A stretch of 64,000 nucleotides of DNA from Colletotrichum lupini. Its lineage: Eukaryota > Ascomycota > Sordariomycetes > Glomerellales > Glomerellaceae. The DNA lies in assembly GCF_023278565.1 (NCBI RefSeq), contig NC_064672.1:1860001-1924000 (forward strand), in the 5' to 3' direction. The notes beneath the pieces were generated by a model, which worked only from the letters and a program-made list of their open reading frames with translations, did not search any database and was not told where the DNA came from. This document shows, in pieces, positions 1 through 64,000 of the stretch; within the stretch, counting starts at the first letter, position 1; every line of letters begins with the position of its first letter. The position numbers were made by a program, and so were the translations under genes.

Positions 1-200
1 TTGCTCAGGGAGCGTCTGTGGACGTCGGCGACCCAGTTCAAGTGGGACTCGACGCTGGCAGCGGCACCCTCCTTGAGAGTGACGATGTACTTGCCAGGGG
101 CGGCCGCGGGCTCAGCGCGTCTGTTGACGGCAGCGGGGGCGGCGAGGACTGCCGGGAGCAGAGCTCCGATGGCGAGAGCGAGGCGGCGAAGGGAGGCCAT
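1..200 (-). CDS. Secreted subtilisin-like serine protease, 5' end only
   Basis: The minus strand from ATG (200-198) gives 66 codons before the window edge. Residues 1-21 are a clear signal peptide ([20 protein letters not shown]). A short Ala/Pro/Arg-rich linker follows. From about residue 36 the sequence [20 protein letters not shown] is the first strand and helix of an inhibitor I9 propeptide, ending at VADVHRRSL. That arrangement is the N-terminus of fungal proteinase-K-type (S8A) secreted subtilisins, which fold with help of the propeptide, cleave it and act outside the cell. The catalytic Asp/His/Ser domain lies off the window, so activity cannot be judged. The codons are GC-rich, unlike the AT-rich block 1.6 kb upstream. 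The start is chosen because it is the only ATG ahead of the signal peptide. Alternative: another I9-containing S8 protease subfamily. Confidence 0.88.
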
Positions 201-306
201 TGTGATGATGAGGGGAGAACCGAGGAGGAGAAGTGATCAGAGGAGAGCGGATGGGGCTGAAGAGACGAAAGATGAAGCCAGGGCGGATGTCGTGTCCATC
301 TTTATA
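201..306 (-). promoter_or_regulatory. Core promoter of the subtilisin-like gene (TATA box, pyrimidine-rich leader)
   Basis: On the minus strand a TATAAA element (plus-strand 301-306) lies about 100 bp upstream of the ATG. It is followed by a CT-rich stretch (about 205-260), common just upstream of start codons of well-expressed filamentous-fungal genes. Position and motif only; no transcription start can be shown. Confidence 0.5.
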
Positions 307-1770
307 CTGGATTTCCAAGATATCGACGGAGGCTGAGATGAATGGAGTTGCTGTCGATTCCATCTTTGATATTGCGCATATCGGTGTAGTATCTTGCGTG
401 ATGTCCCGCCAAGCCCTACGGTCTCCAGCTTGGAGCTGTCAAGCTTCCTAAACTGGTCCTAGAGCGAGAGATGCCAGGTACTGGAGCAAGGAAAGTTGTG
501 GGTTCCCCGACTCCATGGGAGCACGCGAGAACGAACATGCTTGTTTAGGAGCTATTACCTTCCAGAAAGCTAAAGCTGACCTACTTCTTTACCCGCTGTT
601 TTCAAGCGCGCCGAGCTTTTTGGCTCGACTTCCTTGTCTCAGGCCTCCTCCCCGGTTGATATCTGGGAGTTGGATCTTTTGTCATGTTGTCTATGTGGTT
701 CTGGCGCGGGTTCAAGCTCCGACTACGGCAGCATAGTCAAGCGAGAAAGGGGTCCCGAACTTTACGCCGATGGATCGAACTTCAAAGAATATCAAATCTG
801 ATTATCTAAGGTAAATGAGAGGACCGACCACCACTAGCCCCGCGGAGGCAGAATTGTGGTTGGCTGGAGGGATGAATTGACTCGAGCTGACTTACCATTG
901 AATGAGACATTGGAAAAGGTTTCCGGCTCTTGATTTGCTTGGGAGTTGTTTACCAAGACCGTCGGAGGTTACCTTAGTAGAGGAGCCATATTAGTTCAAC
1001 TTATGCTTAATGTGGAAGGTCGCGTGTTGACATTGGTTGGGCCACCCGATGTAGGGATTACGAACTGACCAGGACTTAATTAAAAAGCTACGCAAACTCC
1101 ACACGCGCCCTAACCTCTTCCCGCCTGCCACATCCGTCCTGATTTCCGACCATAGAGGGGGTCTTGCAATAGACTATCTGGAGGCGGGAGATCCCCATAT
1201 GGCCCAGTTGCCGGCCAAAGAGCACTGGCATCGCGGTCTAAATTAGAAAGCTGCCCCGATGCGGTCTTTGATCAGCGAGGTTCAGGTACAGGACCATGCG
1301 TGATGGTGGGTGAATGGTCTGGGGCAGAATATGCGGGTAAGCGCTGTTGCATTCGAGGGGGACATGGACTCTGGCGCAACTCTGCAGCTGCGGCCTTCTG
1401 TGTTGAGTGAAGACACCAAGAAATGACATATTGCCTTTTCCCACAACCTCGTATTCCTATCGATCGTGTGGGTTCGCATTCTGGATTCGACGTCGGAAGA
1501 TGGAAACCGACATGCAAACACCTAGGTTGGTGAGTAACCTTGAGGCGAGTAAGACGATGCGTTCATCCCATGTCTGCGTTGGCAGCCAGCTTCCTGAAAT
1601 GATCATCAAGCCTGTTGATGAAGGTGTCTTCCCATTTGGAAATTGGCGCGTGCGAAGGCGGTGCTTTTCCGTGCTGGCTTGTGGGGAAATGCGCTCGGAT
1701 TTCTCATTCAGGCTGTTCAATACGTGCGGCAATAACAGTGGCCATGCCAGCTTTACTAAGTCTATATATA
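307..1770. other. Intergenic DNA, no gene recognised
   Basis: Normal base composition up to about 1,760. Several short open frames exist on both strands (for example 1,457-1,732 minus), but none has a recognisable domain, signal peptide or intron structure. It probably contains the distal promoter of the subtilisin-like gene. The sharp change to RIP-type AT-rich DNA starts at the inverted repeat at 1,771. Confidence 0.6.
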
Positions 1771-1855
1771 AACTAATAATAACCCCCCCTAGTTAAGGTA
1801 AGAGTCCCGTATATAATAATAAGTACTTAGATATTAATAAATCCTAGCTAAATTT
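1771..1855 (+). repeat. Left terminal inverted repeat of the 45-kb nest
   Basis: Contains the run AATAACCCCCCCTAGTT followed by a GTAAGAGTCCCGT segment. The same sequence is present in reverse complement at 46,840-46,925. This left copy carries T or A where the right copy has C or G (for example TTAAGG against TTGAGG), so the left end is more heavily RIP-mutated. Confidence 0.8.
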
Positions 1856-2847
1856 AACTAATCGGACTTCGTTTTTTTTTTTTTTAGAATACTCGGGTTA
1901 GAAATATTTTAAAAATAAATTATAGCTAATTAGAGTATTATTACCTAATTAAGGTCCGCTCTATAAAACATAATTTTAATTTATATTTTTTTTTACCCTA
2001 ACTAAGTTATGTCCCTTTTTTTAATTTCTATTCTTTATTATAACTTTTATTAAAAGGTTTTATTATAAAACTTATTATCGTACTTAAAATTTATTAATAA
2101 TTAATTAAAAATATTTCTAAATTAATTTTATAATACTTTTTTATTATTATAAAAATAATAGTTTTAAGTTTTATATTAATAATAAAAAGGGCTAGCCTAA
2201 GAATCTCCCTATATTTAAAACCGATAATATAAGTTTTATCCTTATTATTATAATTAAATACGCAATTTATTTACTTATTTTTATAATAATAAAGTTAAGT
2301 AATCTTATTACTAAAAGAACTTTATTACTATTACTTAGAGGTTAATAACTATTATTAGTCGTTTCTTAATATATTTAAAAAGTATTTTAAAAAAGGTTAT
2401 CGTATTAACTCCGCAATTTTTTATAAAAGATCCCTCTCTTTTATTATTAACCTCGAGGTTATTTATAAATTACTTCTTATTTTATATTAATATTTTTAAC
2501 CTTATTAATAATTTTTTATAAAATATTATACTAAAATAATATTATTTATAAAGGGCTGGAATACGCCCCTAAATACTTTTTAAAAGCCTAAGGCTATTAT
2601 AAATAATAAAGCGTTATTTACTATCCTTTCTAAATAAAATAGTACTATAAATAAAAATATTTTTAAAATATTTCTAGTTTATAAAACTAATTATTTTTAA
2701 TAAGACGTTATTATAATAAAAATAAATATTAAGCTCGGCCTTAAAGAGAGCTATAAAGTTTATAAATTATAAAACGCTATTAATTATAATAAATATAACT
2801 TATTCTTTAATTAACGCTCTTCTTAACTAGATTTTATAACCTACCCT
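1856..2847. other. Degenerate AT-rich DNA of the outer TIR element
   Basis: About 1 kb between the left terminal repeat and the first nested insertion. It is RIP-mutated, with stops in every frame. I see no second copy in the window and no recognisable domain. Confidence 0.5.
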
Positions 2848-3278
2848 CTTTTTAATATATTTATTTTTTTTATTTTTACTTTTACTAGCTACTTAGGCAA
2901 TTCTCGATATTAGCTATATAGTATTAATATATAATATTAATAGATACTCCTACTATCTCGTTAGACTATTCTTTTTAGATTTTTCAACTTTTTAACTTTC
3001 CCTTTTATAAAGTTTATAACTATAGATTATTAATAGTAATATTAAGTACCCGATATTACTACTTTATAAGCCGCTTACTTAGCTAAGTTTATTACCCTCT
3101 AAATAATAGTAGCTTATAATAATATAGTATTAGAGATACCCTTATTACCGTCGTTAAGAATAATACTAACCTTACTAATATACGCTTTTAACTTTAACTC
3201 GTATATATATATATATATTTATTACCTCGTTTCCTTTATTAAAATTAAAAAATACTTCCCTTACTATTTATTACTATC

Positions 3279-3349
3279 GCCCTATTACTATTACCCTATT
3301 ACTATTACCCTATTACTATTACCCTATTACTATTACCCTATTACTATTG
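3279..3349. repeat. 14-bp minisatellite inside retroposon copy 1
   Basis: About five tandem copies of CCCTATTACTATTA, running into simple ATT/ACT repeats up to about 3,368. The matching place in copy 2 (about 9,594-9,635) has only a trinucleotide AGTAAT run, so the array expanded in one copy after transposition. Confidence 0.85.
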
Positions 3350-3472
3350 CTATTACTATTACTATTAAATTATTTATTTTAAATATATATTATTGAAATA
3401 CTGAGACGCGTAGTTATTATTAACCCCTAGGGCTTTTTTAATAACTAAAAGTTCGATCCTATAAGTATTATA

Positions 3473-4581
3473 TACCCCCTGACGGAGCAATCTGCCGGGG
3501 CCGTACTATATATTACGTATTAAGGAAAACTAGGTATATTACGCTCTATACCTAATTACTAATTAAAATTAACCGACTTAACCGTTATCTTTTTTTATTA
3601 ATAGCTCCCGACCTTCCCCCGTAGTCCTCTAAGTTCTAATTATTTAGAAAGCGAGCTATACTTACTTTAATATATATAAAACCTCTTAGTACTAGCCTAC
3701 GTAAGTAGTTAAATCCCGTATTATATACTCCTTTTTATTAAGGGTTAGGGGGCCCCTTATATATTCTTTTATATTTATAATATAGCTTATATTAAAGGGA
3801 TTTCTAGCTTTATAAAGTATAATTTCTAAGTTAGTATTAATATATTAAATTTTAATATTTATATTAGCCTAGCTATTTATAACGTTCGTACTATTACTTA
3901 GCTAAATTCCGTACTATCAAAAAGTATTTTACTAATCCTTAAGTATATTTATATTAGTTATAATAATTATAGTATTGAGTTAGCTAAAGAGGGCGCCTAG
4001 CCCGAGAGGGGTAAACTTATTAATAAGTATTTTTAGGTTCTTATTAAAGTAGTATTTTAACTAGCTAACTTCTTAACTAGTTATCTAACTAACTATTTAG
4101 GTAGTAGTTTATATATTAATAAGTTTATTTAGTAAATTTATTTAGTAAATTTATTTAGTTTAAATAGAGCTTTAAGTAATATTAAAAGTAATAAGGATAG
4201 AAAGAATTTTTACGAGCTTTAAAGAGTAGTAAATATTAACTATTTAGCCCTTTTTTTAGAAACCTCTACGTTATTATTAAAATTTAAAACCTTTATAGTT
4301 AAAGGCTGCCTCTAATTATTATAGCTAATTATTATAGCTAACTATTACGGCCGACCTTTATTATTAATCTTTTTAGCTAGTGCCGCTATAAGGTAGCTTA
4401 CTTATCCCGAATTATATAGCGGTTTTTATATTAAAATTATTATATTACGTTAAGCGCGTACTTAGGGCATATTACGTATATTATATAGTTAAAAAGTATA
4501 CCGTATTATATAATTTCCCTTAAAAACGTAATCCCGTTAAGGTTGATCTTTTGCGCTTATAAAGCCGGAAAAAAACCACTA
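3473..4581 (+). mobile_element. Short retroposon-like element A, full copy A1
   Basis: Inserted in retroposon copy 1; the uninterrupted site is visible in copy 2 near 9,505. Flanked by a perfect 13-bp duplication TATAAGTATTATA (3,460-3,472 and 4,582-4,594). It starts with a GC-rich stretch (CCCCCTGACGGAGC) and ends at an A-rich GGAAAAAAACC stretch. Its 3' 300 bp recur at 10,662-10,966 and its 5' 280 bp recur reversed at about 11,505-11,756. The 13-bp target duplication and 5'-truncated relative point to a non-LTR mechanism. No protein domain seen. Confidence 0.65.
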
Positions 4582-5050
4582 TATAAGTATTATACTAAAG
4601 GACCCCGAACTATAGTATAGCTATCTTAAGGAATACGGATTAAATATTATTAATTTAAAAATTAAAAAGATATATATTAATATAGCTATTATTTTAATAA
4701 GTACTTAGCTTATATAATATAATAACCTCGAAATACCTAACTAATTTTAGAATATTATTAATATTTTAAAACCGTAGCGTAAGAGTAGGTTAAAAAAGAC
4801 TAAAAAGGATATTCTAAAGTTATTAAATAAGGCGGAAAGTAGGGGGCAGTTTTTAGCTATTTAGAGGTTAATTAATATATTATAGTAGGATCGTTAGTAT
4901 TTAGTAATAACTACGGCCGGCTATTATTAATTATAAAGTTTATTATATAATAAAAATACTTAATATTAACCTTAATAAACTAGCTTACTCGTAAAAGTAA
5001 AAATGGCCCCTGATGAGGCAGACCGGACCCTAAAGGGCTTTTTAATATAT

Positions 5051-5842
5051 ATAAGCCGACTTACTTAGTATTTTATAAATACTATTACTCTAACTTTAAA
5101 CTAAATAAAGATATTTTTAATAAATTACTTTATTAATACTTATATATCGTTATATTTAATATTAATTATTTTTAAAAAGTTTTTAAAACCCCTAAGTAAA
5201 TAGGCTAAAATAATAAGGCTATTAAAAATAAGCCGATCTAACCTAACCCCGCTAATAATTCTAATAATAATAAAACGGATTTTTAAATAAACCCCGCTAT
5301 TTCTACTTAAATCTTTATTAAAGATATAAATAAATGAAAAGTATAATTAAGAGTTAAGAGATAATAAAGAATAATTAATTTAAAGAAGTTTATAAATAAA
5401 GAGTTTATTAAAATAGAAGTGTTTTATTTACTTTTTAAAAGTAATACTATATAAATTAAAAATACTATAATATTATAAATAAATATTTATAATAAATATA
5501 TAAATAGAGGTTAAGGCTATAAATACTAAGTAAATAATATATTAATTATAAAAACTTCCTAAAGATTTCTTAAAAATCTCTTAAAAATGTCTTAAAAGTT
5601 TCCTAAATATTTCCTAAATATTTCCTTAATATGTTTTAAATATTTCCTTAATATATCTTAATATCTTTTTAAATATTTCTATCTTTTTAATTTTTATAAT
5701 ATTTATAAATATAAATTAATTAATAAATAATAAAATAATAAACTATTAACTTATTTTAATAAATTATAGGCTTATTATATAATTATATATTTAATATAAT
5801 TTACTATTAATAATTATAATATTAATATTATATAATAATATA
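5051..5842. other. AT-rich DNA with degenerate short repeats
   Basis: RIP-mutated. Contains clustered variants of TTTCCTTAATAT / TTTCCTAAATAT at about 5,555-5,680, a degenerate 12-15-bp tandem repeat. No coding signal or relation to the named elements seen. Confidence 0.5.
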
Positions 5843-8800
5843 GGGAATTAATATACCGGCGTCGTAAATTAATATACTAGCGTCGCTCTTATATTAGTAT
5901 TACTATTCTACTTTTTAATTAGTTTAAAAAAGAATTGTTAGTATAGTTAGATTTTACTAAATATTTATAAAGTATCCTAAGCTTTTATTTTTTTATTCCC
6001 TTTATACTTAGGTTATATTATTAAGCCTTAAAATCTAACTTATAATATCTATTTATAATAGGTTTTATAATTAAAATTAAAGACGTTTTTTAAGGTTAAT
6101 TTTGAAATAATACCTCTATTAAGAGACTTCTCCTTCTATAAAAATAACTATTAATTAATTACGGCTTATTATTATTATTTAGCTAATTATTATTATTATT
6201 ATTTTTAAAAAGTAACTACCCTAGTATTAACTAATTTTATAAAATTAGTAATTTTAAAAAGTAGCGCGACTTTATTATTAAGTTTTTAGTTAATATATTA
6301 TAAAATACGCGACTTCTTATAAATAATTACTTTAATATAGAGCTTATATTATATTTTATTTATTATCTTTTTAAAAAAATAATTAAAACTTAGCGGACTA
6401 CCCTTTTATAACTTTTTTTAAAATATAACCCCTCTCCCCTTAGTAAATAGTCTTAGTAACCTTTTTATTTTATAATAAAATAGTTTAATAATACTTTTTA
6501 GTTTATTAAATAGGTTATTAAGACTAATTAATAATTAATAATAATATTATTTTAATAATAAGAATATATCCGTTAATAATAATAAATATAGGGTCCCTAA
6601 GTTAACTTATTACTCTATTTATTTTTATAACTATTTTTTATTTAAAATAAAGCGTTTTTTTAAACTATAACCTTTTATTATATTTTGAATAACCGATCCT
6701 CCTCTTTTTTTATAATTAGAATTTTAAACTTATTAATTCTTAGCGATTTCGAATAAAATTATAATACCTTTTTTAACCGAGTTAATAACTTTATAAAAGT
6801 TAATAGATTTAGTATTATAAAATAAAATAAGTATAAAGCTTAAGGCCGAATTATTTAATATACTTTTTAATATAATCGTTTTAATAAACTTAAGCTTATA
6901 TAAAGCACTAGTACTTAATAATATAAGTTTTATAAATATAATTATAAATAATAAGTTATTACCGAGGCTTAAAAAGAGGATAAGTAGTTATTATATTATT
7001 ATTTAAACCCTTAGTATAATTAATATAATTATAGCCCTAGTTTTAAAACCTCTATATACCCTTTATATTATAAGCTTATTAAAGTAATTAAGGATATTAT
7101 TAAAACTATAAACTAACGAGTTAGGATTTAGGCTCGTAATATACGTATTATTATTTAAAAATAGTTCTTAAAATCCTTATTTATTTAGTAAAATATTTAT
7201 AATACTAGGGCTTATATAAACTAAGAGAAACTAGCTAAATACTTATTAATTATAGCGTTAATTAAGCTATTTAATAAATAAAATATCCTATACGTAATAA
7301 AATAGGTAAACGACGAGCTAAACTATTTTATTAGCCTTATTTAGACTTCTTTTTATTATTTTTAAATATAAAAGCGATTCCCTAAAGTAATTAGCTTTAG
7401 TAATACTTATAATACTAATTATTTTAAGCTGTTTTTTTTTTAAGTTACTAAGTAAACCTATTTTAGATCTATTTATAATACTACGTTCGGCCTTATTAAT
7501 AATAAAAAAACTAAGAGGTTTTTAGTTTCTCTTAATAAATATTTACTAACTTATAAACTAATACTTAGTCCGTTACTTTATTATTATTATTATAAACTAT
7601 AATAAATAAATAAAGGCTATATTAAACGAGTAGTTCCTAGACGTTTAGTAATAACTTTATATTTATTATATTAACTTTAATATTATACTTAGGGCTAAGT
7701 AAAAATAAGTTAAGGACTATAATTATAATAATAATAATAATAAGTTTAATAATAAGAGATATTAGTTATTAATATAAATAATAACTAAACTAAGTAATAA
7801 AAATAAGGCTTATATTAATATATTTATTAATAAGCCCCCTTTTTATATATATTATAGGGTCTTTATAATATAAAAGCTTATTATTTTTATTAAAACTAAG
7901 TATATTTTTAAAAAAGCCTAGACTAAGCTCTATAAAGAGTTTAATAACTAATACTTAATTTATTAGTACTTTTATATAATATACTTATTTTTAAAAGTAT
8001 ACTAGGCCCGTTATTTTATTTAAAAATACTAGAACTTTAATCCTTATATTACTTTTAATATTAAGTTAAGTAATAATAATATTAAGGGTTATTTTTGAAA
8101 TAGTCTTAGTTACTTATATCGGCTTATTAATATTATATAAGATATAATTAGTAATTAAGAGCTATATTTTTACTAAGTTTATATAAAGGACGAAGTATTC
8201 ATAAACTAAGAGTATATAAATACTCGCTTTAAATACTTAGGTAAATTTTAAATAATACTTTTTTTAAAATATCTTACTTTAATTAAGGTATAAAGCCGGC
8301 TTATAAAAAATATAATACTATTTAATAAAAGGCTATTTTTAAACCTCCTCGGATTTTATAATTTAAATTATACTATTTTAATTAAGCTAAGTATTTTATA
8401 TTATTATAAAATCTATTTTAAAATATTAAATTTAGTTATTTTTAATAAGTAAAAAGTATACTTTTAGTAACGTTTTTAAAAAACGTTTTTTTTAGATTTA
8501 TATTACTAAATCCTTAACCTAAAATTATCATATTTTTTATAATAAGCTAAAAGATATAGTATAGCTTATTTTATTATAACTAGTTTTATTTCAAAAAAGC
8601 TAATTAGCTAATTAAGCCCGTATTATTTATAATAATTAAAATATAAATAATAAAAAGCGAGGCCGCTTATTTAAGAATAAAAATAAGTTAACGTTAGCTA
8701 AGCTTATAAAAGAAATAAATTAGCTAAGTTAAAGCTAAATATTAAGCTTAATTTAGTAATAAATAAAGAGCTAGTTTAGCGTTCTTAATAAAAAGAGGAT

Positions 8801-10312
8801 AATAAGGAATTATATAAATAAATAACTAATATAGCTTAGTATTTAATGGAAATAGAGCTAATAGAAAGTAGTTTATAATAATAATAAATTATTATAATTA
8901 TATTAAAAAAGGTATTTAAATAAACGTCGCTATAATTTACTTTTTATATATTTTAAATATATAATAAAAAAAAGCCTTACTTATTTAAGATTTATAAAAG
9001 CTTATATCCCTTTGGGGTCTGGTCCGCTTTATTAGGGGCCATCTTTGCCTTTATAGGTAAGCTAGTTTATTAGGGTTAATATTAAGTGTTTTTATTACGT
9101 ATTTTAATAAACTTTATAACTAACTATAGCCGGCCGTAGCCGTTACTAACTATTAATATTAACTAAACTTAAGATATTAATAACCCCGCTGCCGTAGTAT
9201 ATTAATCGCCTTTTTAATAGCTAAATACTACCCCTTACTTTCTCTTTTTATCTTATTTAATAATAACCTCTCCCTATTAATATTTCTATTTAATACGCTC
9301 GCCTACGCTCTTTTTAAACTTTTAATTATATTATTAAGTCTAGGCTTATTTATACTACTCTATTATATTAAAAGGGCGCTAATAAGGGTAATAATTATTA
9401 TAATATATCTATCCGTCTTTTATAAGTCGATATTACTAATATAATATTTATTAAAGCGGTCTTTTTATAGCTCGGGGTCGTTTAGTATAATACTTATAGG
9501 ATCGAACTTCTAGTTATTAAAGAAGCCCTAAGGGTTAACGAGTTATTAATAGCGTCTCGGTATTTTAATAAAGTATACTTAAGGTAAATAGTTAAATAGT
9601 AATAGTAATAGTAATAGTAACGGTAAGAGAAGCGTCTTTAACTTTAATAAAGGAAACGAGGTAATAAATATATATATATATACGAGTTAAAATTAAAAGT
9701 ATTAAGGTAAATATCGTAAGGTCGGTATTATTCTTAACGGCGGCGACGAGGGTATATCTAATACTATACTATTATAAGCTACTATTACTTAGAAAGGTAG
9801 TTAACTTAGCTAGGTGCGTAGTAAGTTTATAAAGTAGTAGCGTTAAGCGCCTATTACCGTTTATAATCCGTAGTTATAAACTTTATAAGAGGGAAAGTTA
9901 AAAAGTTAGAAAATCTAAAAAAATAGTCTAGCGAGATAGTATAAGTATCTACTAATACTATATATTAATACTATATAACTAATATTAAGAATTGCCCGAG
10001 TAGCTAGTAAAGGCAGAATATTAAAATAAATAAAAGCTTATATTACTAACTAATTTAAAATTTATAAATTTGAAATAAATAATATAATAGTTCTAAATAA
10101 GTACGCAACTTATAATAGTATTTTTATTTTTAAAAATCTTAAACTAGAGCTTAAGTTAAAAAGGATAATAAGAATAGCTATATTAATATAGTTATCTTTA
10201 TTATTTTTATAAAAAGGTATTATTTTTTTAAATTAATTAAAAAATAAAATAGTAACGTTAGTATAAGAGCGACGCTAGTATATTAATTTCTAATACCGGT
10301 ATATTAATTCTT
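5843..10312. mobile_element. hAT-like TIR DNA transposon, copy a
   Basis: Bounded by inverted GGGAATTAATATACC ends (right end mutated to ATTAATTCTT). Each terminal region holds two direct copies of a ~20-bp motif containing ATTAATATACCGG, likely transposase-binding sites. Subtracting the retroposon at 9,008-10,029 and its 14-bp duplication leaves 3,434 bp, matching copies b and c (3,433 and 3,432 bp). Those copies have 8-bp target duplications, as in hAT elements. At copy a the 8-bp flanks do not match convincingly. Many in-frame TAA/TAG stops; non-functional. The hAT assignment rests on target-duplication length and element size, not on a recognised transposase. Confidence 0.75.
9008..10029 (+). 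mobile_element. Non-LTR-type retroposon, copy 2 (1,022 bp)
   Basis: Inserted in hAT-like copy a, with a 14-bp duplication ATAAAAGCTTATAT at 8,994-9,007 and 10,030-10,043; the empty site is visible in copy b near 38,915. Starts CCCTTTGGGGTCTGGTCCGC and ends with an A-rich tail (10,018-10,029). It begins at the same 5' base as copy 1, suggesting both are full length (about 1.02-1.05 kb). No reverse transcriptase domain. Confidence 0.78.
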
Positions 10313-10661
10313 AATAAAAAGTAATAAATATTAATATTAAGAACTAGCTAAATTCTATTAAGATTTTCTATAACGTTATAATATATATAAAAATAAAACT
10401 AATATTAATAAGAGTCCGAGGGAGTAATAAGTTAATTAATATACTAACTTAATTATAAAAGCTATATATATAACTCTAATTTATATTTTTTAAATACTAT
10501 TATTAATAAAGAAAGCTAAAAAGAATTAGAATAATAAAAGTTAAAATCGGGAGATTATTAAAAAGAAATAGAATAAGAAATAAATAAAAAGAATAAAAAA
10601 ATAAAAAAGGTAATTATAAAAGAAAAGAGTAAGTAAAGGGCTTAATATAATTAATTATATA

Positions 10662-10966
10662 TTATTAAAGTTTAGAACCTCTATAGTTAAAAAAGGCCGC
10701 TTTTAACTATTATAGCCGATTATTATAGCTAACTTTTATTATTAACCTTTTTAACTAGCGCTACTACGTAAAAAGTAGCTTATTTATTCCGAATTAGATA
10801 GCGGTTTTTATATTAAAATTATTATATTACGTTAAGTACGTACTTAGGATATATTACGTATATTATATAATTAAAAAAATATATTATATTATATAATTTC
10901 TTTTAAAAGCGTAATCCCGTTAAGGTCGATCTTTTATACTTATAAAGCTAAAAAAGAACTACTATA
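10662..10966 (+). mobile_element. Element A, 5'-truncated copy A2 (305 bp)
   Basis: Matches the 3' end of A1 (about 4,270-4,581). Flanked by 14-bp duplications TAATTAATTATATA (10,648-10,661) and TAATTAACTATATA (10,967-10,980), which differ at one T/C site. The uninterrupted site is seen at about 34,367-34,390. Truncation at the same end while keeping the other end supports non-LTR transposition. Confidence 0.68.
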
Positions 10967-11049
10967 TAATTAACTATATATAGCAATTAGGATTAATTTA
11001 AAATAATTTCTTTTTATAAAAGATTAAAAAAAAAAGATTTAGGGATAAT

Positions 11050-11445
11050 TAGAATAGGGTAAAGTAATTAGTCTTAGTAATCTTTTTTAAAACTAATTAA
11101 GTATAAAGATTTATAAAAAAGCTAATTAAAATAAAATATAGAAAAAGGGCCCTAATTAAAAATAAGAGCTTAGTAGTGCGGATTTTTACTTTAATTATAT
11201 ATATACTTTTTAAAATCGAACTAAAGCTTTTTTAATAATTTATTTTTAAACGTAATAATATAAAACGATTAAGAAGTTTACCTTTTTAATTTAGTTAATA
11301 CTATCTTTTTTCCCTTAGTTATAGCTCCGTTAATTAAAATCGTATTAACCTAATTAAAGGAGGTATTTTATATTACTTTTATAAGTATTAGTAGGTTTTT
11401 TAAAGTATTATACTACGAGAGTCCTTTATATCCTATACGTTTTTA
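11050..11445 (+). repeat. LTR of family-2 fragment Z2 (396 bp)
   Basis: Third copy of the family-2 LTR, attached to a 3' internal fragment only. Confidence 0.82.
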
Positions 11446-11504
11446 TTATATATCTTTAAAAGCTATATATCCGTATTAATTCGTTATACGTCCCTATTAA
11501 TTCC

Positions 11505-11756
11505 TATTATACATATAAAAAAGTATATAAAGGGTCCCCTAATTTTTAATAAAAAGAAGTATATAATATATAATTTAGCTACTTATATAAGCTAATATTA
11601 AAAGGTTTTATATATATTAAAATAAGTATAACTCGCTTTTTAAATAGGTAATAATAAGTTAGGAGTTATTTTAATTAATAATTAAGTATAAAGCGTAATA
11701 TATTTAGCTTTTTTTAATACGTAATGTATAATATAGCCCTAACGGATTATTTTATT
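11505..11756 (-). mobile_element. Element A, partial copy A3 (5' part, reversed)
   Basis: The reverse complement aligns with about 3,478-3,790 (5' portion of A1), including the conserved AAAGCGAG(C/T)TATACTTA(C/T)TTTAATATATATAAAACC region. No flanking duplication identified; end coordinates are approximate. Confidence 0.55.
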
Positions 11757-14700
11757 AAAAAGATAATTTCTCTTATTATTAATATTTGAAAAGACCTATA
11801 AAGTATTCTTATTTATAATTTAATAAAATATTATAAATATTAATTTATACTTTATATTAATATTATAAAAGAAATATTTAAAATTACTTAAATAAGAATA
11901 AAGTTAAAAAAGAAATAAATATAAAAATATTTTAAGAGCTTTTATTTTATTAGTTTATTTCCTATTCTTATTTTCGTTAATTAAGCGCTATTTTTATTTC
12001 TATTACCCTATTTAAACAATTTTATTTTATAATAAACTTATGCTTTTTATAAGTTTAGTTTATTAAAAACTTACGCTTTTTATGTTTTTATTTAAGTTTA
12101 AACTCCTATTCTTTTCGTTTTTTATTTTCTTAGATCTTATTAACCCTAACTTATTATTTTTTAAATATAAAATAATTTACGCTTATTTATATTTATAATT
12201 AGGTAGTTTATTTTCATAAATTATTATAAAGTACTAGGGAACTCGGGGGGTTTTAATTTTTATTTAATAAAAAAGGTATTTTAAAAAATAAAATACTTCT
12301 TTTATATTAAGACTAAGTATTGTTAAAATTATTATAATTATTAAAACTAAAATTACTAAAGTTCTTACTTTAAGAACTACTTTATTAATTAATAACTAAA
12401 TCCTTATAAGTTCTTTATTAAATATAAAATAATTCTTCAGTATTAATTTATAAACTCTTAGCCCGATCTCTTACTTTTCTTTTTAATTTAATAGTTAATA
12501 AGTATTTATTAAAGCGCATTTTAAATATATTCTAACGTTATATTAAATATTAAAAACGGCTTATAATATTAATATTTTGATATAAAGTTATAATATACTT
12601 ATAACGCGTTACGAAATCCCTTAATATTAAATTCTAATTTTAGTTATAAGTATTATTAAAGTTAGCTAATACTTATAATAGCTAATTATTAATACGTACT
12701 TATTAATTATAATAAGTAAAGGGAGATACTAACTAGTCTAAATATATAAAACTAAGTAAAAGATCTCGATTATATTTATATTATTAAGTATTAAAAGCTA
12801 GTTTTTTAAAAAAACCTTAGTTATTTTATTATAAAACCCGGTTATAATATATAGTTCTCGTTTATACTTTACCTAGTTAGTATATTATAAAAAGTGTTTT
12901 ATAAAATAATAAGTTATTATTAATTAGGTAAGGTATTAACGAGAAACATTTTAAAAACATTTTAAAAACGTTTTCCCTTTTTAAAATATTTCTAAAATAT
13001 TTCTACTATAAGCTATATATAATAAAATATAATACTGATAATAAATTATATTATATAGCTTATTATAATTAGGTACTATTTAATATTTTAAAAGAAATAT
13101 TAATATATTATAAATAGAGTTTATATTACGAGAATAACTTTTATTTAAGAGTTCTTTAATACCTCTTTTAAAATATACGTAATATAAGTATATATAGTTT
13201 TAAACTTACGTAAGCTATATTTATTAAGAATTAAACCTTTTAATAAAGTATTTATCCAAGCCCTTAATTACTATATTTACTTAATTTAAAATAACTTTAA
13301 AAAGGCCGGTTTTATAAATATATTTTTATTAGACCTAAACTTAATACTTTCGCTCTAGGATATTAAATATAGTTTAAAATATATAGTAATATATATTTAT
13401 AGTTTTAGTATTTATATAGACCTGTATAAAAAACAAAGTTTTATAAATAATATATTAATAATTTTAAAATAAAGGTTGAAAAACATTTCGGAAACATTTC
13501 TAATATTATAATATACCTTTTTCGCTATTTTAACTATACTAGCCCTAGATAATTTCTTATTAACCTATACCCTTTATATATTTATAGTTTATATTAACTA
13601 TAAACGACTTTATATTATTAAACTTTTATTATTCTGCTTATTTTTAAAAAAAGTAAATAACTATATAGTTAGTATTAGATTAGTACGTATATTAAATATA
13701 CTATATACTTATTATAATATTAAAATAGCTATTCTTTTATATCTATAAAAAAACTTATATATATTCGCTTATTTACTTCTCTTCGCTACTATAATATAAA
13801 AGCTAAGGTTTAACTTCCCTTAGGAAATAGAAAAATCTATTATTTATAAATAATATATTATAAAAAGTCTATTTTTATAAGGCTTTAATAAATATTTATA
13901 ATTATTCGCCCCTTATTCTTAGCTAGAAATTCTTAGAGTTAAAGAGATTAAAAAAAGGTATTTAGACTCGTACTTAGTTTATTAATCCTTTAAAAACTTA
14001 AAAAATACTTTAAATAATAGCTTTTGAAGTTTTATTTAATAATAATAAAAGATAGTTATATTTATTATGAAACGTTAAGATAATAAATAATATTATCTTA
14101 ATATCCTTTAAAATAAAGTATTAATATTTAATAAAATACTTTATTATTTTAAGTTTAAGTAGTAGTTTAAAATAAGTTTTATTTAGTTAGTAATAACTTA
14201 GCCTTATTCTTTAATAAAATATTTAATAAGCTTATTATAAATAGGACGTTTTCGACGATTTAATATAAATATATAGTATTCTTAACCCCTTTTCTTTATA
14301 AATTACGTATCCGTTTTATTCATAGCTACTTTAATATATTATATATAATATTTCTAATTTAATAAAATTAGATAAAAATAGTAATTTTTAAGTCTTTACG
14401 AAGGATACGAATTTTAGTATACTAAGATCTATTATTAAAGACTAATAAGCTCTTATTAAGTCTTTTATAAGTTATTTATATTATCTTATTAAGTAATTTT
14501 ATATATATACTATATTATATCTTCCTTAGTTTAAAAAAGTATATTATATTCTATTCTTAATATATAACGCCTTTCTTAAATCTAGCGTATATAATATAAA
14601 TAGTACTTTATTTAAAAAGAAAAAGATTAAAAATGTTCTTAAAAGGTTTTTAAAACGTTTTTAAAATATTCTTTAAATACCCGGACTTACTTAATAATCT

Positions 14701-15595
14701 TTTTTATAATATTAAATATTTTAACTCTATCTCGTAATATATTATACTTCTTAACGAGGTCCTTTAAAATAATTATATAATAAAAGTCGTTATAGGGTAT
14801 ATATAAATAAGCTTTATTACTTTAGTAAGTATAATAGTATTATATTATAAATATATTTCCTAAAATAATACTAGTTATTAAAAAACTAATAATACCTCGT
14901 CGGGTATTATATTAAATCTATTATTCTTTAATAATTCCTAATATTAAGAAATAGAAAGTTAAATATACTATATCCTATAGCTACTCGACTTTTCCTATAA
15001 ATAAGGCTTTAGTTAAGATAATAAGCGTAACTTTATTATTAATAGTTAAAGGAAACTTAAGTATACTAGCCGCATATTAAAGCTATTATATTATAATAAT
15101 ACCTCGGTTATTTTAAGCTTTAGTATAAATATTTAAGCTATTAGAAATAATAATATAATTATCGGAATTATTATTTATAACCTAAGTATTATATTAATAT
15201 TTAGTATAGAGGTTTAATTTATATAATACTTACTTATTTAATTAACCTTTTATAAATAAGAGCTTAATATTTATAAAGATTAGGATATAAAGTAAATATA
15301 CTATTATAATCTAAATGTTTTTAGATACTTTATAATAAATTAAATTCGCTTTACTAAAATAAAAATATTGAGATAATATTATTATTATATACGATAAATA
15401 AATCTTACGAGAATAGTTTTATAGAGTTAGTTATAATAAGTAAATTTTAATATAATTAAGAAGAGATATAATTAAAAAATATTTCTAAAATAATTTAATA
15501 AAGCGTAAAATAGCATATTCCCTTATTATATAAAACTTATAATATTTAAATTAGTAGTAAAGTAATTATATAATAAAATATCTCTAGCCCTTAAT
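11757..15595. other. Unclassified RIP-degenerate DNA (outer element interior)
   Basis: About 3.8 kb with no second copy in the window. Scattered degenerate runs of the type AAACATTTTAAAAACATTTT (12,945-12,970; related at 13,475-13,510 and 14,630-14,680). It should belong to the outermost element, because the gypsy TAAT target (15,592-15,595) joins it directly to the right terminal repeat after 46,828. Stops occur in all frames. A minus-strand transposase is possible but unproven. Confidence 0.45.
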
Positions 15596-15813
15596 TATTA
15601 CAGTAGTAGGTACTAGGGCCCTATAGGCCCTATAGCTTAGCCTTAAGCTACGAGGCTAAGCTCTTAATAATTACGTAACGAGCTAGACCGCTAGGCCTAA
15701 AGGGCTAGCCCGCTAGCTTTTACTTATTATTCTATTTTTTTTAATATTAAGTCTTTAGTTAATTAAGTTGATATAATAGCGTTTTAACTTACCTCAAAAT
15801 CCTTTTTATAATA
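15596..15813 (+). repeat. 5' LTR of family-1 gypsy, copy 1 (218 bp)
   Basis: Starts TATTAC and ends TATAATA; the original TG..CA ends are hidden by RIP (sister LTRs end GTAATA, consistent with TGTTAC..GTAACA). The centre has GC-rich self-complementary blocks, including an AGCTTAGCC/GGCTAAGCT stem. Confidence 0.85.
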
Positions 15814-16640
15814 CTACTTAATATTACTTAATTAACTATTCTTTAAAAATAGAACGATAATATTTTAATTAATTAATTACTAACTACCCTTATTAAAAAA
15901 GTATATAAGAGAGCTAAGTAATAGCTAACCGAATTAATTATATATAAGTAGCGTAATTAATACTTCTTAAATATATACTCCTTTTATTAAATATAATAAT
16001 TAGAGGATATAGCTAAAAAGGCTAGGTCTCTTTTTATATTAATAACTTTTAATAGAGTTACTACTTTTATAAGTCCTAATAAAGTATTATAAGCCTTAAT
16101 AAAAGCGCTAAGTTCTTAGTTATTAACTTAAAAGTTGCGCTATTTAACTAGCTAATAGAGCGCTTCTTACCCTCTACTACTTAGGCCGATTACTTAATAT
16201 ACTTTAATAACGTAGCTAACTAGCTTACTTTGCCTATTTATATTTACAATAATATCCTTTTTAAAAAAAATACCAAGTAATATATTAACCTCGACCTTAT
16301 TTAAAAATTATATTTTAAAAATAATAAAAAGACCTTATTTAAGTAAATTAAATAGTAATTAAAAATATATATTACTTAGTACTAATTAGAGTAGGTCTTA
16401 GCTTTTATTATTAACTAACTAAGCAATAGTACTAAGTACTTATATATAATAATATATAAAAACCTCGACCTTATGTATATTATTATTATAAAGCTCCGTA
16501 TTATAAAAAAAGCCCTTACCTAAGCTTATATTAATAATATAATTATAACTAAAAAGCTAAAGTAATTAGAAAACGGCTCTTAGGCTAGCTCTATTTAGGA
16601 TATTATTATCCTTAGTACGCTAGAGTAATAGCTAGTATAT

Positions 16641-17037
16641 TAAAATAGGGTAGGGCGATTAGTCTTAGTAGTCCTTTTTAAAACTAATTAAGTTTAGGGA
16701 TTTATAAAAGAGCTAATTAAAATAAAATATATAAAAAAGGGCCCCGATTAGAAATTAAAGCTTAGTAACGCGGATTTTTATTTTAATTATATATATACTT
16801 TTTAAAATCGAACTAGAGCTTTTTTAATAATTTATTTTTATACGTAATAATATAAAGTAATTAGGAAATCTACTTTTCTAATCCGGTTAATATTATTCTC
16901 TTTCTTTTAGTTATAGCTCCGTTAATTAAAACTATATTAACCCGATTAAAAGAGGTATTTTATATTATTTTTATAAATATTAATAACTTTTTTAAAATAC
17001 CGTACTATAAGAGTCCCTTATACTCTATACGTTTTTA
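16641..17037 (+). repeat. 5' LTR of family-2 gypsy Z (397 bp)
   Basis: Same length as the 3' LTR at 34,446-34,842 and collinear with the LTR of fragment Z2 at 11,050-11,445. Ends TA..TA, from TG..CA. Confidence 0.87.
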
Positions 17038-17199
17038 ATAATCTCCCTTTTTAAAAATCCCTTTTTTATTAAATAAGAGAATAAGTAAAAAAAAGCCTAA
17101 CTTAATTAGAAATATTTTAAATAATTAATTAGAGAAAACGGCGTAATAATTAAAACGAATATAAGTAATAGGACTCTAATTTAAAAAAAAGTAACTAAA

Positions 17200-20130
17200 T
17201 AATTAAAATACGAAAATAAAAATATATAAAAAAGGGCTTCTTATTTAATAAAATAGGGGATATAATAAACCCTAAGAAGCGAATAAAAGAAAAAGAAAAA
17301 ACGCGGATACTTAGGACCGGATTAGGCCTAAGTATAAAACGCTATAATAATATAATAAAACGAATAGCGAGTTAAAATTAGAATTAATAAAATACTTTAA
17401 TAAATATAGTTAGTTATTTAACTAAACTACTCCTTGCTAATTAATATAACCCAGAGATTTAATAATAAACCTATTTAGAAATATAAATACGTCGGGCTAA
17501 AGGCGCTTATAAAACTAGCTTTTAATTAGACTTATTAATAATTTTAATTAATATTACTATAGGCCTAATACGACGTTCAATTAAAACTTTAGTTATATAC
17601 GTAATAAAAACTAGGAAAAACGGCCTAAATTATATTAATTAGGATAATAATTACGCTCTAACTATTAAAACGGCTCTTCTCTCTTTTTAAACTCTATTTA
17701 AAATAAATAAACTAATATAATATTATTCAAATTATAAATAGAATTAATAAACTATACTTTTAATAACCTTAGACTATAAATATAAATAACTAATACGTTA
17801 TTTTTATTATTATTAGCGCCCTTTAGGACGTTTAATTATATAAACCTAACCCTTTTACTTCGGATAGACTATTTACTAAACTAGCTTTTATAATTTATTA
17901 AAACCTATAAGCCGTAGAGTTATTTAACAATAAAAAGGTTACTCCTTTTAATAAATTTACTTACTCATTTAATTAAAAAAAGCTAGTTACGGCTTAGGTT
18001 AAAATAGATATTTTAATTAATACTTTTTTAAATATTATTATTATTTAGATTTAAATTACTACGCTTTAAACTAAGGTTTTTATAATTCTTTAGCTTAATT
18101 TAATAAAGAATATAGGTTTTTATAAAATACCGTTCCTTAATTAAAGAGGGACTATAGTTTTTAAAAGTAATAATATTGTAAACTTTTTAAAAAGCTTTAA
18201 GGATTAGTACGAGATTAGTAGGGTCCCGGATTAATTTAGGGATAAGCTTATTACGTATATTATAAAAAAAGATTATTAAACTCCGGTTAAAAACGTAATT
18301 AAAGGACTACCCTAGGCCTAAGCTAAGGATTTCTTTTTATAAGAGTATAAAAAATAGAATATTAACTACTTTTTAAATAAGGAAAAATAAATTAAAAAAG
18401 TTACTAAGGGGCTACTTATTTTATTTTCTAATTTAAACTCTATTTAAGTACTATTTATTAAGATTAATAACGTAATTACCCTTATTAAATAATAAGACCT
18501 CTATATTATAATTAATAAGAGCTTAATTAAGGCCGTATATAAGCAATTCTATATTAATATTATAAAAAGAGTAGTAAAGGAAGTTAGGGTTATTTTAAAT
18601 AGCTTTATTAAGTTAATAAAGTATATAAAGTTTAAAATAAGACTTTTTAATACGATTATATATAAAAAAGAATATAGCCTACTTTTTATAAATAATTAGA
18701 GTTAATTTAAACCCTTATTACGACCCCTTACTCTTTAAGTACGTAATAATACTTAGTATTAGTATCCGAACTATTAGTAATATTACTAACTAATAATAAA
18801 AGTCTAGGTTACCTAGGTAGTTATTAATAATATTACTAATTCTAACCTAGTTAATAAAATAAGTAAGCTAAAGATTTATTAAAATAGCGTTTATTTTTAA
18901 AGCCCTACTTATATATTTAATATAAGTACTACGTATTTTAATTAGCTCCTAATTATAAAACCTAGGGATTATTATTAATATTATTAAAGTTAATACTACT
19001 AAATTATTAGGGATTACGATTAACATATTCTTAATAAGGATATCTATTTTATTATTTTAGCTTAGGGAGCTTAGTATTACGGAAAGCGTAATAAGTATAA
19101 GCTTATAAATAATATCCCTTTTATTATAATTAAAAACGGAAGAAAATACGTAATTATTAATTACGTTACCCTCCTTTTTTATATAACGAATATATTAACT
19201 AAAAAAGATATTAAGCTTTGAGCTAAGTAAATTCTAAATTACTAGATCGGACTATTTTAGTAAACTATACTTATACTCCTTTTTATTAATTTCATAAGTA
19301 TAGTTAAATATATTTATATAGTACGACTTAATTTAGGCTATTATAACTAAGCGGACGTTTATATTATTTATAAAAGAAGACCCCCTAAGAATTATACTTT
19401 AATAACTAAACTATATTTTAAAAAGACGTATAGTATTAATAACCTAAGCTAGCTTTTATAATCTAAAACAAAATAGTTTCCTTTTTTAATTAAAAAAAAG
19501 AAATTATAAAAATTAATAATAATAACGAAGTTCTTAAGATAATAAAAAACGTAATTCTTAAATTTACTTTTAGGCCCTAGCTTATTAAAATCCTAATTAA
19601 TACTTATAATATTAGTACTTAAAGAACTTAAAAGCTTTTTTTTTTATAAAACTTAAAAAACGATAATTATAAATCAGCCCTATAACTTTAACCTTAGGGT
19701 CGAGGCTAAAAAGTTAATGAAAAAGAGGCTCGAGGCCCCGATTTCGCTTCTTATAAACCTCTTATAAAAAGTTATATTAAAATATACTATAGTAATAGTA
19801 ATTTTAATATATAATTAAGAGTATTTTAATATTAATAAAATCCTATTAAAGGCTCCGAGATCCTTAGTTAACTTAATAAAGAATAGATAATAATAAAAAA
19901 ATATTAAGGATTTCCTTAACGAATATAATAAGAACCTCCTCTTAAGGCCGAGTTATATAACTAAAATTAGTAAAGTTAGAGGTACTAATTTAACTTTTAA
20001 ACTTCTAACTTTTATAATTTTAAACGCCTATTTAAGGTTAAAAGTCTAAATATTTAATATAAATTAGAATAATAAAGGTTTAATAATTATTATAATCCTA
20101 GATACTAAGGTATAAATTAATATCCTCTTA
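17200..20130 (+). pseudogene. Gag-like and protease region of gypsy Z, RIP-inactivated
   Basis: The plus-strand frame around 18,470-19,480 reads as a continuous polypeptide if TAA/TAG are read as ancestral CAA/CAG/TGG. It contains no TGA because TG is depleted. Close to 20,101 it reads L-D-T-K-V-Q-I-N-I-L, which fits a retropepsin active site D-T-G-A-Q-x-N with G-to-A damage at Gly. Family 1 inserted 34 bp further on (20,164). Boundaries are approximate; the gag assignment is by position, with no zinc knuckle identified. Confidence 0.5.
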
Positions 20131-20163
20131 AAATAATACGTTAAAAAAGCTAGTATTTTTTAT

Positions 20164-20387
20164 TATTACGAAAGGGATCTCGAGGTAGGTCAGAACGCTA
20201 CTATATTAACCTAATTAACTAAAGACTTAACGTAAAAAAGGAAAAAATAGAATAGTAAGTAAAAGCTAGCGGGCTAGCCCTTTAGGCTTAGTAGTTTAGC
20301 TCGTTACGTAACTACTAAGAGCTTAGCCTCGTAGCCTAAGGCTAAGCTATAGGGCCTATAGGGGCCCTAATACTTATTATTATAATA
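20164..20387 (-). repeat. 3' LTR of family-1 gypsy copy 2 (224 bp)
   Basis: Same length as the 5' LTR; minus-strand start TATTATAATAATAAG and end CTTTCGTAATA. Confidence 0.87.
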
Positions 20388-20403
20388 TTACCCCCTTTTT
20401 TAT
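20388..20403 (-). promoter_or_regulatory. Polypurine tract of family-1 gypsy copy 2
   Basis: Minus strand AAAAAAGGGGGTAA directly before the 3' LTR, the expected plus-strand DNA primer site for an LTR retrotransposon. Confidence 0.75.
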
Positions 20404-23400
20404 ACTAAAAGGCGCTATTCGTAGTATTAAAAAATAAACTTCTTAATTACCCCTTATTTTAATAAATCTATAGCTATAATTATTATTATTATATTATTAT
20501 CGTCTTTTAATAATAGTAAATTACTAGCTATAGCGGCTTTTATTTATATATTTAGGTTCTATAATAGACCTTTAGTAATTAAATATTAATAATAGAACGC
20601 TTATAGTATCGCTAGCGTATACTTAAAGCTTTTTATATTATATTATATTAAATCTATATTATATCTTTTTTAATCTACTTAGTACTATAGTTTTTTTTTA
20701 TATAAGTTTAACTTAACTACTTTAAAAACCTCATACTCTAGCTTATTATTATTATTAATAATTAATAGTAGCGGCTCTTAGTTTTACCCGGGTAGTAAGT
20801 TATTAGCGGCCTTTTTTAGCTTATTTAAGTAAAAGACCGGGTATACCCGGCTATTTATTAATAATTCTATAACCTATATACCCCCCTATCCAGCGCTAAT
20901 AATAAGCTATAGGCCGGCTTATAACTATTATAGTTTATTTACGTTAACGGACTTTTAGTACGAGGTATTAACAAAGACCTAATTTCTTATTTTTAAGTTA
21001 TCCGAGTATTAGTAGCGGTTAATATACTTTTTATATTATACTTAAGCGACTTTTATATTACCCCTAGCGATTTCCTAGGCCTTATATATCCCTTAAGCTA
21101 TATATTACGTATTAATATAGTTTAGCTTTTTTTTTATAAAGCCGAATTAGCGGGTTCGCTTAGACTAATTAAAAAAAAGCCGTAGTTAGTAACCGAATTT
21201 TACTTTATATAATAATAGCCCCGTAGTCTTACTAAGCTAGGTAGTATAAATAAAGTTAATTATAAATAGTATATTATTCTAGTTATTTTAGTATTAATTA
21301 ACTAGTAGTCTTAACTACTATAGGATATATTAGTTTAGTACCTCTATTTAGCTATCCGTTTATAAGTAATTCGCTATTAATAACTATAGCTTAACTCTAT
21401 AAATCTTATAAAGCTCCCTTTAAAAGTTAGAGATAAATTAGGGGCCTCGGTCCGACGTAATAGTTTTTAATAAGCTAAAGATAGGTAGTACCTGCTTATA
21501 GAACATTCGGCTTATATCCTTTATTATAGTAACTTTATAATAAGGAATAGATATTACCCTTTTACCTAAGTAGTTTACTATTATTTATATATTATTAAAT
21601 CCTTTTTAATTAATAGGGATAGTTATAAAGTTAGTAAAAATATATTATTATAGGTAGTTAGGTACTAATAGCGGTCTTAGCTCCCCTAGGAGTTTATTAC
21701 GCGGCTTTTATAACTAGTAATAAGTATAATAATTCTATACGTATTAATAAGTATTTACTATTAGGCCCGGCTAGTAGTATTACTATTCAATTATTTTTAC
21801 GACCTTATTATGCCCTAAGTAGGCGAGGAGTTTTTACTTATAGACTTTATAAATAATTATAGTGCGGAGGTTCTCTTTTTTAAGTATTATAAGCTTCCCG
21901 TTTATTATTAGTAATTTATTATTTTAAATAAACTAGCGCTTATATCCTTTAGTTATTAGCGCTTATATTAATATAAAAGACGCTATAATAAGGTCCTTAT
22001 TAAGCTTTAAAATCTTTTTTATTAATAGGTACCCCTAGAGCTCCTTTTTTAATAAAAGTAAGCTAATTATAAACTATAGTTAGTTAATAACGGCGCTTAA
22101 TAGCGCCCATAGCTCCGCTATAATATTAAGAAATAGTAGTCCTAGTAATAAGAAGACTTATATCTTATTAGCCTCTTTTAGTACTTACTAAGTACGGATA
22201 TTTTCTATTTTTTACGAGAGGGCGTTAGTTAGTATATTCTTTTTTTTTAAGTAGTAGTAAATTTAAAAATTAAAGTTTATTAGCGTATTAGCTTAGTGGG
22301 CTTATTATAAGTTAAGTAAGCGCTTAGTTATAAAGAATAATAGTAGTTAATAGTTTATAATAACGTTAAACTTATATTTATAGCTTACGAGCTCTGCGCG
22401 CTACTTTTTCAAGTATAGTATTATTATTAATATTTCTTTATTATAAATAGTATAATTAAGCTCTATACTACTTATTATTTTTAAATAAAAAGCTACTAAG
22501 TACTATAACTTATTATCTTTTTATTATTATAATAGCGCCCCGGCGCATATTAAATTAAAAGCGTCTCTTTTTAGCTACGTTAATAGCTTTAGTTTAAAAT
22601 AATAAAAGATAAGTATTAACGTTAGCGTTAGTTTTATAACCTTAAAAGCCGTCTCATAATTAGTATTAAAGTTAAAAAAAACTCCTTTACTTATTAGCCT
22701 TATAAGGGGCCTAGCTAGGTAGTTATAATTTTTTATAAACTTTTTATAAAAGTTATAAAACTTAAGGAAAAGCTAAATACCCTTAAGTAATATAGGTAGT
22801 TTTTAGTCCCTAATTATAAAGACTTTCTCCTCGTTTAGTTATATACTTTTTATTAAAACTACGAAGCCTAGGTATTTCGTAGAGGTAATATTAAATTCGT
22901 ACTTTTTAATATCTACTTATAAGCCTATTTTTTATAAGTAGTCTAGTACTTTAATAACGTGCTCCTAATACTAGAGGGGGTCGTTAGAAAATATTAGGAT
23001 ATTATTTATATACGTTATATAGAAGTTATTTAAGTATTTTATTAGTATTTCGTTTATATATTATTAATATATAATAGGCCCGTTATAGAGCTTAAAGGGT
23101 ATTACTTTATATTTATATACCCCGTAGCGGGTTTTAAACGTTATTAAGTTCTTAAAAGCTAGGTTAAGTTAGATATAATAAAAGGCCTACTTAATATTTA
23201 GTTTAATAAATACTTTTACCCTACTTAATTACGCGAGGGTTTTATTAATAAGCGGTAATAAGTAGCGGTCTTTTTTTATAATTTTATTAAGTTTATAGAA
23301 GTTAACGTAGAAGCGTAGGCTACTATTATACTTTTTTATAAATAGCCTTAATAATACAAAAGGAGTATTACTTAGCTTAATAAATCCCTTTTATAAGTAT

Positions 23401-24607
23401 TTTAGTAAATAGGCCCTTATAGTTTCTAGCTTAGGTACTAACTACTTATATAGAGGGTAGTAAGTTAGTTTCTTTTTATTACTATTTAAGAGCTCGATTT
23501 TATAGTTATACGGCTTATAAAATACTAATATATTACTAGCTATTTTATTAAAAACGTCGGTCTAGGGCCGTAAATATTTTAATAAGTTCGTTATCATAAG
23601 GTCGCGAGTAACCTAGTCGTCGTTATATAAAGGGTCTACCTTTTTTATTTTATGTTTTATAATATAGTTAAGCTTATAGAGTAATATAGAGCCTATTTTA
23701 ACGTTATTTTACCTTAGGTTCTTTTTAAAAGCGGGAGTACTAATAAAAGTAATATCTATTTATACTATTACTAAGTATAGTTTTTATTACCTAGCCTTTT
23801 TTATAGGGGTAATATTAATACTATTAAGGGCGCGTTCTATTTTCCTTATATTCTTAGCCTTATTTAATTACTATATTTAACGGGTTATTATTTTTAGCGG
23901 GCGTAATAATATCCTAATCGGTATGCCCTTTACTTATTATTACTAAAGCTTTTAGTTATAGCGGGTTATATTTATTTCGAATAGGTCCTATTAGTAGTTA
24001 ATATCGATTTAGTATTATATATTAATAACTTCTGGGGTATATAGGTTTTTAATATCCTTAATAATAGTAGAGGGCGTCTTTTATAGTAAAAGGTCCTTAG
24101 GTTATATTAGACGTTAGTAGCGAATATTAGGGATTGGGCGTTATAATTTATAAAATGGGGCCGTATAGAACTATTATAATAAAGGGGTTATATAGTTATT
24201 TATAAATTTATACTTATTAGCTCTTATATTAAGTAAGGCTTTTAAGCGAATTCTATATTTATTAAATACTAATATAAGCTCTATTTTAAGAGGCTAGCCC
24301 CTTACGAGATCTTATAAGTTTACTAAATTAATTACTAATCTTCCGTCCTTTTTATATATATTTTCTAACTAAGAGTTTATTTTTATTAAAAGCTCTAGTT
24401 TTCTAAACCCGACTCTATTTTAATAAAACCCTTAGTAGCGTTAATAACGATTATAATAATCTTTAGCTTTTTAAAATAATCCTTAGAAATATATTTAGTA
24501 TTATTATAAACAAAGTAAGCGCTATTATCCTTAAGCTTTTAATATAGGGCTTTAGGGATTATTTTATAAATAGAGGGGCGACCTTAATCCTATTTAGTAC
24601 TTCTAGT

Positions 24608-24661
24608 ACTTTTATTATTTTTATTACTTTTATTATTTTTATTACTTTTATTATTTTTATT
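24608..24661. repeat. 18-bp tandem repeat, three copies
   Basis: Three copies of ACTTTTATTATTTTTATT in the gag-proximal part of family-1 copy 2. The homologous site in copy 1 (about 35,461-35,510) holds related but more diverged repeats. Probably a low-complexity region of the ancestral gag. Confidence 0.8.
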
Positions 24662-26102
24662 TAAGGTTTAGTAAGTTTAGTTAAAAGCCTTAACTAGGCG
24701 GGTTTTTATAAAAAGGGGGTATATTACGTTAGCTAACTAAGTAATATACTTAGTATACTTTTAAAAAGTAGCCGTATTATTTAAGTATTTTTATATAGCC
24801 TAGTTATAAAGATATATAAATAGCTTATTATAAAAACGGCGCTTATACTAAGACTTTAAAAGCTTATTAATACGCGTGAGCTTAGCGAATATAGAGCGTT
24901 TTTAATAAACGTTTTTAAGCGTAATTATAAGTACGTCTAGTTTATAACTAGCGTTATTTATAATAATTAGGCTAGTATAAGCCGACTTAAGCTCGTAAAG
25001 TAACTACTTAATTATAGTAATTTCGTTAAAGGTTAGTAATAGGTATATAAACTCCGTAGTACTATTTTTAATTTTATTAATAATATATTTTAAATAGTAC
25101 TTATTTATATTATAATTAGTATTTTCTAAGCGCTTTATAATATACTAAAGCTAACAATCGAACTTAAAGCTAGTATTATTATTTATAAAAATAAGTACGT
25201 TAGGTATTTTTTAAGAGCCGTAGGTAACGGGATAGGACGAAGCTAAAGTAGGTTTATAACTATTTTACGTTTTTAAGTATTTTAGTTACTACTTTAGTAT
25301 ATTAAGGGTAATAATATTTTAAATAGAGCTAGCTTAAGAACTATTTTTTAATTATTTTAGCTTTTTAGCTATAGCTATATTATTAATATAGGCTTAGGTA
25401 AAGGCTTTTTTTATTTTATAGAGCTTTATAATAGTAGTATGCGTAAGGTTAAGGTTTTTATAAGTTATTATATATAGGCACTTAGTATTATTACTTAGCT
25501 AGCTAATAGTAAAAGCTAGGACTTATTTTAATTAGTACTAAGTAATACGTATTTTTAGTTATTATTTAATTTACTTAAGTAGGGTCTTTTTATCGTTTTT
25601 AAAATATAGCTTTTAAATAAGGTCGAGGTTAATATACTATTTAATATTCTTTTTAAAGAGGATATTATTATAAATATAAATAAGTAAGGTAAACTAGTTA
25701 GTTATATTATTAAAGTACGCTAAGTAATTAGCTTAGGTAGTAAAGGGTAAGAAGCGCTCGATTAGTTAATTAAATAGCGCAACCTCTAGGTTAATAATTA
25801 AAAACTTAGCGCCTTTATTAAGGCTTATAACGCTCTATTAGGACTTATAAAAGTAGTAAGTTTATTAAAAGCTATTAATACGAAAAGAGACCTAGCCTTT
25901 TTAGTTATATTTTTTAATTATTACGTTTAATAAAGGGGGTATATATTTAAGAAGTATTAATTATACTACTTATATATAATTAATTTAGTTAGCTATTACT
26001 TAGCTCTTTTATATACTTTTTTAGTAAGGGTAACTAGTAGTTAATTAATTAAAATATTATCGTTTAATTTTAAAGAATAGTTAATTAAGTAACGTTAAGT
26101 AG

Positions 26103-26326
26103 TATTATAAAAGGGATCTCGAGGTAAGTTAGAACGCTACTATATTAACCTAATTAACTAAAGACTTAACATAAAGAGAGAAAAAATAAAAAAATAAATA
26201 AAAACTAGCAGGCTAGCCCTTTAGGCCTAGCGGTCTAGCTCGTTACGTAACTATTAAGAGCTTAGCTTCGTAGCCTAAGGCTAAGCTACGGGGCCTATAG
26301 GGGCCTTAATACCCACTACCGTAATA
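26103..26326 (-). repeat. 5' LTR of family-1 gypsy copy 2 (224 bp)
   Basis: Best preserved family-1 LTR start: minus strand TATTACGGTAGTGGG, where the other copies read TATTATAATAATAAG or TATTACAGTAGTAGG. This shows the direction of the C-to-T and G-to-A changes. Confidence 0.87.
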
Positions 26327-26599
26327 TTATATAGCAATAAAACTGTAAATATAAACGTTTAAATACGATCTAGCTAGGTAAATAACTTTTAGTAGCTTTT
26401 ACTTTATAAATATATAGATTAGTAAGTTTAAAACAACTACTTATTTCTTTATTAAAGACGAATAAAAGACTTCTAATTCGTTATTACTAAGTCTTTTATT
26501 TATATAAAATACTAAGCTATTTTTCGGATATAATAAGTTAATAATTACTATTCTAATCTATATTAAAAACGTAAAGCTAAGGATCTTTATAAAAGTAAT

Positions 26600-29500
26600 T
26601 AAAACGAACGATTTTTAAGACGTAAAGGATATTTTATTTTATTTTAAGTAGTATATAAAAGAAGTTTTCGGATTAAAAAACTAAATACTAATAATATAAC
26701 TAAGAATATTACTAGTTCTAATAACTCTTATTTAAAATCTAAACTAAAAAGAAACGAGCGTATTATAGCGGTTTTAAACTAAGACTAAGCTAACTAGATT
26801 ATAATTATAATTACGCTCTATATAATCTAGCTTTAAATTATATAAATTAAAAGAGTAGTAATAACTACTTATACTAAGGCTAGGGATAGGCCGAACGGAT
26901 TAGCTAATTAAAATAATTTACGTTTCTTAATAAGAATACTTACTTTTTAATAAGAGGAATTATATATTAAATAATAAATTAAGAAACTAAGATAAAAAAC
27001 GTTAGAATTATATAAAATAACTAAAAAAGCCTTTTATAAGATTCCCTACGCTACTAAAACCAATATAATATATAAAAGAAAAACTAAAAAGTCTAGCTAG
27101 TTAATAATACGCTCTTTAATAAATTAATACTTAATAATAATCCTTATTAAAAACTTAAAAAACTTAAAGAAATTAAAAATAAGCTATAAGACCGATTAGG
27201 CCCCTATAAGAATATTATTATACTTAAGTTTTTAAATATAAAACTAAGCTTTAGATTAATAAATAATTAACTCTAAGCTATGTTTAAGGATTACGACTAC
27301 TTTTTATTTTATAAATAAAATCTCTTTAAATAAATACTCCTTAATTAAGAAAAAGCGCTAGTATAAGACTTCTTTAAATACGGCTATTTTAACCTTATAA
27401 TCGCGCTATTATAATTAATTAAGATTATACTTTATAAAGCTTAGTAAGCAAAGGGTATCCCTATTCTAAAAGCTCTATTACTAAAAGCTTTTAAAATAAT
27501 TTAGGAACGTATTATTTAAAATATTATTAAAAAAAACTATATTACGTATTAAAACCCCTGGTTCTTAATAATAATAAAAAACAGCAGTTTTTAATTAATT
27601 AACTTAGTAATTAAAATTAATACTATTACTTTTTAAAACGCTTAGTAACTACTTAATACTAACGAGTTTTTAAAAGAATTTATTATAAATTAGCTTATTT
27701 CTTTTTTAAATTTCTTTTTTAATTACGATTAGATCTTTTTAAATATAAAAAGCCGTAATTTAATAATCTTTTTAACTCTATTTAAGCTATATAAATACTA
27801 TACCCTCTCGTAAGAAGTAATAAATTTAGTAACTTAGTTCTATTAAATTATAACCCATATTCTTTATAACCTAATTTTAAAATATTATAGCGCTTTTATT
27901 AATAATATCGTAATTAAAAGCCTACGATCTCGTTATAATAATAAATATCTAATTAATTATCTTAAGATTTAGTAATTCGTTTACGAGTATTTCTAGAATA
28001 TTAATTAGGTCTTAGTTAATATTAAGCTACTTAGTTATACTATTTTTAGAGCGAAGTCGTAATAGTATTAACTATTCGTAATTATTATAAGCTACTTTTA
28101 TAATATAAAAAGGAAACGGCCTAATTAAGCTAAAGTCCTTAAGATTTTTAAATAAATAAAATACTTAAACGTTTTAAAAGTTAGATCGTTTCTTAGTATT
28201 ATTACTTTTTATTATTATTAAATTAAGTATTTCTCTTTTATAGTAGCCCTATTATACTCCTTACTTAGTAAAAACTAATTTTTTAAATAAGGAGTACCGT
28301 AAATTAAAACTATAAAAACGTTTAAAAAAGTAATTATTATAACCCCTATTTTAGTTTTATTAAACTATAGTACCGAAGCTAGGTAAATTATTTTTATAAT
28401 AGACGCTAGTATTAAGAAATAGGGTAGTATACTTAGTTAAATTATTAATAATAAGCGTACTATTACTTAATATAAAAACGGGATATAATATAGGCTAAAA
28501 CTTAACTATAACTCTAATAAGCTTAAAATACGAGGCGTTTTAATAAGCTTAAAACGTCTTCGTAATTATCTATTTAAAATTAATTTCTTATTAAAAACTA
28601 ACGCCTAGGTCCTAATTACTTAGATTAATAGTATAGCGAATAACCTATTATTAATAATAATAATACGCTAGCTCTTTTAAATTAGACTTTTTAACTTCAA
28701 AATTAAGTATATTAATAAAAAAAGAATATTATAATAAATAGCCTTTTGAAAAAAAACCCTAGCTAATTTAACCTAGTTAAAATAGAGCTTAATAAAAATA
28801 TCGAGGACTTTATTAACGTACGAGTTTTATAAATACGCGTTATAAAGAACTTTTTCTTTATAATATATAATTATAATAACGCTATTATTAATTAAGTATA
28901 GGAAATAAATATTCTAATTAATATATTAGCGCTAAATAAATAATAGTTAAATTTCTTAAAATGAATTACCTATTTTTATTTTATTTTAAAAAAGCTAGTA
29001 AGTATACTCCTTAATTAGTTTAGACGTTTTAAATAAATAGTAACGTAATTTATTATATAAAATAAATTTTTATTTTAACGGGGGATAAAGACTCGTCCTT
29101 AATTTACTTAAATAATTAATAATAAGCGCTATTAAGTAGACCTAATTAACGAAATATATAATAAATCCGGGTACCGGGGACGAGAAGTTATTTATTTTTA
29201 TTTTATAAAACGATATTATTAGCTAGGAATATACGCTTAAGCCTAGGAACTAATTTTAACTTATAAAGCTTATTAAAAAGCTAGATTATAACGCTTTAAT
29301 AACTCCTATATATTTATAATCCCGATTTACGAACCCTTTTTTAAGGTCTACCTAAATATCTAACATATAAGTAAATAAAAAGTTATTAAGGCGTATTATA
29401 AGTTTATAAAGTATTTAGAAATACGGATTATAATAAACGCTATATTATAAAATATTACGAAGTTTATTTAAAAAGATATTATTTATTATTATAGGATTTA

Positions 29501-30400
29501 TAGTACTCTAATTATTAAAAGGGGATAAGAGAATATAAGTACTATTACCTAGCTTAATTAATAATATAATACTTAATAAAAAGTTATATTAGTTTATAAC
29601 CCTCGTATTAATAAGCTCTTTAAAAAGGGTTATTAACTTATTATATATATACTTTATATTTAGTTAAATTAGGGAAAGAAAGATATTAAACCTATATTTA
29701 CTACGGCCCTTTTTATAAATAGAATAATTATTAAAATATCGTTAAGTTATATACCGTTTTATTTTATTTATAATCGTTATATAACGACCCCAATTAAAAA
29801 AAGAACGGTAACTTAAAAAGTACTTAATTAAAGAAATATATATATAATAAATTAAAAAGTCTAAGCTTAATTACGAGCTTTTACCTTTTTAATAAACGAC
29901 TAAGAAGTTATAGTTAATAAAATTACTTAATATCGAGCCTAAACCCGTAATTAGTTTAACTCCTTATACTCTTTTTAATTAACGAAGTTATAGCTTAATA
30001 ATCTAATTCTCGTTTTTAATATTTAATAAAATATTAATATATTAATTTTTAAAAAGCTCGATTATTATTAATAAGGACCTTTTCGTATTTATTTAGCTAC
30101 TCTAAACAGATCGTCGTATTAATTAAAAACGCTTATTAATAACTTAATTATAAAGGTTACTTATATTAATAATTAACTTAAGAAGTTCTTAAAGTCTTTA
30201 GAAAGCCTTTACTTATTACTTAATAAGTCTAATTTTTATAATAACTTTATTTCTAACTTAACTAACTTTTTATTTTTATAAAATAATATAATTAAAACTA
30301 TAACCCTACTTCTTAATTATAATAATAATATAATAAACTCTAGGGACGAGGATACTTAACTACTTATTAAATAAACCCGATTATAAATAAGAGCTTTTTA
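26600..30400 (+). pseudogene. Pol region (RT, presumed RNase H and integrase) of gypsy Z, RIP-inactivated
   Basis: Reads N-P-W-F-L at 27,553, followed by a stretch resembling the 'FRLIN' box of gypsy reverse transcriptase. Later come a Y-D-Q-I-F-L strand and F-I-N-N at 27,895-27,906, in the place of the catalytic F-x-D-D. A K-S-Q box follows near 28,050, then a segment typical of the RT connection. Integrase is inferred from order only; I did not confirm its zinc-binding or DDE residues. All in-frame stops are TAA/TAG. Confidence 0.65.
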
Positions 30401-32322
30401 TAAAAAATAAATTACCCTTTACTATTACTAATCCTTAGTATAAGTTACGAGTTTTATTTATTAAATATTTATTTTATAAAAATATTACTAAATATAGCTA
30501 ATTTTTTAGTTATCTCTTTACTTAGATTTAAAATAAAAATATAAAAAGATAATAAGAAGAGAAGAATTATTTTTTAGTTATTACGATTAAAAACTTAACG
30601 ACTTTACTTACTAATTATATTATTATATTAAAAAACCCTATCCCTCCCTTTAAATCTCAAAGCCTAGTTCCTTATTTAATTAAGCCCGTTTAATATTTAG
30701 CTTAGTTTATATAACTTCTTATTCTATTTATTTTATTTTAAAACGTTAATAACCCTTACGAATTATAAATATATAGTCTTTAATAAGGTACGTTAAAGGG
30801 GCGTTTTTAAAAATAAAATCGTACTTATCCTCCTCGGCCTTAGTATTATTAATATAATTAAAAACTATATAAATTAAAATCTTAACTTTTTTAATAGTAA
30901 TTAGCATTAGAAATACTACCCTATTACTACTTATTATATAATAATAATAATAGCTTTATATAAGGTCGGCCCCGGACTATTTAATATCTTATTAATCTTA
31001 GCTTTTTTTAAAATAGTATTTCTTGCCCTTAAAGTATATATAATTATTATATCGATCGTTGAAGTAATTTAATAAAGAAACGTACTTAAAATAAGGGACT
31101 ATTTTTTAATTAGTTTATTAATATTAGAACTAATATATTTTTAAAAAGACCTTGCGTAATAGTTATGAAATATAATATTCTAAACGCTATAAGCTTAAAT
31201 GAGTAAAAGATTAATAATAGGGGTTCGTTTACTTAATTATAAAAATAGAGGGCTAAAAGGATTAGTATAATTATAACTAATAAAAACCTAATAGCTTTAT
31301 AAAAATAATCTACTTATAATACCCCGTTTATAAACGTACTTCTTAACGACGTTCTAATTCGTAATTAACTATTAAAATATTTAAACTATTTATTTTTCAG
31401 TATACTTATTAACTTAAGGATTTACGATATAAAATTCGGTATAAAGCTCTTTAGTTAATTTAAAAAGAGTTAATTAATTAGTAATTTTAAAAATTTAAAA
31501 AAGAGGAATATTAAATTAGAATAAGAATTAAAAAGATCGAATAAAGTAGTACTTATTATAATTTACCTTTTACTAATCTCTTAGAACTTATAGCCCTAGG
31601 TTTTTAGGAAATTAACTTTTTTAAAAATAAAGGAGGAATATTACTAAGGCTAAACGTCGTAACGAATAGTTTTAATAATTTAATACGCGTTATTAGTAGC
31701 TAAAGTATTGAATATAATAAGTAAATAGATTATATTACTAAAGAAAAAAAAGAGACTAAGTTAAAAAGAATAATTATAATTAAGAAGTTATTATTAAAAA
31801 GAAAGAATAAAAAGGGATTAGAGGGATTAAGAGAAGGCCTTTATATACCCCCCCCTTAGATTTGGGGTATTAAAAAAAAAGTATTATAGGCCTTTTAGCT
31901 AATTAATGCTAAATTATAACTACTATATAAAGAGAGAAAAGAGTAAATTATAAAATTAGGGTCTTTTTATTATTGATAATTCAGCGCCTTTTTTTTAATT
32001 AATGAAGGCCGCCTCGTAATTAGTATAAAAAAGTAGCTTTTTACTTAACTACTTAACTTTTCTTTTTTCTTTCCTTAATTACTACTATTATTATTAAATA
32101 GCCGTTTTTAACTTAAATATTTCTTAGCTTTTTTTATATTTTTAAACCCAAGTTACTACTTCTTTATAACTATTATTAATTAAACCTCCTCTAATTTTTA
32201 CTTCTTAATTTATTATATAAATATTAACTTAGCTATTTATAATAAGCTCCTCTCCCCCTATCTCTCTTTTTAAACTAAATAATAAAAAGGACGTAGCGCA
32301 AATTTAGGGCCTAATTATAATA

Positions 32323-33810
32323 CAAAACCTCGAAAGTAATACTAAATACTAACTAAGAAAGTAGAATTTAAATAAATATATTACTTTTAATAAAACTAAC
32401 CTTAGGATTATAACGAATATTAAGAGCTTTTAGTTCGTTAATTTTAATACGAATTACTAATATAAAGCGTATATTAACTATTATTTAAACTTAGTACTTA
32501 AACGAACTAGTTTCTCCTAAGTAATCCTAACCCTTTATAAATTCGACTTTTTTAATTAGCTTAATATAAGGAACGTACTTCTTTTTTTTAATTAGCGTCC
32601 CGAAGTTTTTAAGAGTTAAAAAAACGAAAAAAATTAAATAAAATAGAGCTATTATAAAGTAATAAAGGTCCTAACTAATTATTATAATTTTTAAGGACGC
32701 TTATTATATAAGGATTAGATTTAAAAATACGAAATCGGATTTATAATAAAGGTTATAATATAAGACCTCGCTCTAATACGTAATATAATTATAATTAAAA
32801 AGGAATAGGAGAGTACTTTTAAACTAAATAAGACCCTTATTTTAATTCCTTAAACTTAAAAAACTATATAAGAAATTAGAACTTCGGTATACTTAGTAAT
32901 TTTTCTTCTTTATATTAATAATCCGGGTTATTTTATAAAAATAATTATTAATTAGTAAAATAATATAGTTTATTAATACGATCCGAAGTAAGATCTTAAG
33001 TATTTAAAAAGGATATTTATTAATAATATTTAAGTACTAAAGGCCTTTTATAATCGGATCGATATGCTTTTTTATATTTAATAACTAATTAATATAAGCG
33101 CTTATATAGTCCCTATAATATAATAACTAAATAAATAAGAATACGGTCTATATATACTTAAGTAGTTTCGTAACGTAGTCCGATACGGCTAGCTTAACTT
33201 AATTTATAATATATATTAAATAATTTATAAATACCTTAAACTATTTAATAATAAGCTTTGTATAGCTTAGATTTAGTAAATTAGCTACGAGTCTTAATAC
33301 GATAGTCGTTACCTTTTTAATATAATAAGACTTTCCTTAAGAAAGTCTTTTAAAAATATAATATATAATCGGGATTCTAAAAGTAGGCCCTATACTAACT
33401 TAAATAACTCTAATTATATTATAACTAATATTTATAAAGTACTAACTTTTTAAAAGTCCAGTTCTTATTTACTTAGCTTTAGATTTACTAAATAAGATCC
33501 GAAAATTTATAACCTACGTAATTATAACTATTATACTTTTATAAACCCTACGTACTTTAAAAAAACTAAGGATATAGCTAAGAGCTTTAATTAAGAACTT
33601 ATTATTTTTAAAAATTTAATCCTACCGTTTCGATCCTTCAAAATACTTAAAAATACTTAAGGATCTATAATAAGTAATAACTTTAGTTAAACTCCGTAAA
33701 TAATTAAATTAATAAAAGTTACTAACTAGCGTTTAGATTTTATTATTAATAATTAATTTATATACCTAATTAATATTTTTAAAACCCGTCGAGTTACGTA
33801 GTCCTTATTA
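32323..33810 (+). pseudogene. Possible extra open frame downstream of pol in gypsy Z
   Basis: One plus-strand frame from 32,323 can be read for about 490 codons with only TAA/TAG stops, and the result looks protein-like, without any domain I recognise. The stop density is not far from what RIP-mutated DNA gives by chance, so the coding claim is weak. It lies between the integrase region and the 3' LTR, where most gypsy elements have little sequence. Confidence 0.3.
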
Positions 33811-34445
33811 AATATATTATTATTTAAGTTATTATTATAGCTTAGCCCGGCTCTTAATAAGGCTAGTTTAAATAATTAAAAAAGTAGTTTTTTAAATACT
33901 TTAGTTAGGAGTAAGAATAGCCCTATTATAAAGACTCTAATTGAAGTACTAAGGGTTTAGTTAAAATAAGAAGTTATTAAATATACTTTTTTTAATTACG
34001 ATCGAACTATGTAAAGAAATAGCGAACGCTAGCGTTAAGGGCTAATTAAACTTTATTAAGACTTTTTATAGCGTCGTAATATATATAAATAAAGCTAATA
34101 TTAATAAAAATATACGAGAGTAATAAGTTAATTAGTATAACGACCTAATTATAAAGGCTATATATATAACTTTAGCTTATGTTTTTTAGATATTATTATG
34201 AAAAAAGGGAGCTAAAAAGAATTAGGGTAATAAAAGTTAAGATCGGGAGATTATTAAGAAAGAATAAAATAAAAACTAAGTAAAAAAAGTAGAATAAATA
34301 AAAAAGGTAAAGGAAATAAAAAAGGTAATTATAAAAAAGAAAGGTAAGTAGAGGGCTTAATATAATTAATTATATATAATAATTAGAACTAATTTAAAAG
34401 AATTTTTTTATAAAAGATGAAGAGAAGAAGAAATTAGGAAATAAT

Positions 34446-34842
34446 TAAAATAGGGTAGGGTAATTAGTCCTAGCGGTCCTTTTTAAAACTAATTAAGTTT
34501 AGGGATTTATAAAAGAGCTAATTAAAATAAAATATAAAAAAAAGGGCCCTAATTAAAAATAAGAGCTCGGTAATACGGATTTTTGTTTTAATTATATATA
34601 TACTTTTTAAAATTAAACTAAAGCCTTTTTAATAATTTATTTTTATATATAATAATATAAGATAATTAAAAAGTTTACCTTTCTAATTTAGTTAATACTA
34701 TCCTCTTTTTTTTAGTTATAGCTCTGTTAATTAAGACCGTATTAACTTAATTAAAAGAGGTATTTTATATTACTTTTATAAGTATTAGTAGTTCTTTTAA
34801 AGTACTTTACCGCGAGAGTCTTTTATACCTTATACGTTTTTA
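34446..34842 (+). repeat. 3' LTR of family-2 gypsy Z (397 bp)
   Basis: Preceded by a purine-rich tract (about 34,416-34,443, GATGAAGAGAAGAAGAAATT). Followed by ATAC, where the outer gypsy resumes. Confidence 0.87.
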
Positions 34843-35763
34843 ATACTTAAAAACGTAGGGTAGCTATAAAACTACTCTAGCCTCGTCCTATCTTATTACT
34901 TATAGCTCTTAAAAAATACTTAACGTACCTATTTTTATAAATAATAATACTAATTTTAAGTTCGATTACTAATTTTAGTATATTATAAAGCGCTTAAAAA
35001 ACGCTAATTATAATATAAATAAGTACTACTTAAAGTATATTATTAATAAAATTAAAAATAGCGCTACGGAGTTTATATACTTATTATTAACCTCTAATAA
35101 AATTACTATAGCTAAGTAACTATTTTATAAGCTTAAGTCGGCCTATACTAGCCCGATTATTATAAATAACGCCGGCTATAAGCTAAATATATTTATAATT
35201 ATACTTAAAAACGTTTATTAAAAGCGCTCTATATTTATCAAGCTCGTGCGTATTAATAAGCTTTCAAAGCCTTAGTAAAAGCGCTATTTTTATAATAAGC
35301 TACTTATATATTTTTATAACTAAGCTATATTAAAATACTTAAATAATACGGCTACTTTTTAAAATTATACTGAGTACGTTACTTAATTAACTAACGTAAT
35401 ATAGCCCCCTTTTATAAAGGACCGCGCGGTTAAAACTTCTAATTAAACTTACTAAACCTTTAGTAAAGATAATAAAAGTAATAGAAATAGTAGAAATAAT
35501 AGAGGTATTAGAAGTATTAAATAGGACTAAAGTCGTACTTTTACTTATAAAACGATCCTTAAAGCCTTATATTAAAAGCTTAAGGATAGTAGCGCTTATT
35601 TTATTTATAATAATACTAAATATATTTTTAATAACTATTTTAAGAAGCTAAAGACTACTATAGCTATTATTAACGCTATTACGGGCCTTATTAAGATAGA
35701 GTTAAGTTTAAAAAACTAAACCCCCTAATAAAAATAAACTCTTAACTAAGGGATATATATAAA

Positions 35764-38700
35764 GGGAATTAATATACCGGCGTTATAAATTAATATACCG
35801 GCGTTGCTCTTATACTAGCGTTACTATTCTACTTTTTAATTAGTTTAAAAAAGAATTATTAATATAATTAGATTTTACCAAATACTTATAAAGTATCCTA
35901 AGCCTTTATTCTTTTACTTTTTTTATACTTAAATTATATTATTAAGTCTCGAAATCTAATTTATAATATTTATTTATAATAACTTTTATAATTAGAGTTA
36001 AAAACGTTCCCTAAGGTTAATTTTAAAATAATACTCTTATTACAAAACTTCCCTCTTTATAAAAACGACTATTAATTAATTATAGCCTCTTAGTATTATT
36101 TAGTTAATTATTATTATCTCCCTTTTTAAAAAGTAACTACTTTAATATAGATTAATTTTATAAAATTAATAATTTTAAAAAGTAATACGACTGTATTACT
36201 AAGCTCTTCGTTAATATATTATAAAATATATAGCTTTTTATAAACGATTATTTTAATATAAAGCTTATATTATATTTTACTTATTATTTTCTTAAGAGAA
36301 TAATAAAAACTTAGTAAATTACCTTCTTACGACTTTTTTTAAAATATAACCCCTCTCTTCTGAATAAATAATTTTAATAACTCTTTTATTTTATAATAGA
36401 ATAGTTTAGTAATACTTTTTGACTTATTAAATAAGTTATTAAGATTAATTAATAGTTAATAATAATACTATTTTAATAATAAGAATATATTTATTAATAA
36501 TAATAAATATAGGGTCCCTAAGTTAATTTATTACCCTATTTACTCCTACGGCTATTTTTTATTTAAAATAAAGCGTTTTTTTAAACTATAGCTTCTTATT
36601 ATATTCTAAATAATCGATCCTCTTTTCTTTTTATAATTAAAATCCTAAATATACCGATTTTTAATAATTTAAAATAAACTTATAATACTCTTTTTAACTA
36701 AGTTAATAATTTTATAAGAACTAATAAATTTAGTATTATAAAGTAAAATAAGTATAAAGCTCGAGGCCGAGTTATTTAATATACTTTTTAATATAATTAT
36801 TTTAATAAGCCTAAGCTTATATAAAGTATTAATATTTAATAATATAAGTCTCGTAAATATAGTTATAAATAATAAGTTATTACTAAGGCTTAAAAAGAGG
36901 ATAAGTAACTATTATATTATTATTTAAACCCTTAATATAATTAATATAATTATAACCTTAGTTTTAAAGCTTTTATATACTTTTTATATTATAAGCTTAT
37001 TAAAGTAGTTAAGGATATTATTAAAATTATAAACTAACGAGTTAAGATTCGGGCTTATAATATATATATTATTATTTAAAAATAGTTCTTAAAGTTCTTA
37101 TTTACTTAGCGAGATATTTATAATACTAAGGCTCATATAAACTAAAAGAAACTAGCTAAATACTTATTAATTATAGTATTAATTAAGCTATTTAATAAGC
37201 GGGATATTTTATATATAATAAAATAAGTATACGACGAGCTAAACTACTTTATTAGCCTTATTTAGACCTTTTCTTACTATTTTTAAATATAAAAGCGATT
37301 CCTTAAAGTAATTAGTTTTAATAATACTTATAATACTAATCGTTTTAAGCTCCCTCTTTTTTAAGTTATTAAGTAAACCTACTTTAAATCTATTTATAAC
37401 GCTATGTTTAGCTTTATTAATAATAAGAAATTAAAAAGTTTCCGGTTTTTTTTAATAAGTATTTACTAACTTATAAACTAATACTTAGTCCGTTACCCTA
37501 TTATTATTATTATAAACTATAATAAATAAATAAAAACTATACTAAACGAGTAGTTCCCGGACGTTTAATAATAACTTTACATTTATTATATTAACTTAAA
37601 TATTATACTTAAGGCTAAGTAAAAATAGGTTAAGGACCGTAGCTATAGTAATAATAATAATAAGTTTAATAATAAGGGATATTAGCTATTAATATAAATA
37701 ATAGCTATACTAAATAATTAAAATAAAGCTTATATTAATATACTTATTAATAAGCCCCCTTTTTATATATATTATAAGGTCTTTATAATATAAAAGCTTA
37801 TTATTTTTATTAAAACTAAGTATATTTTTAAAAAAGCCTAGACTAAGCTTTATAAAGAGTTTAATAACTAATACCTAATTTTTTAGTATTTTTACGTAAT
37901 ATACTTATTTTTAAAAATATAGTAGGCTTATTACTTTATTTAAAAATATTAGAACTTTAATACTCGTATTATTTTTAATATTAAATTAAATAATAATAAT
38001 ATTAAGGGTTATTTTTTAAATAATCTTAATTACTTATATTAGCTTATTAATATTATATAAAATATAATTAGTAATTAAGAACTATACTTTTACTGAGTTT
38101 ATATAGAGAACGAGGTACTTATAAACTAAGAGTATATAAATACTTATTTTAAATATTTAAATAAACTTTAAATAATACTTTTTTTAAAATATTTTATTTT
38201 AATTAGGATATAAGGCCGGTTTATAAAAAAAGTAATATTATTTAATAAGAGGCTATTTTTAAACATTTTTAGATTTTATAATTTAAATTATACTATTTTA
38301 ATTAAGTTAAGTATTTTATATTATTATAAAATCTATTTTAAAATGTTAAATTTAGCTATTTTTAATAGGTAAGAGGTATACTCTTAGTAGTGTTTTTAAA
38401 AACTATCTTTTTTAAATTTATATTACCGGATTTTTAACCCTAAAATTACTATATCCCTTTATAATAAGCTAAAGAATATAATATAACTTATTTTATTATA
38501 ACTAGCCTTATTTAAAAAAGGCCGGTTAGCTAATTAAGCCCGTATTACTTATAATAGTTAAGCTATAAATAATAAAAAGCGAAGTCATTTGTTTAAAAAT
38601 AAAAATAAGTTAACGTTAACTAAGTTTATAAAAAAAATAAATTAGCTAAGTTAAAGCTAAATATTAAGGTTATTTTAATAATAAATAAAGAGCTAATTTA

Positions 38701-39324
38701 GTATTTTTAATAAGGAGAGGATAACGGGGAATTATATAAATAAATAGTTAATATAGTTCAGTATTTAGAAAAAATAGAACTAATAAAAATAGTTTATAAT
38801 AATAATAAATTATTATAACTACGTCAAAAGAGGTAATTAAGCGGACGTTATTATAATTTACTTTTTATATATTTTAAATATATCATAAAAAAAGCCTTAT
38901 TTATTTAAGATTTATAAAAGCTTATATTACTAACTAATTTAAAATTTATAAATCTTAAATAAGTAATATAGTAATTTTAAATAAGTGCGTAGGTTATAGT
39001 AGTATTTCTATTTTTAAAAATCTTAAACTAGAGCTTAAATTAGAGAGGATAGTAAAAATAGCTATTTTTCTTTTTTTTTTATTCTACCTTTACTAGTTGC
39101 TCGGGCGGTTCTCAATATCGATTACACAGTATTAATATATAGTATCAATAGATACTCCCACTATCTCAATAGACTACTAGTAAAAATAGCTATATTAGTA
39201 TAATTACCCTTACTACTTTTATAAGGAAGTACTATTTTTTTAAACTAATTAAAAAATAGAATAGTAATGCTAATATAAGAGCGACGCTAGTATATTAATT
39301 TATAATACCGGTATATTAATTCCT
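35764..39324. mobile_element. hAT-like TIR DNA transposon, copy b
   Basis: Perfect 8-bp target duplication TATATAAA (35,756-35,763; 39,325-39,332). Terminal GGGAATTAATATACCGG and reverse-complement right end. Own length 3,433 bp after removing the 113-bp retroposon fragment and its 15-bp duplication. Same orientation as copy a. Confidence 0.82.
39066..39178 (-). mobile_element. 113-bp 5'-truncated retroposon fragment that escaped RIP
   Basis: Inserted in hAT-like copy b with a perfect 15-bp duplication AGTAAAAATAGCTAT (39,051-39,065; 39,179-39,193). Its poly-T start on the plus strand is the A-tail of a minus-strand insertion. It matches the 3' end of the retroposon at 9,935-10,022 and 2,881-2,975. 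Unlike those it keeps several CA/TG dinucleotides (for example ACACAG, CTCAATA, CCCACT) where they read TA. Confidence 0.85.
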
Positions 39325-39900
39325 TATATAAAAAGAATAGAAAATTGGTAATTAATTTAGTAAACTTATAAGATCTTATAAGGGGTTAGCCCCTTAAAAT
39401 AGAGCTTATATTAGTATTTAATAAATATAGAATTTACCTAAGAGCCTTACTTAATACGGGAATTAATAAGTACGGATTTATGAATAATTACGTAACCTCT
39501 TTATTATAGTAGTTTTACGTAGCCCTATTTTATAAATTACTATACTTAATCCCTATTATTAGGTTAAATAAAGAGCTATTAAATAATACTAGTATAATAT
39601 AAACCGCTAATTTATATATTAATTAATAAGTCCTTTTAAAAGTACCCCTCTTTTAGTTTAATACGGGCCGCTACGACCTAATCTTAAGATAGAAGTAGTT
39701 CGAATATTATAGGGAAAACTTTAATATTTATTATTAATAACTAATATAGCCTAAGGACTTATTATTATAAAAGACATCCTGTACTATTATTAAGGATATC
39801 GAGGACCTATATAGTCTAGAAGTTATTAATATATAATACTAAATTAATACTAACTACTAATAGGACCTATTTAAAATAAATATAAACCGTATTATAAAAA

Positions 39901-42900
39901 GGGAATTAATATACCGGTATTATAAATTAATATACCGGCGTCGCTTTTATATTAATATTACTATTTTACTTTTTAATTAGTCTAAGAAAATAATACCTCC
40001 CTATAAAAATAGTAAGAATAACTATATTAATATAGCTATTCTTATTATTCTCTCTAACCTAAGCTCTAGTTTAAGATTTCTAAAGATAAGAATACTATTA
40101 TAACTTACGTACTCGTTTAAAACTATTATATTACTTATTTAAAATATATAAATCTTAAATTAGTTAGTAATATAAGCTTTTATAAATTTTAAATAAATAA
40201 GGCTTTTTTTTATTACATATTTAAAATATATAAAAAGTAAATTATAATAACGTCCGCTTAATTACCCTTTTTAACGTAGTTATAATAATTTATTATTATT
40301 ATAAACTACTTTTTATTAGCTCTATTTTTTTTAAATACTAAGTTATATTAGTTATTTACTTATATAATTCCCTATTATCCTCCCCTTATTAAGAACGCTA
40401 AACTAACTCCTTATTTATTATTAAAATAAGCTTAATATTTAGTTTTAACTTTATTAATTTTCTTTTTTTATAAACCTAGTTAGTATTAATTAATTTTTAT
40501 TTCTAAATAAGTAGCCTCGCTTCTTATTACTTATACCTTAATTATTATAAATAATACGAGCTTAATTAACTAACTAGCCTTTTTTAAATAAGGCTAGGTA
40601 TAATAAAATAAGCTATACTATATTCTTTAACCTATTATAAAAAAATATAATAATTTTAAAATTAAAGATCTAATAATATAAATTTAAAAAAGACGTTTTT
40701 TAAAAATATTACTAAGAATATACTTTTTATTTATTAAAAATAGTTAAATTTAATATTTTAAAATAGATTTTATAATAATATAAAATACTTAGCTTAATTA
40801 AAATAATATAATTTAAATTATAAAATCTAAGAAGGTCTAGAAATAGCCTCTTATTAAATAATATTACTTTTTTTATAAACCGGCCTTATATCCTAATTAA
40901 AATAAAATATTTTAAAAAAAGTATTATTTAAAGTTTATTTAAATATTTAAAATAAGTATTTATATACTCTTAGTTTATAAGTACCTCGTTCTCTATATAA
41001 ACTCAGTAAAAGTATAGTTCTTAATTACTAATTATATTTTATATAATATTAATAAGCTAATATAAGTAATTAAGATTATTTAAAAAATAACCCTTAATAT
41101 TATTATTATTTAATTTAATATTAAAAATAATACGAGTATTAAAGTTCTAATATTTTTAAATAAAGTAATAAGCCTACTATATTTTTAAAAATAAGTATAT
41201 TACGTAAAAATACTAAAAAATTAGGTATTAGTTATTAAACTCTTTATAAAGCTTAGTCTAGGCTTTTTTAAAAATATACTTAGTTTTAATAAAAATAATA
41301 AGCTTTTATATTATAAAGACCTTATAATATATATAAAAAGGGGGCTTATTAATAAGTATATTAATATAAGCTTTATTTTAATTATTTAGTATAGCTATTA
41401 TTTATATTAATAGCTAATATCCCTTATTATTAAACTTATTATTATTATTACTATAGCTACGGTCCTTAACCTATTTTTACTTAGCCTTAAGTATAATATT
41501 TAAGTTAATATAATAAATGTAAAGTTATTATTAAACGTCCGGGAACTATTCGTTTAGTATAGTTTTTATTTATTTATTATAGTTTATAATAATAATAATA
41601 AGGTAACGGACTAAGTATTAGTTTATAAATTAGTAAATACTTATTAAAAAAAACTAAAAGCCTTCTAGTCTCTCGTTATTAATAAGGCTAAATATAATAT
41701 TATAAATAGATTTAAAATAGGTCTAGTTAATAACTTCAAAAAAAGGAGCTTAAAGTAATTAATATTATAAGTATTATTAAAGCTAATTACCTTAGGGAAT
41801 CGCTTTTATATTTAGAAATAGTAAAAAAAGGTTTAAATAAAGCTAATAAGGTAGTTTAGCTCGTCGTTTACTTATTTTACTATATATAAGATATCTCGCT
41901 TATTAAATAGCTTAATTAATATTATAATTAGTAAATATTTAACTAGTTTTCTTTAGTTTATATAAGCCCTAATATTATAAATATATTATTAAATAAATAA
42001 GGATTTTAAAAACTATTTTTAAATAATAATACGTATATTACGAGCCCGAATCCTAACTTATTAGTTTATAGTTTTAATAATATCCTTAACTATTTTAATA
42101 AGCTTATAATATAACAAGTATATAGAGGTTTTAAAGCTAGGGTTATAATTATATTAATTATATTAAGAGTTTAAATAATAATATAATAACTACTTATCCT
42201 CTTCTTAAGCCTCGGTAATAACTTATTATTTATAACTATATTTATAAAACTTATATTATTAAATATTAACGCTTTATATAAGCCTAGGCTTATTAAAACG
42301 ATTATATTAAAAAGTATATTAAATAATTTAGCCTCGAGCTTTATACCTATTTTATTTTATAATACTAAGTTTATTAGTTTTTATAAAATTATTAACTTAA
42401 TTAAAAAGAGTTTTATAAGTTTATTTTAACTTATTAAAAATTAATAAGTTTAGGGTTTTAATTATAAAAAGAAAAAGATCGGTTACTTAGAGTATAATAA
42501 GAAGTGATAGTTTAAAAAGACGCTTCGCTTTAAATAAAAAATAGCTATAGGGGTAAATAAAATGATAAGTTAACTTAGGGACCCTATATTTATTATTATT
42601 AATAAATATATTTTTATTATTAAAGTAGTATTATTATCAGTTATTAATTAGTTTTAATAACCTATTTAATAAGCTAAGAAATATTATTAAACTACTTTAT
42701 TATAAAATAAAAAAGTTATTAAGATTATTTACTAAAGAGAGAGGGTTTATATTTTAAAAAAGGTTATAAAAAAGTAGTCCACTAGGTTTTTATTATTCTC
42801 TTAGGGAAATAGTAAATAAAATATAATATAAGCTCTATATTAAAATAGTTATTTATAAAAGGTTATATATTTTATAATATACTAGCTAAGAGCTTAGTAA

Positions 42901-43332
42901 TAAAGTCGTATTATTTTTTAAGATTATTAATTTTATAAAATTAGTTAATGCTAAAATAACTACTTTTTAAAAAAGGAAATAATAATAATTAGTTAAATAA
43001 TAATAAGAGACCGTAATTAATTAATAGTCGTTTTTATAAAAAAAGAAGTTTTTTAATAAGGGTATTATTTTAAAATTAGCCTTAGGGAACGGTTTTAATT
43101 TTAATTATAAAAGCTATTATGAATAAATATTATAAGCTAAACTTTAAGGCTTAATAATATAACCTAAATATAAAAAGAATAAAGGAATAAAAGCTTAGGA
43201 TATTTTATAAGTATTTAATAAAATCTAACTATATTAATAAAAGTTTTTTAAACTAATTAAAAAGTAAAATAGCGACGCTAGTATAAAAGCGACGCTAGTA
43301 TATTAATTTATAACGCTAGTATATTAATTCCC
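39901..43332. mobile_element. hAT-like TIR DNA transposon, copy c (uninterrupted, 3,432 bp)
   Basis: Perfect 8-bp duplication TATAAAAA (39,893-39,900; 43,333-43,340). Ends GGGAATTAAT and ATTAATTCCC are intact inverted repeats. Orientation is opposite to copies a and b. It is the only copy without a nested insertion and so gives the element's true length. No transposase domain readable by eye. Confidence 0.85.
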
Positions 43333-43539
43333 TATAAAAAATAAAAAAGAAGAGGCGGACCCCTTATATAACGATAATTAAGTTACTTATAACCTTATAA
43401 TAACTAACTTATTAAAGTACTTATAACCCTAAACCGACGTTTTTAATAAAGTAACTAGCAATATACTTACGCTTTATAAACTATATAATTATAAAATCGA
43501 GCTCTTAAATAATAATAAAGAAAAGCTACCTTATTACTT

Positions 43540-44430
43540 TTTATATAAATAGTTAGTACTAGAGCTAGAGGGTATAAAAGCCTATTTATTAAAGTATTTA
43601 TAAAAGGGATTTATTAAGCTAAATAATACTCCTTTTATATTATTAATATTGTTTATAAAACAGTATAATAATAATTTGCGCTTTTATATTAACTTTTATA
43701 AACTAGATAAAGTTATAAAGAAAAACCGCTACTTATTACTACTTATTAATAAAACCCTCGCGTAGCTAAGTAGAGTAAAAGTATTTATTAAATTAAATAT
43801 TAAATAGGCTTTTTATTATATTCGCCTTACCTTAGCCTCTAAGGACTTAATAACGTTTAAAACTTATTATAGGGTATATAAATATAAAGTAGTACTTTTT
43901 AAGCTTTATAACGGGCTTATTATATACTGATAATATATAAATAAAATATTAATAAAGTACTTAAATAACTTCTATATAATATATATAAATAATATCCTAA
44001 TTTTCTTAAATAACCCCCTTTAATACTAAGAATACGTTACTAAAATACTAAATTATTTATAAAGAATAAGCTTATAAGTAGATATTAAGAAATACGAATT
44101 TAACGTTATTTTTATAAAGTACTTAGGCTTCGTAGTTTTTATAAAAAATATATAGCTTAATAAAAAAAAGGTTTTTATAATTAAAAACTAAAAGCTACTT
44201 ATATTACTTAAGGGTATTTAATTTTTCTTTAGGTTCTATAACTTTTATAAAAGACTTATAAGGAATTACGGCTACTTAGCTAGGCTATTTATAAAATTAA
44301 TAAATAAAGGAGTTTTTTTTAACTTTAATACTAATTACGAAACGGCTTTTAAAGTTATAAAGCTAGTACTAATATTAGTACTAATCCTCTATTACTTTAA
44401 GCTAAAATTATTAATATAGTTAAAAACCGA
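43540..44430 (+). pseudogene. Reverse transcriptase domain of family-1 gypsy copy 1, RIP-inactivated
   Basis: Reads, with stops as ancestral Gln/Trp, L-K-Y-L-x-K-G-F-I, then a linker, K-N-R-Y-L-L, K-L-N-I-K-Q-A-F, F-K-L-Y-N-G-L-I, and Y-I-N-N at 43,982-43,993, then K-Y-L-G-F-V-V. This is the box order of Ty3/gypsy RT. Both catalytic Asp codons now encode Asn (GAC/GAT to AAT), the expected G-to-A change. Confidence 0.8.
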
Positions 44431-46605
44431 CACTTTTAACTTAGTATATACTAAAGTATTATTATAATAATAAGAGGATAATAAGTTATAGTACTTAGTA
44501 ACTTTTTATTTAAAAATAATAAGTAGTATAGAGCTTAATTATACTATTTATAATAAAAAATATTAATAATAATATTATATTTAAAAGAATAGCGCGCAGA
44601 GTTTATAAATTATAAGTATAAGTTCGATATTATTATAAACTATTAACTATTACTATTCTTTATAATTAAGCGCTTATTTAATTTATAATAAGCTTACTAA
44701 GTTAGTATATTAATAAACTTTAATTTTTAAATTTATTATTACTTAAGGAAAGAGAACGTACTAATTAATATTTATTATAAAAAATAGAGGATATTTATAC
44801 TTAGTAAGTATTAAAAGAGGCTAATAGGACCTAAGTCCTTTTATTATTAAGATTACTATTTTTTAATATTATAATAGAGCTATAAGCGTTATTAAGTACT
44901 ATAATTAGTTAACTATAACTTATAATTAGCTCGCTCTTATTAAAAAACGAGCTCTAGGGGTACTTATTAATAAAAAAGATTCTAAAGCTTAATAAAAACC
45001 TTATTATAGCGTCTCTTATATTAATATAAATACTAATAACTAAAGGGTATAAGCACTAGTTTATTTAAAATAATAAATTATTAATAATAAATAAAAAGCT
45101 CGTAGTACTTAAAAAAAAAGAACTTTTATATTATAATTATTTATAAAGTTTATAAATAAAAGCTCTTTACTTACTTAGGGTATAATAAAGTTATAAAAAT
45201 AATTAAATAATAATATTACTAGCCGGGCCTAACGGTAAATACTTATTAATACGTATAGAACTACTATATTTATTACTAATTATAAACGCTATATAATAAG
45301 CCCCTAAGGGAGCTAAGGCTACTTTTAATACTTAACTACCCATAATAGTATATTTCTATTAACTTTATAACTATCCTTACTAATTAAAAAGGATTTAATA
45401 ATATTTAAGTAATAATAAACTATTTAAATAAAAAAGTAATATCTATTTTTTATTATAAAACTATTATAATAAAAAATATAAGCTAAATATTTTATAAAAG
45501 GGTACTACTTATTTTCGGTTTACTAAAGATTATTATATTAGACCGAGGCCCTTAATTTATCTCTAACTTTTAGGGAGAGCTTTATAAAATTTACGGGGTT
45601 AAGTTATAATTATTAATAGCTAACTACTCCTAAATAAACGGCTAAATAGAAATACTAAACTAATATATTTTATAATAATTAAGATTATTAATTAACTAAT
45701 ATTAAAATAACTAGAGTAATATACTATTTAAAGTTAATTTTACTTATATTACTTAGCTTAGTAAGACTATAGGGTTATTATTATATAAAGTAAAATTTAA
45801 TTGTTAGCTACGGCTCTTTTTTAATTAATCTAAACGAACCTATTAATTTAGTTCTATAAAAGAAAAGCTAAACTATATTAATACGTAGTATATAGCTTAG
45901 GGGATATATAAGGCCTAAGAGACTACTAGAGGTAATATAAAAGTTATTTAGGTATAATATAAAAAGTATACCGACTATTACCGGCGCTTAAATAACTTAA
46001 AACTAAAAAACCGGGTTTTTATTAATACTTCGTATTAAAAGTTTATTAATATAAATAAATTATAATAGTTATAAACTAGGCTATAGCTTATTATTAGCGC
46101 TAAATAAGGGGGTATATAAATTATAAAACTATTAATAAATAACTAAATATACCTAGTTTTTTACCTAAATAAGCTAAAAAAAGCTATTAACGACTTACTA
46201 CCCGAGCAAAACTAAGACCTATTATTATTAATTACTAATAATAATAGTAAATTAAAATACGAGGTCTTAGAGGTCGTTAAATTATGCTTATATAAAAGAA
46301 AACTATAATACTAAGTAAATTAAAAAGAGTATAATATAAATCTAACTTAATCCGATATAAAGAGCTTTAGGTATATATTAATAGCGCTCTAAATATTTTA
46401 TTATTAATACTTAATTACTAAGGGCCCGCTACGGAACTTAAATATATAAATAAAAACTATTACGGTTAGTAATTTATTATTACTAAGGGATAACGATAAT
46501 ATAATAATAATAATTATAGTTATAAATTTACTAAAATAAGGGGTAATTTAGAGGTTTATTTTTTAGCGCTATAAATAGTACCTTTTAATATAGAGGGAGG
46601 GGTAA

Positions 46606-46828
46606 TATTATAATAATAAGTACTAGGGCCCTATAGGCCCTATAACTTAGCCTTAGGCTACGAGGCTAAGCTCTTAATAATTACGTAATAAGCTAGACCG
46701 CTAGGCCTAAAGGGCTAGCTTACTAATTTCTATTTACTATTCTATTTTTTCCTTTTTTATATTAAGTTTTTAGTTAATTAAGTTAATATAGTAGCGTTCC
46801 GACCTACCTCGAGATCCCTTTCGTAATA
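46606..46828 (+). repeat. 3' LTR of family-1 gypsy, copy 1 (223 bp)
   Basis: Preceded by the purine-rich tract and a GTAA spacer. Ends GTAATA followed by the TAAT duplication. Aligns base for base with the other three family-1 LTRs apart from C/T and G/A changes and small gaps. Confidence 0.87.
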
Positions 46829-46839
46829 TAATTAGCTAA

Positions 46840-46925
46840 AAATTTACCTAGGGATCTATTAATAACTAAGTACCTACTATTATGCACGGGACTCTTACCT
46901 CAACTAGGGGGGGTTATTATCAGTT
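46840..46925 (-). repeat. Right terminal inverted repeat of the 45-kb nest
   Basis: Reverse-complement partner of 1,771-1,855. It keeps several TG/CA dinucleotides (GTGCATAAT on the minus strand) lost in the left copy, so it is the better guide to the ancestral end. Ordinary GC-balanced DNA starts immediately after it. Confidence 0.8.
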
Positions 46926-49453
46926 TATCGAATCACTCAGCTTCACTGATGCCACTGGATGCTCCGCCCAAGAGCGCGCCAGTTAGAAGCGAATAGCGCC
47001 CGACTTCCCCTGTGCTGATAGTTGATTAACGCTGCGGAGTCTTCGCCAAGAGCCGCAACTAGGAAGCTCGGCTTGCTTCGTTGACTGGGGTCAACTGCCG
47101 TTTAACGTTTGACTAATTCAAGCGAAGGAAGAGGGGCGCGTCTGGACGGGGCCTCTCGGGGATGATAGTGAAGTCAAGTGGCTGAGGGATTGAGGAATCT
47201 AGGGGCAGCGAGAGAAGGAGGGAGAGGAAAAGGCCGGATGGGCTCGGTGCCGCCCGATCGCGTGACTCGCGTAATCATACTCAATGGCAGGCTTCATATT
47301 CAGCAGTAGCAAGCAGGATATCTGCCTCTTTCTCGTCCGTGCAACGTATCTCTGTCTTCCTCTCTTGGTCTTCTCGTGAGGTTCCGGGTTAGCAATCCCC
47401 CCGTGCGGGCCGTGGGCGGCGGCACCGGCAGAGACATTGATGAGGCTTGAGAAGAAAGAACGTGAGGGGCAAACGAGAGATGACGGCATGCCGCATGCCC
47501 GTCTTGGAACCAGCGGTGGATGTTTTCCGTCCCGGCCATAGCTTCCCCTGATATTTCTCGGCACTGCGCAGACATCGCAGATATTCTGGGGCCAGGCCGG
47601 TACGGTGGAGGGAAATAGGAAGGAGATAAATTACCTAGCCGCGCTAAGGGGTATTCGCTCAGACTCCGCTGATGTGGCATCACAATGGTCGGCCATTCGA
47701 AAAGAGCTTCTTGGACATCTTCCCACGGTAGTCTCGCGGGGGGCCGAGGTGTCGTGCTCGGATTCGATTTTCCCACTTATTCACTGGGACTATTATGCAG
47801 CTAGATCGTCTGTTCTGCCTTTTTGATGTCAGCGTAGTTTATGTTAGAGTACAGAACCACAACGGCCCGGTGGGTTGAATTCGAGAACCACATAATTAGT
47901 GCGTCCATGCGTGGCATGTGAAGACTCCATCGATCCTCGAGGCCCCATTTGACGAGGTCCATTTCTAGGTTGCCAAGCAACAGGCTCTGTGGGGCCGATA
48001 GGGACTGGGTTCGGCTTGGCATAGATATTACAGTGTCAGCATGTTGCTGTGCAAGAAGTTGAAGTCATCACGACCTTGTGTTTGGGTTGAAAGCTCCCAA
48101 GCTTCATAGTGTCGTCCATGAGGCTCTGCAAGACTCTCGGATCCCGGATCAACTGTTCGTTTCTGAAGCTAAGGTAGAGAATAAGGTCCATGTAACCTGC
48201 GGTACTGGTGGGTTGCACTGCCTAATCGGACAGGCTGATGTCTGGGACTCTGGGAGCAAACCGATAACCTCCCACATGCCGGCTAACCAGACGGCCCCCC
48301 CAGTCGCTGTATGCAATGCGACGATAGATCCCTCCGGGTGAAAAATGCTTCAGTGACCACGAAGCCAAAGATACATTCTCAATGCCTGAAGAATTCGGGT
48401 CGCTGAACTGACTATGGTCTCAACTGGAGCTCGTTTCTCCGTGCGCGAGGCTCATTCTTTTGAGTATAATCGGCAATTCATTCCTTTACACAATGCGCCT
48501 ATTCTACGAGAAACGCGACCGCGTGCAAAGCTTGAAAATGCGCCTGAGGAGGGTTCTTGAGTATCGCGGCGGAAGATAGGAAATTTCTTTTAGTTGGCAA
48601 CCCCATGTCTAGGGCGCTGTGAATAGCGCTGCGCTCTATCCGCATTCTGCAACCTGCCAGACTACTGGGATTACAATAAAGGAAGCCGCCCTATCCAGAG
48701 AATCGGGTCAGAGCACACTTCTGGCAACCTCTTTTTAGCCTTACAAGATAAGCTTGCATGCGTGTCGCGCCTTTGACTGGGCCCCCAGCGTCGGATTGCA
48801 GGCATTCACTCTAGATCTCGATTACTGATCCCGGCCGAAGTAGACAAAATTTGAATTGATGAGCAAGTTTCGAGCACATTCGATATTGAAAAGGCTGCGT
48901 GACTATTTGATTTACCTAGTATGGTGCAAGTAGAATAGAACGAAACTTGTACACTTCGATCGCTTGGGAACAAAACAAACGTAACGAAGATTTATAAGTG
49001 GTCACAGACAACTAGAATCTGGATCGCCAGTCAGATAACATAAGATATTGACGTATTCCGCATACCTCGATAGTTGTATCGGTGGCTTATTTAGTCCGTC
49101 TGGGGTATTCTGTAGCAATGAATCGAAGTAGTCAAGTCCATGTCGAACGTTTTGAAGATATCCCAAATATAGTCACCAAATTTAGTTGAGAGCTTGTTGT
49201 CAACACCAGACGACATCATCTATTATATTCTTGGAGTCTGAATACAGGCTTGTTGATATCTAGAATTCTAAGCTTGACAACAATGCAGCTCAAGTCCACG
49301 AACACTTTGCTTTCGGTAACTGCTTGGTACATTTGAAGATGCTCAAACACGAAACAGCCGATAATCCTCGGACAGAATCCCATAGTCCATCTTGAGAGGT
49401 TCTTTGGGTCTTTAATATTATATGGAGGCAATCTGAATCTCGTATTTACTCTT
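46926..49453. other. Intergenic DNA, no gene recognised
   Basis: Base composition returns to normal at 46,926. Open frames such as 47,300-47,776 (minus, 158 codons) and 48,036-48,218 (minus) have no recognisable domain and no intron-joined extension that I could build. Gene relics may be present but I cannot support one. Confidence 0.5.
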
Positions 49454-50297
49454 TCAGGTGGAGGCATCCGCACCCGAAGCTCCTTTGAGGTTGTCTTTGG
49501 TGTGATTACTTGCGTTACCCTCGAGCTGAATAAGAAAGTCAGAAGTCAATAAATCACCTCGCTCGTAACTTTGCGAGTTTTGAAAGGCACTTAACTTACC
49601 CCAATGAGCATACGCTTATCTCCAGGTACAATCATCTCGAAGCGATCGTTTATGATACCGTACTCGAAGTACCCTAGTCGGGCAATTGGATTCGTCTTGG
49701 AGACATCAATCCTCCCATCCGTCAAGACGCTGTCATCAATATGAACGCCGACAACTTTGCCGAAAATAACATCGACAGTTCCCATTGGCGGTTTCCCGGG
49801 AAGGCGCACTGTCTGCATATACTCGCACTCGAAGCGGACAGGCGAATCGGCTACCATGGGTACGGACGTTTTCAGACTCTTTGACCAAGTCTTCTTTAGG
49901 CCAGCTCTCTCAAACTCGTCCTCGTTGGGGCCGATGGCTTCCGCCGAGATGTTGACGCTCTCCCGGAGGGGGTACGTTGCGAGCTGCCAGCAGAAGCTTC
50001 CGGTACGCTCAATGTTATTGACGGTATCTTTTCGGTCTTCAGCGTATGTTTGGTTCGCGCTGAACATGACCATGGGCGGGTCAAAGCTGACGTTTGTGAA
50101 CTGGCTGTAGGGGGCTAGGTTGTGCTCGCCTTCGGGTGAGACGGATGAGATCCATCCAATCGCACGAGGTACTACGCATGCCTAGACACGTATGTTCAGC
50201 GGGAAAGTCGATAGCGTCTTTTGGGATGCGATTGGCAACTCACTTTAAATGGATCATATGGTAAACCGTGATCATCAACACCGGGCTGGTAAAACAT
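49454..50297 (-). CDS. Flavin reductase-like (FMN-binding split-barrel) protein, 235 aa
   Basis: Three exons on the minus strand: 50,297-50,244, 50,181-49,600 and 49,525-49,454. Introns are 62 bp (GTGAGT..CTAG) and 74 bp (GTAAGT..CAG), both phase 0. The protein starts MFYQPGVDDHGLPYDPFKAC. The flavin reductase-like domain begins at about residue 20, with V-P-R-A-I-G-W-I-S-S and E-G-E-H-N-L-A-P-Y-S at about residues 22-42, then the S-F-D-P-P-M-V-M-F strand. This is the FMN-binding pattern of the DIM6/NTAB-type family, whose members reduce flavin with NAD(P)H or bind FMN in larger oxidoreductases. No signal peptide, so probably cytosolic. Length fits the family (about 220-250 aa). The substrate is unknown, and no monooxygenase partner lies nearby. 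Confidence 0.87.
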
Positions 50298-51017
50298 TGT
50301 AAACTAGGTTGTGAAAGTCGAAAAAATGCTCAATGAACTCTAAGCGTGAAAGGTTACCCGAAGATCGAAAGTTCAGTGAGTCTATGTAGTTTACCTCTTG
50401 GCAATTTATAACCAAAGTCAGGTTGAAGTCCGAATTTCCCTTGGTCAGTGAAGCCAACTGATGAAGTGAGGGGTCTATTGAACTCCCGCCGTCGTCCGAC
50501 ACTCGGAACCGTTTGACGTCACTGGGTCGGAGTATTCGGCGCTTCAGTAGCTGCGCTTTCGGACAGTTCGGGCCCAATTTCACATGCCCACTTGCCGATT
50601 TGCCGTAATACCTGACTGAGAACCAAACAACTGTCCACCGTAAAGACGAAGTGAACCCTTGAAATATCTTGTTTGTAGACTTTCATCATTTTTCCTGGCT
50701 CTTATTCCATCATGATCGCTGGCCTGTGCACAGCTTCCAACGGCGTGAATGCCGACTCAAGTAAAGTATTCAACACACAGCACCAGGGACCACGGAACAA
50801 TCCCCAGCAAGCAGTTTCACATGACCTAAGGCGTGGTGCCATCGAACATCGTAAACCTGGTAGTACATCAAGTCTCGTGGAGGTAGGTAAAATCAAGACT
50901 GATTTATAGTGGTATCTTAAGTGAGCGCTACTGAGTTCAAAGAGTCGGGCGACATTTGACGGGATAGTAGATATACCCTGCAAGCCCTCATCGGCAACAA
51001 CTCGTCCTCTTAACCAT
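50298..51017. other. Intergenic DNA between two minus-strand genes
   Basis: Contains the promoter of the flavin reductase-like gene and the 3' region of the small secreted protein gene. No supported gene; the short frames on both strands lack domains. Confidence 0.5.
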
Positions 51018-51420
51018 CTAGGCCACCCAAGCTTGAGGATCGACGGCTCTAGGCTTCGGAGTAGCTTGTGCCGTAGCGGCGGGCGACGACACGGAGCTGG
51101 TGGACCCGCCGGAGGTGGTGTCGACGATACAGTCGCCCTTGGCCCCGGCTTCGACCTTTGTGCACTCGTCGTTTGTAAATCTGGAGGGCACCTTGACGCA
51201 CAAGCCTGCGCTCTCAATCTCTCCGCCCTTGGAGGTACACAGGCTTGAGATACCTTCCAGGCTTACGTCAAAATTGCTTGCACTCGCGCAACGGCAACGG
51301 AAGATCTCTTGGGAGACTGCTGCACTGTAAGTCGATTAATATGTGCGTTTTTTTCAAAATACAGAGCGAGTGTACTTGCCCCAAGAAGGCCACGGTCATT
51401 GTAAGGACGGATGGCTTCAT
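51018..51420 (-). CDS. Small secreted cysteine-containing protein, 115 aa, effector-like
   Basis: Two exons on the minus strand: 51,420-51,380 (41 nt) and 51,324-51,018 (307 nt). They are joined across a 55-bp intron with a GC donor (GCAAGT) and TTACAG acceptor. The GC donor gives phase 2 and restores one open frame. The GT two bases later (GTACAC) would run into a TGA after about 19 codons. The product starts with a signal peptide (MKPSVLTMTVAFLGAAVSQ). Six cysteines follow in the pattern R-C-R-C, S-L-C, G-L-C, D-E-C, G-D-C (about residues 23-85). It ends in a Ser/Thr/Ala/Pro-rich tail. No family recognised. Size, secretion and cysteines fit candidate effectors or small cell-surface proteins. 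A TATA-like ATAAATA lies at about 51,571. No cDNA support, so the intron is a prediction. Confidence 0.62.
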
Positions 51421-53062
51421 ATTGAACGCTCGAATCGATTGTTGAAAGATGAAGATGCAAATCGAATGCTGGGTTCGGAAGAGAATGTTTGTTTCTATAT
51501 CAAAGTGGGAGGTGGTGTTTGGCTGCTCGAGAAAGTCGAGACACGAGAAACTATTTAGGCCGGGCCTGGGGTATTTATCCCACATGAACCGATTTGTTAT
51601 CGGATGGGTCTTCGGTTTGCTGCATTACCTACATTGCACTTCACGTTCTCGATGTCGTAAGACTTGGGCGCAGCTGGCTGGGTGCATCACCAAGCACAGC
51701 ATTGACTGACTCGAACCTTGCAGCCAGAGCAGCCAGAGACTGCTTCTAGAAGCCGGTGCTGCTAACACGAAACAGGAGCTGCCCTGCTGATGCAAAACTG
51801 ACTTTCGAGCTGCGGGCCAATGCATACTGTCTTCGTTACTAAAATAAAGTCTGAAGCAACTGGAAGGGCACCGGTACCCAAGTTTTCTCATACTTGACAG
51901 CGGGCGTCGGACGATCCACTTGAGTAGAGTCGTTCACTCGGCGGCGCTCTTGGCAAGGCGCTGGCAAGCTGTGCTTTGCATCCCGAGGCCGCCAGCGATC
52001 GTCAGAGATGTCCTTGGTACAGCCTGGAAAGTGGAGTTATTTGAACTCTAATCTTATGAATAAAGGTCGAGAAAGGTGATGATGTGACAACTGCAATATA
52101 GCCGAGACTTTGGAACAAGCGGACTTTCTGATTTTGACTTCCGTGCCAAATTGAAGCATCGTTTGCCGAAGGACATTCTCCACCGAGGCGGCAACCATAT
52201 TAAAGTATTCGCCAAAAGTGTCAATTGATGACTTTCATCACCACATCCACCAGCGCAGAATCTTGATAGAGAGCTTGATCAAGTACGTGTATCTTAGTTC
52301 GCCTGGCACAAACCAGAGCCCTTGGCGGCTAGACGGCCATGCTCTATCACCCAGGTGTTTCATGTTCTGAGTCCTGCGTGCGGGGCCGGCCACCCCGACA
52401 TGGAGGCTCCGGCAAGCTTGGACAGAATCTGTAACTTGCTCTCGGCGACGACCGTTTTTATGCTGCCGCATAATATTATTCTCTCTTTGGCCCAGTTCCT
52501 CAGCGAAGTAACTTACGTGCGTAAATTCGTAGTCATTGAATCCCATCGTGCCAACTTTGGTCTAGTCGAATCGGATATGTTGACAAAACATGGAGTCAAG
52601 AGGGATTCGATTTCAAAGCGGACTTGCGACTACACGGTGTCAAATCAGACATCTTATTGAAGGGACAAAGATTTCGGAATAAATAGACATGAGGTGGCGT
52701 AAGTAAGAGTGAAGGCTAGGCAAAGAGAATTGGGGTGTATTCCAGCATGGGCTTAGATTCGTTGATGACGGGGTATAGCAATAGTGGATAACTTTGTGTT
52801 TAGATGCCAATGCTTTACAAACCGTTTGATAGATAAATCGAAAGTCTATATTTAAGATCTGTCTACAATGCTTTTGCTTGATATGTGAGGGGGTCATGTC
52901 AGTCTCGTAGGCGGCTGGTTGACATCTGCAGTCCGCCTGTTGCCACAAAGAGAATCTGTCTATTGCATCGCTATGTGAAACAGGGAGTCCGTCATAGATT
53001 GACGTGTAAGTTGCACTTCAATCATAAATGGAAGGCTCACGCCGTTTGGGCAGCCAATCAAT
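51421..53062. other. Intergenic DNA, no gene recognised
   Basis: Upstream region of the small secreted protein gene (TATA-like element near 51,571) followed by about 1.4 kb with only short, domain-free frames. Confidence 0.5.
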
Positions 53063-53311
53063 TCAAGATTCGTCACGTACGCTTGCATTGTAATTGACAC
53101 CGACGCGTTTAGCGGAGGCCCCTTCAAACTGGCCTCCCGGTTGAAAGAGGTGTGGATAATATCCGTCTCGTGGTAGCCCAGCGGCATGTTGATTAGATAG
53201 TTGTAGGCATGCCTGAGCATTAATGAAAAAGTCATTATCATTGCTGATGAACCAAGCTTCGGCATTCGGTGCAGGTGTGCCTTCGAAGGGCATTCCTCAG
53301 TACCATTGAAC
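53063..53311 (-). pseudogene. Possible gene relic, unassigned
   Basis: The minus-strand frame from about 53,311 reads V-Q-W-Y, an in-frame TGA, then GMPFEGTPAPNAEAWFISND and continues in coding-like composition to about 53,063. The stop could derive from CGA by C-to-T. I do not recognise the family and see no exon that completes it. It may be a chance frame; it lies just downstream of the transporter gene. Confidence 0.22.
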
Positions 53312-53530
53312 ACCGTAGAATATAAGTTCAACTCAGTCAAAAGAGCAACTGGATCTTGATTCAGTAACTTGTGATTTTGTGCAGATTAATTCATTCAGGA
53401 TCAAGTTCTCACTACCAACACTTAAACGTATCCACGCTGTATTATGCAACCTAAGTAATAGGTATCCAGGGATGAGAATATATGGACATCCTGTCGAGGT
53501 ATGCGACTCCTTCCAGCGGCTCCGATCCGC

Positions 53531-55260
53531 TCACTCATGGTTATTGTCCTCTACAACATGCATCTGTGTTTCCAACGCAAGTTTCTCTGTCTTCCGAGCC
53601 ACCTCTTCGGTCAGTCTATCCCCGTTGCCATCAAGAATGACTGCAGTCTCTTCCAGGCTCATCTTTCCTGTTTCCACAAACAGGAAATACACCACCACAG
53701 CCTCAAAAGCCAGCCACACATCATACGTGATGTAGTACTTCCACTTTGAGTTCGTCACACCAATCGGGTTGGCGTACTGGTTAAAGATCAACGCCAGTGC
53801 CACGAACAAGTTGTAAAGAACCAAGCCTTTGGCACGCAAGTTGAAGGGCAGAATCTCCACGACGTAGGTGACCTGGAGCGCGCCCCATCCCACGGTGAAC
53901 GTGACGTTGTACAAGAAGATCATGGCCAAGACACCCTTTGCGAGGCCCGGGGATCCTGCGCCAGTGAGGTCGGTTTGCTTTTCATATGTTGCTTGAAGTG
54001 CTGTCCAGATGACGTAGCACACGAGGGATCCGATAGTCGAAGCGAGAAACATCGTTCGGCGGCGGAAACGGTTGACGAGAACGGAGGCGAGGAGACCCCA
54101 GAATAATCCCCACAGAGTGATGAGGGCGTTTATTAGCGTCTGCGTGTCTTGGGAGGTATACCCGATCGAGTTGAGAATCAAGGTCAGGTAGTAGCTGATC
54201 AGACCGTTGCCGCTCCTATCAAGATAGAGTTAGATGGCGATGAATAGGCGAGGTAGCGAAGCGTATGACTTACCACTGTGAGAAGAAACCGACAGCAAGA
54301 ATGATGAAAAAACGGCGCCGGTTACCTGGTGTCTGGAAGAAAGCCATGTACGACGTAGTCCGCGATGCTTCCGCCTCCAACCTCAGTGCCGTCCTAATTT
54401 CCTCCATCTCCAATGGAACGATGAGGTCAGAAGCATCGCCGTTGGCGTGGTACTTCACCAACAGCCTCTCGGCTTCCGCATCCCTCTCTTTTGAGATGAG
54501 CCATCTCGGAGACTCTTCGATAAAGAAGCACAACCCGAGCTGCACCACGCTCGAAAGTCCTTGCAAGATCGAAGGAATCCTCCAAGCCCACGTGTTCCCG
54601 ATTCGGAATGTACCAAAGGTAATCCACGCGGCGCTCAAAGCTCCCAATCCCCAGAGAGAATTGTAGATGGATACTAGCGGCGCTCGCTGGGACGGGTACG
54701 CGAGCTCCATGATCATAAGAGGCGCGGCCGTGATATTGAGCGCGAGGCCGAAGCCGAGAACACCGCGAGCAACGATGAACATGGCGACGTTCTGGGCTGC
54801 GCCTTGGAGGGCGACACCGATAAGGAGGATGGAGGCACTGACTAGGAGGGCGGGCTTGCGTCCGAAGCAATCGCAGAACCAGGCGCAGAAGGGGAGTGCG
54901 AGGAGCTGGCCCACGTTCTGGATCGCATTCAGTCTTTCTGATGTTAGGGCAGACTCAGCGTTGGATGAATGAGAATACTCACAGTCCCAGCTCCTGAGCT
55001 CCAGGGTTATTGAATGATTCCTGCCATGTGTCCAGAGACTGAAGGCCATTCATCATTGAGCCATCGTAGCCGGTTGCGTAGCTCGATACCAATGAAAGCG
55101 CGATGACACAGTTGAGCTTGACGATTCCCGAATTTGAGAACCAAGCGAATGCCCCTCTTTTGTTCGCGATAGCAGCGTCAACAGTCACGGGGATACCGCC
55201 GGCCGGCTCAGTTGTTGCGGCAGCGTTTTGCGACATTGCTGCGGTCGAAGAACGAGACAT
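53531..55260 (-). CDS. MFS sugar transporter (sugar porter family), 540 aa
   Basis: Three exons on the minus strand: 55,260-54,983, 54,933-54,274 and 54,215-53,531. Introns are 49 bp (GTGAGT..AAAG) and 58 bp (GTAAGT..ATAG), both phase 2. The joins restore the family sequences LGLLNAIQNVG and FFSQWSGNGLISYYL. Sugar-porter hallmarks: YDGSMMNG in TM1, D-x-F-G-R-K-P in loop 2-3, ARGVLGFG in TM4, E-S-P-R-W-L after TM6, and F-R-R-R in loop 8-9. It has twelve predicted membrane segments and a ~45-residue cytosolic N-terminus. Closest in style to fungal lactose/hexose-type porters that import sugars with protons across the plasma membrane; the substrate cannot be read from sequence. It is divergent from the secreted protein at 56,306 with a 1,045-bp shared intergenic region. 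Intact. Confidence 0.93.
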
Positions 55261-56305
55261 TGCCTATCAATCCGAAGACACTCAACATGGCAGAATCCCG
55301 TAGGGACGGGGGATACGGTGTCGTTATTATGCTACGAGCTCCGAGATAATAACAAGCCAGGCCCGATCCGTTCGTATCCCACTCGGCTCCCGATAGCAGG
55401 CTCGATGTTACAATGTCCGGCCAACCTCCGGGCCGGAGTCACGTAGGACATTTCACAGAGTAATTAGAGATTGTTGGGGTCGTGTAAACCTCAGCCTGCC
55501 GATAGGAGCTCCCGAGGGGAGATCAGGAGATACCGGCGGGGTTTTCTCAAAGGATCCATGGGCTCGGGTAGGCTGCGCCTATCAGCCACTGGCGAGATAC
55601 TCGGGCGAAATGCGTCCGAATCAGGAGCGACGATAGATATGCCGCTGGTAACATGACCTCTGTAGAAGTGGAGGCTGTACCATCCCCTCGGAGACTAGGT
55701 TCTTCACTATTGAATCACGCAGCTATACTCCGTACAAGCACTGGATATCGGGTTTGCCCCAGCAGCCTCTATGATCTTCTCGACGTTTATCCCCGGCTCT
55801 CTTATGGTGCCATTCCCGAGACCAACGCGTGGTTCTTGGATCTCACCCCGCAAACCCGTTTACCTAGACTCCGCCCAAGCGCAGCTCACTAAGACCAAAG
55901 TTGGGGTATGTAACCTCGCCCGGGGTACGGTGATGGTCCACCGGTTCCGGCCCGGTTCGGACCGGGGTTTGTAGAGCTGAAAATGGTATCTGTGATTGGT
56001 GGACCTGTAGAGAGGCTAGGGAGGCTAGGAGCAGTTCGGTCGAGGAAGCCTGAGTGAGGTTGGCGTGAGGGGTTGATGATGGTGTTTCTTGATGAGTGGT
56101 GATCTACCCCCGGCTAGGTGCTCGCGTGTGAACGGAATAATTGATCAATTCCCTTATGGACTTGCTGTGATATCCACTATGTGATCGCTGAGGGTCACTT
56201 TCGGTATATAGTAGCTGGCATGAGACGGCAGGGAGATGGATACGTCAGGTTGGAAAGTGTTTCCCGGCTTTGCTCCGTACTTCTCATCGTATTCCTACAA
56301 GCACC
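55261..56305. promoter_or_regulatory. Divergent intergenic promoter region (transporter / secreted protein)
   Basis: 1,045 bp between two start codons facing away from each other. It holds a TATATA element at 56,205-56,210, 96 bp before the plus-strand ATG. The middle has several GC-rich segments with CCCCGG/CCGGGG (for example near 55,786, 55,920 and 55,950-55,965) that could bind zinc-cluster regulators, but no specific operator can be named. Short frames here are not genes. Confidence 0.45.
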
Positions 56306-58263
56306 ATGCATCTCAAGTTAGCTGTCGCTTCGCTTGTGGCCTCTGGCGCAACGCTAGGGTCCGCCGCGGCCAGCAAGCCAAAGCTTTCCGCAAGTAAGTA
56401 AACGCCAGAGACATAGAAGAAATCTAGGATATCAAGTAGGTAGTCCAGATTGACTTACACTACTGTTTAGATGCCCAAAGTCTATTCGACTACTCTATGG
56501 GGGTCCAGGACTCCAGATGGGACGACTCGTACAACCTTATTTGGTACCAAGACAAGGGTCCGTGGTCCGTCCGCTTCACGGCTTGGTACACGGCGGGTCT
56601 GCTCCATCGCAATGAGGGCGACGACGTGGAGAACGCAAAGGCGGCGATTGAGAACATGTCAGTCGGTTGGATGAAGAGTTTAAGAGTGGTTGAGAGTGCT
56701 AATTTGTGGACTACGATGTAGTTTGGCGAGCCAGATGACCTCGGACTACGAATCGGCGTGGTATGGCACTTTCAAGCTGTCGCCTGACGAGCCGGACCCA
56801 ACGCCGGATTCTGAGCTGTACCCTCCCAAGATCTATGTGAGCATAATCTAAGTGCAAAAGCGGTGGTTGCCAACCCAGACGCAGTCCGCTGACCACAGAT
56901 CTAGACTACTTACGACCCAAATTGGAGAGAATTTATAGGGTGAGTCTTTGGAAACATTGAAGGAGTCCAACATCATGGCATTTGGAAGGGTTCGAGGACG
57001 AACAAGGATCCAATGATACTAACATGATCCAGGACTCAACTAGTACAAGACGTCGAACTTTACTCTGATCTCCTGGGCGCAGACCTCGTCAAGAAAATTG
57101 AAGATGCGCTCGAGATCCAAGCCATTGGCGCAATGAGGCGCAACGGTAGCTACCCCGAAGGCGATAACCTCATACTGGGATACTCCAACCCGGGCCTCAT
57201 GCGTGCCCTTACAGTAGGCTGGATCGGCGCCCGTCGCAGCAACGCAACCTTTATCAACTTCGCAAACACTCAAGAGTCCCAGCTGCTTGAGCTCTTCAAG
57301 TCTAACGGCTCAAATACCCTTGGGGAGTACAATGCGCCAAACTACTACGGCATGGACGTTTGGGCTCTAGCCGCCAACATCGCCTATGGTCCCCGCAACG
57401 CAACACTGACGAAGAACGCCGAGTACATTCTGACGAAGCTGTGGGATGACATTGCAGCGCACTACAACCCCTACCTGGGCAACCTCGTCGGCCCTTATGA
57501 CCGCGCTTACACCCGCGACATGACCAAGCACTCATCCATTCTGCCCATGTACTGGTGGGCCGTCTTCGGGCGCGAGTACGGGCCTCAGCCGCCCAAGGGC
57601 GAGGGCGATTTGCTGTTCGATGCAGCTCAGGGCGCGGCGATTGCGCTGGTTTCTGACACAGTGGCCCGGCACATCTCCAACAGCACAGCGGCGGCGCTCA
57701 AGGCGAAGGGCCCCTGGGCCGGCGAGCGCAGCATCACGCGCGAGGTCAAGGAGAAACTGGATTCGGACGCCACGCGCACGACGACGTCGTGGGTTAGCGC
57801 GCCACTCATGATCGGTGGACAGGAGCTTGCGGAGACCAAGAACCGCGGGGATCAGTTCGTGCCGGCGATCGTGCACTGGGCTTCGGACCCGTTGCACACG
57901 CCGTACCCGTACATCGGCTTCTTCCTGCTGTACCCTTCGGCATCGACCATTTCGGCCGTGGCGGGCGAGAGGTCACTCAGCGTGTCATATCCGAACAGCA
58001 CGCAGGAAGGGTCTGATATTTTCACGTTTGCGCTATCCGGGATTCCGCCTTCGTGGACGCTGGGCGGGAAGACGATTACCGGATTGGAAGAGCTGCCGTG
58101 CCTGAGCGTCAATGTTTCGGCCCCAGGGTTGGACAAGCTGCCGATTTCCTATGGGCAGCAGTTGAGAAACCACTGGTATTATAACGTGTCTTACGCGGTT
58201 CCTGCTGGGTTCGAGGGTGTTCCCCGGGTTGATCTGACGATGGAGTATACTTGTGACATCTGA
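56306..58263 (+). CDS. Secreted protein of unknown function, 551 aa, helical-barrel (glycosidase-like) candidate
   Basis: Five exons: 56,306-56,393, 56,471-56,657, 56,722-56,836, 56,905-56,939 and 57,033-58,263. All introns have GT..AG borders (64-93 bp) and the total of 1,656 nt is in frame. Signal peptide at residues 1-22 (MHLKLAVASLVASGATLGSA). The body is rich in aromatic residues and N-glycosylation sites (N-x-S/T). Conspicuous motifs are the WYQDKGPWSVRFTAWYTAGL region near residue 50, YDPNWREF, NYYGMDVWALAANIAYGP and HSSILPMYWWAVFG. The repeated helix-aromatic pattern suggests an (alpha/alpha)6 barrel, as in six-hairpin glycosidases and lyases. I cannot assign a CAZy family; GH76 was considered and not supported. 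Probably extracellular. Its neighbour is a divergent sugar porter, which would fit a saprotrophic or wall-acting enzyme; this is inference. Confidence 0.85.
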
Positions 58264-59889
58264 GCAGAGTTGTAGACGAGGTATTATCGGGAACATGGTC
58301 CTTCGACCGGATGAATATTAGTAATTAAGTTGAGCGCGCGACAGAATGTATCAGGACATGAGTCCCTAGGGCTAGTTACTACGTCGCCTCGTAGAGGCAG
58401 TCGACCAAACCCCTCGATTTCTGATGCCATAATTGGGAAGCAGCATTAGCTAAACGAACTGAAACTGAGAGGACTGTCACATTAATATCTTCCAGAGACG
58501 CGGGATCTGTACCCGTGACCATGTGAAAGTATCCCAACTCTTAGGAATGACTGTGCAAGTACTGCATTATGCCAATCTTCTCGTCGACTACTGTGATAGG
58601 TAACTGATTCTGCTAGTCAAGAAAATTATGATGCAGATTCAAAGTCAATTGATGTCATTTGGAGATTTGACTTTGCTGGACCGCACGCTAGAAACCACGG
58701 TAGCGACGCTCCGTTGGTGCCTCGGGGCCATCCGTTCTTTTGGTTTGAGGCTTCTTCAGCCGCTGAAGTGAGGCTCAGTATTCACATTCGCGGTTAGTGT
58801 CACTCTGAAAGTTCCCAAGATGAGGACGACGTTTGGGTTCTCAGGCCGAGATTTGCCCTCGTTTGCTTTGCTTTGATTTGATTTCTTCACCCCGACTCAC
58901 CGCCGATTCGTATCGATAGCTATATTAGTCTCATCTTGAGCTAAAATTTGCCCTGTGAGACCCTGGCCAAGGCGCCCCTTGTTAGTTTCAGATTGAGTAA
59001 GCCAGATTCAGGTCGCTGGCTTTGGAAAATCCAACCGAAAACGATTGCAAGGCTCTCTCCTCCTGTCCTTTGAAGACTTGAGAGTCATCTTGGATTCTTC
59101 AAGAGTCTTGTGAACCAGTCGAAAGAGTCTAGGAGTTGACAGTTGTTCGCTTAACAAAGGATGGAATCCCAGTGGTTCAGACAAAAACATGGCAGCAGGG
59201 GAGCCAAAGGAAGCGCACCCCGACGGCGCCGATTAACCGCAGCAGATCCCTGGAAACATCTCCACTATTTGTCTCAGTTTGGCGTCTCGTCTCCCTTAAG
59301 AGAAAAAGAAGCTTTGACGCTCGTGTCACAGAGGAGGCAAAGGACTGGAAGAGCGGTAGAGCGAGGGCAAGGGACTCGAGAAGCGTGGCATTTGGGCAGA
59401 CAGCAAACACGGCGGCTCCCCTTCCTGAGCGTAGCGCGCCCCTCCGATCCTTCCGATCACCGTACTAATTTCCACCCTTGAAGGAGCTCCTTTTGAGGCT
59501 TTTGGGAGGCGTTCGTTGATGGCGGCCTTATCCTCTTTGTGGCTCTTGAAAGTCTAAAGTTCGACCACGTCGCCTCCGTTAAGCGCCGGCCGTCACTTTG
59601 TCTTCCTTTGTTTCTTTGCTGCCTGTTCGGGATCTTCCCACCCCCTGAGAGCTGAGAGGGAAAAGACACAGCCTTGCTTTTCCACACGTCATCTGTCAGC
59701 AACTTTTGGTCGATTTTCAATTCAGACCCTTTACATTATTCACTCAGTCAATCGCACATACGTACTCATATGTACTCATAGACTGACTCTGTGAACGCCT
59801 AATCTGAGAGAGAACACGCCCTGGGAGGTTTGCGAGAGACAGACGAGGCGAGAGGGCCAAGTGAGGGATCGGTGAAGGTTGAAGACAGA
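58264..59889. other. Intergenic DNA and LCCL-gene leader
   Basis: 3' region of the secreted-protein gene, then about 1.4 kb without a supported gene. 59,440-59,889 is pyrimidine-rich with CTTTG/CTTTC runs and probably carries the promoter and 5' UTR of the LCCL gene. Overlapping frames at 59,136-59,481 have no domain. Confidence 0.55.
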
Positions 59890-61764
59890 ATGGGCGCCGG
59901 CGATGGTCCCCGCGTCGGGGACCGCCCATTCAAGGACATGGACGACGACTATGACGCGTCGTCGCGCCGGAGCGCCGACGAGGAGGCACAGTTCCTAGCC
60001 GAAGGAGAAGAAGGCTACGAGCTCGAGGAGAGCACATCCAGCACGCCCTCGCTGCTCTCGCAGCAAAAGTTCGGCCCTCACGTCCCCCACAAGCGGCACT
60101 GCCTCGCCGGACCTCAACCGCCGCGCGTACATGTCATCCGGCCCGTCCTGCCCGCTGTCCAGGAAGCGCCGCCGCGTCTGCTGGACCTCGTGGCGCCGAC
60201 GCCGCGCCGAAAGGCCGTCGTCGTTGCCGTGTTCCTGGCGCTGTGGGCCGTCGCCTTCTCCATTCCACTCGCGTCGTCCCGGGCGATCAGGGATGGGCTC
60301 GGTAGGGAAGTCATTAACCTGGACTGCGGCGACACCCTTTGGCGCTTCAAAAATGGGTGCGGGCTTGACGGTGCCGACTGCAGGCCCTTTACGAACTCTT
60401 CATTTTCTTTCAGGTGTCCGGCAAACTGCATGGCTCACAAGTTGTTGAACCCCCACGCCGTCGGTGACCGGGAGATCGTCTACCAGCCGCTGGTCGTAGG
60501 CGACGAGATCTACCGCGGCGACTCCATGATTTGCGCTTCAGCGATCCACGCAGGCATCGTGACGGACCTGAGCGGAGGCTGCGGCCGTCTTCATCGTGTC
60601 GGCCAGCACGCAGGGTTCAATAGCACGACTAAGAACGGCGTCGAGACCGTTCCGTTTGACTCGTACTTCCCGCTGTCGTACAACCTCACTTCGGACCCGT
60701 CCCTTCAGTGCGGCAAGCGTGACCCCCGCCAGGCTCTTCTACCGACATCCATGTTCTTCACCTCCATCTTTTCCCTCTTCACGACGAGCCCGGCGTGGCA
60801 GTTCTTCGTCTCCTTTGTCGGCATCTTTGCCCATGTCAGCTTCGGCTCCGATCCGCCCACAGCATCGCGGCACGCTGCCTCCGTCCTGCCGGATCGTATC
60901 TCTAAGTTCACCGGCCGTCTGCTTCCTGCACTCTTCTGCGCCGCCGTGCTCTACCGACTCTGCGTCAGACGAACCCTCACAGATGTGAGGGCCCAGTTCG
61001 AGAAGACGGCGCTCTGGTTGGGAGGGTTCTGGTTCGGCGCGCTGTCGAACTATACATTTGGATGGATGCCGATCCAGCGCCTCACGGCACACGACATTGA
61101 GCACCAGCCTGGCGCCAAGCCCGCGCTGGCTCTCATCTTGATCATCCTGACCTTTGTGATGGCCAAGCAGGTCTACTTCTTCTGGCTCGAGGGGAGACTA
61201 CCTCGGTTTCTTGCGCTCTATGCGCTTTTCCTGGCTGCCGTCATTGTCGGCGTCTCAATTCCGGGCGTGGACCTCCGCGTGCACCATTACATCATGGCAT
61301 TCTGTCTGCTCCCTGGTACCAGCATGCAGACGCGGACGTCTCTGTTCTACCAGGGGATGCTGCTGGGCCTCTTCGTCAACGGCATCGCGCGATGGGGCTT
61401 CGACTCGGTTCTTCAGACGCCCGATGAGTTGCGCGAGGACGGCCCCTTCAACTCGCTGCTCCCGCAAATTGCGAAACCAATCTTCTCCACGGGCTCCTTT
61501 GAGCCCAGTGTGACCTTCAGCTGGCTCGTACCGCCAAATATTGCCAACGAGTTTGACGGTATCAGCGCTCTAGTCAACGACGTCGAGCGGTTCCGGTATT
61601 ATTTTGCCGATGGCCCCGTCGACAACGAGTTTGTGTGGTTGAGGAAGGCCAAGATGGTGCTTCCCGAGTATTTTAGATTTGCGTACATGAAGGACGGTGT
61701 GACGCTAGACTATACACAGGCCGGGACCTGGTTCTCGAACGGGTCGTGGGTGATGCCTTCATAG
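59890..61764 (+). CDS. LCCL-domain multi-spanning membrane protein, 624 aa
   Basis: Single exon. The first ATG, at 59,890, is chosen; the frame stays open 20 codons upstream but only with a TTG start. Residues 1-105 are hydrophilic and acidic, rich in Asp/Glu/Ser (cytosolic). The first membrane helix is at about residues 110-130 (AVVVAVFLALWAVAFSIPLA). The LCCL domain follows at about residues 145-263, with C-G-D-T-L-W-R-F, G-C-G-L-D-G, F-R-C-P-A-N-C, G-D-S-M-I-C-A-S-A-I-H-A-G and G-G-C-G. At least six further hydrophobic segments lie between about residues 285 and 525. This is the architecture of the conserved fungal LCCL protein family, placed in the plasma or endomembrane with the LCCL domain on the lumenal/outer side. 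Biochemical role unknown. Intact, with GC-rich codons. Confidence 0.92.
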   Translation: MGAGDGPRVGDRPFKDMDDDYDASSRRSADEEAQFLAEGEEGYELEESTSSTPSLLSQQKFGPHVPHKRHCLAGPQPPRVHVIRPVLPAVQEAPPRLLDLVAPTPRRKAVVVAVFLALWAVAFSIPLASSRAIRDGLGREVINLDCGDTLWRFKNGCGLDGADCRPFTNSSFSFRCPANCMAHKLLNPHAVGDREIVYQPLVVGDEIYRGDSMICASAIHAGIVTDLSGGCGRLHRVGQHAGFNSTTKNGVETVPFDSYFPLSYNLTSDPSLQCGKRDPRQALLPTSMFFTSIFSLFTTSPAWQFFVSFVGIFAHVSFGSDPPTASRHAASVLPDRISKFTGRLLPALFCAAVLYRLCVRRTLTDVRAQFEKTALWLGGFWFGALSNYTFGWMPIQRLTAHDIEHQPGAKPALALILIILTFVMAKQVYFFWLEGRLPRFLALYALFLAAVIVGVSIPGVDLRVHHYIMAFCLLPGTSMQTRTSLFYQGMLLGLFVNGIARWGFDSVLQTPDELREDGPFNSLLPQIAKPIFSTGSFEPSVTFSWLVPPNIANEFDGISALVNDVERFRYYFADGPVDNEFVWLRKAKMVLPEYFRFAYMKDGVTLDYTQAGTWFSNGSWVMPS

Positions 61765-62127
61765 TAGACTTTAGCATAACATTTGCATGACCGGATAGAA
61801 TGGAAGGGGGCGTTTAATCGTGGCTACTTTGTTTATTGGGGAGCGACATGGATCCTACAAGATAATCAATCACATCTTAACAAGCATCTTCAAATTTCTT
61901 GACATGAAGTCAATCGTTAAGAAAGCAAGGGTTCGTTGATACATGTAAGCACCAGTGACATTGTCCTGCATGAAGATACTTTCAGCCCCTAGGTGCGAGC
62001 AGCCAACCAGTTCACCTCTCGATCTGAGTGCTACACTGCCCAACTGACTGCCTTGAGGGCCATCCCAAAACGATTTACGAGCGCCCGACGCGTACTGTTG
62101 AGCTGTTTCTCACGGTCTTTCTCTACT
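61765..62127. other. 3' flank of the LCCL gene
   Basis: 363 bp of ordinary composition with no gene. It ends at a sharp switch to AT-rich DNA near 62,128. An inverted repeat AGAAAG..CTTTCT with loop TTAATT lies just inside the boundary (about 62,148-62,167). Confidence 0.5.
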
Positions 62128-64000
62128 CCTAAGTACCTTATTATCAAAGAAAGTTAATTCTTTCTAAGTCATAAGTACAAGAATATAGTTTTAATAAAAT
62201 AGTATAGTACTTACTTAGTATTTAAATTAAGATACTTTTTTAAGCTTATTATAAAAAAAAGATAATTATATTATTAACTACTTACTATCGAAGTTTATAA
62301 GTAGTACTATAGCTTTAACTATAATAGCTTCGTTTATAATAAATAAAAAGTTTAATTATAAGTCCTTTAAAAGCCTCTTTTTAAGAACTATAAGAGCCTC
62401 TAAGTTAAGTTAAAATGCTTATTAAAATATTAATAACTAAACTAACCTTACGATAACGACCTTAATAAAAGACTTAATAAATAACGCTAAAAGCCTTATT
62501 AATATTAAGTACGATTTACGAAGTATAATAACGTAACTATAGAGTATTATTAATATATCTTATGTTAAAAAGGGTATTATTAATATTAATAAAATAAATG
62601 AGGCTATATTAATATAGTGCCTTAACTTTTTTTTATAGCTCGAGGATAATCGCTTTAAATAATATTAAAAGTTTATTAAAAAGCTTTCTTAAGTACTCTA
62701 GTATATTTACCGCTATTTCCGTAATAATAAGACTCCCGGCGCTTATATATAAAAATATAATAGATTCGGGATGCGGCCAGTAATAGGATACTAATAACTT
62801 AGTAACTAATATACGGATCGTATTATAAAAGAACTTTTTAAGAAGTAAAGCCTTTATAAAAGACTTTATAAGCTTTAGTTTTATAATATATTTATATTTA
62901 TATTATAGCCTCGCTAGTTAAGTATTTATAGCCTAATTTTTTATAATTCTAAAGCTTCTATTTTTATAAAGTAATTAGTATAAGTAATAATAAATTATAA
63001 AAACGAACGGAACGTTAACGAAACAATACTTAGTTATTAATAAAGAGCTATTAGTATTAATAAGCTATAGCTATTTAGAGTCGATTATTTAACCCTATTT
63101 TATTTAGGGGAACGAGCTTATTATAAGGTAAATCTTATTTAAATATTAGTATTTATAAAAGAGCTAAATAAAGAAGATAATTAAAATAAATTACTTTTAT
63201 GGGCTAGTTACTTTATTAATACTCTAAAGATTTTATTTATTATAAACGGGGCGTTTATTAATAATTAATTATTAAATATATGAGGTTAAAGTACGTATAA
63301 AAGTGCGAGTAATATTAAAATAGCTAGTTTAATAAACCTTATAAGCCTAATAATAACTTACTTTTATAAAATAATAAAAATAATAGTTAAAGATTAAAAT
63401 TAAGAACGGCGTTAATATAAAGAGCTCGTTTAATAATTTATTAAGTAGCTAGCGATATATTTAGGTTAATAAGAATATAAAAAGCCTCTTTTTTATAACT
63501 ATAAACTAATTAAAAAAGAGTTTACGAATACTTAGGTAGTAAATTAGATTATTATTATAAAAATAAGTAATAAGCTTTATATAGAAAGTATTATAAAATA
63601 GTATATTAAATAGGCCCTATTTAAAATATTTTTATTATTATAAATATAATAATATAATTATAAAAAGAGCTTTTAAGATCCCCTTTTTTAAGGCAACTTT
63701 TTAGCGTTTATTTATTAATAATACGTAGACCCCGAGACTTAAAAACGGGAATATTATAGAGAGCTAAGAATAAAGAAGCTAAAAAAGAACTAGACCCCTA
63801 CTTAGTTCTTTACTAAGTAATTAGTAATTTATTATAATTTAGGTATAGAAAATATAGAGAATTTAAAAGTAGAGGTATATTAGTTCTTTTTCAAATTACT
63901 ATTTTAGTTATAGGACGATTTAATTTATTATAGGGTTTTAATTAAGAAAGTATGCGATATAGTTTATAAAGCTAATAAATTATAATTATTAAATTAGTAA
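62128..64000. mobile_element. Second RIP-mutated AT-rich block, unclassified, runs off window
   Basis: Same composition as 1,771-46,925: CpA and TpG nearly absent, TpA enriched, stops in all frames. I found no convincing match to the gypsy, hAT-like, retroposon or A elements of the first block, so it is probably another repeat family. The plus strand near 62,170-62,420 reads somewhat like a degraded protein but no domain is recognisable. Confidence 0.6.

Follow-up and report, generated by a model that had tools for sequence, protein, structure and literature searches.

Length-graded CpA retention in an A-tailed retroposon family of Colletotrichum lupini and the half-mutated state of a short copy within a RIP-mutated repeat

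What becomes of a repeat copy of about 110 bp that lies inside a heavily RIP-mutated repeat is the question raised by an insertion in the Colletotrichum lupini genome (63,443,975 bases in 12 contigs). The window, which is the whole 64,000-base stretch analysed (C1:1,860,001-1,924,000), has a GC content that falls to 16-29% from about 2 to 47 kb and is about 46-63% over 47-62 kb. For a gene in that GC-rich part, the best named relatives are in Colletotrichum (C. tofieldiae and C. incanum, 83-84%). The insertion is surrounded by an AT-rich, RIP-mutated host repeat at 38,700-39,600 (no strand assigned), and further copies of the host segment lie at about 39,892-40,395 and 10,021-10,576. The original prediction described a retroposon fragment that had escaped RIP within a heavily mutated host. 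The state of the host is confirmed, as the 300+300 bp flanking the window copy contain 7 CA/TG dinucleotides against 128 TA.

The insertion is real. The whole insert (39,066-39,177, minus strand) is 112 bp long, carries an A-rich tail and is flanked by identical 16-bp direct repeats with the sequence TAGTAAAAATAGCTAT, namely the first (39,050-39,065) and second (39,178-39,193) copies of the target-site duplication, neither given a strand. The predicted fragment of 113 bp at 39,066-39,178 therefore stands as an insertion but ends one base earlier, and the predicted duplications are indeed identical but 16 bp rather than 15 bp long. With at most one mismatch, the 16-mer is found in the window at the two duplication sites only; the chance expectation is 0.12 matches, and two matches occur in 0 of 100 shuffles. 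On the minus strand, a single extra base at the 5' junction (39,177) separates the duplication from the element start and is followed by the 97-bp 3' core of the short form, which starts TAGTC (39,080-39,176; window position is 39,177 minus core column), and then by an A-rich 3' tail of 14 bases after core column 97 (39,066-39,079; T-rich on the plus strand).

Nine diagnostic core columns (18, 27, 31, 39, 52, 78, 82, 85 and 91) are CpA or TpG in intact copies. The window copy retains CpA/TpG at four of them, columns 18, 31, 52 and 78 (39,159; 39,146; 39,125; 39,099), and reads TA at the other five, columns 27, 39, 82, 85 and 91 (39,150; 39,138; 39,095; 39,092; 39,086). It differs from the intact copy at C1:3724701 at 7 positions, all of them C to T or G to A. 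With that copy as the reference, the changes fall on 6/12 CpA, 0/12 CpT, 0/8 CpC and 1/8 CpG sites (CpA 6/12 versus other contexts 1/28; Fisher p=0.0014), which is the concentration of C to T at CpA on both strands that marks a RIP-mutated repeat. The CpA retention expected of a sub-threshold RIP escapee is not seen in the window copy, whose four of nine sites place it centrally among the short copies. In long copies, the corresponding changes are 274/324 at CpA, 47/324 at CpT, 50/216 at CpC and 66/216 at CpG. The window copy is about half RIP-mutated and not RIP-free, and its interpretation as a RIP-free relic is rejected by the five TA sites together with the CpA-specific changes. Neither the escape from RIP nor the preservation of the ancestral 3' end can be upheld for this copy; it is other copies that preserve the ancestral end.

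Two relatives lie in the window. The long form at 9,008-10,031 on the plus strand is about 1 kb long, lies in another host-repeat copy, has its own duplication and keeps 1/9 sites. The second relative, at 2,861-5,037 on the minus strand, keeps 0/9 sites and spans 2.2 kb, and its homology to the 9-10 kb copy has been followed upstream from the core over about 504 bp only. Another repeat has probably interrupted this copy; direct repeats sought in 2,700-5,200 do not explain its composite structure. Sequence near 3,476, inside this relative, recurs beside other copies. The description of both relatives as about 1 kb long thus fits the 9-10 kb copy but not the one spanning 2.2 kb. The claim that CA and TG are kept where the relatives read TA applies to 4/9 sites of the window copy, against 0/9 and 1/9 in the relatives, while its remaining five also read TA.

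Genome-wide, 3' ends of the family give 557 matches to a RIP-neutral 33-place core pattern, in which each C is taken as Y and each G as R with at most one mismatch, whereas the reversed control gives 0. For the comparison of copies, 72 stretches (257 kb) assembled from 109 loci, many of them overlapping, yielded 136 3' ends. The full gap-free core was present in 119 of these, the other 17 being dropped, and subtraction of three duplicates of one insertion left 116 distinct copies. Length classes were defined by target duplications and by homology upstream of the core: short copies have no upstream part (about 110 bp in all), mid copies have about 52-119 bp upstream (about 160-230 bp in all), longer truncated copies follow, and long copies are about 1 kb in all. 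All but one of the distinct copies (115) could be classed, the exception lying in a locus that ends 52 bp upstream. Four longer truncated copies (upstream 194-400 bp) reach the end of their stretch, so that only minimum lengths can be given for them. A large part of the full set was found with the window copy as the query, which biases it toward intact relatives. From the RIP-neutral search, 59 of the 100 places listed were usable (3 lacked the full core and 38 were left out), and this subset gives the same class order as the full set with smaller numbers.

The family has A-rich tails and upstream parts of 0, 52-119 and up to about 950 bp, so that the A-rich 3' tail and 5' truncation series of a non-LTR retroposon are both present, as are target-site duplications of variable length (16 bp at the window copy). 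On its duplications, A-tails and truncation series, the family would be classified as a LINE-mobilised non-LTR retroposon. A tRNA, 5S or 7SL head with a pol III promoter, as in a SINE, was not found by the Rfam search alone: no match at E<=0.1 occurs in three loci with intact copies (L023, L059 and L060), and the family is not filed as a SINE. Among 86 upstream modules, only 2 lack the 3' core, one of them with an interrupted core. The commonest combination of RIP-proof letters in long copies (10/27) is also the commonest in short copies (18/33), which fits repeated truncation of one family. The window copy is probably a short form of an A-tailed, non-autonomous retroposon that entered its host by target-primed retroposition.

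A duplication is supported in 18/33 short copies, and all 18 start within one base of each other, 17 at 0 and 1 at 1 bp. This start lies directly after the A-run of the longer forms, whereas the starts of mid copies are scattered over 52-119 bp. The recurrence of the short start in 18/18 duplication-supported copies rejects the view of the window copy as a random fragment. Two candidate explanations of the fixed start were also rejected: a head recognised by Rfam gave no match, and an RNA fold is not exceptional, as the intact short copy has a z of -0.88 and 37/200 shuffles fold as well. At four places, C7:4864318 (L056), C7:4901126 (L043), C9:2078031 (L027) and C10:688487 (L042), the tail of a full copy is immediately succeeded by a second 3' piece that begins at core column 52, and these second pieces look as if truncated copies insert into ATA at the tail end. 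A longer family copy at C2:4008355 (L048) lies in another host-repeat copy within a few bases of the host position of the window copy, and this shared position is a possible insertion hot spot.

The check that the original prediction had proposed, a plot of CpA retention against copy length, was run on the 116 distinct copies and reveals a drop near 240 bp. The mean number of diagnostic sites retained is 4.82 in short (n=33), 3.65 in mid (n=31), 1.62 in longer truncated (n=24) and 1.33 in long copies (n=27), and short and mid copies together differ from the other two classes (p=3e-9). In the RIP-neutral subset, the same classes average 5.73 (11), 4.00 (14), 1.93 (14) and 1.50 (16) (short and mid versus the rest, p=9e-5). 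The difference between short and mid copies is not significant (p=0.11; RIP-neutral subset 0.14). Retention falls with length in both sets (Spearman -0.54 over 115 copies of the full set; -0.50, p=9e-5, over 55 copies of the RIP-neutral subset). Arranged by the number of bases upstream of the core, mean retention is 4.82 (0), 3.69 (1-70), 3.61 (70-130), 1.73 (130-300), 1.54 (300-600) and 1.33 (600-1000), with the main step between the 70-130 and 130-300 bins, near a total length of 240 bp. At least seven of the nine sites are kept by 11/33 short, 5/31 mid, 2/24 longer truncated and 0/27 long copies, and all nine by five short copies. Within AT-rich hosts alone, short copies keep 4.19 and long copies 1.23 sites (n=26 each, p=8e-6), and mid copies also differ from long ones (p=0.0002). 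When an intact 488-bp copy is used as a query, 22 of the 23 other alignments covering at least 390 bp are 72-76% identical and one is 82% identical, whereas 14 of the 15 alignments of only the last 160-210 bp or so are 88-93% identical and one is 83% identical, among the 40 scored of 376 candidates.

The two observations that were to count against a length rule, longer RIP-free copies and mutated short ones, are both present, so that the rule is graded and is not an exemption. The 488-bp copy C1:3724647-3725134 is RIP-free with all nine sites, and four pieces at C8:4238727-4239483, 91-98% identical to it with gaps between them, suggest a second longer RIP-free copy; age or place can therefore outweigh length. 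In addition, 10/33 short copies keep at most two of nine sites, which is incompatible with an exemption of short copies as such. The data support the length rule as a gradient and not as an absolute.

Retention also differs between GC-rich and AT-rich surroundings. The five short or mid copies with a GC content of at least 0.40 in both flanks keep 9, 9, 9, 8 and 9 sites, whereas only 6/54 short or mid copies in AT-rich hosts keep at least eight (Fisher 9e-5); among RIP-neutral copies only, the numbers are 4/4 and 3/20 (p=0.003). The sample with GC-rich flanks is small, comprising 4 short copies, 1 mid copy, the 488-bp copy, which keeps 9 sites, and 1 long copy. The six copies in which a single flank is GC-rich vary widely (9, 2, 7, 9, 4 and 3 sites kept), and fully intact short copies exist in AT-rich hosts as well, for example C1:3345853 (9/9). 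In AT-hosted short copies, 100/216 diagnostic sites remain while their own flanks have 200 CA/TG against 2,921 TA (24 of 26 copies, those with enough flank). The sole 1-kb copy with GC-rich flanks, C3:2116337 (L095), contains 0-2 CA/TG per 100 bp along the greater part of the element, whereas its flank windows have 8-17 CA/TG and are unmutated, so that RIP is confined to duplicated DNA in this one case and apparently weakens over the tens of bases next to the element edge. The final four CpA sites of this copy survive, and a single G/A change distinguishes its two duplications.

Timing alone could produce the same gradient if short copies were on average younger and had been inserted while RIP was fading, or after it had stopped, in what is now a clonal lineage, the last rounds of RIP having reached the half-mutated window copy. 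C. lupini is described as presumably clonal in PMC11645255, and the 488-bp copy is one that such timing would leave RIP-free. Duplications are near-identical, with 6 transitions in 241 bp for short (18 copies) and 3 in 282 bp for mid copies (20 copies), although the search itself favours matches. Among short and mid copies together, those with more private non-RIP substitutions tend to keep fewer sites (Spearman -0.28, p=0.02), indicating that age contributes; the coefficient for short copies alone is -0.19 (p=0.28). However, private changes are no fewer in short copies than in long ones, with means of 0.88 versus 0.41 for transversions and 0.42 versus 0.15 for other private non-RIP substitutions. 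Copies devoid of private non-RIP substitutions keep 5.15 sites if short (n=13), 4.71 if mid (n=14) and 1.41 if long (n=17; short versus long, p=4e-5), and the copy C2:7173946 keeps 9/9 sites in spite of 5 private non-RIP changes. With two or more such substitutions, short copies keep 3.44 sites (n=9) and long copies 1.67 (n=3), which is not a significant difference (p=0.22). Age alone does not explain the length gradient, the 488-bp copy notwithstanding, and timing as the whole explanation is unlikely.

The order of events at the window copy is a separate matter. In seven clear homologues of the host, picked by eye from 50 alignments, position 7 of the duplicated 16-mer is G in five, position 10 is C in one and position 15 is G in one, whereas both window duplications have A, T and A there. 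Since RIP would in any case saturate two of these three variable positions, which are CpA/TpG sites, the 16-mer is weak evidence for late insertion. A late insertion, proposed from the RIP-type sequence of the duplications, thus remains plausible with respect to the host's own RIP, and insertion after the main RIP of the host is favoured by these letters but not proved. An insertion after RIP had ceased altogether is not needed, as AT-hosted copies of about 1 kb are themselves heavily mutated (mean 1.23/9, n=26), several of them with identical duplications.

It is improbable that the window copy derives from a source already partly RIP-mutated and has been unchanged since insertion. C5:2454939 (longer truncated) and C8:3538230 (short) each differ from it at only one of the nine sites, but its exact nine-site pattern occurs in no other copy of the set. 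The partly mutated short copies show 13 site patterns in 14, which rejects inheritance from one mutated source, and an inherited load should ignore the landing site, yet all five short or mid copies in GC-rich surroundings keep eight or nine sites. Very little probability attaches to duplication of the short copy within its host repeat followed by RIP of the whole unit as one long repeat, which has a precedent in C1:2751188, C1:5723626, C2:6693320 and C3:1365166, copies that share a duplication and flank and keep 1, 1, 0 and 1 of nine sites, since the window copy with its 16-bp flanks has no full-span match except itself (40 scored of 387 candidates) and, at 4/9 sites kept, it is not as CpA-poor as its host. 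The shared duplication of a short insertion copied to at least four places (L066, L098, L106 and L109) is ATAAAAAGTATATA, and C1:6885520 (L100) is a fifth place with the common downstream flank and a gapped core.

The state of a short copy in a RIP-mutated host is probably the outcome of two processes, length-gated direct RIP and a weaker, neighbour-driven mutation. The host repeat probably carried RIP mutations before the insertion. Copies above roughly 240 bp would be recognised and nearly cleared of CpA, whereas copies of about 110-230 bp would be recognised as repeats poorly or not at all. Short copies in RIP-mutated AT-rich repeat DNA would nevertheless be partly mutated through their neighbourhood, like a linker between repeats, and such neighbour-driven mutation would account for the loss of 5/9 sites in the window copy. 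The copies point to length gating of direct recognition, and the succession of host RIP, insertion and further RIP is consistent with the window copy; the neighbour effect may, by analogy, correspond to a DIM-2-type heterochromatin route. The PF00145 DNA methylase profile matches three genome loci with frames free of stops, which are candidates assigned to neither RID nor DIM-2.

The family may, tentatively, serve as a natural assay that splits two RIP routes in one genome. That reading, which as a whole is less likely than not, joins a homology route that is gated near 240 bp and stops at the element edge to a neighbourhood route that hits sub-threshold copies only inside RIP-mutated heterochromatin, with CpA bias and reduced efficiency. 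If it is true, CpA loss in lone versus embedded short copies would report on each route independently of crosses, also in clonal fungi. The length rules of RIP come mostly from Neurospora tester constructs. A family with 110-bp, 160-230-bp or so, and 1-kb copies that share a common 97-bp end allows natural copies to be compared site by site, with partial control for age and surroundings, and this comparison supports a threshold near 240 bp. A second, neighbour-driven loss would limit the use of short repeats as unmutated references in AT-rich fungal genomes.

RIP in Neurospora is reported to be triggered by as few as 155 bp and to be substantial at 220 bp (PMC4858203). The present family resembles N. 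crassa, as presented in PMC4858203 and PMC9970103, in that retention rises below roughly 150-300 bp and copies of about 1 kb are almost cleared of CpA. It differs in that natural, old Colletotrichum copies take the place of a tester construct, the effect is a gradient, and even short copies are half mutated when they lie inside repeats. PMC11969663 describes mutation by DIM-2, in the absence of RID, of single-copy DNA that borders RIPed repeats. Similarly, sub-threshold copies here lose CpA mainly when embedded in a RIP-mutated repeat, but the involvement of the enzyme is suggested by the position of the copies alone. The retroposons also resemble the LINE-mobilised retroposons of Magnaporthe described in PMC2104539, the WEIRD, MGL and Mg-SINE chimeras, in their variable 3' pieces, their 14-bp-scale duplications and the recurrent break points in the template. 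Unlike those, the family starts TAGTC after an A-run, which departs from the GCC*A/U switching motif given there, and it has no identified fusion partner. In Zymoseptoria tritici, MITEs are said to escape RIP through their short length (PMC9970103). In both of these RIP-bearing plant pathogens short repeats are less mutated, but the C. lupini elements are A-tailed retroposons, and it is one family that is compared across a series of lengths.
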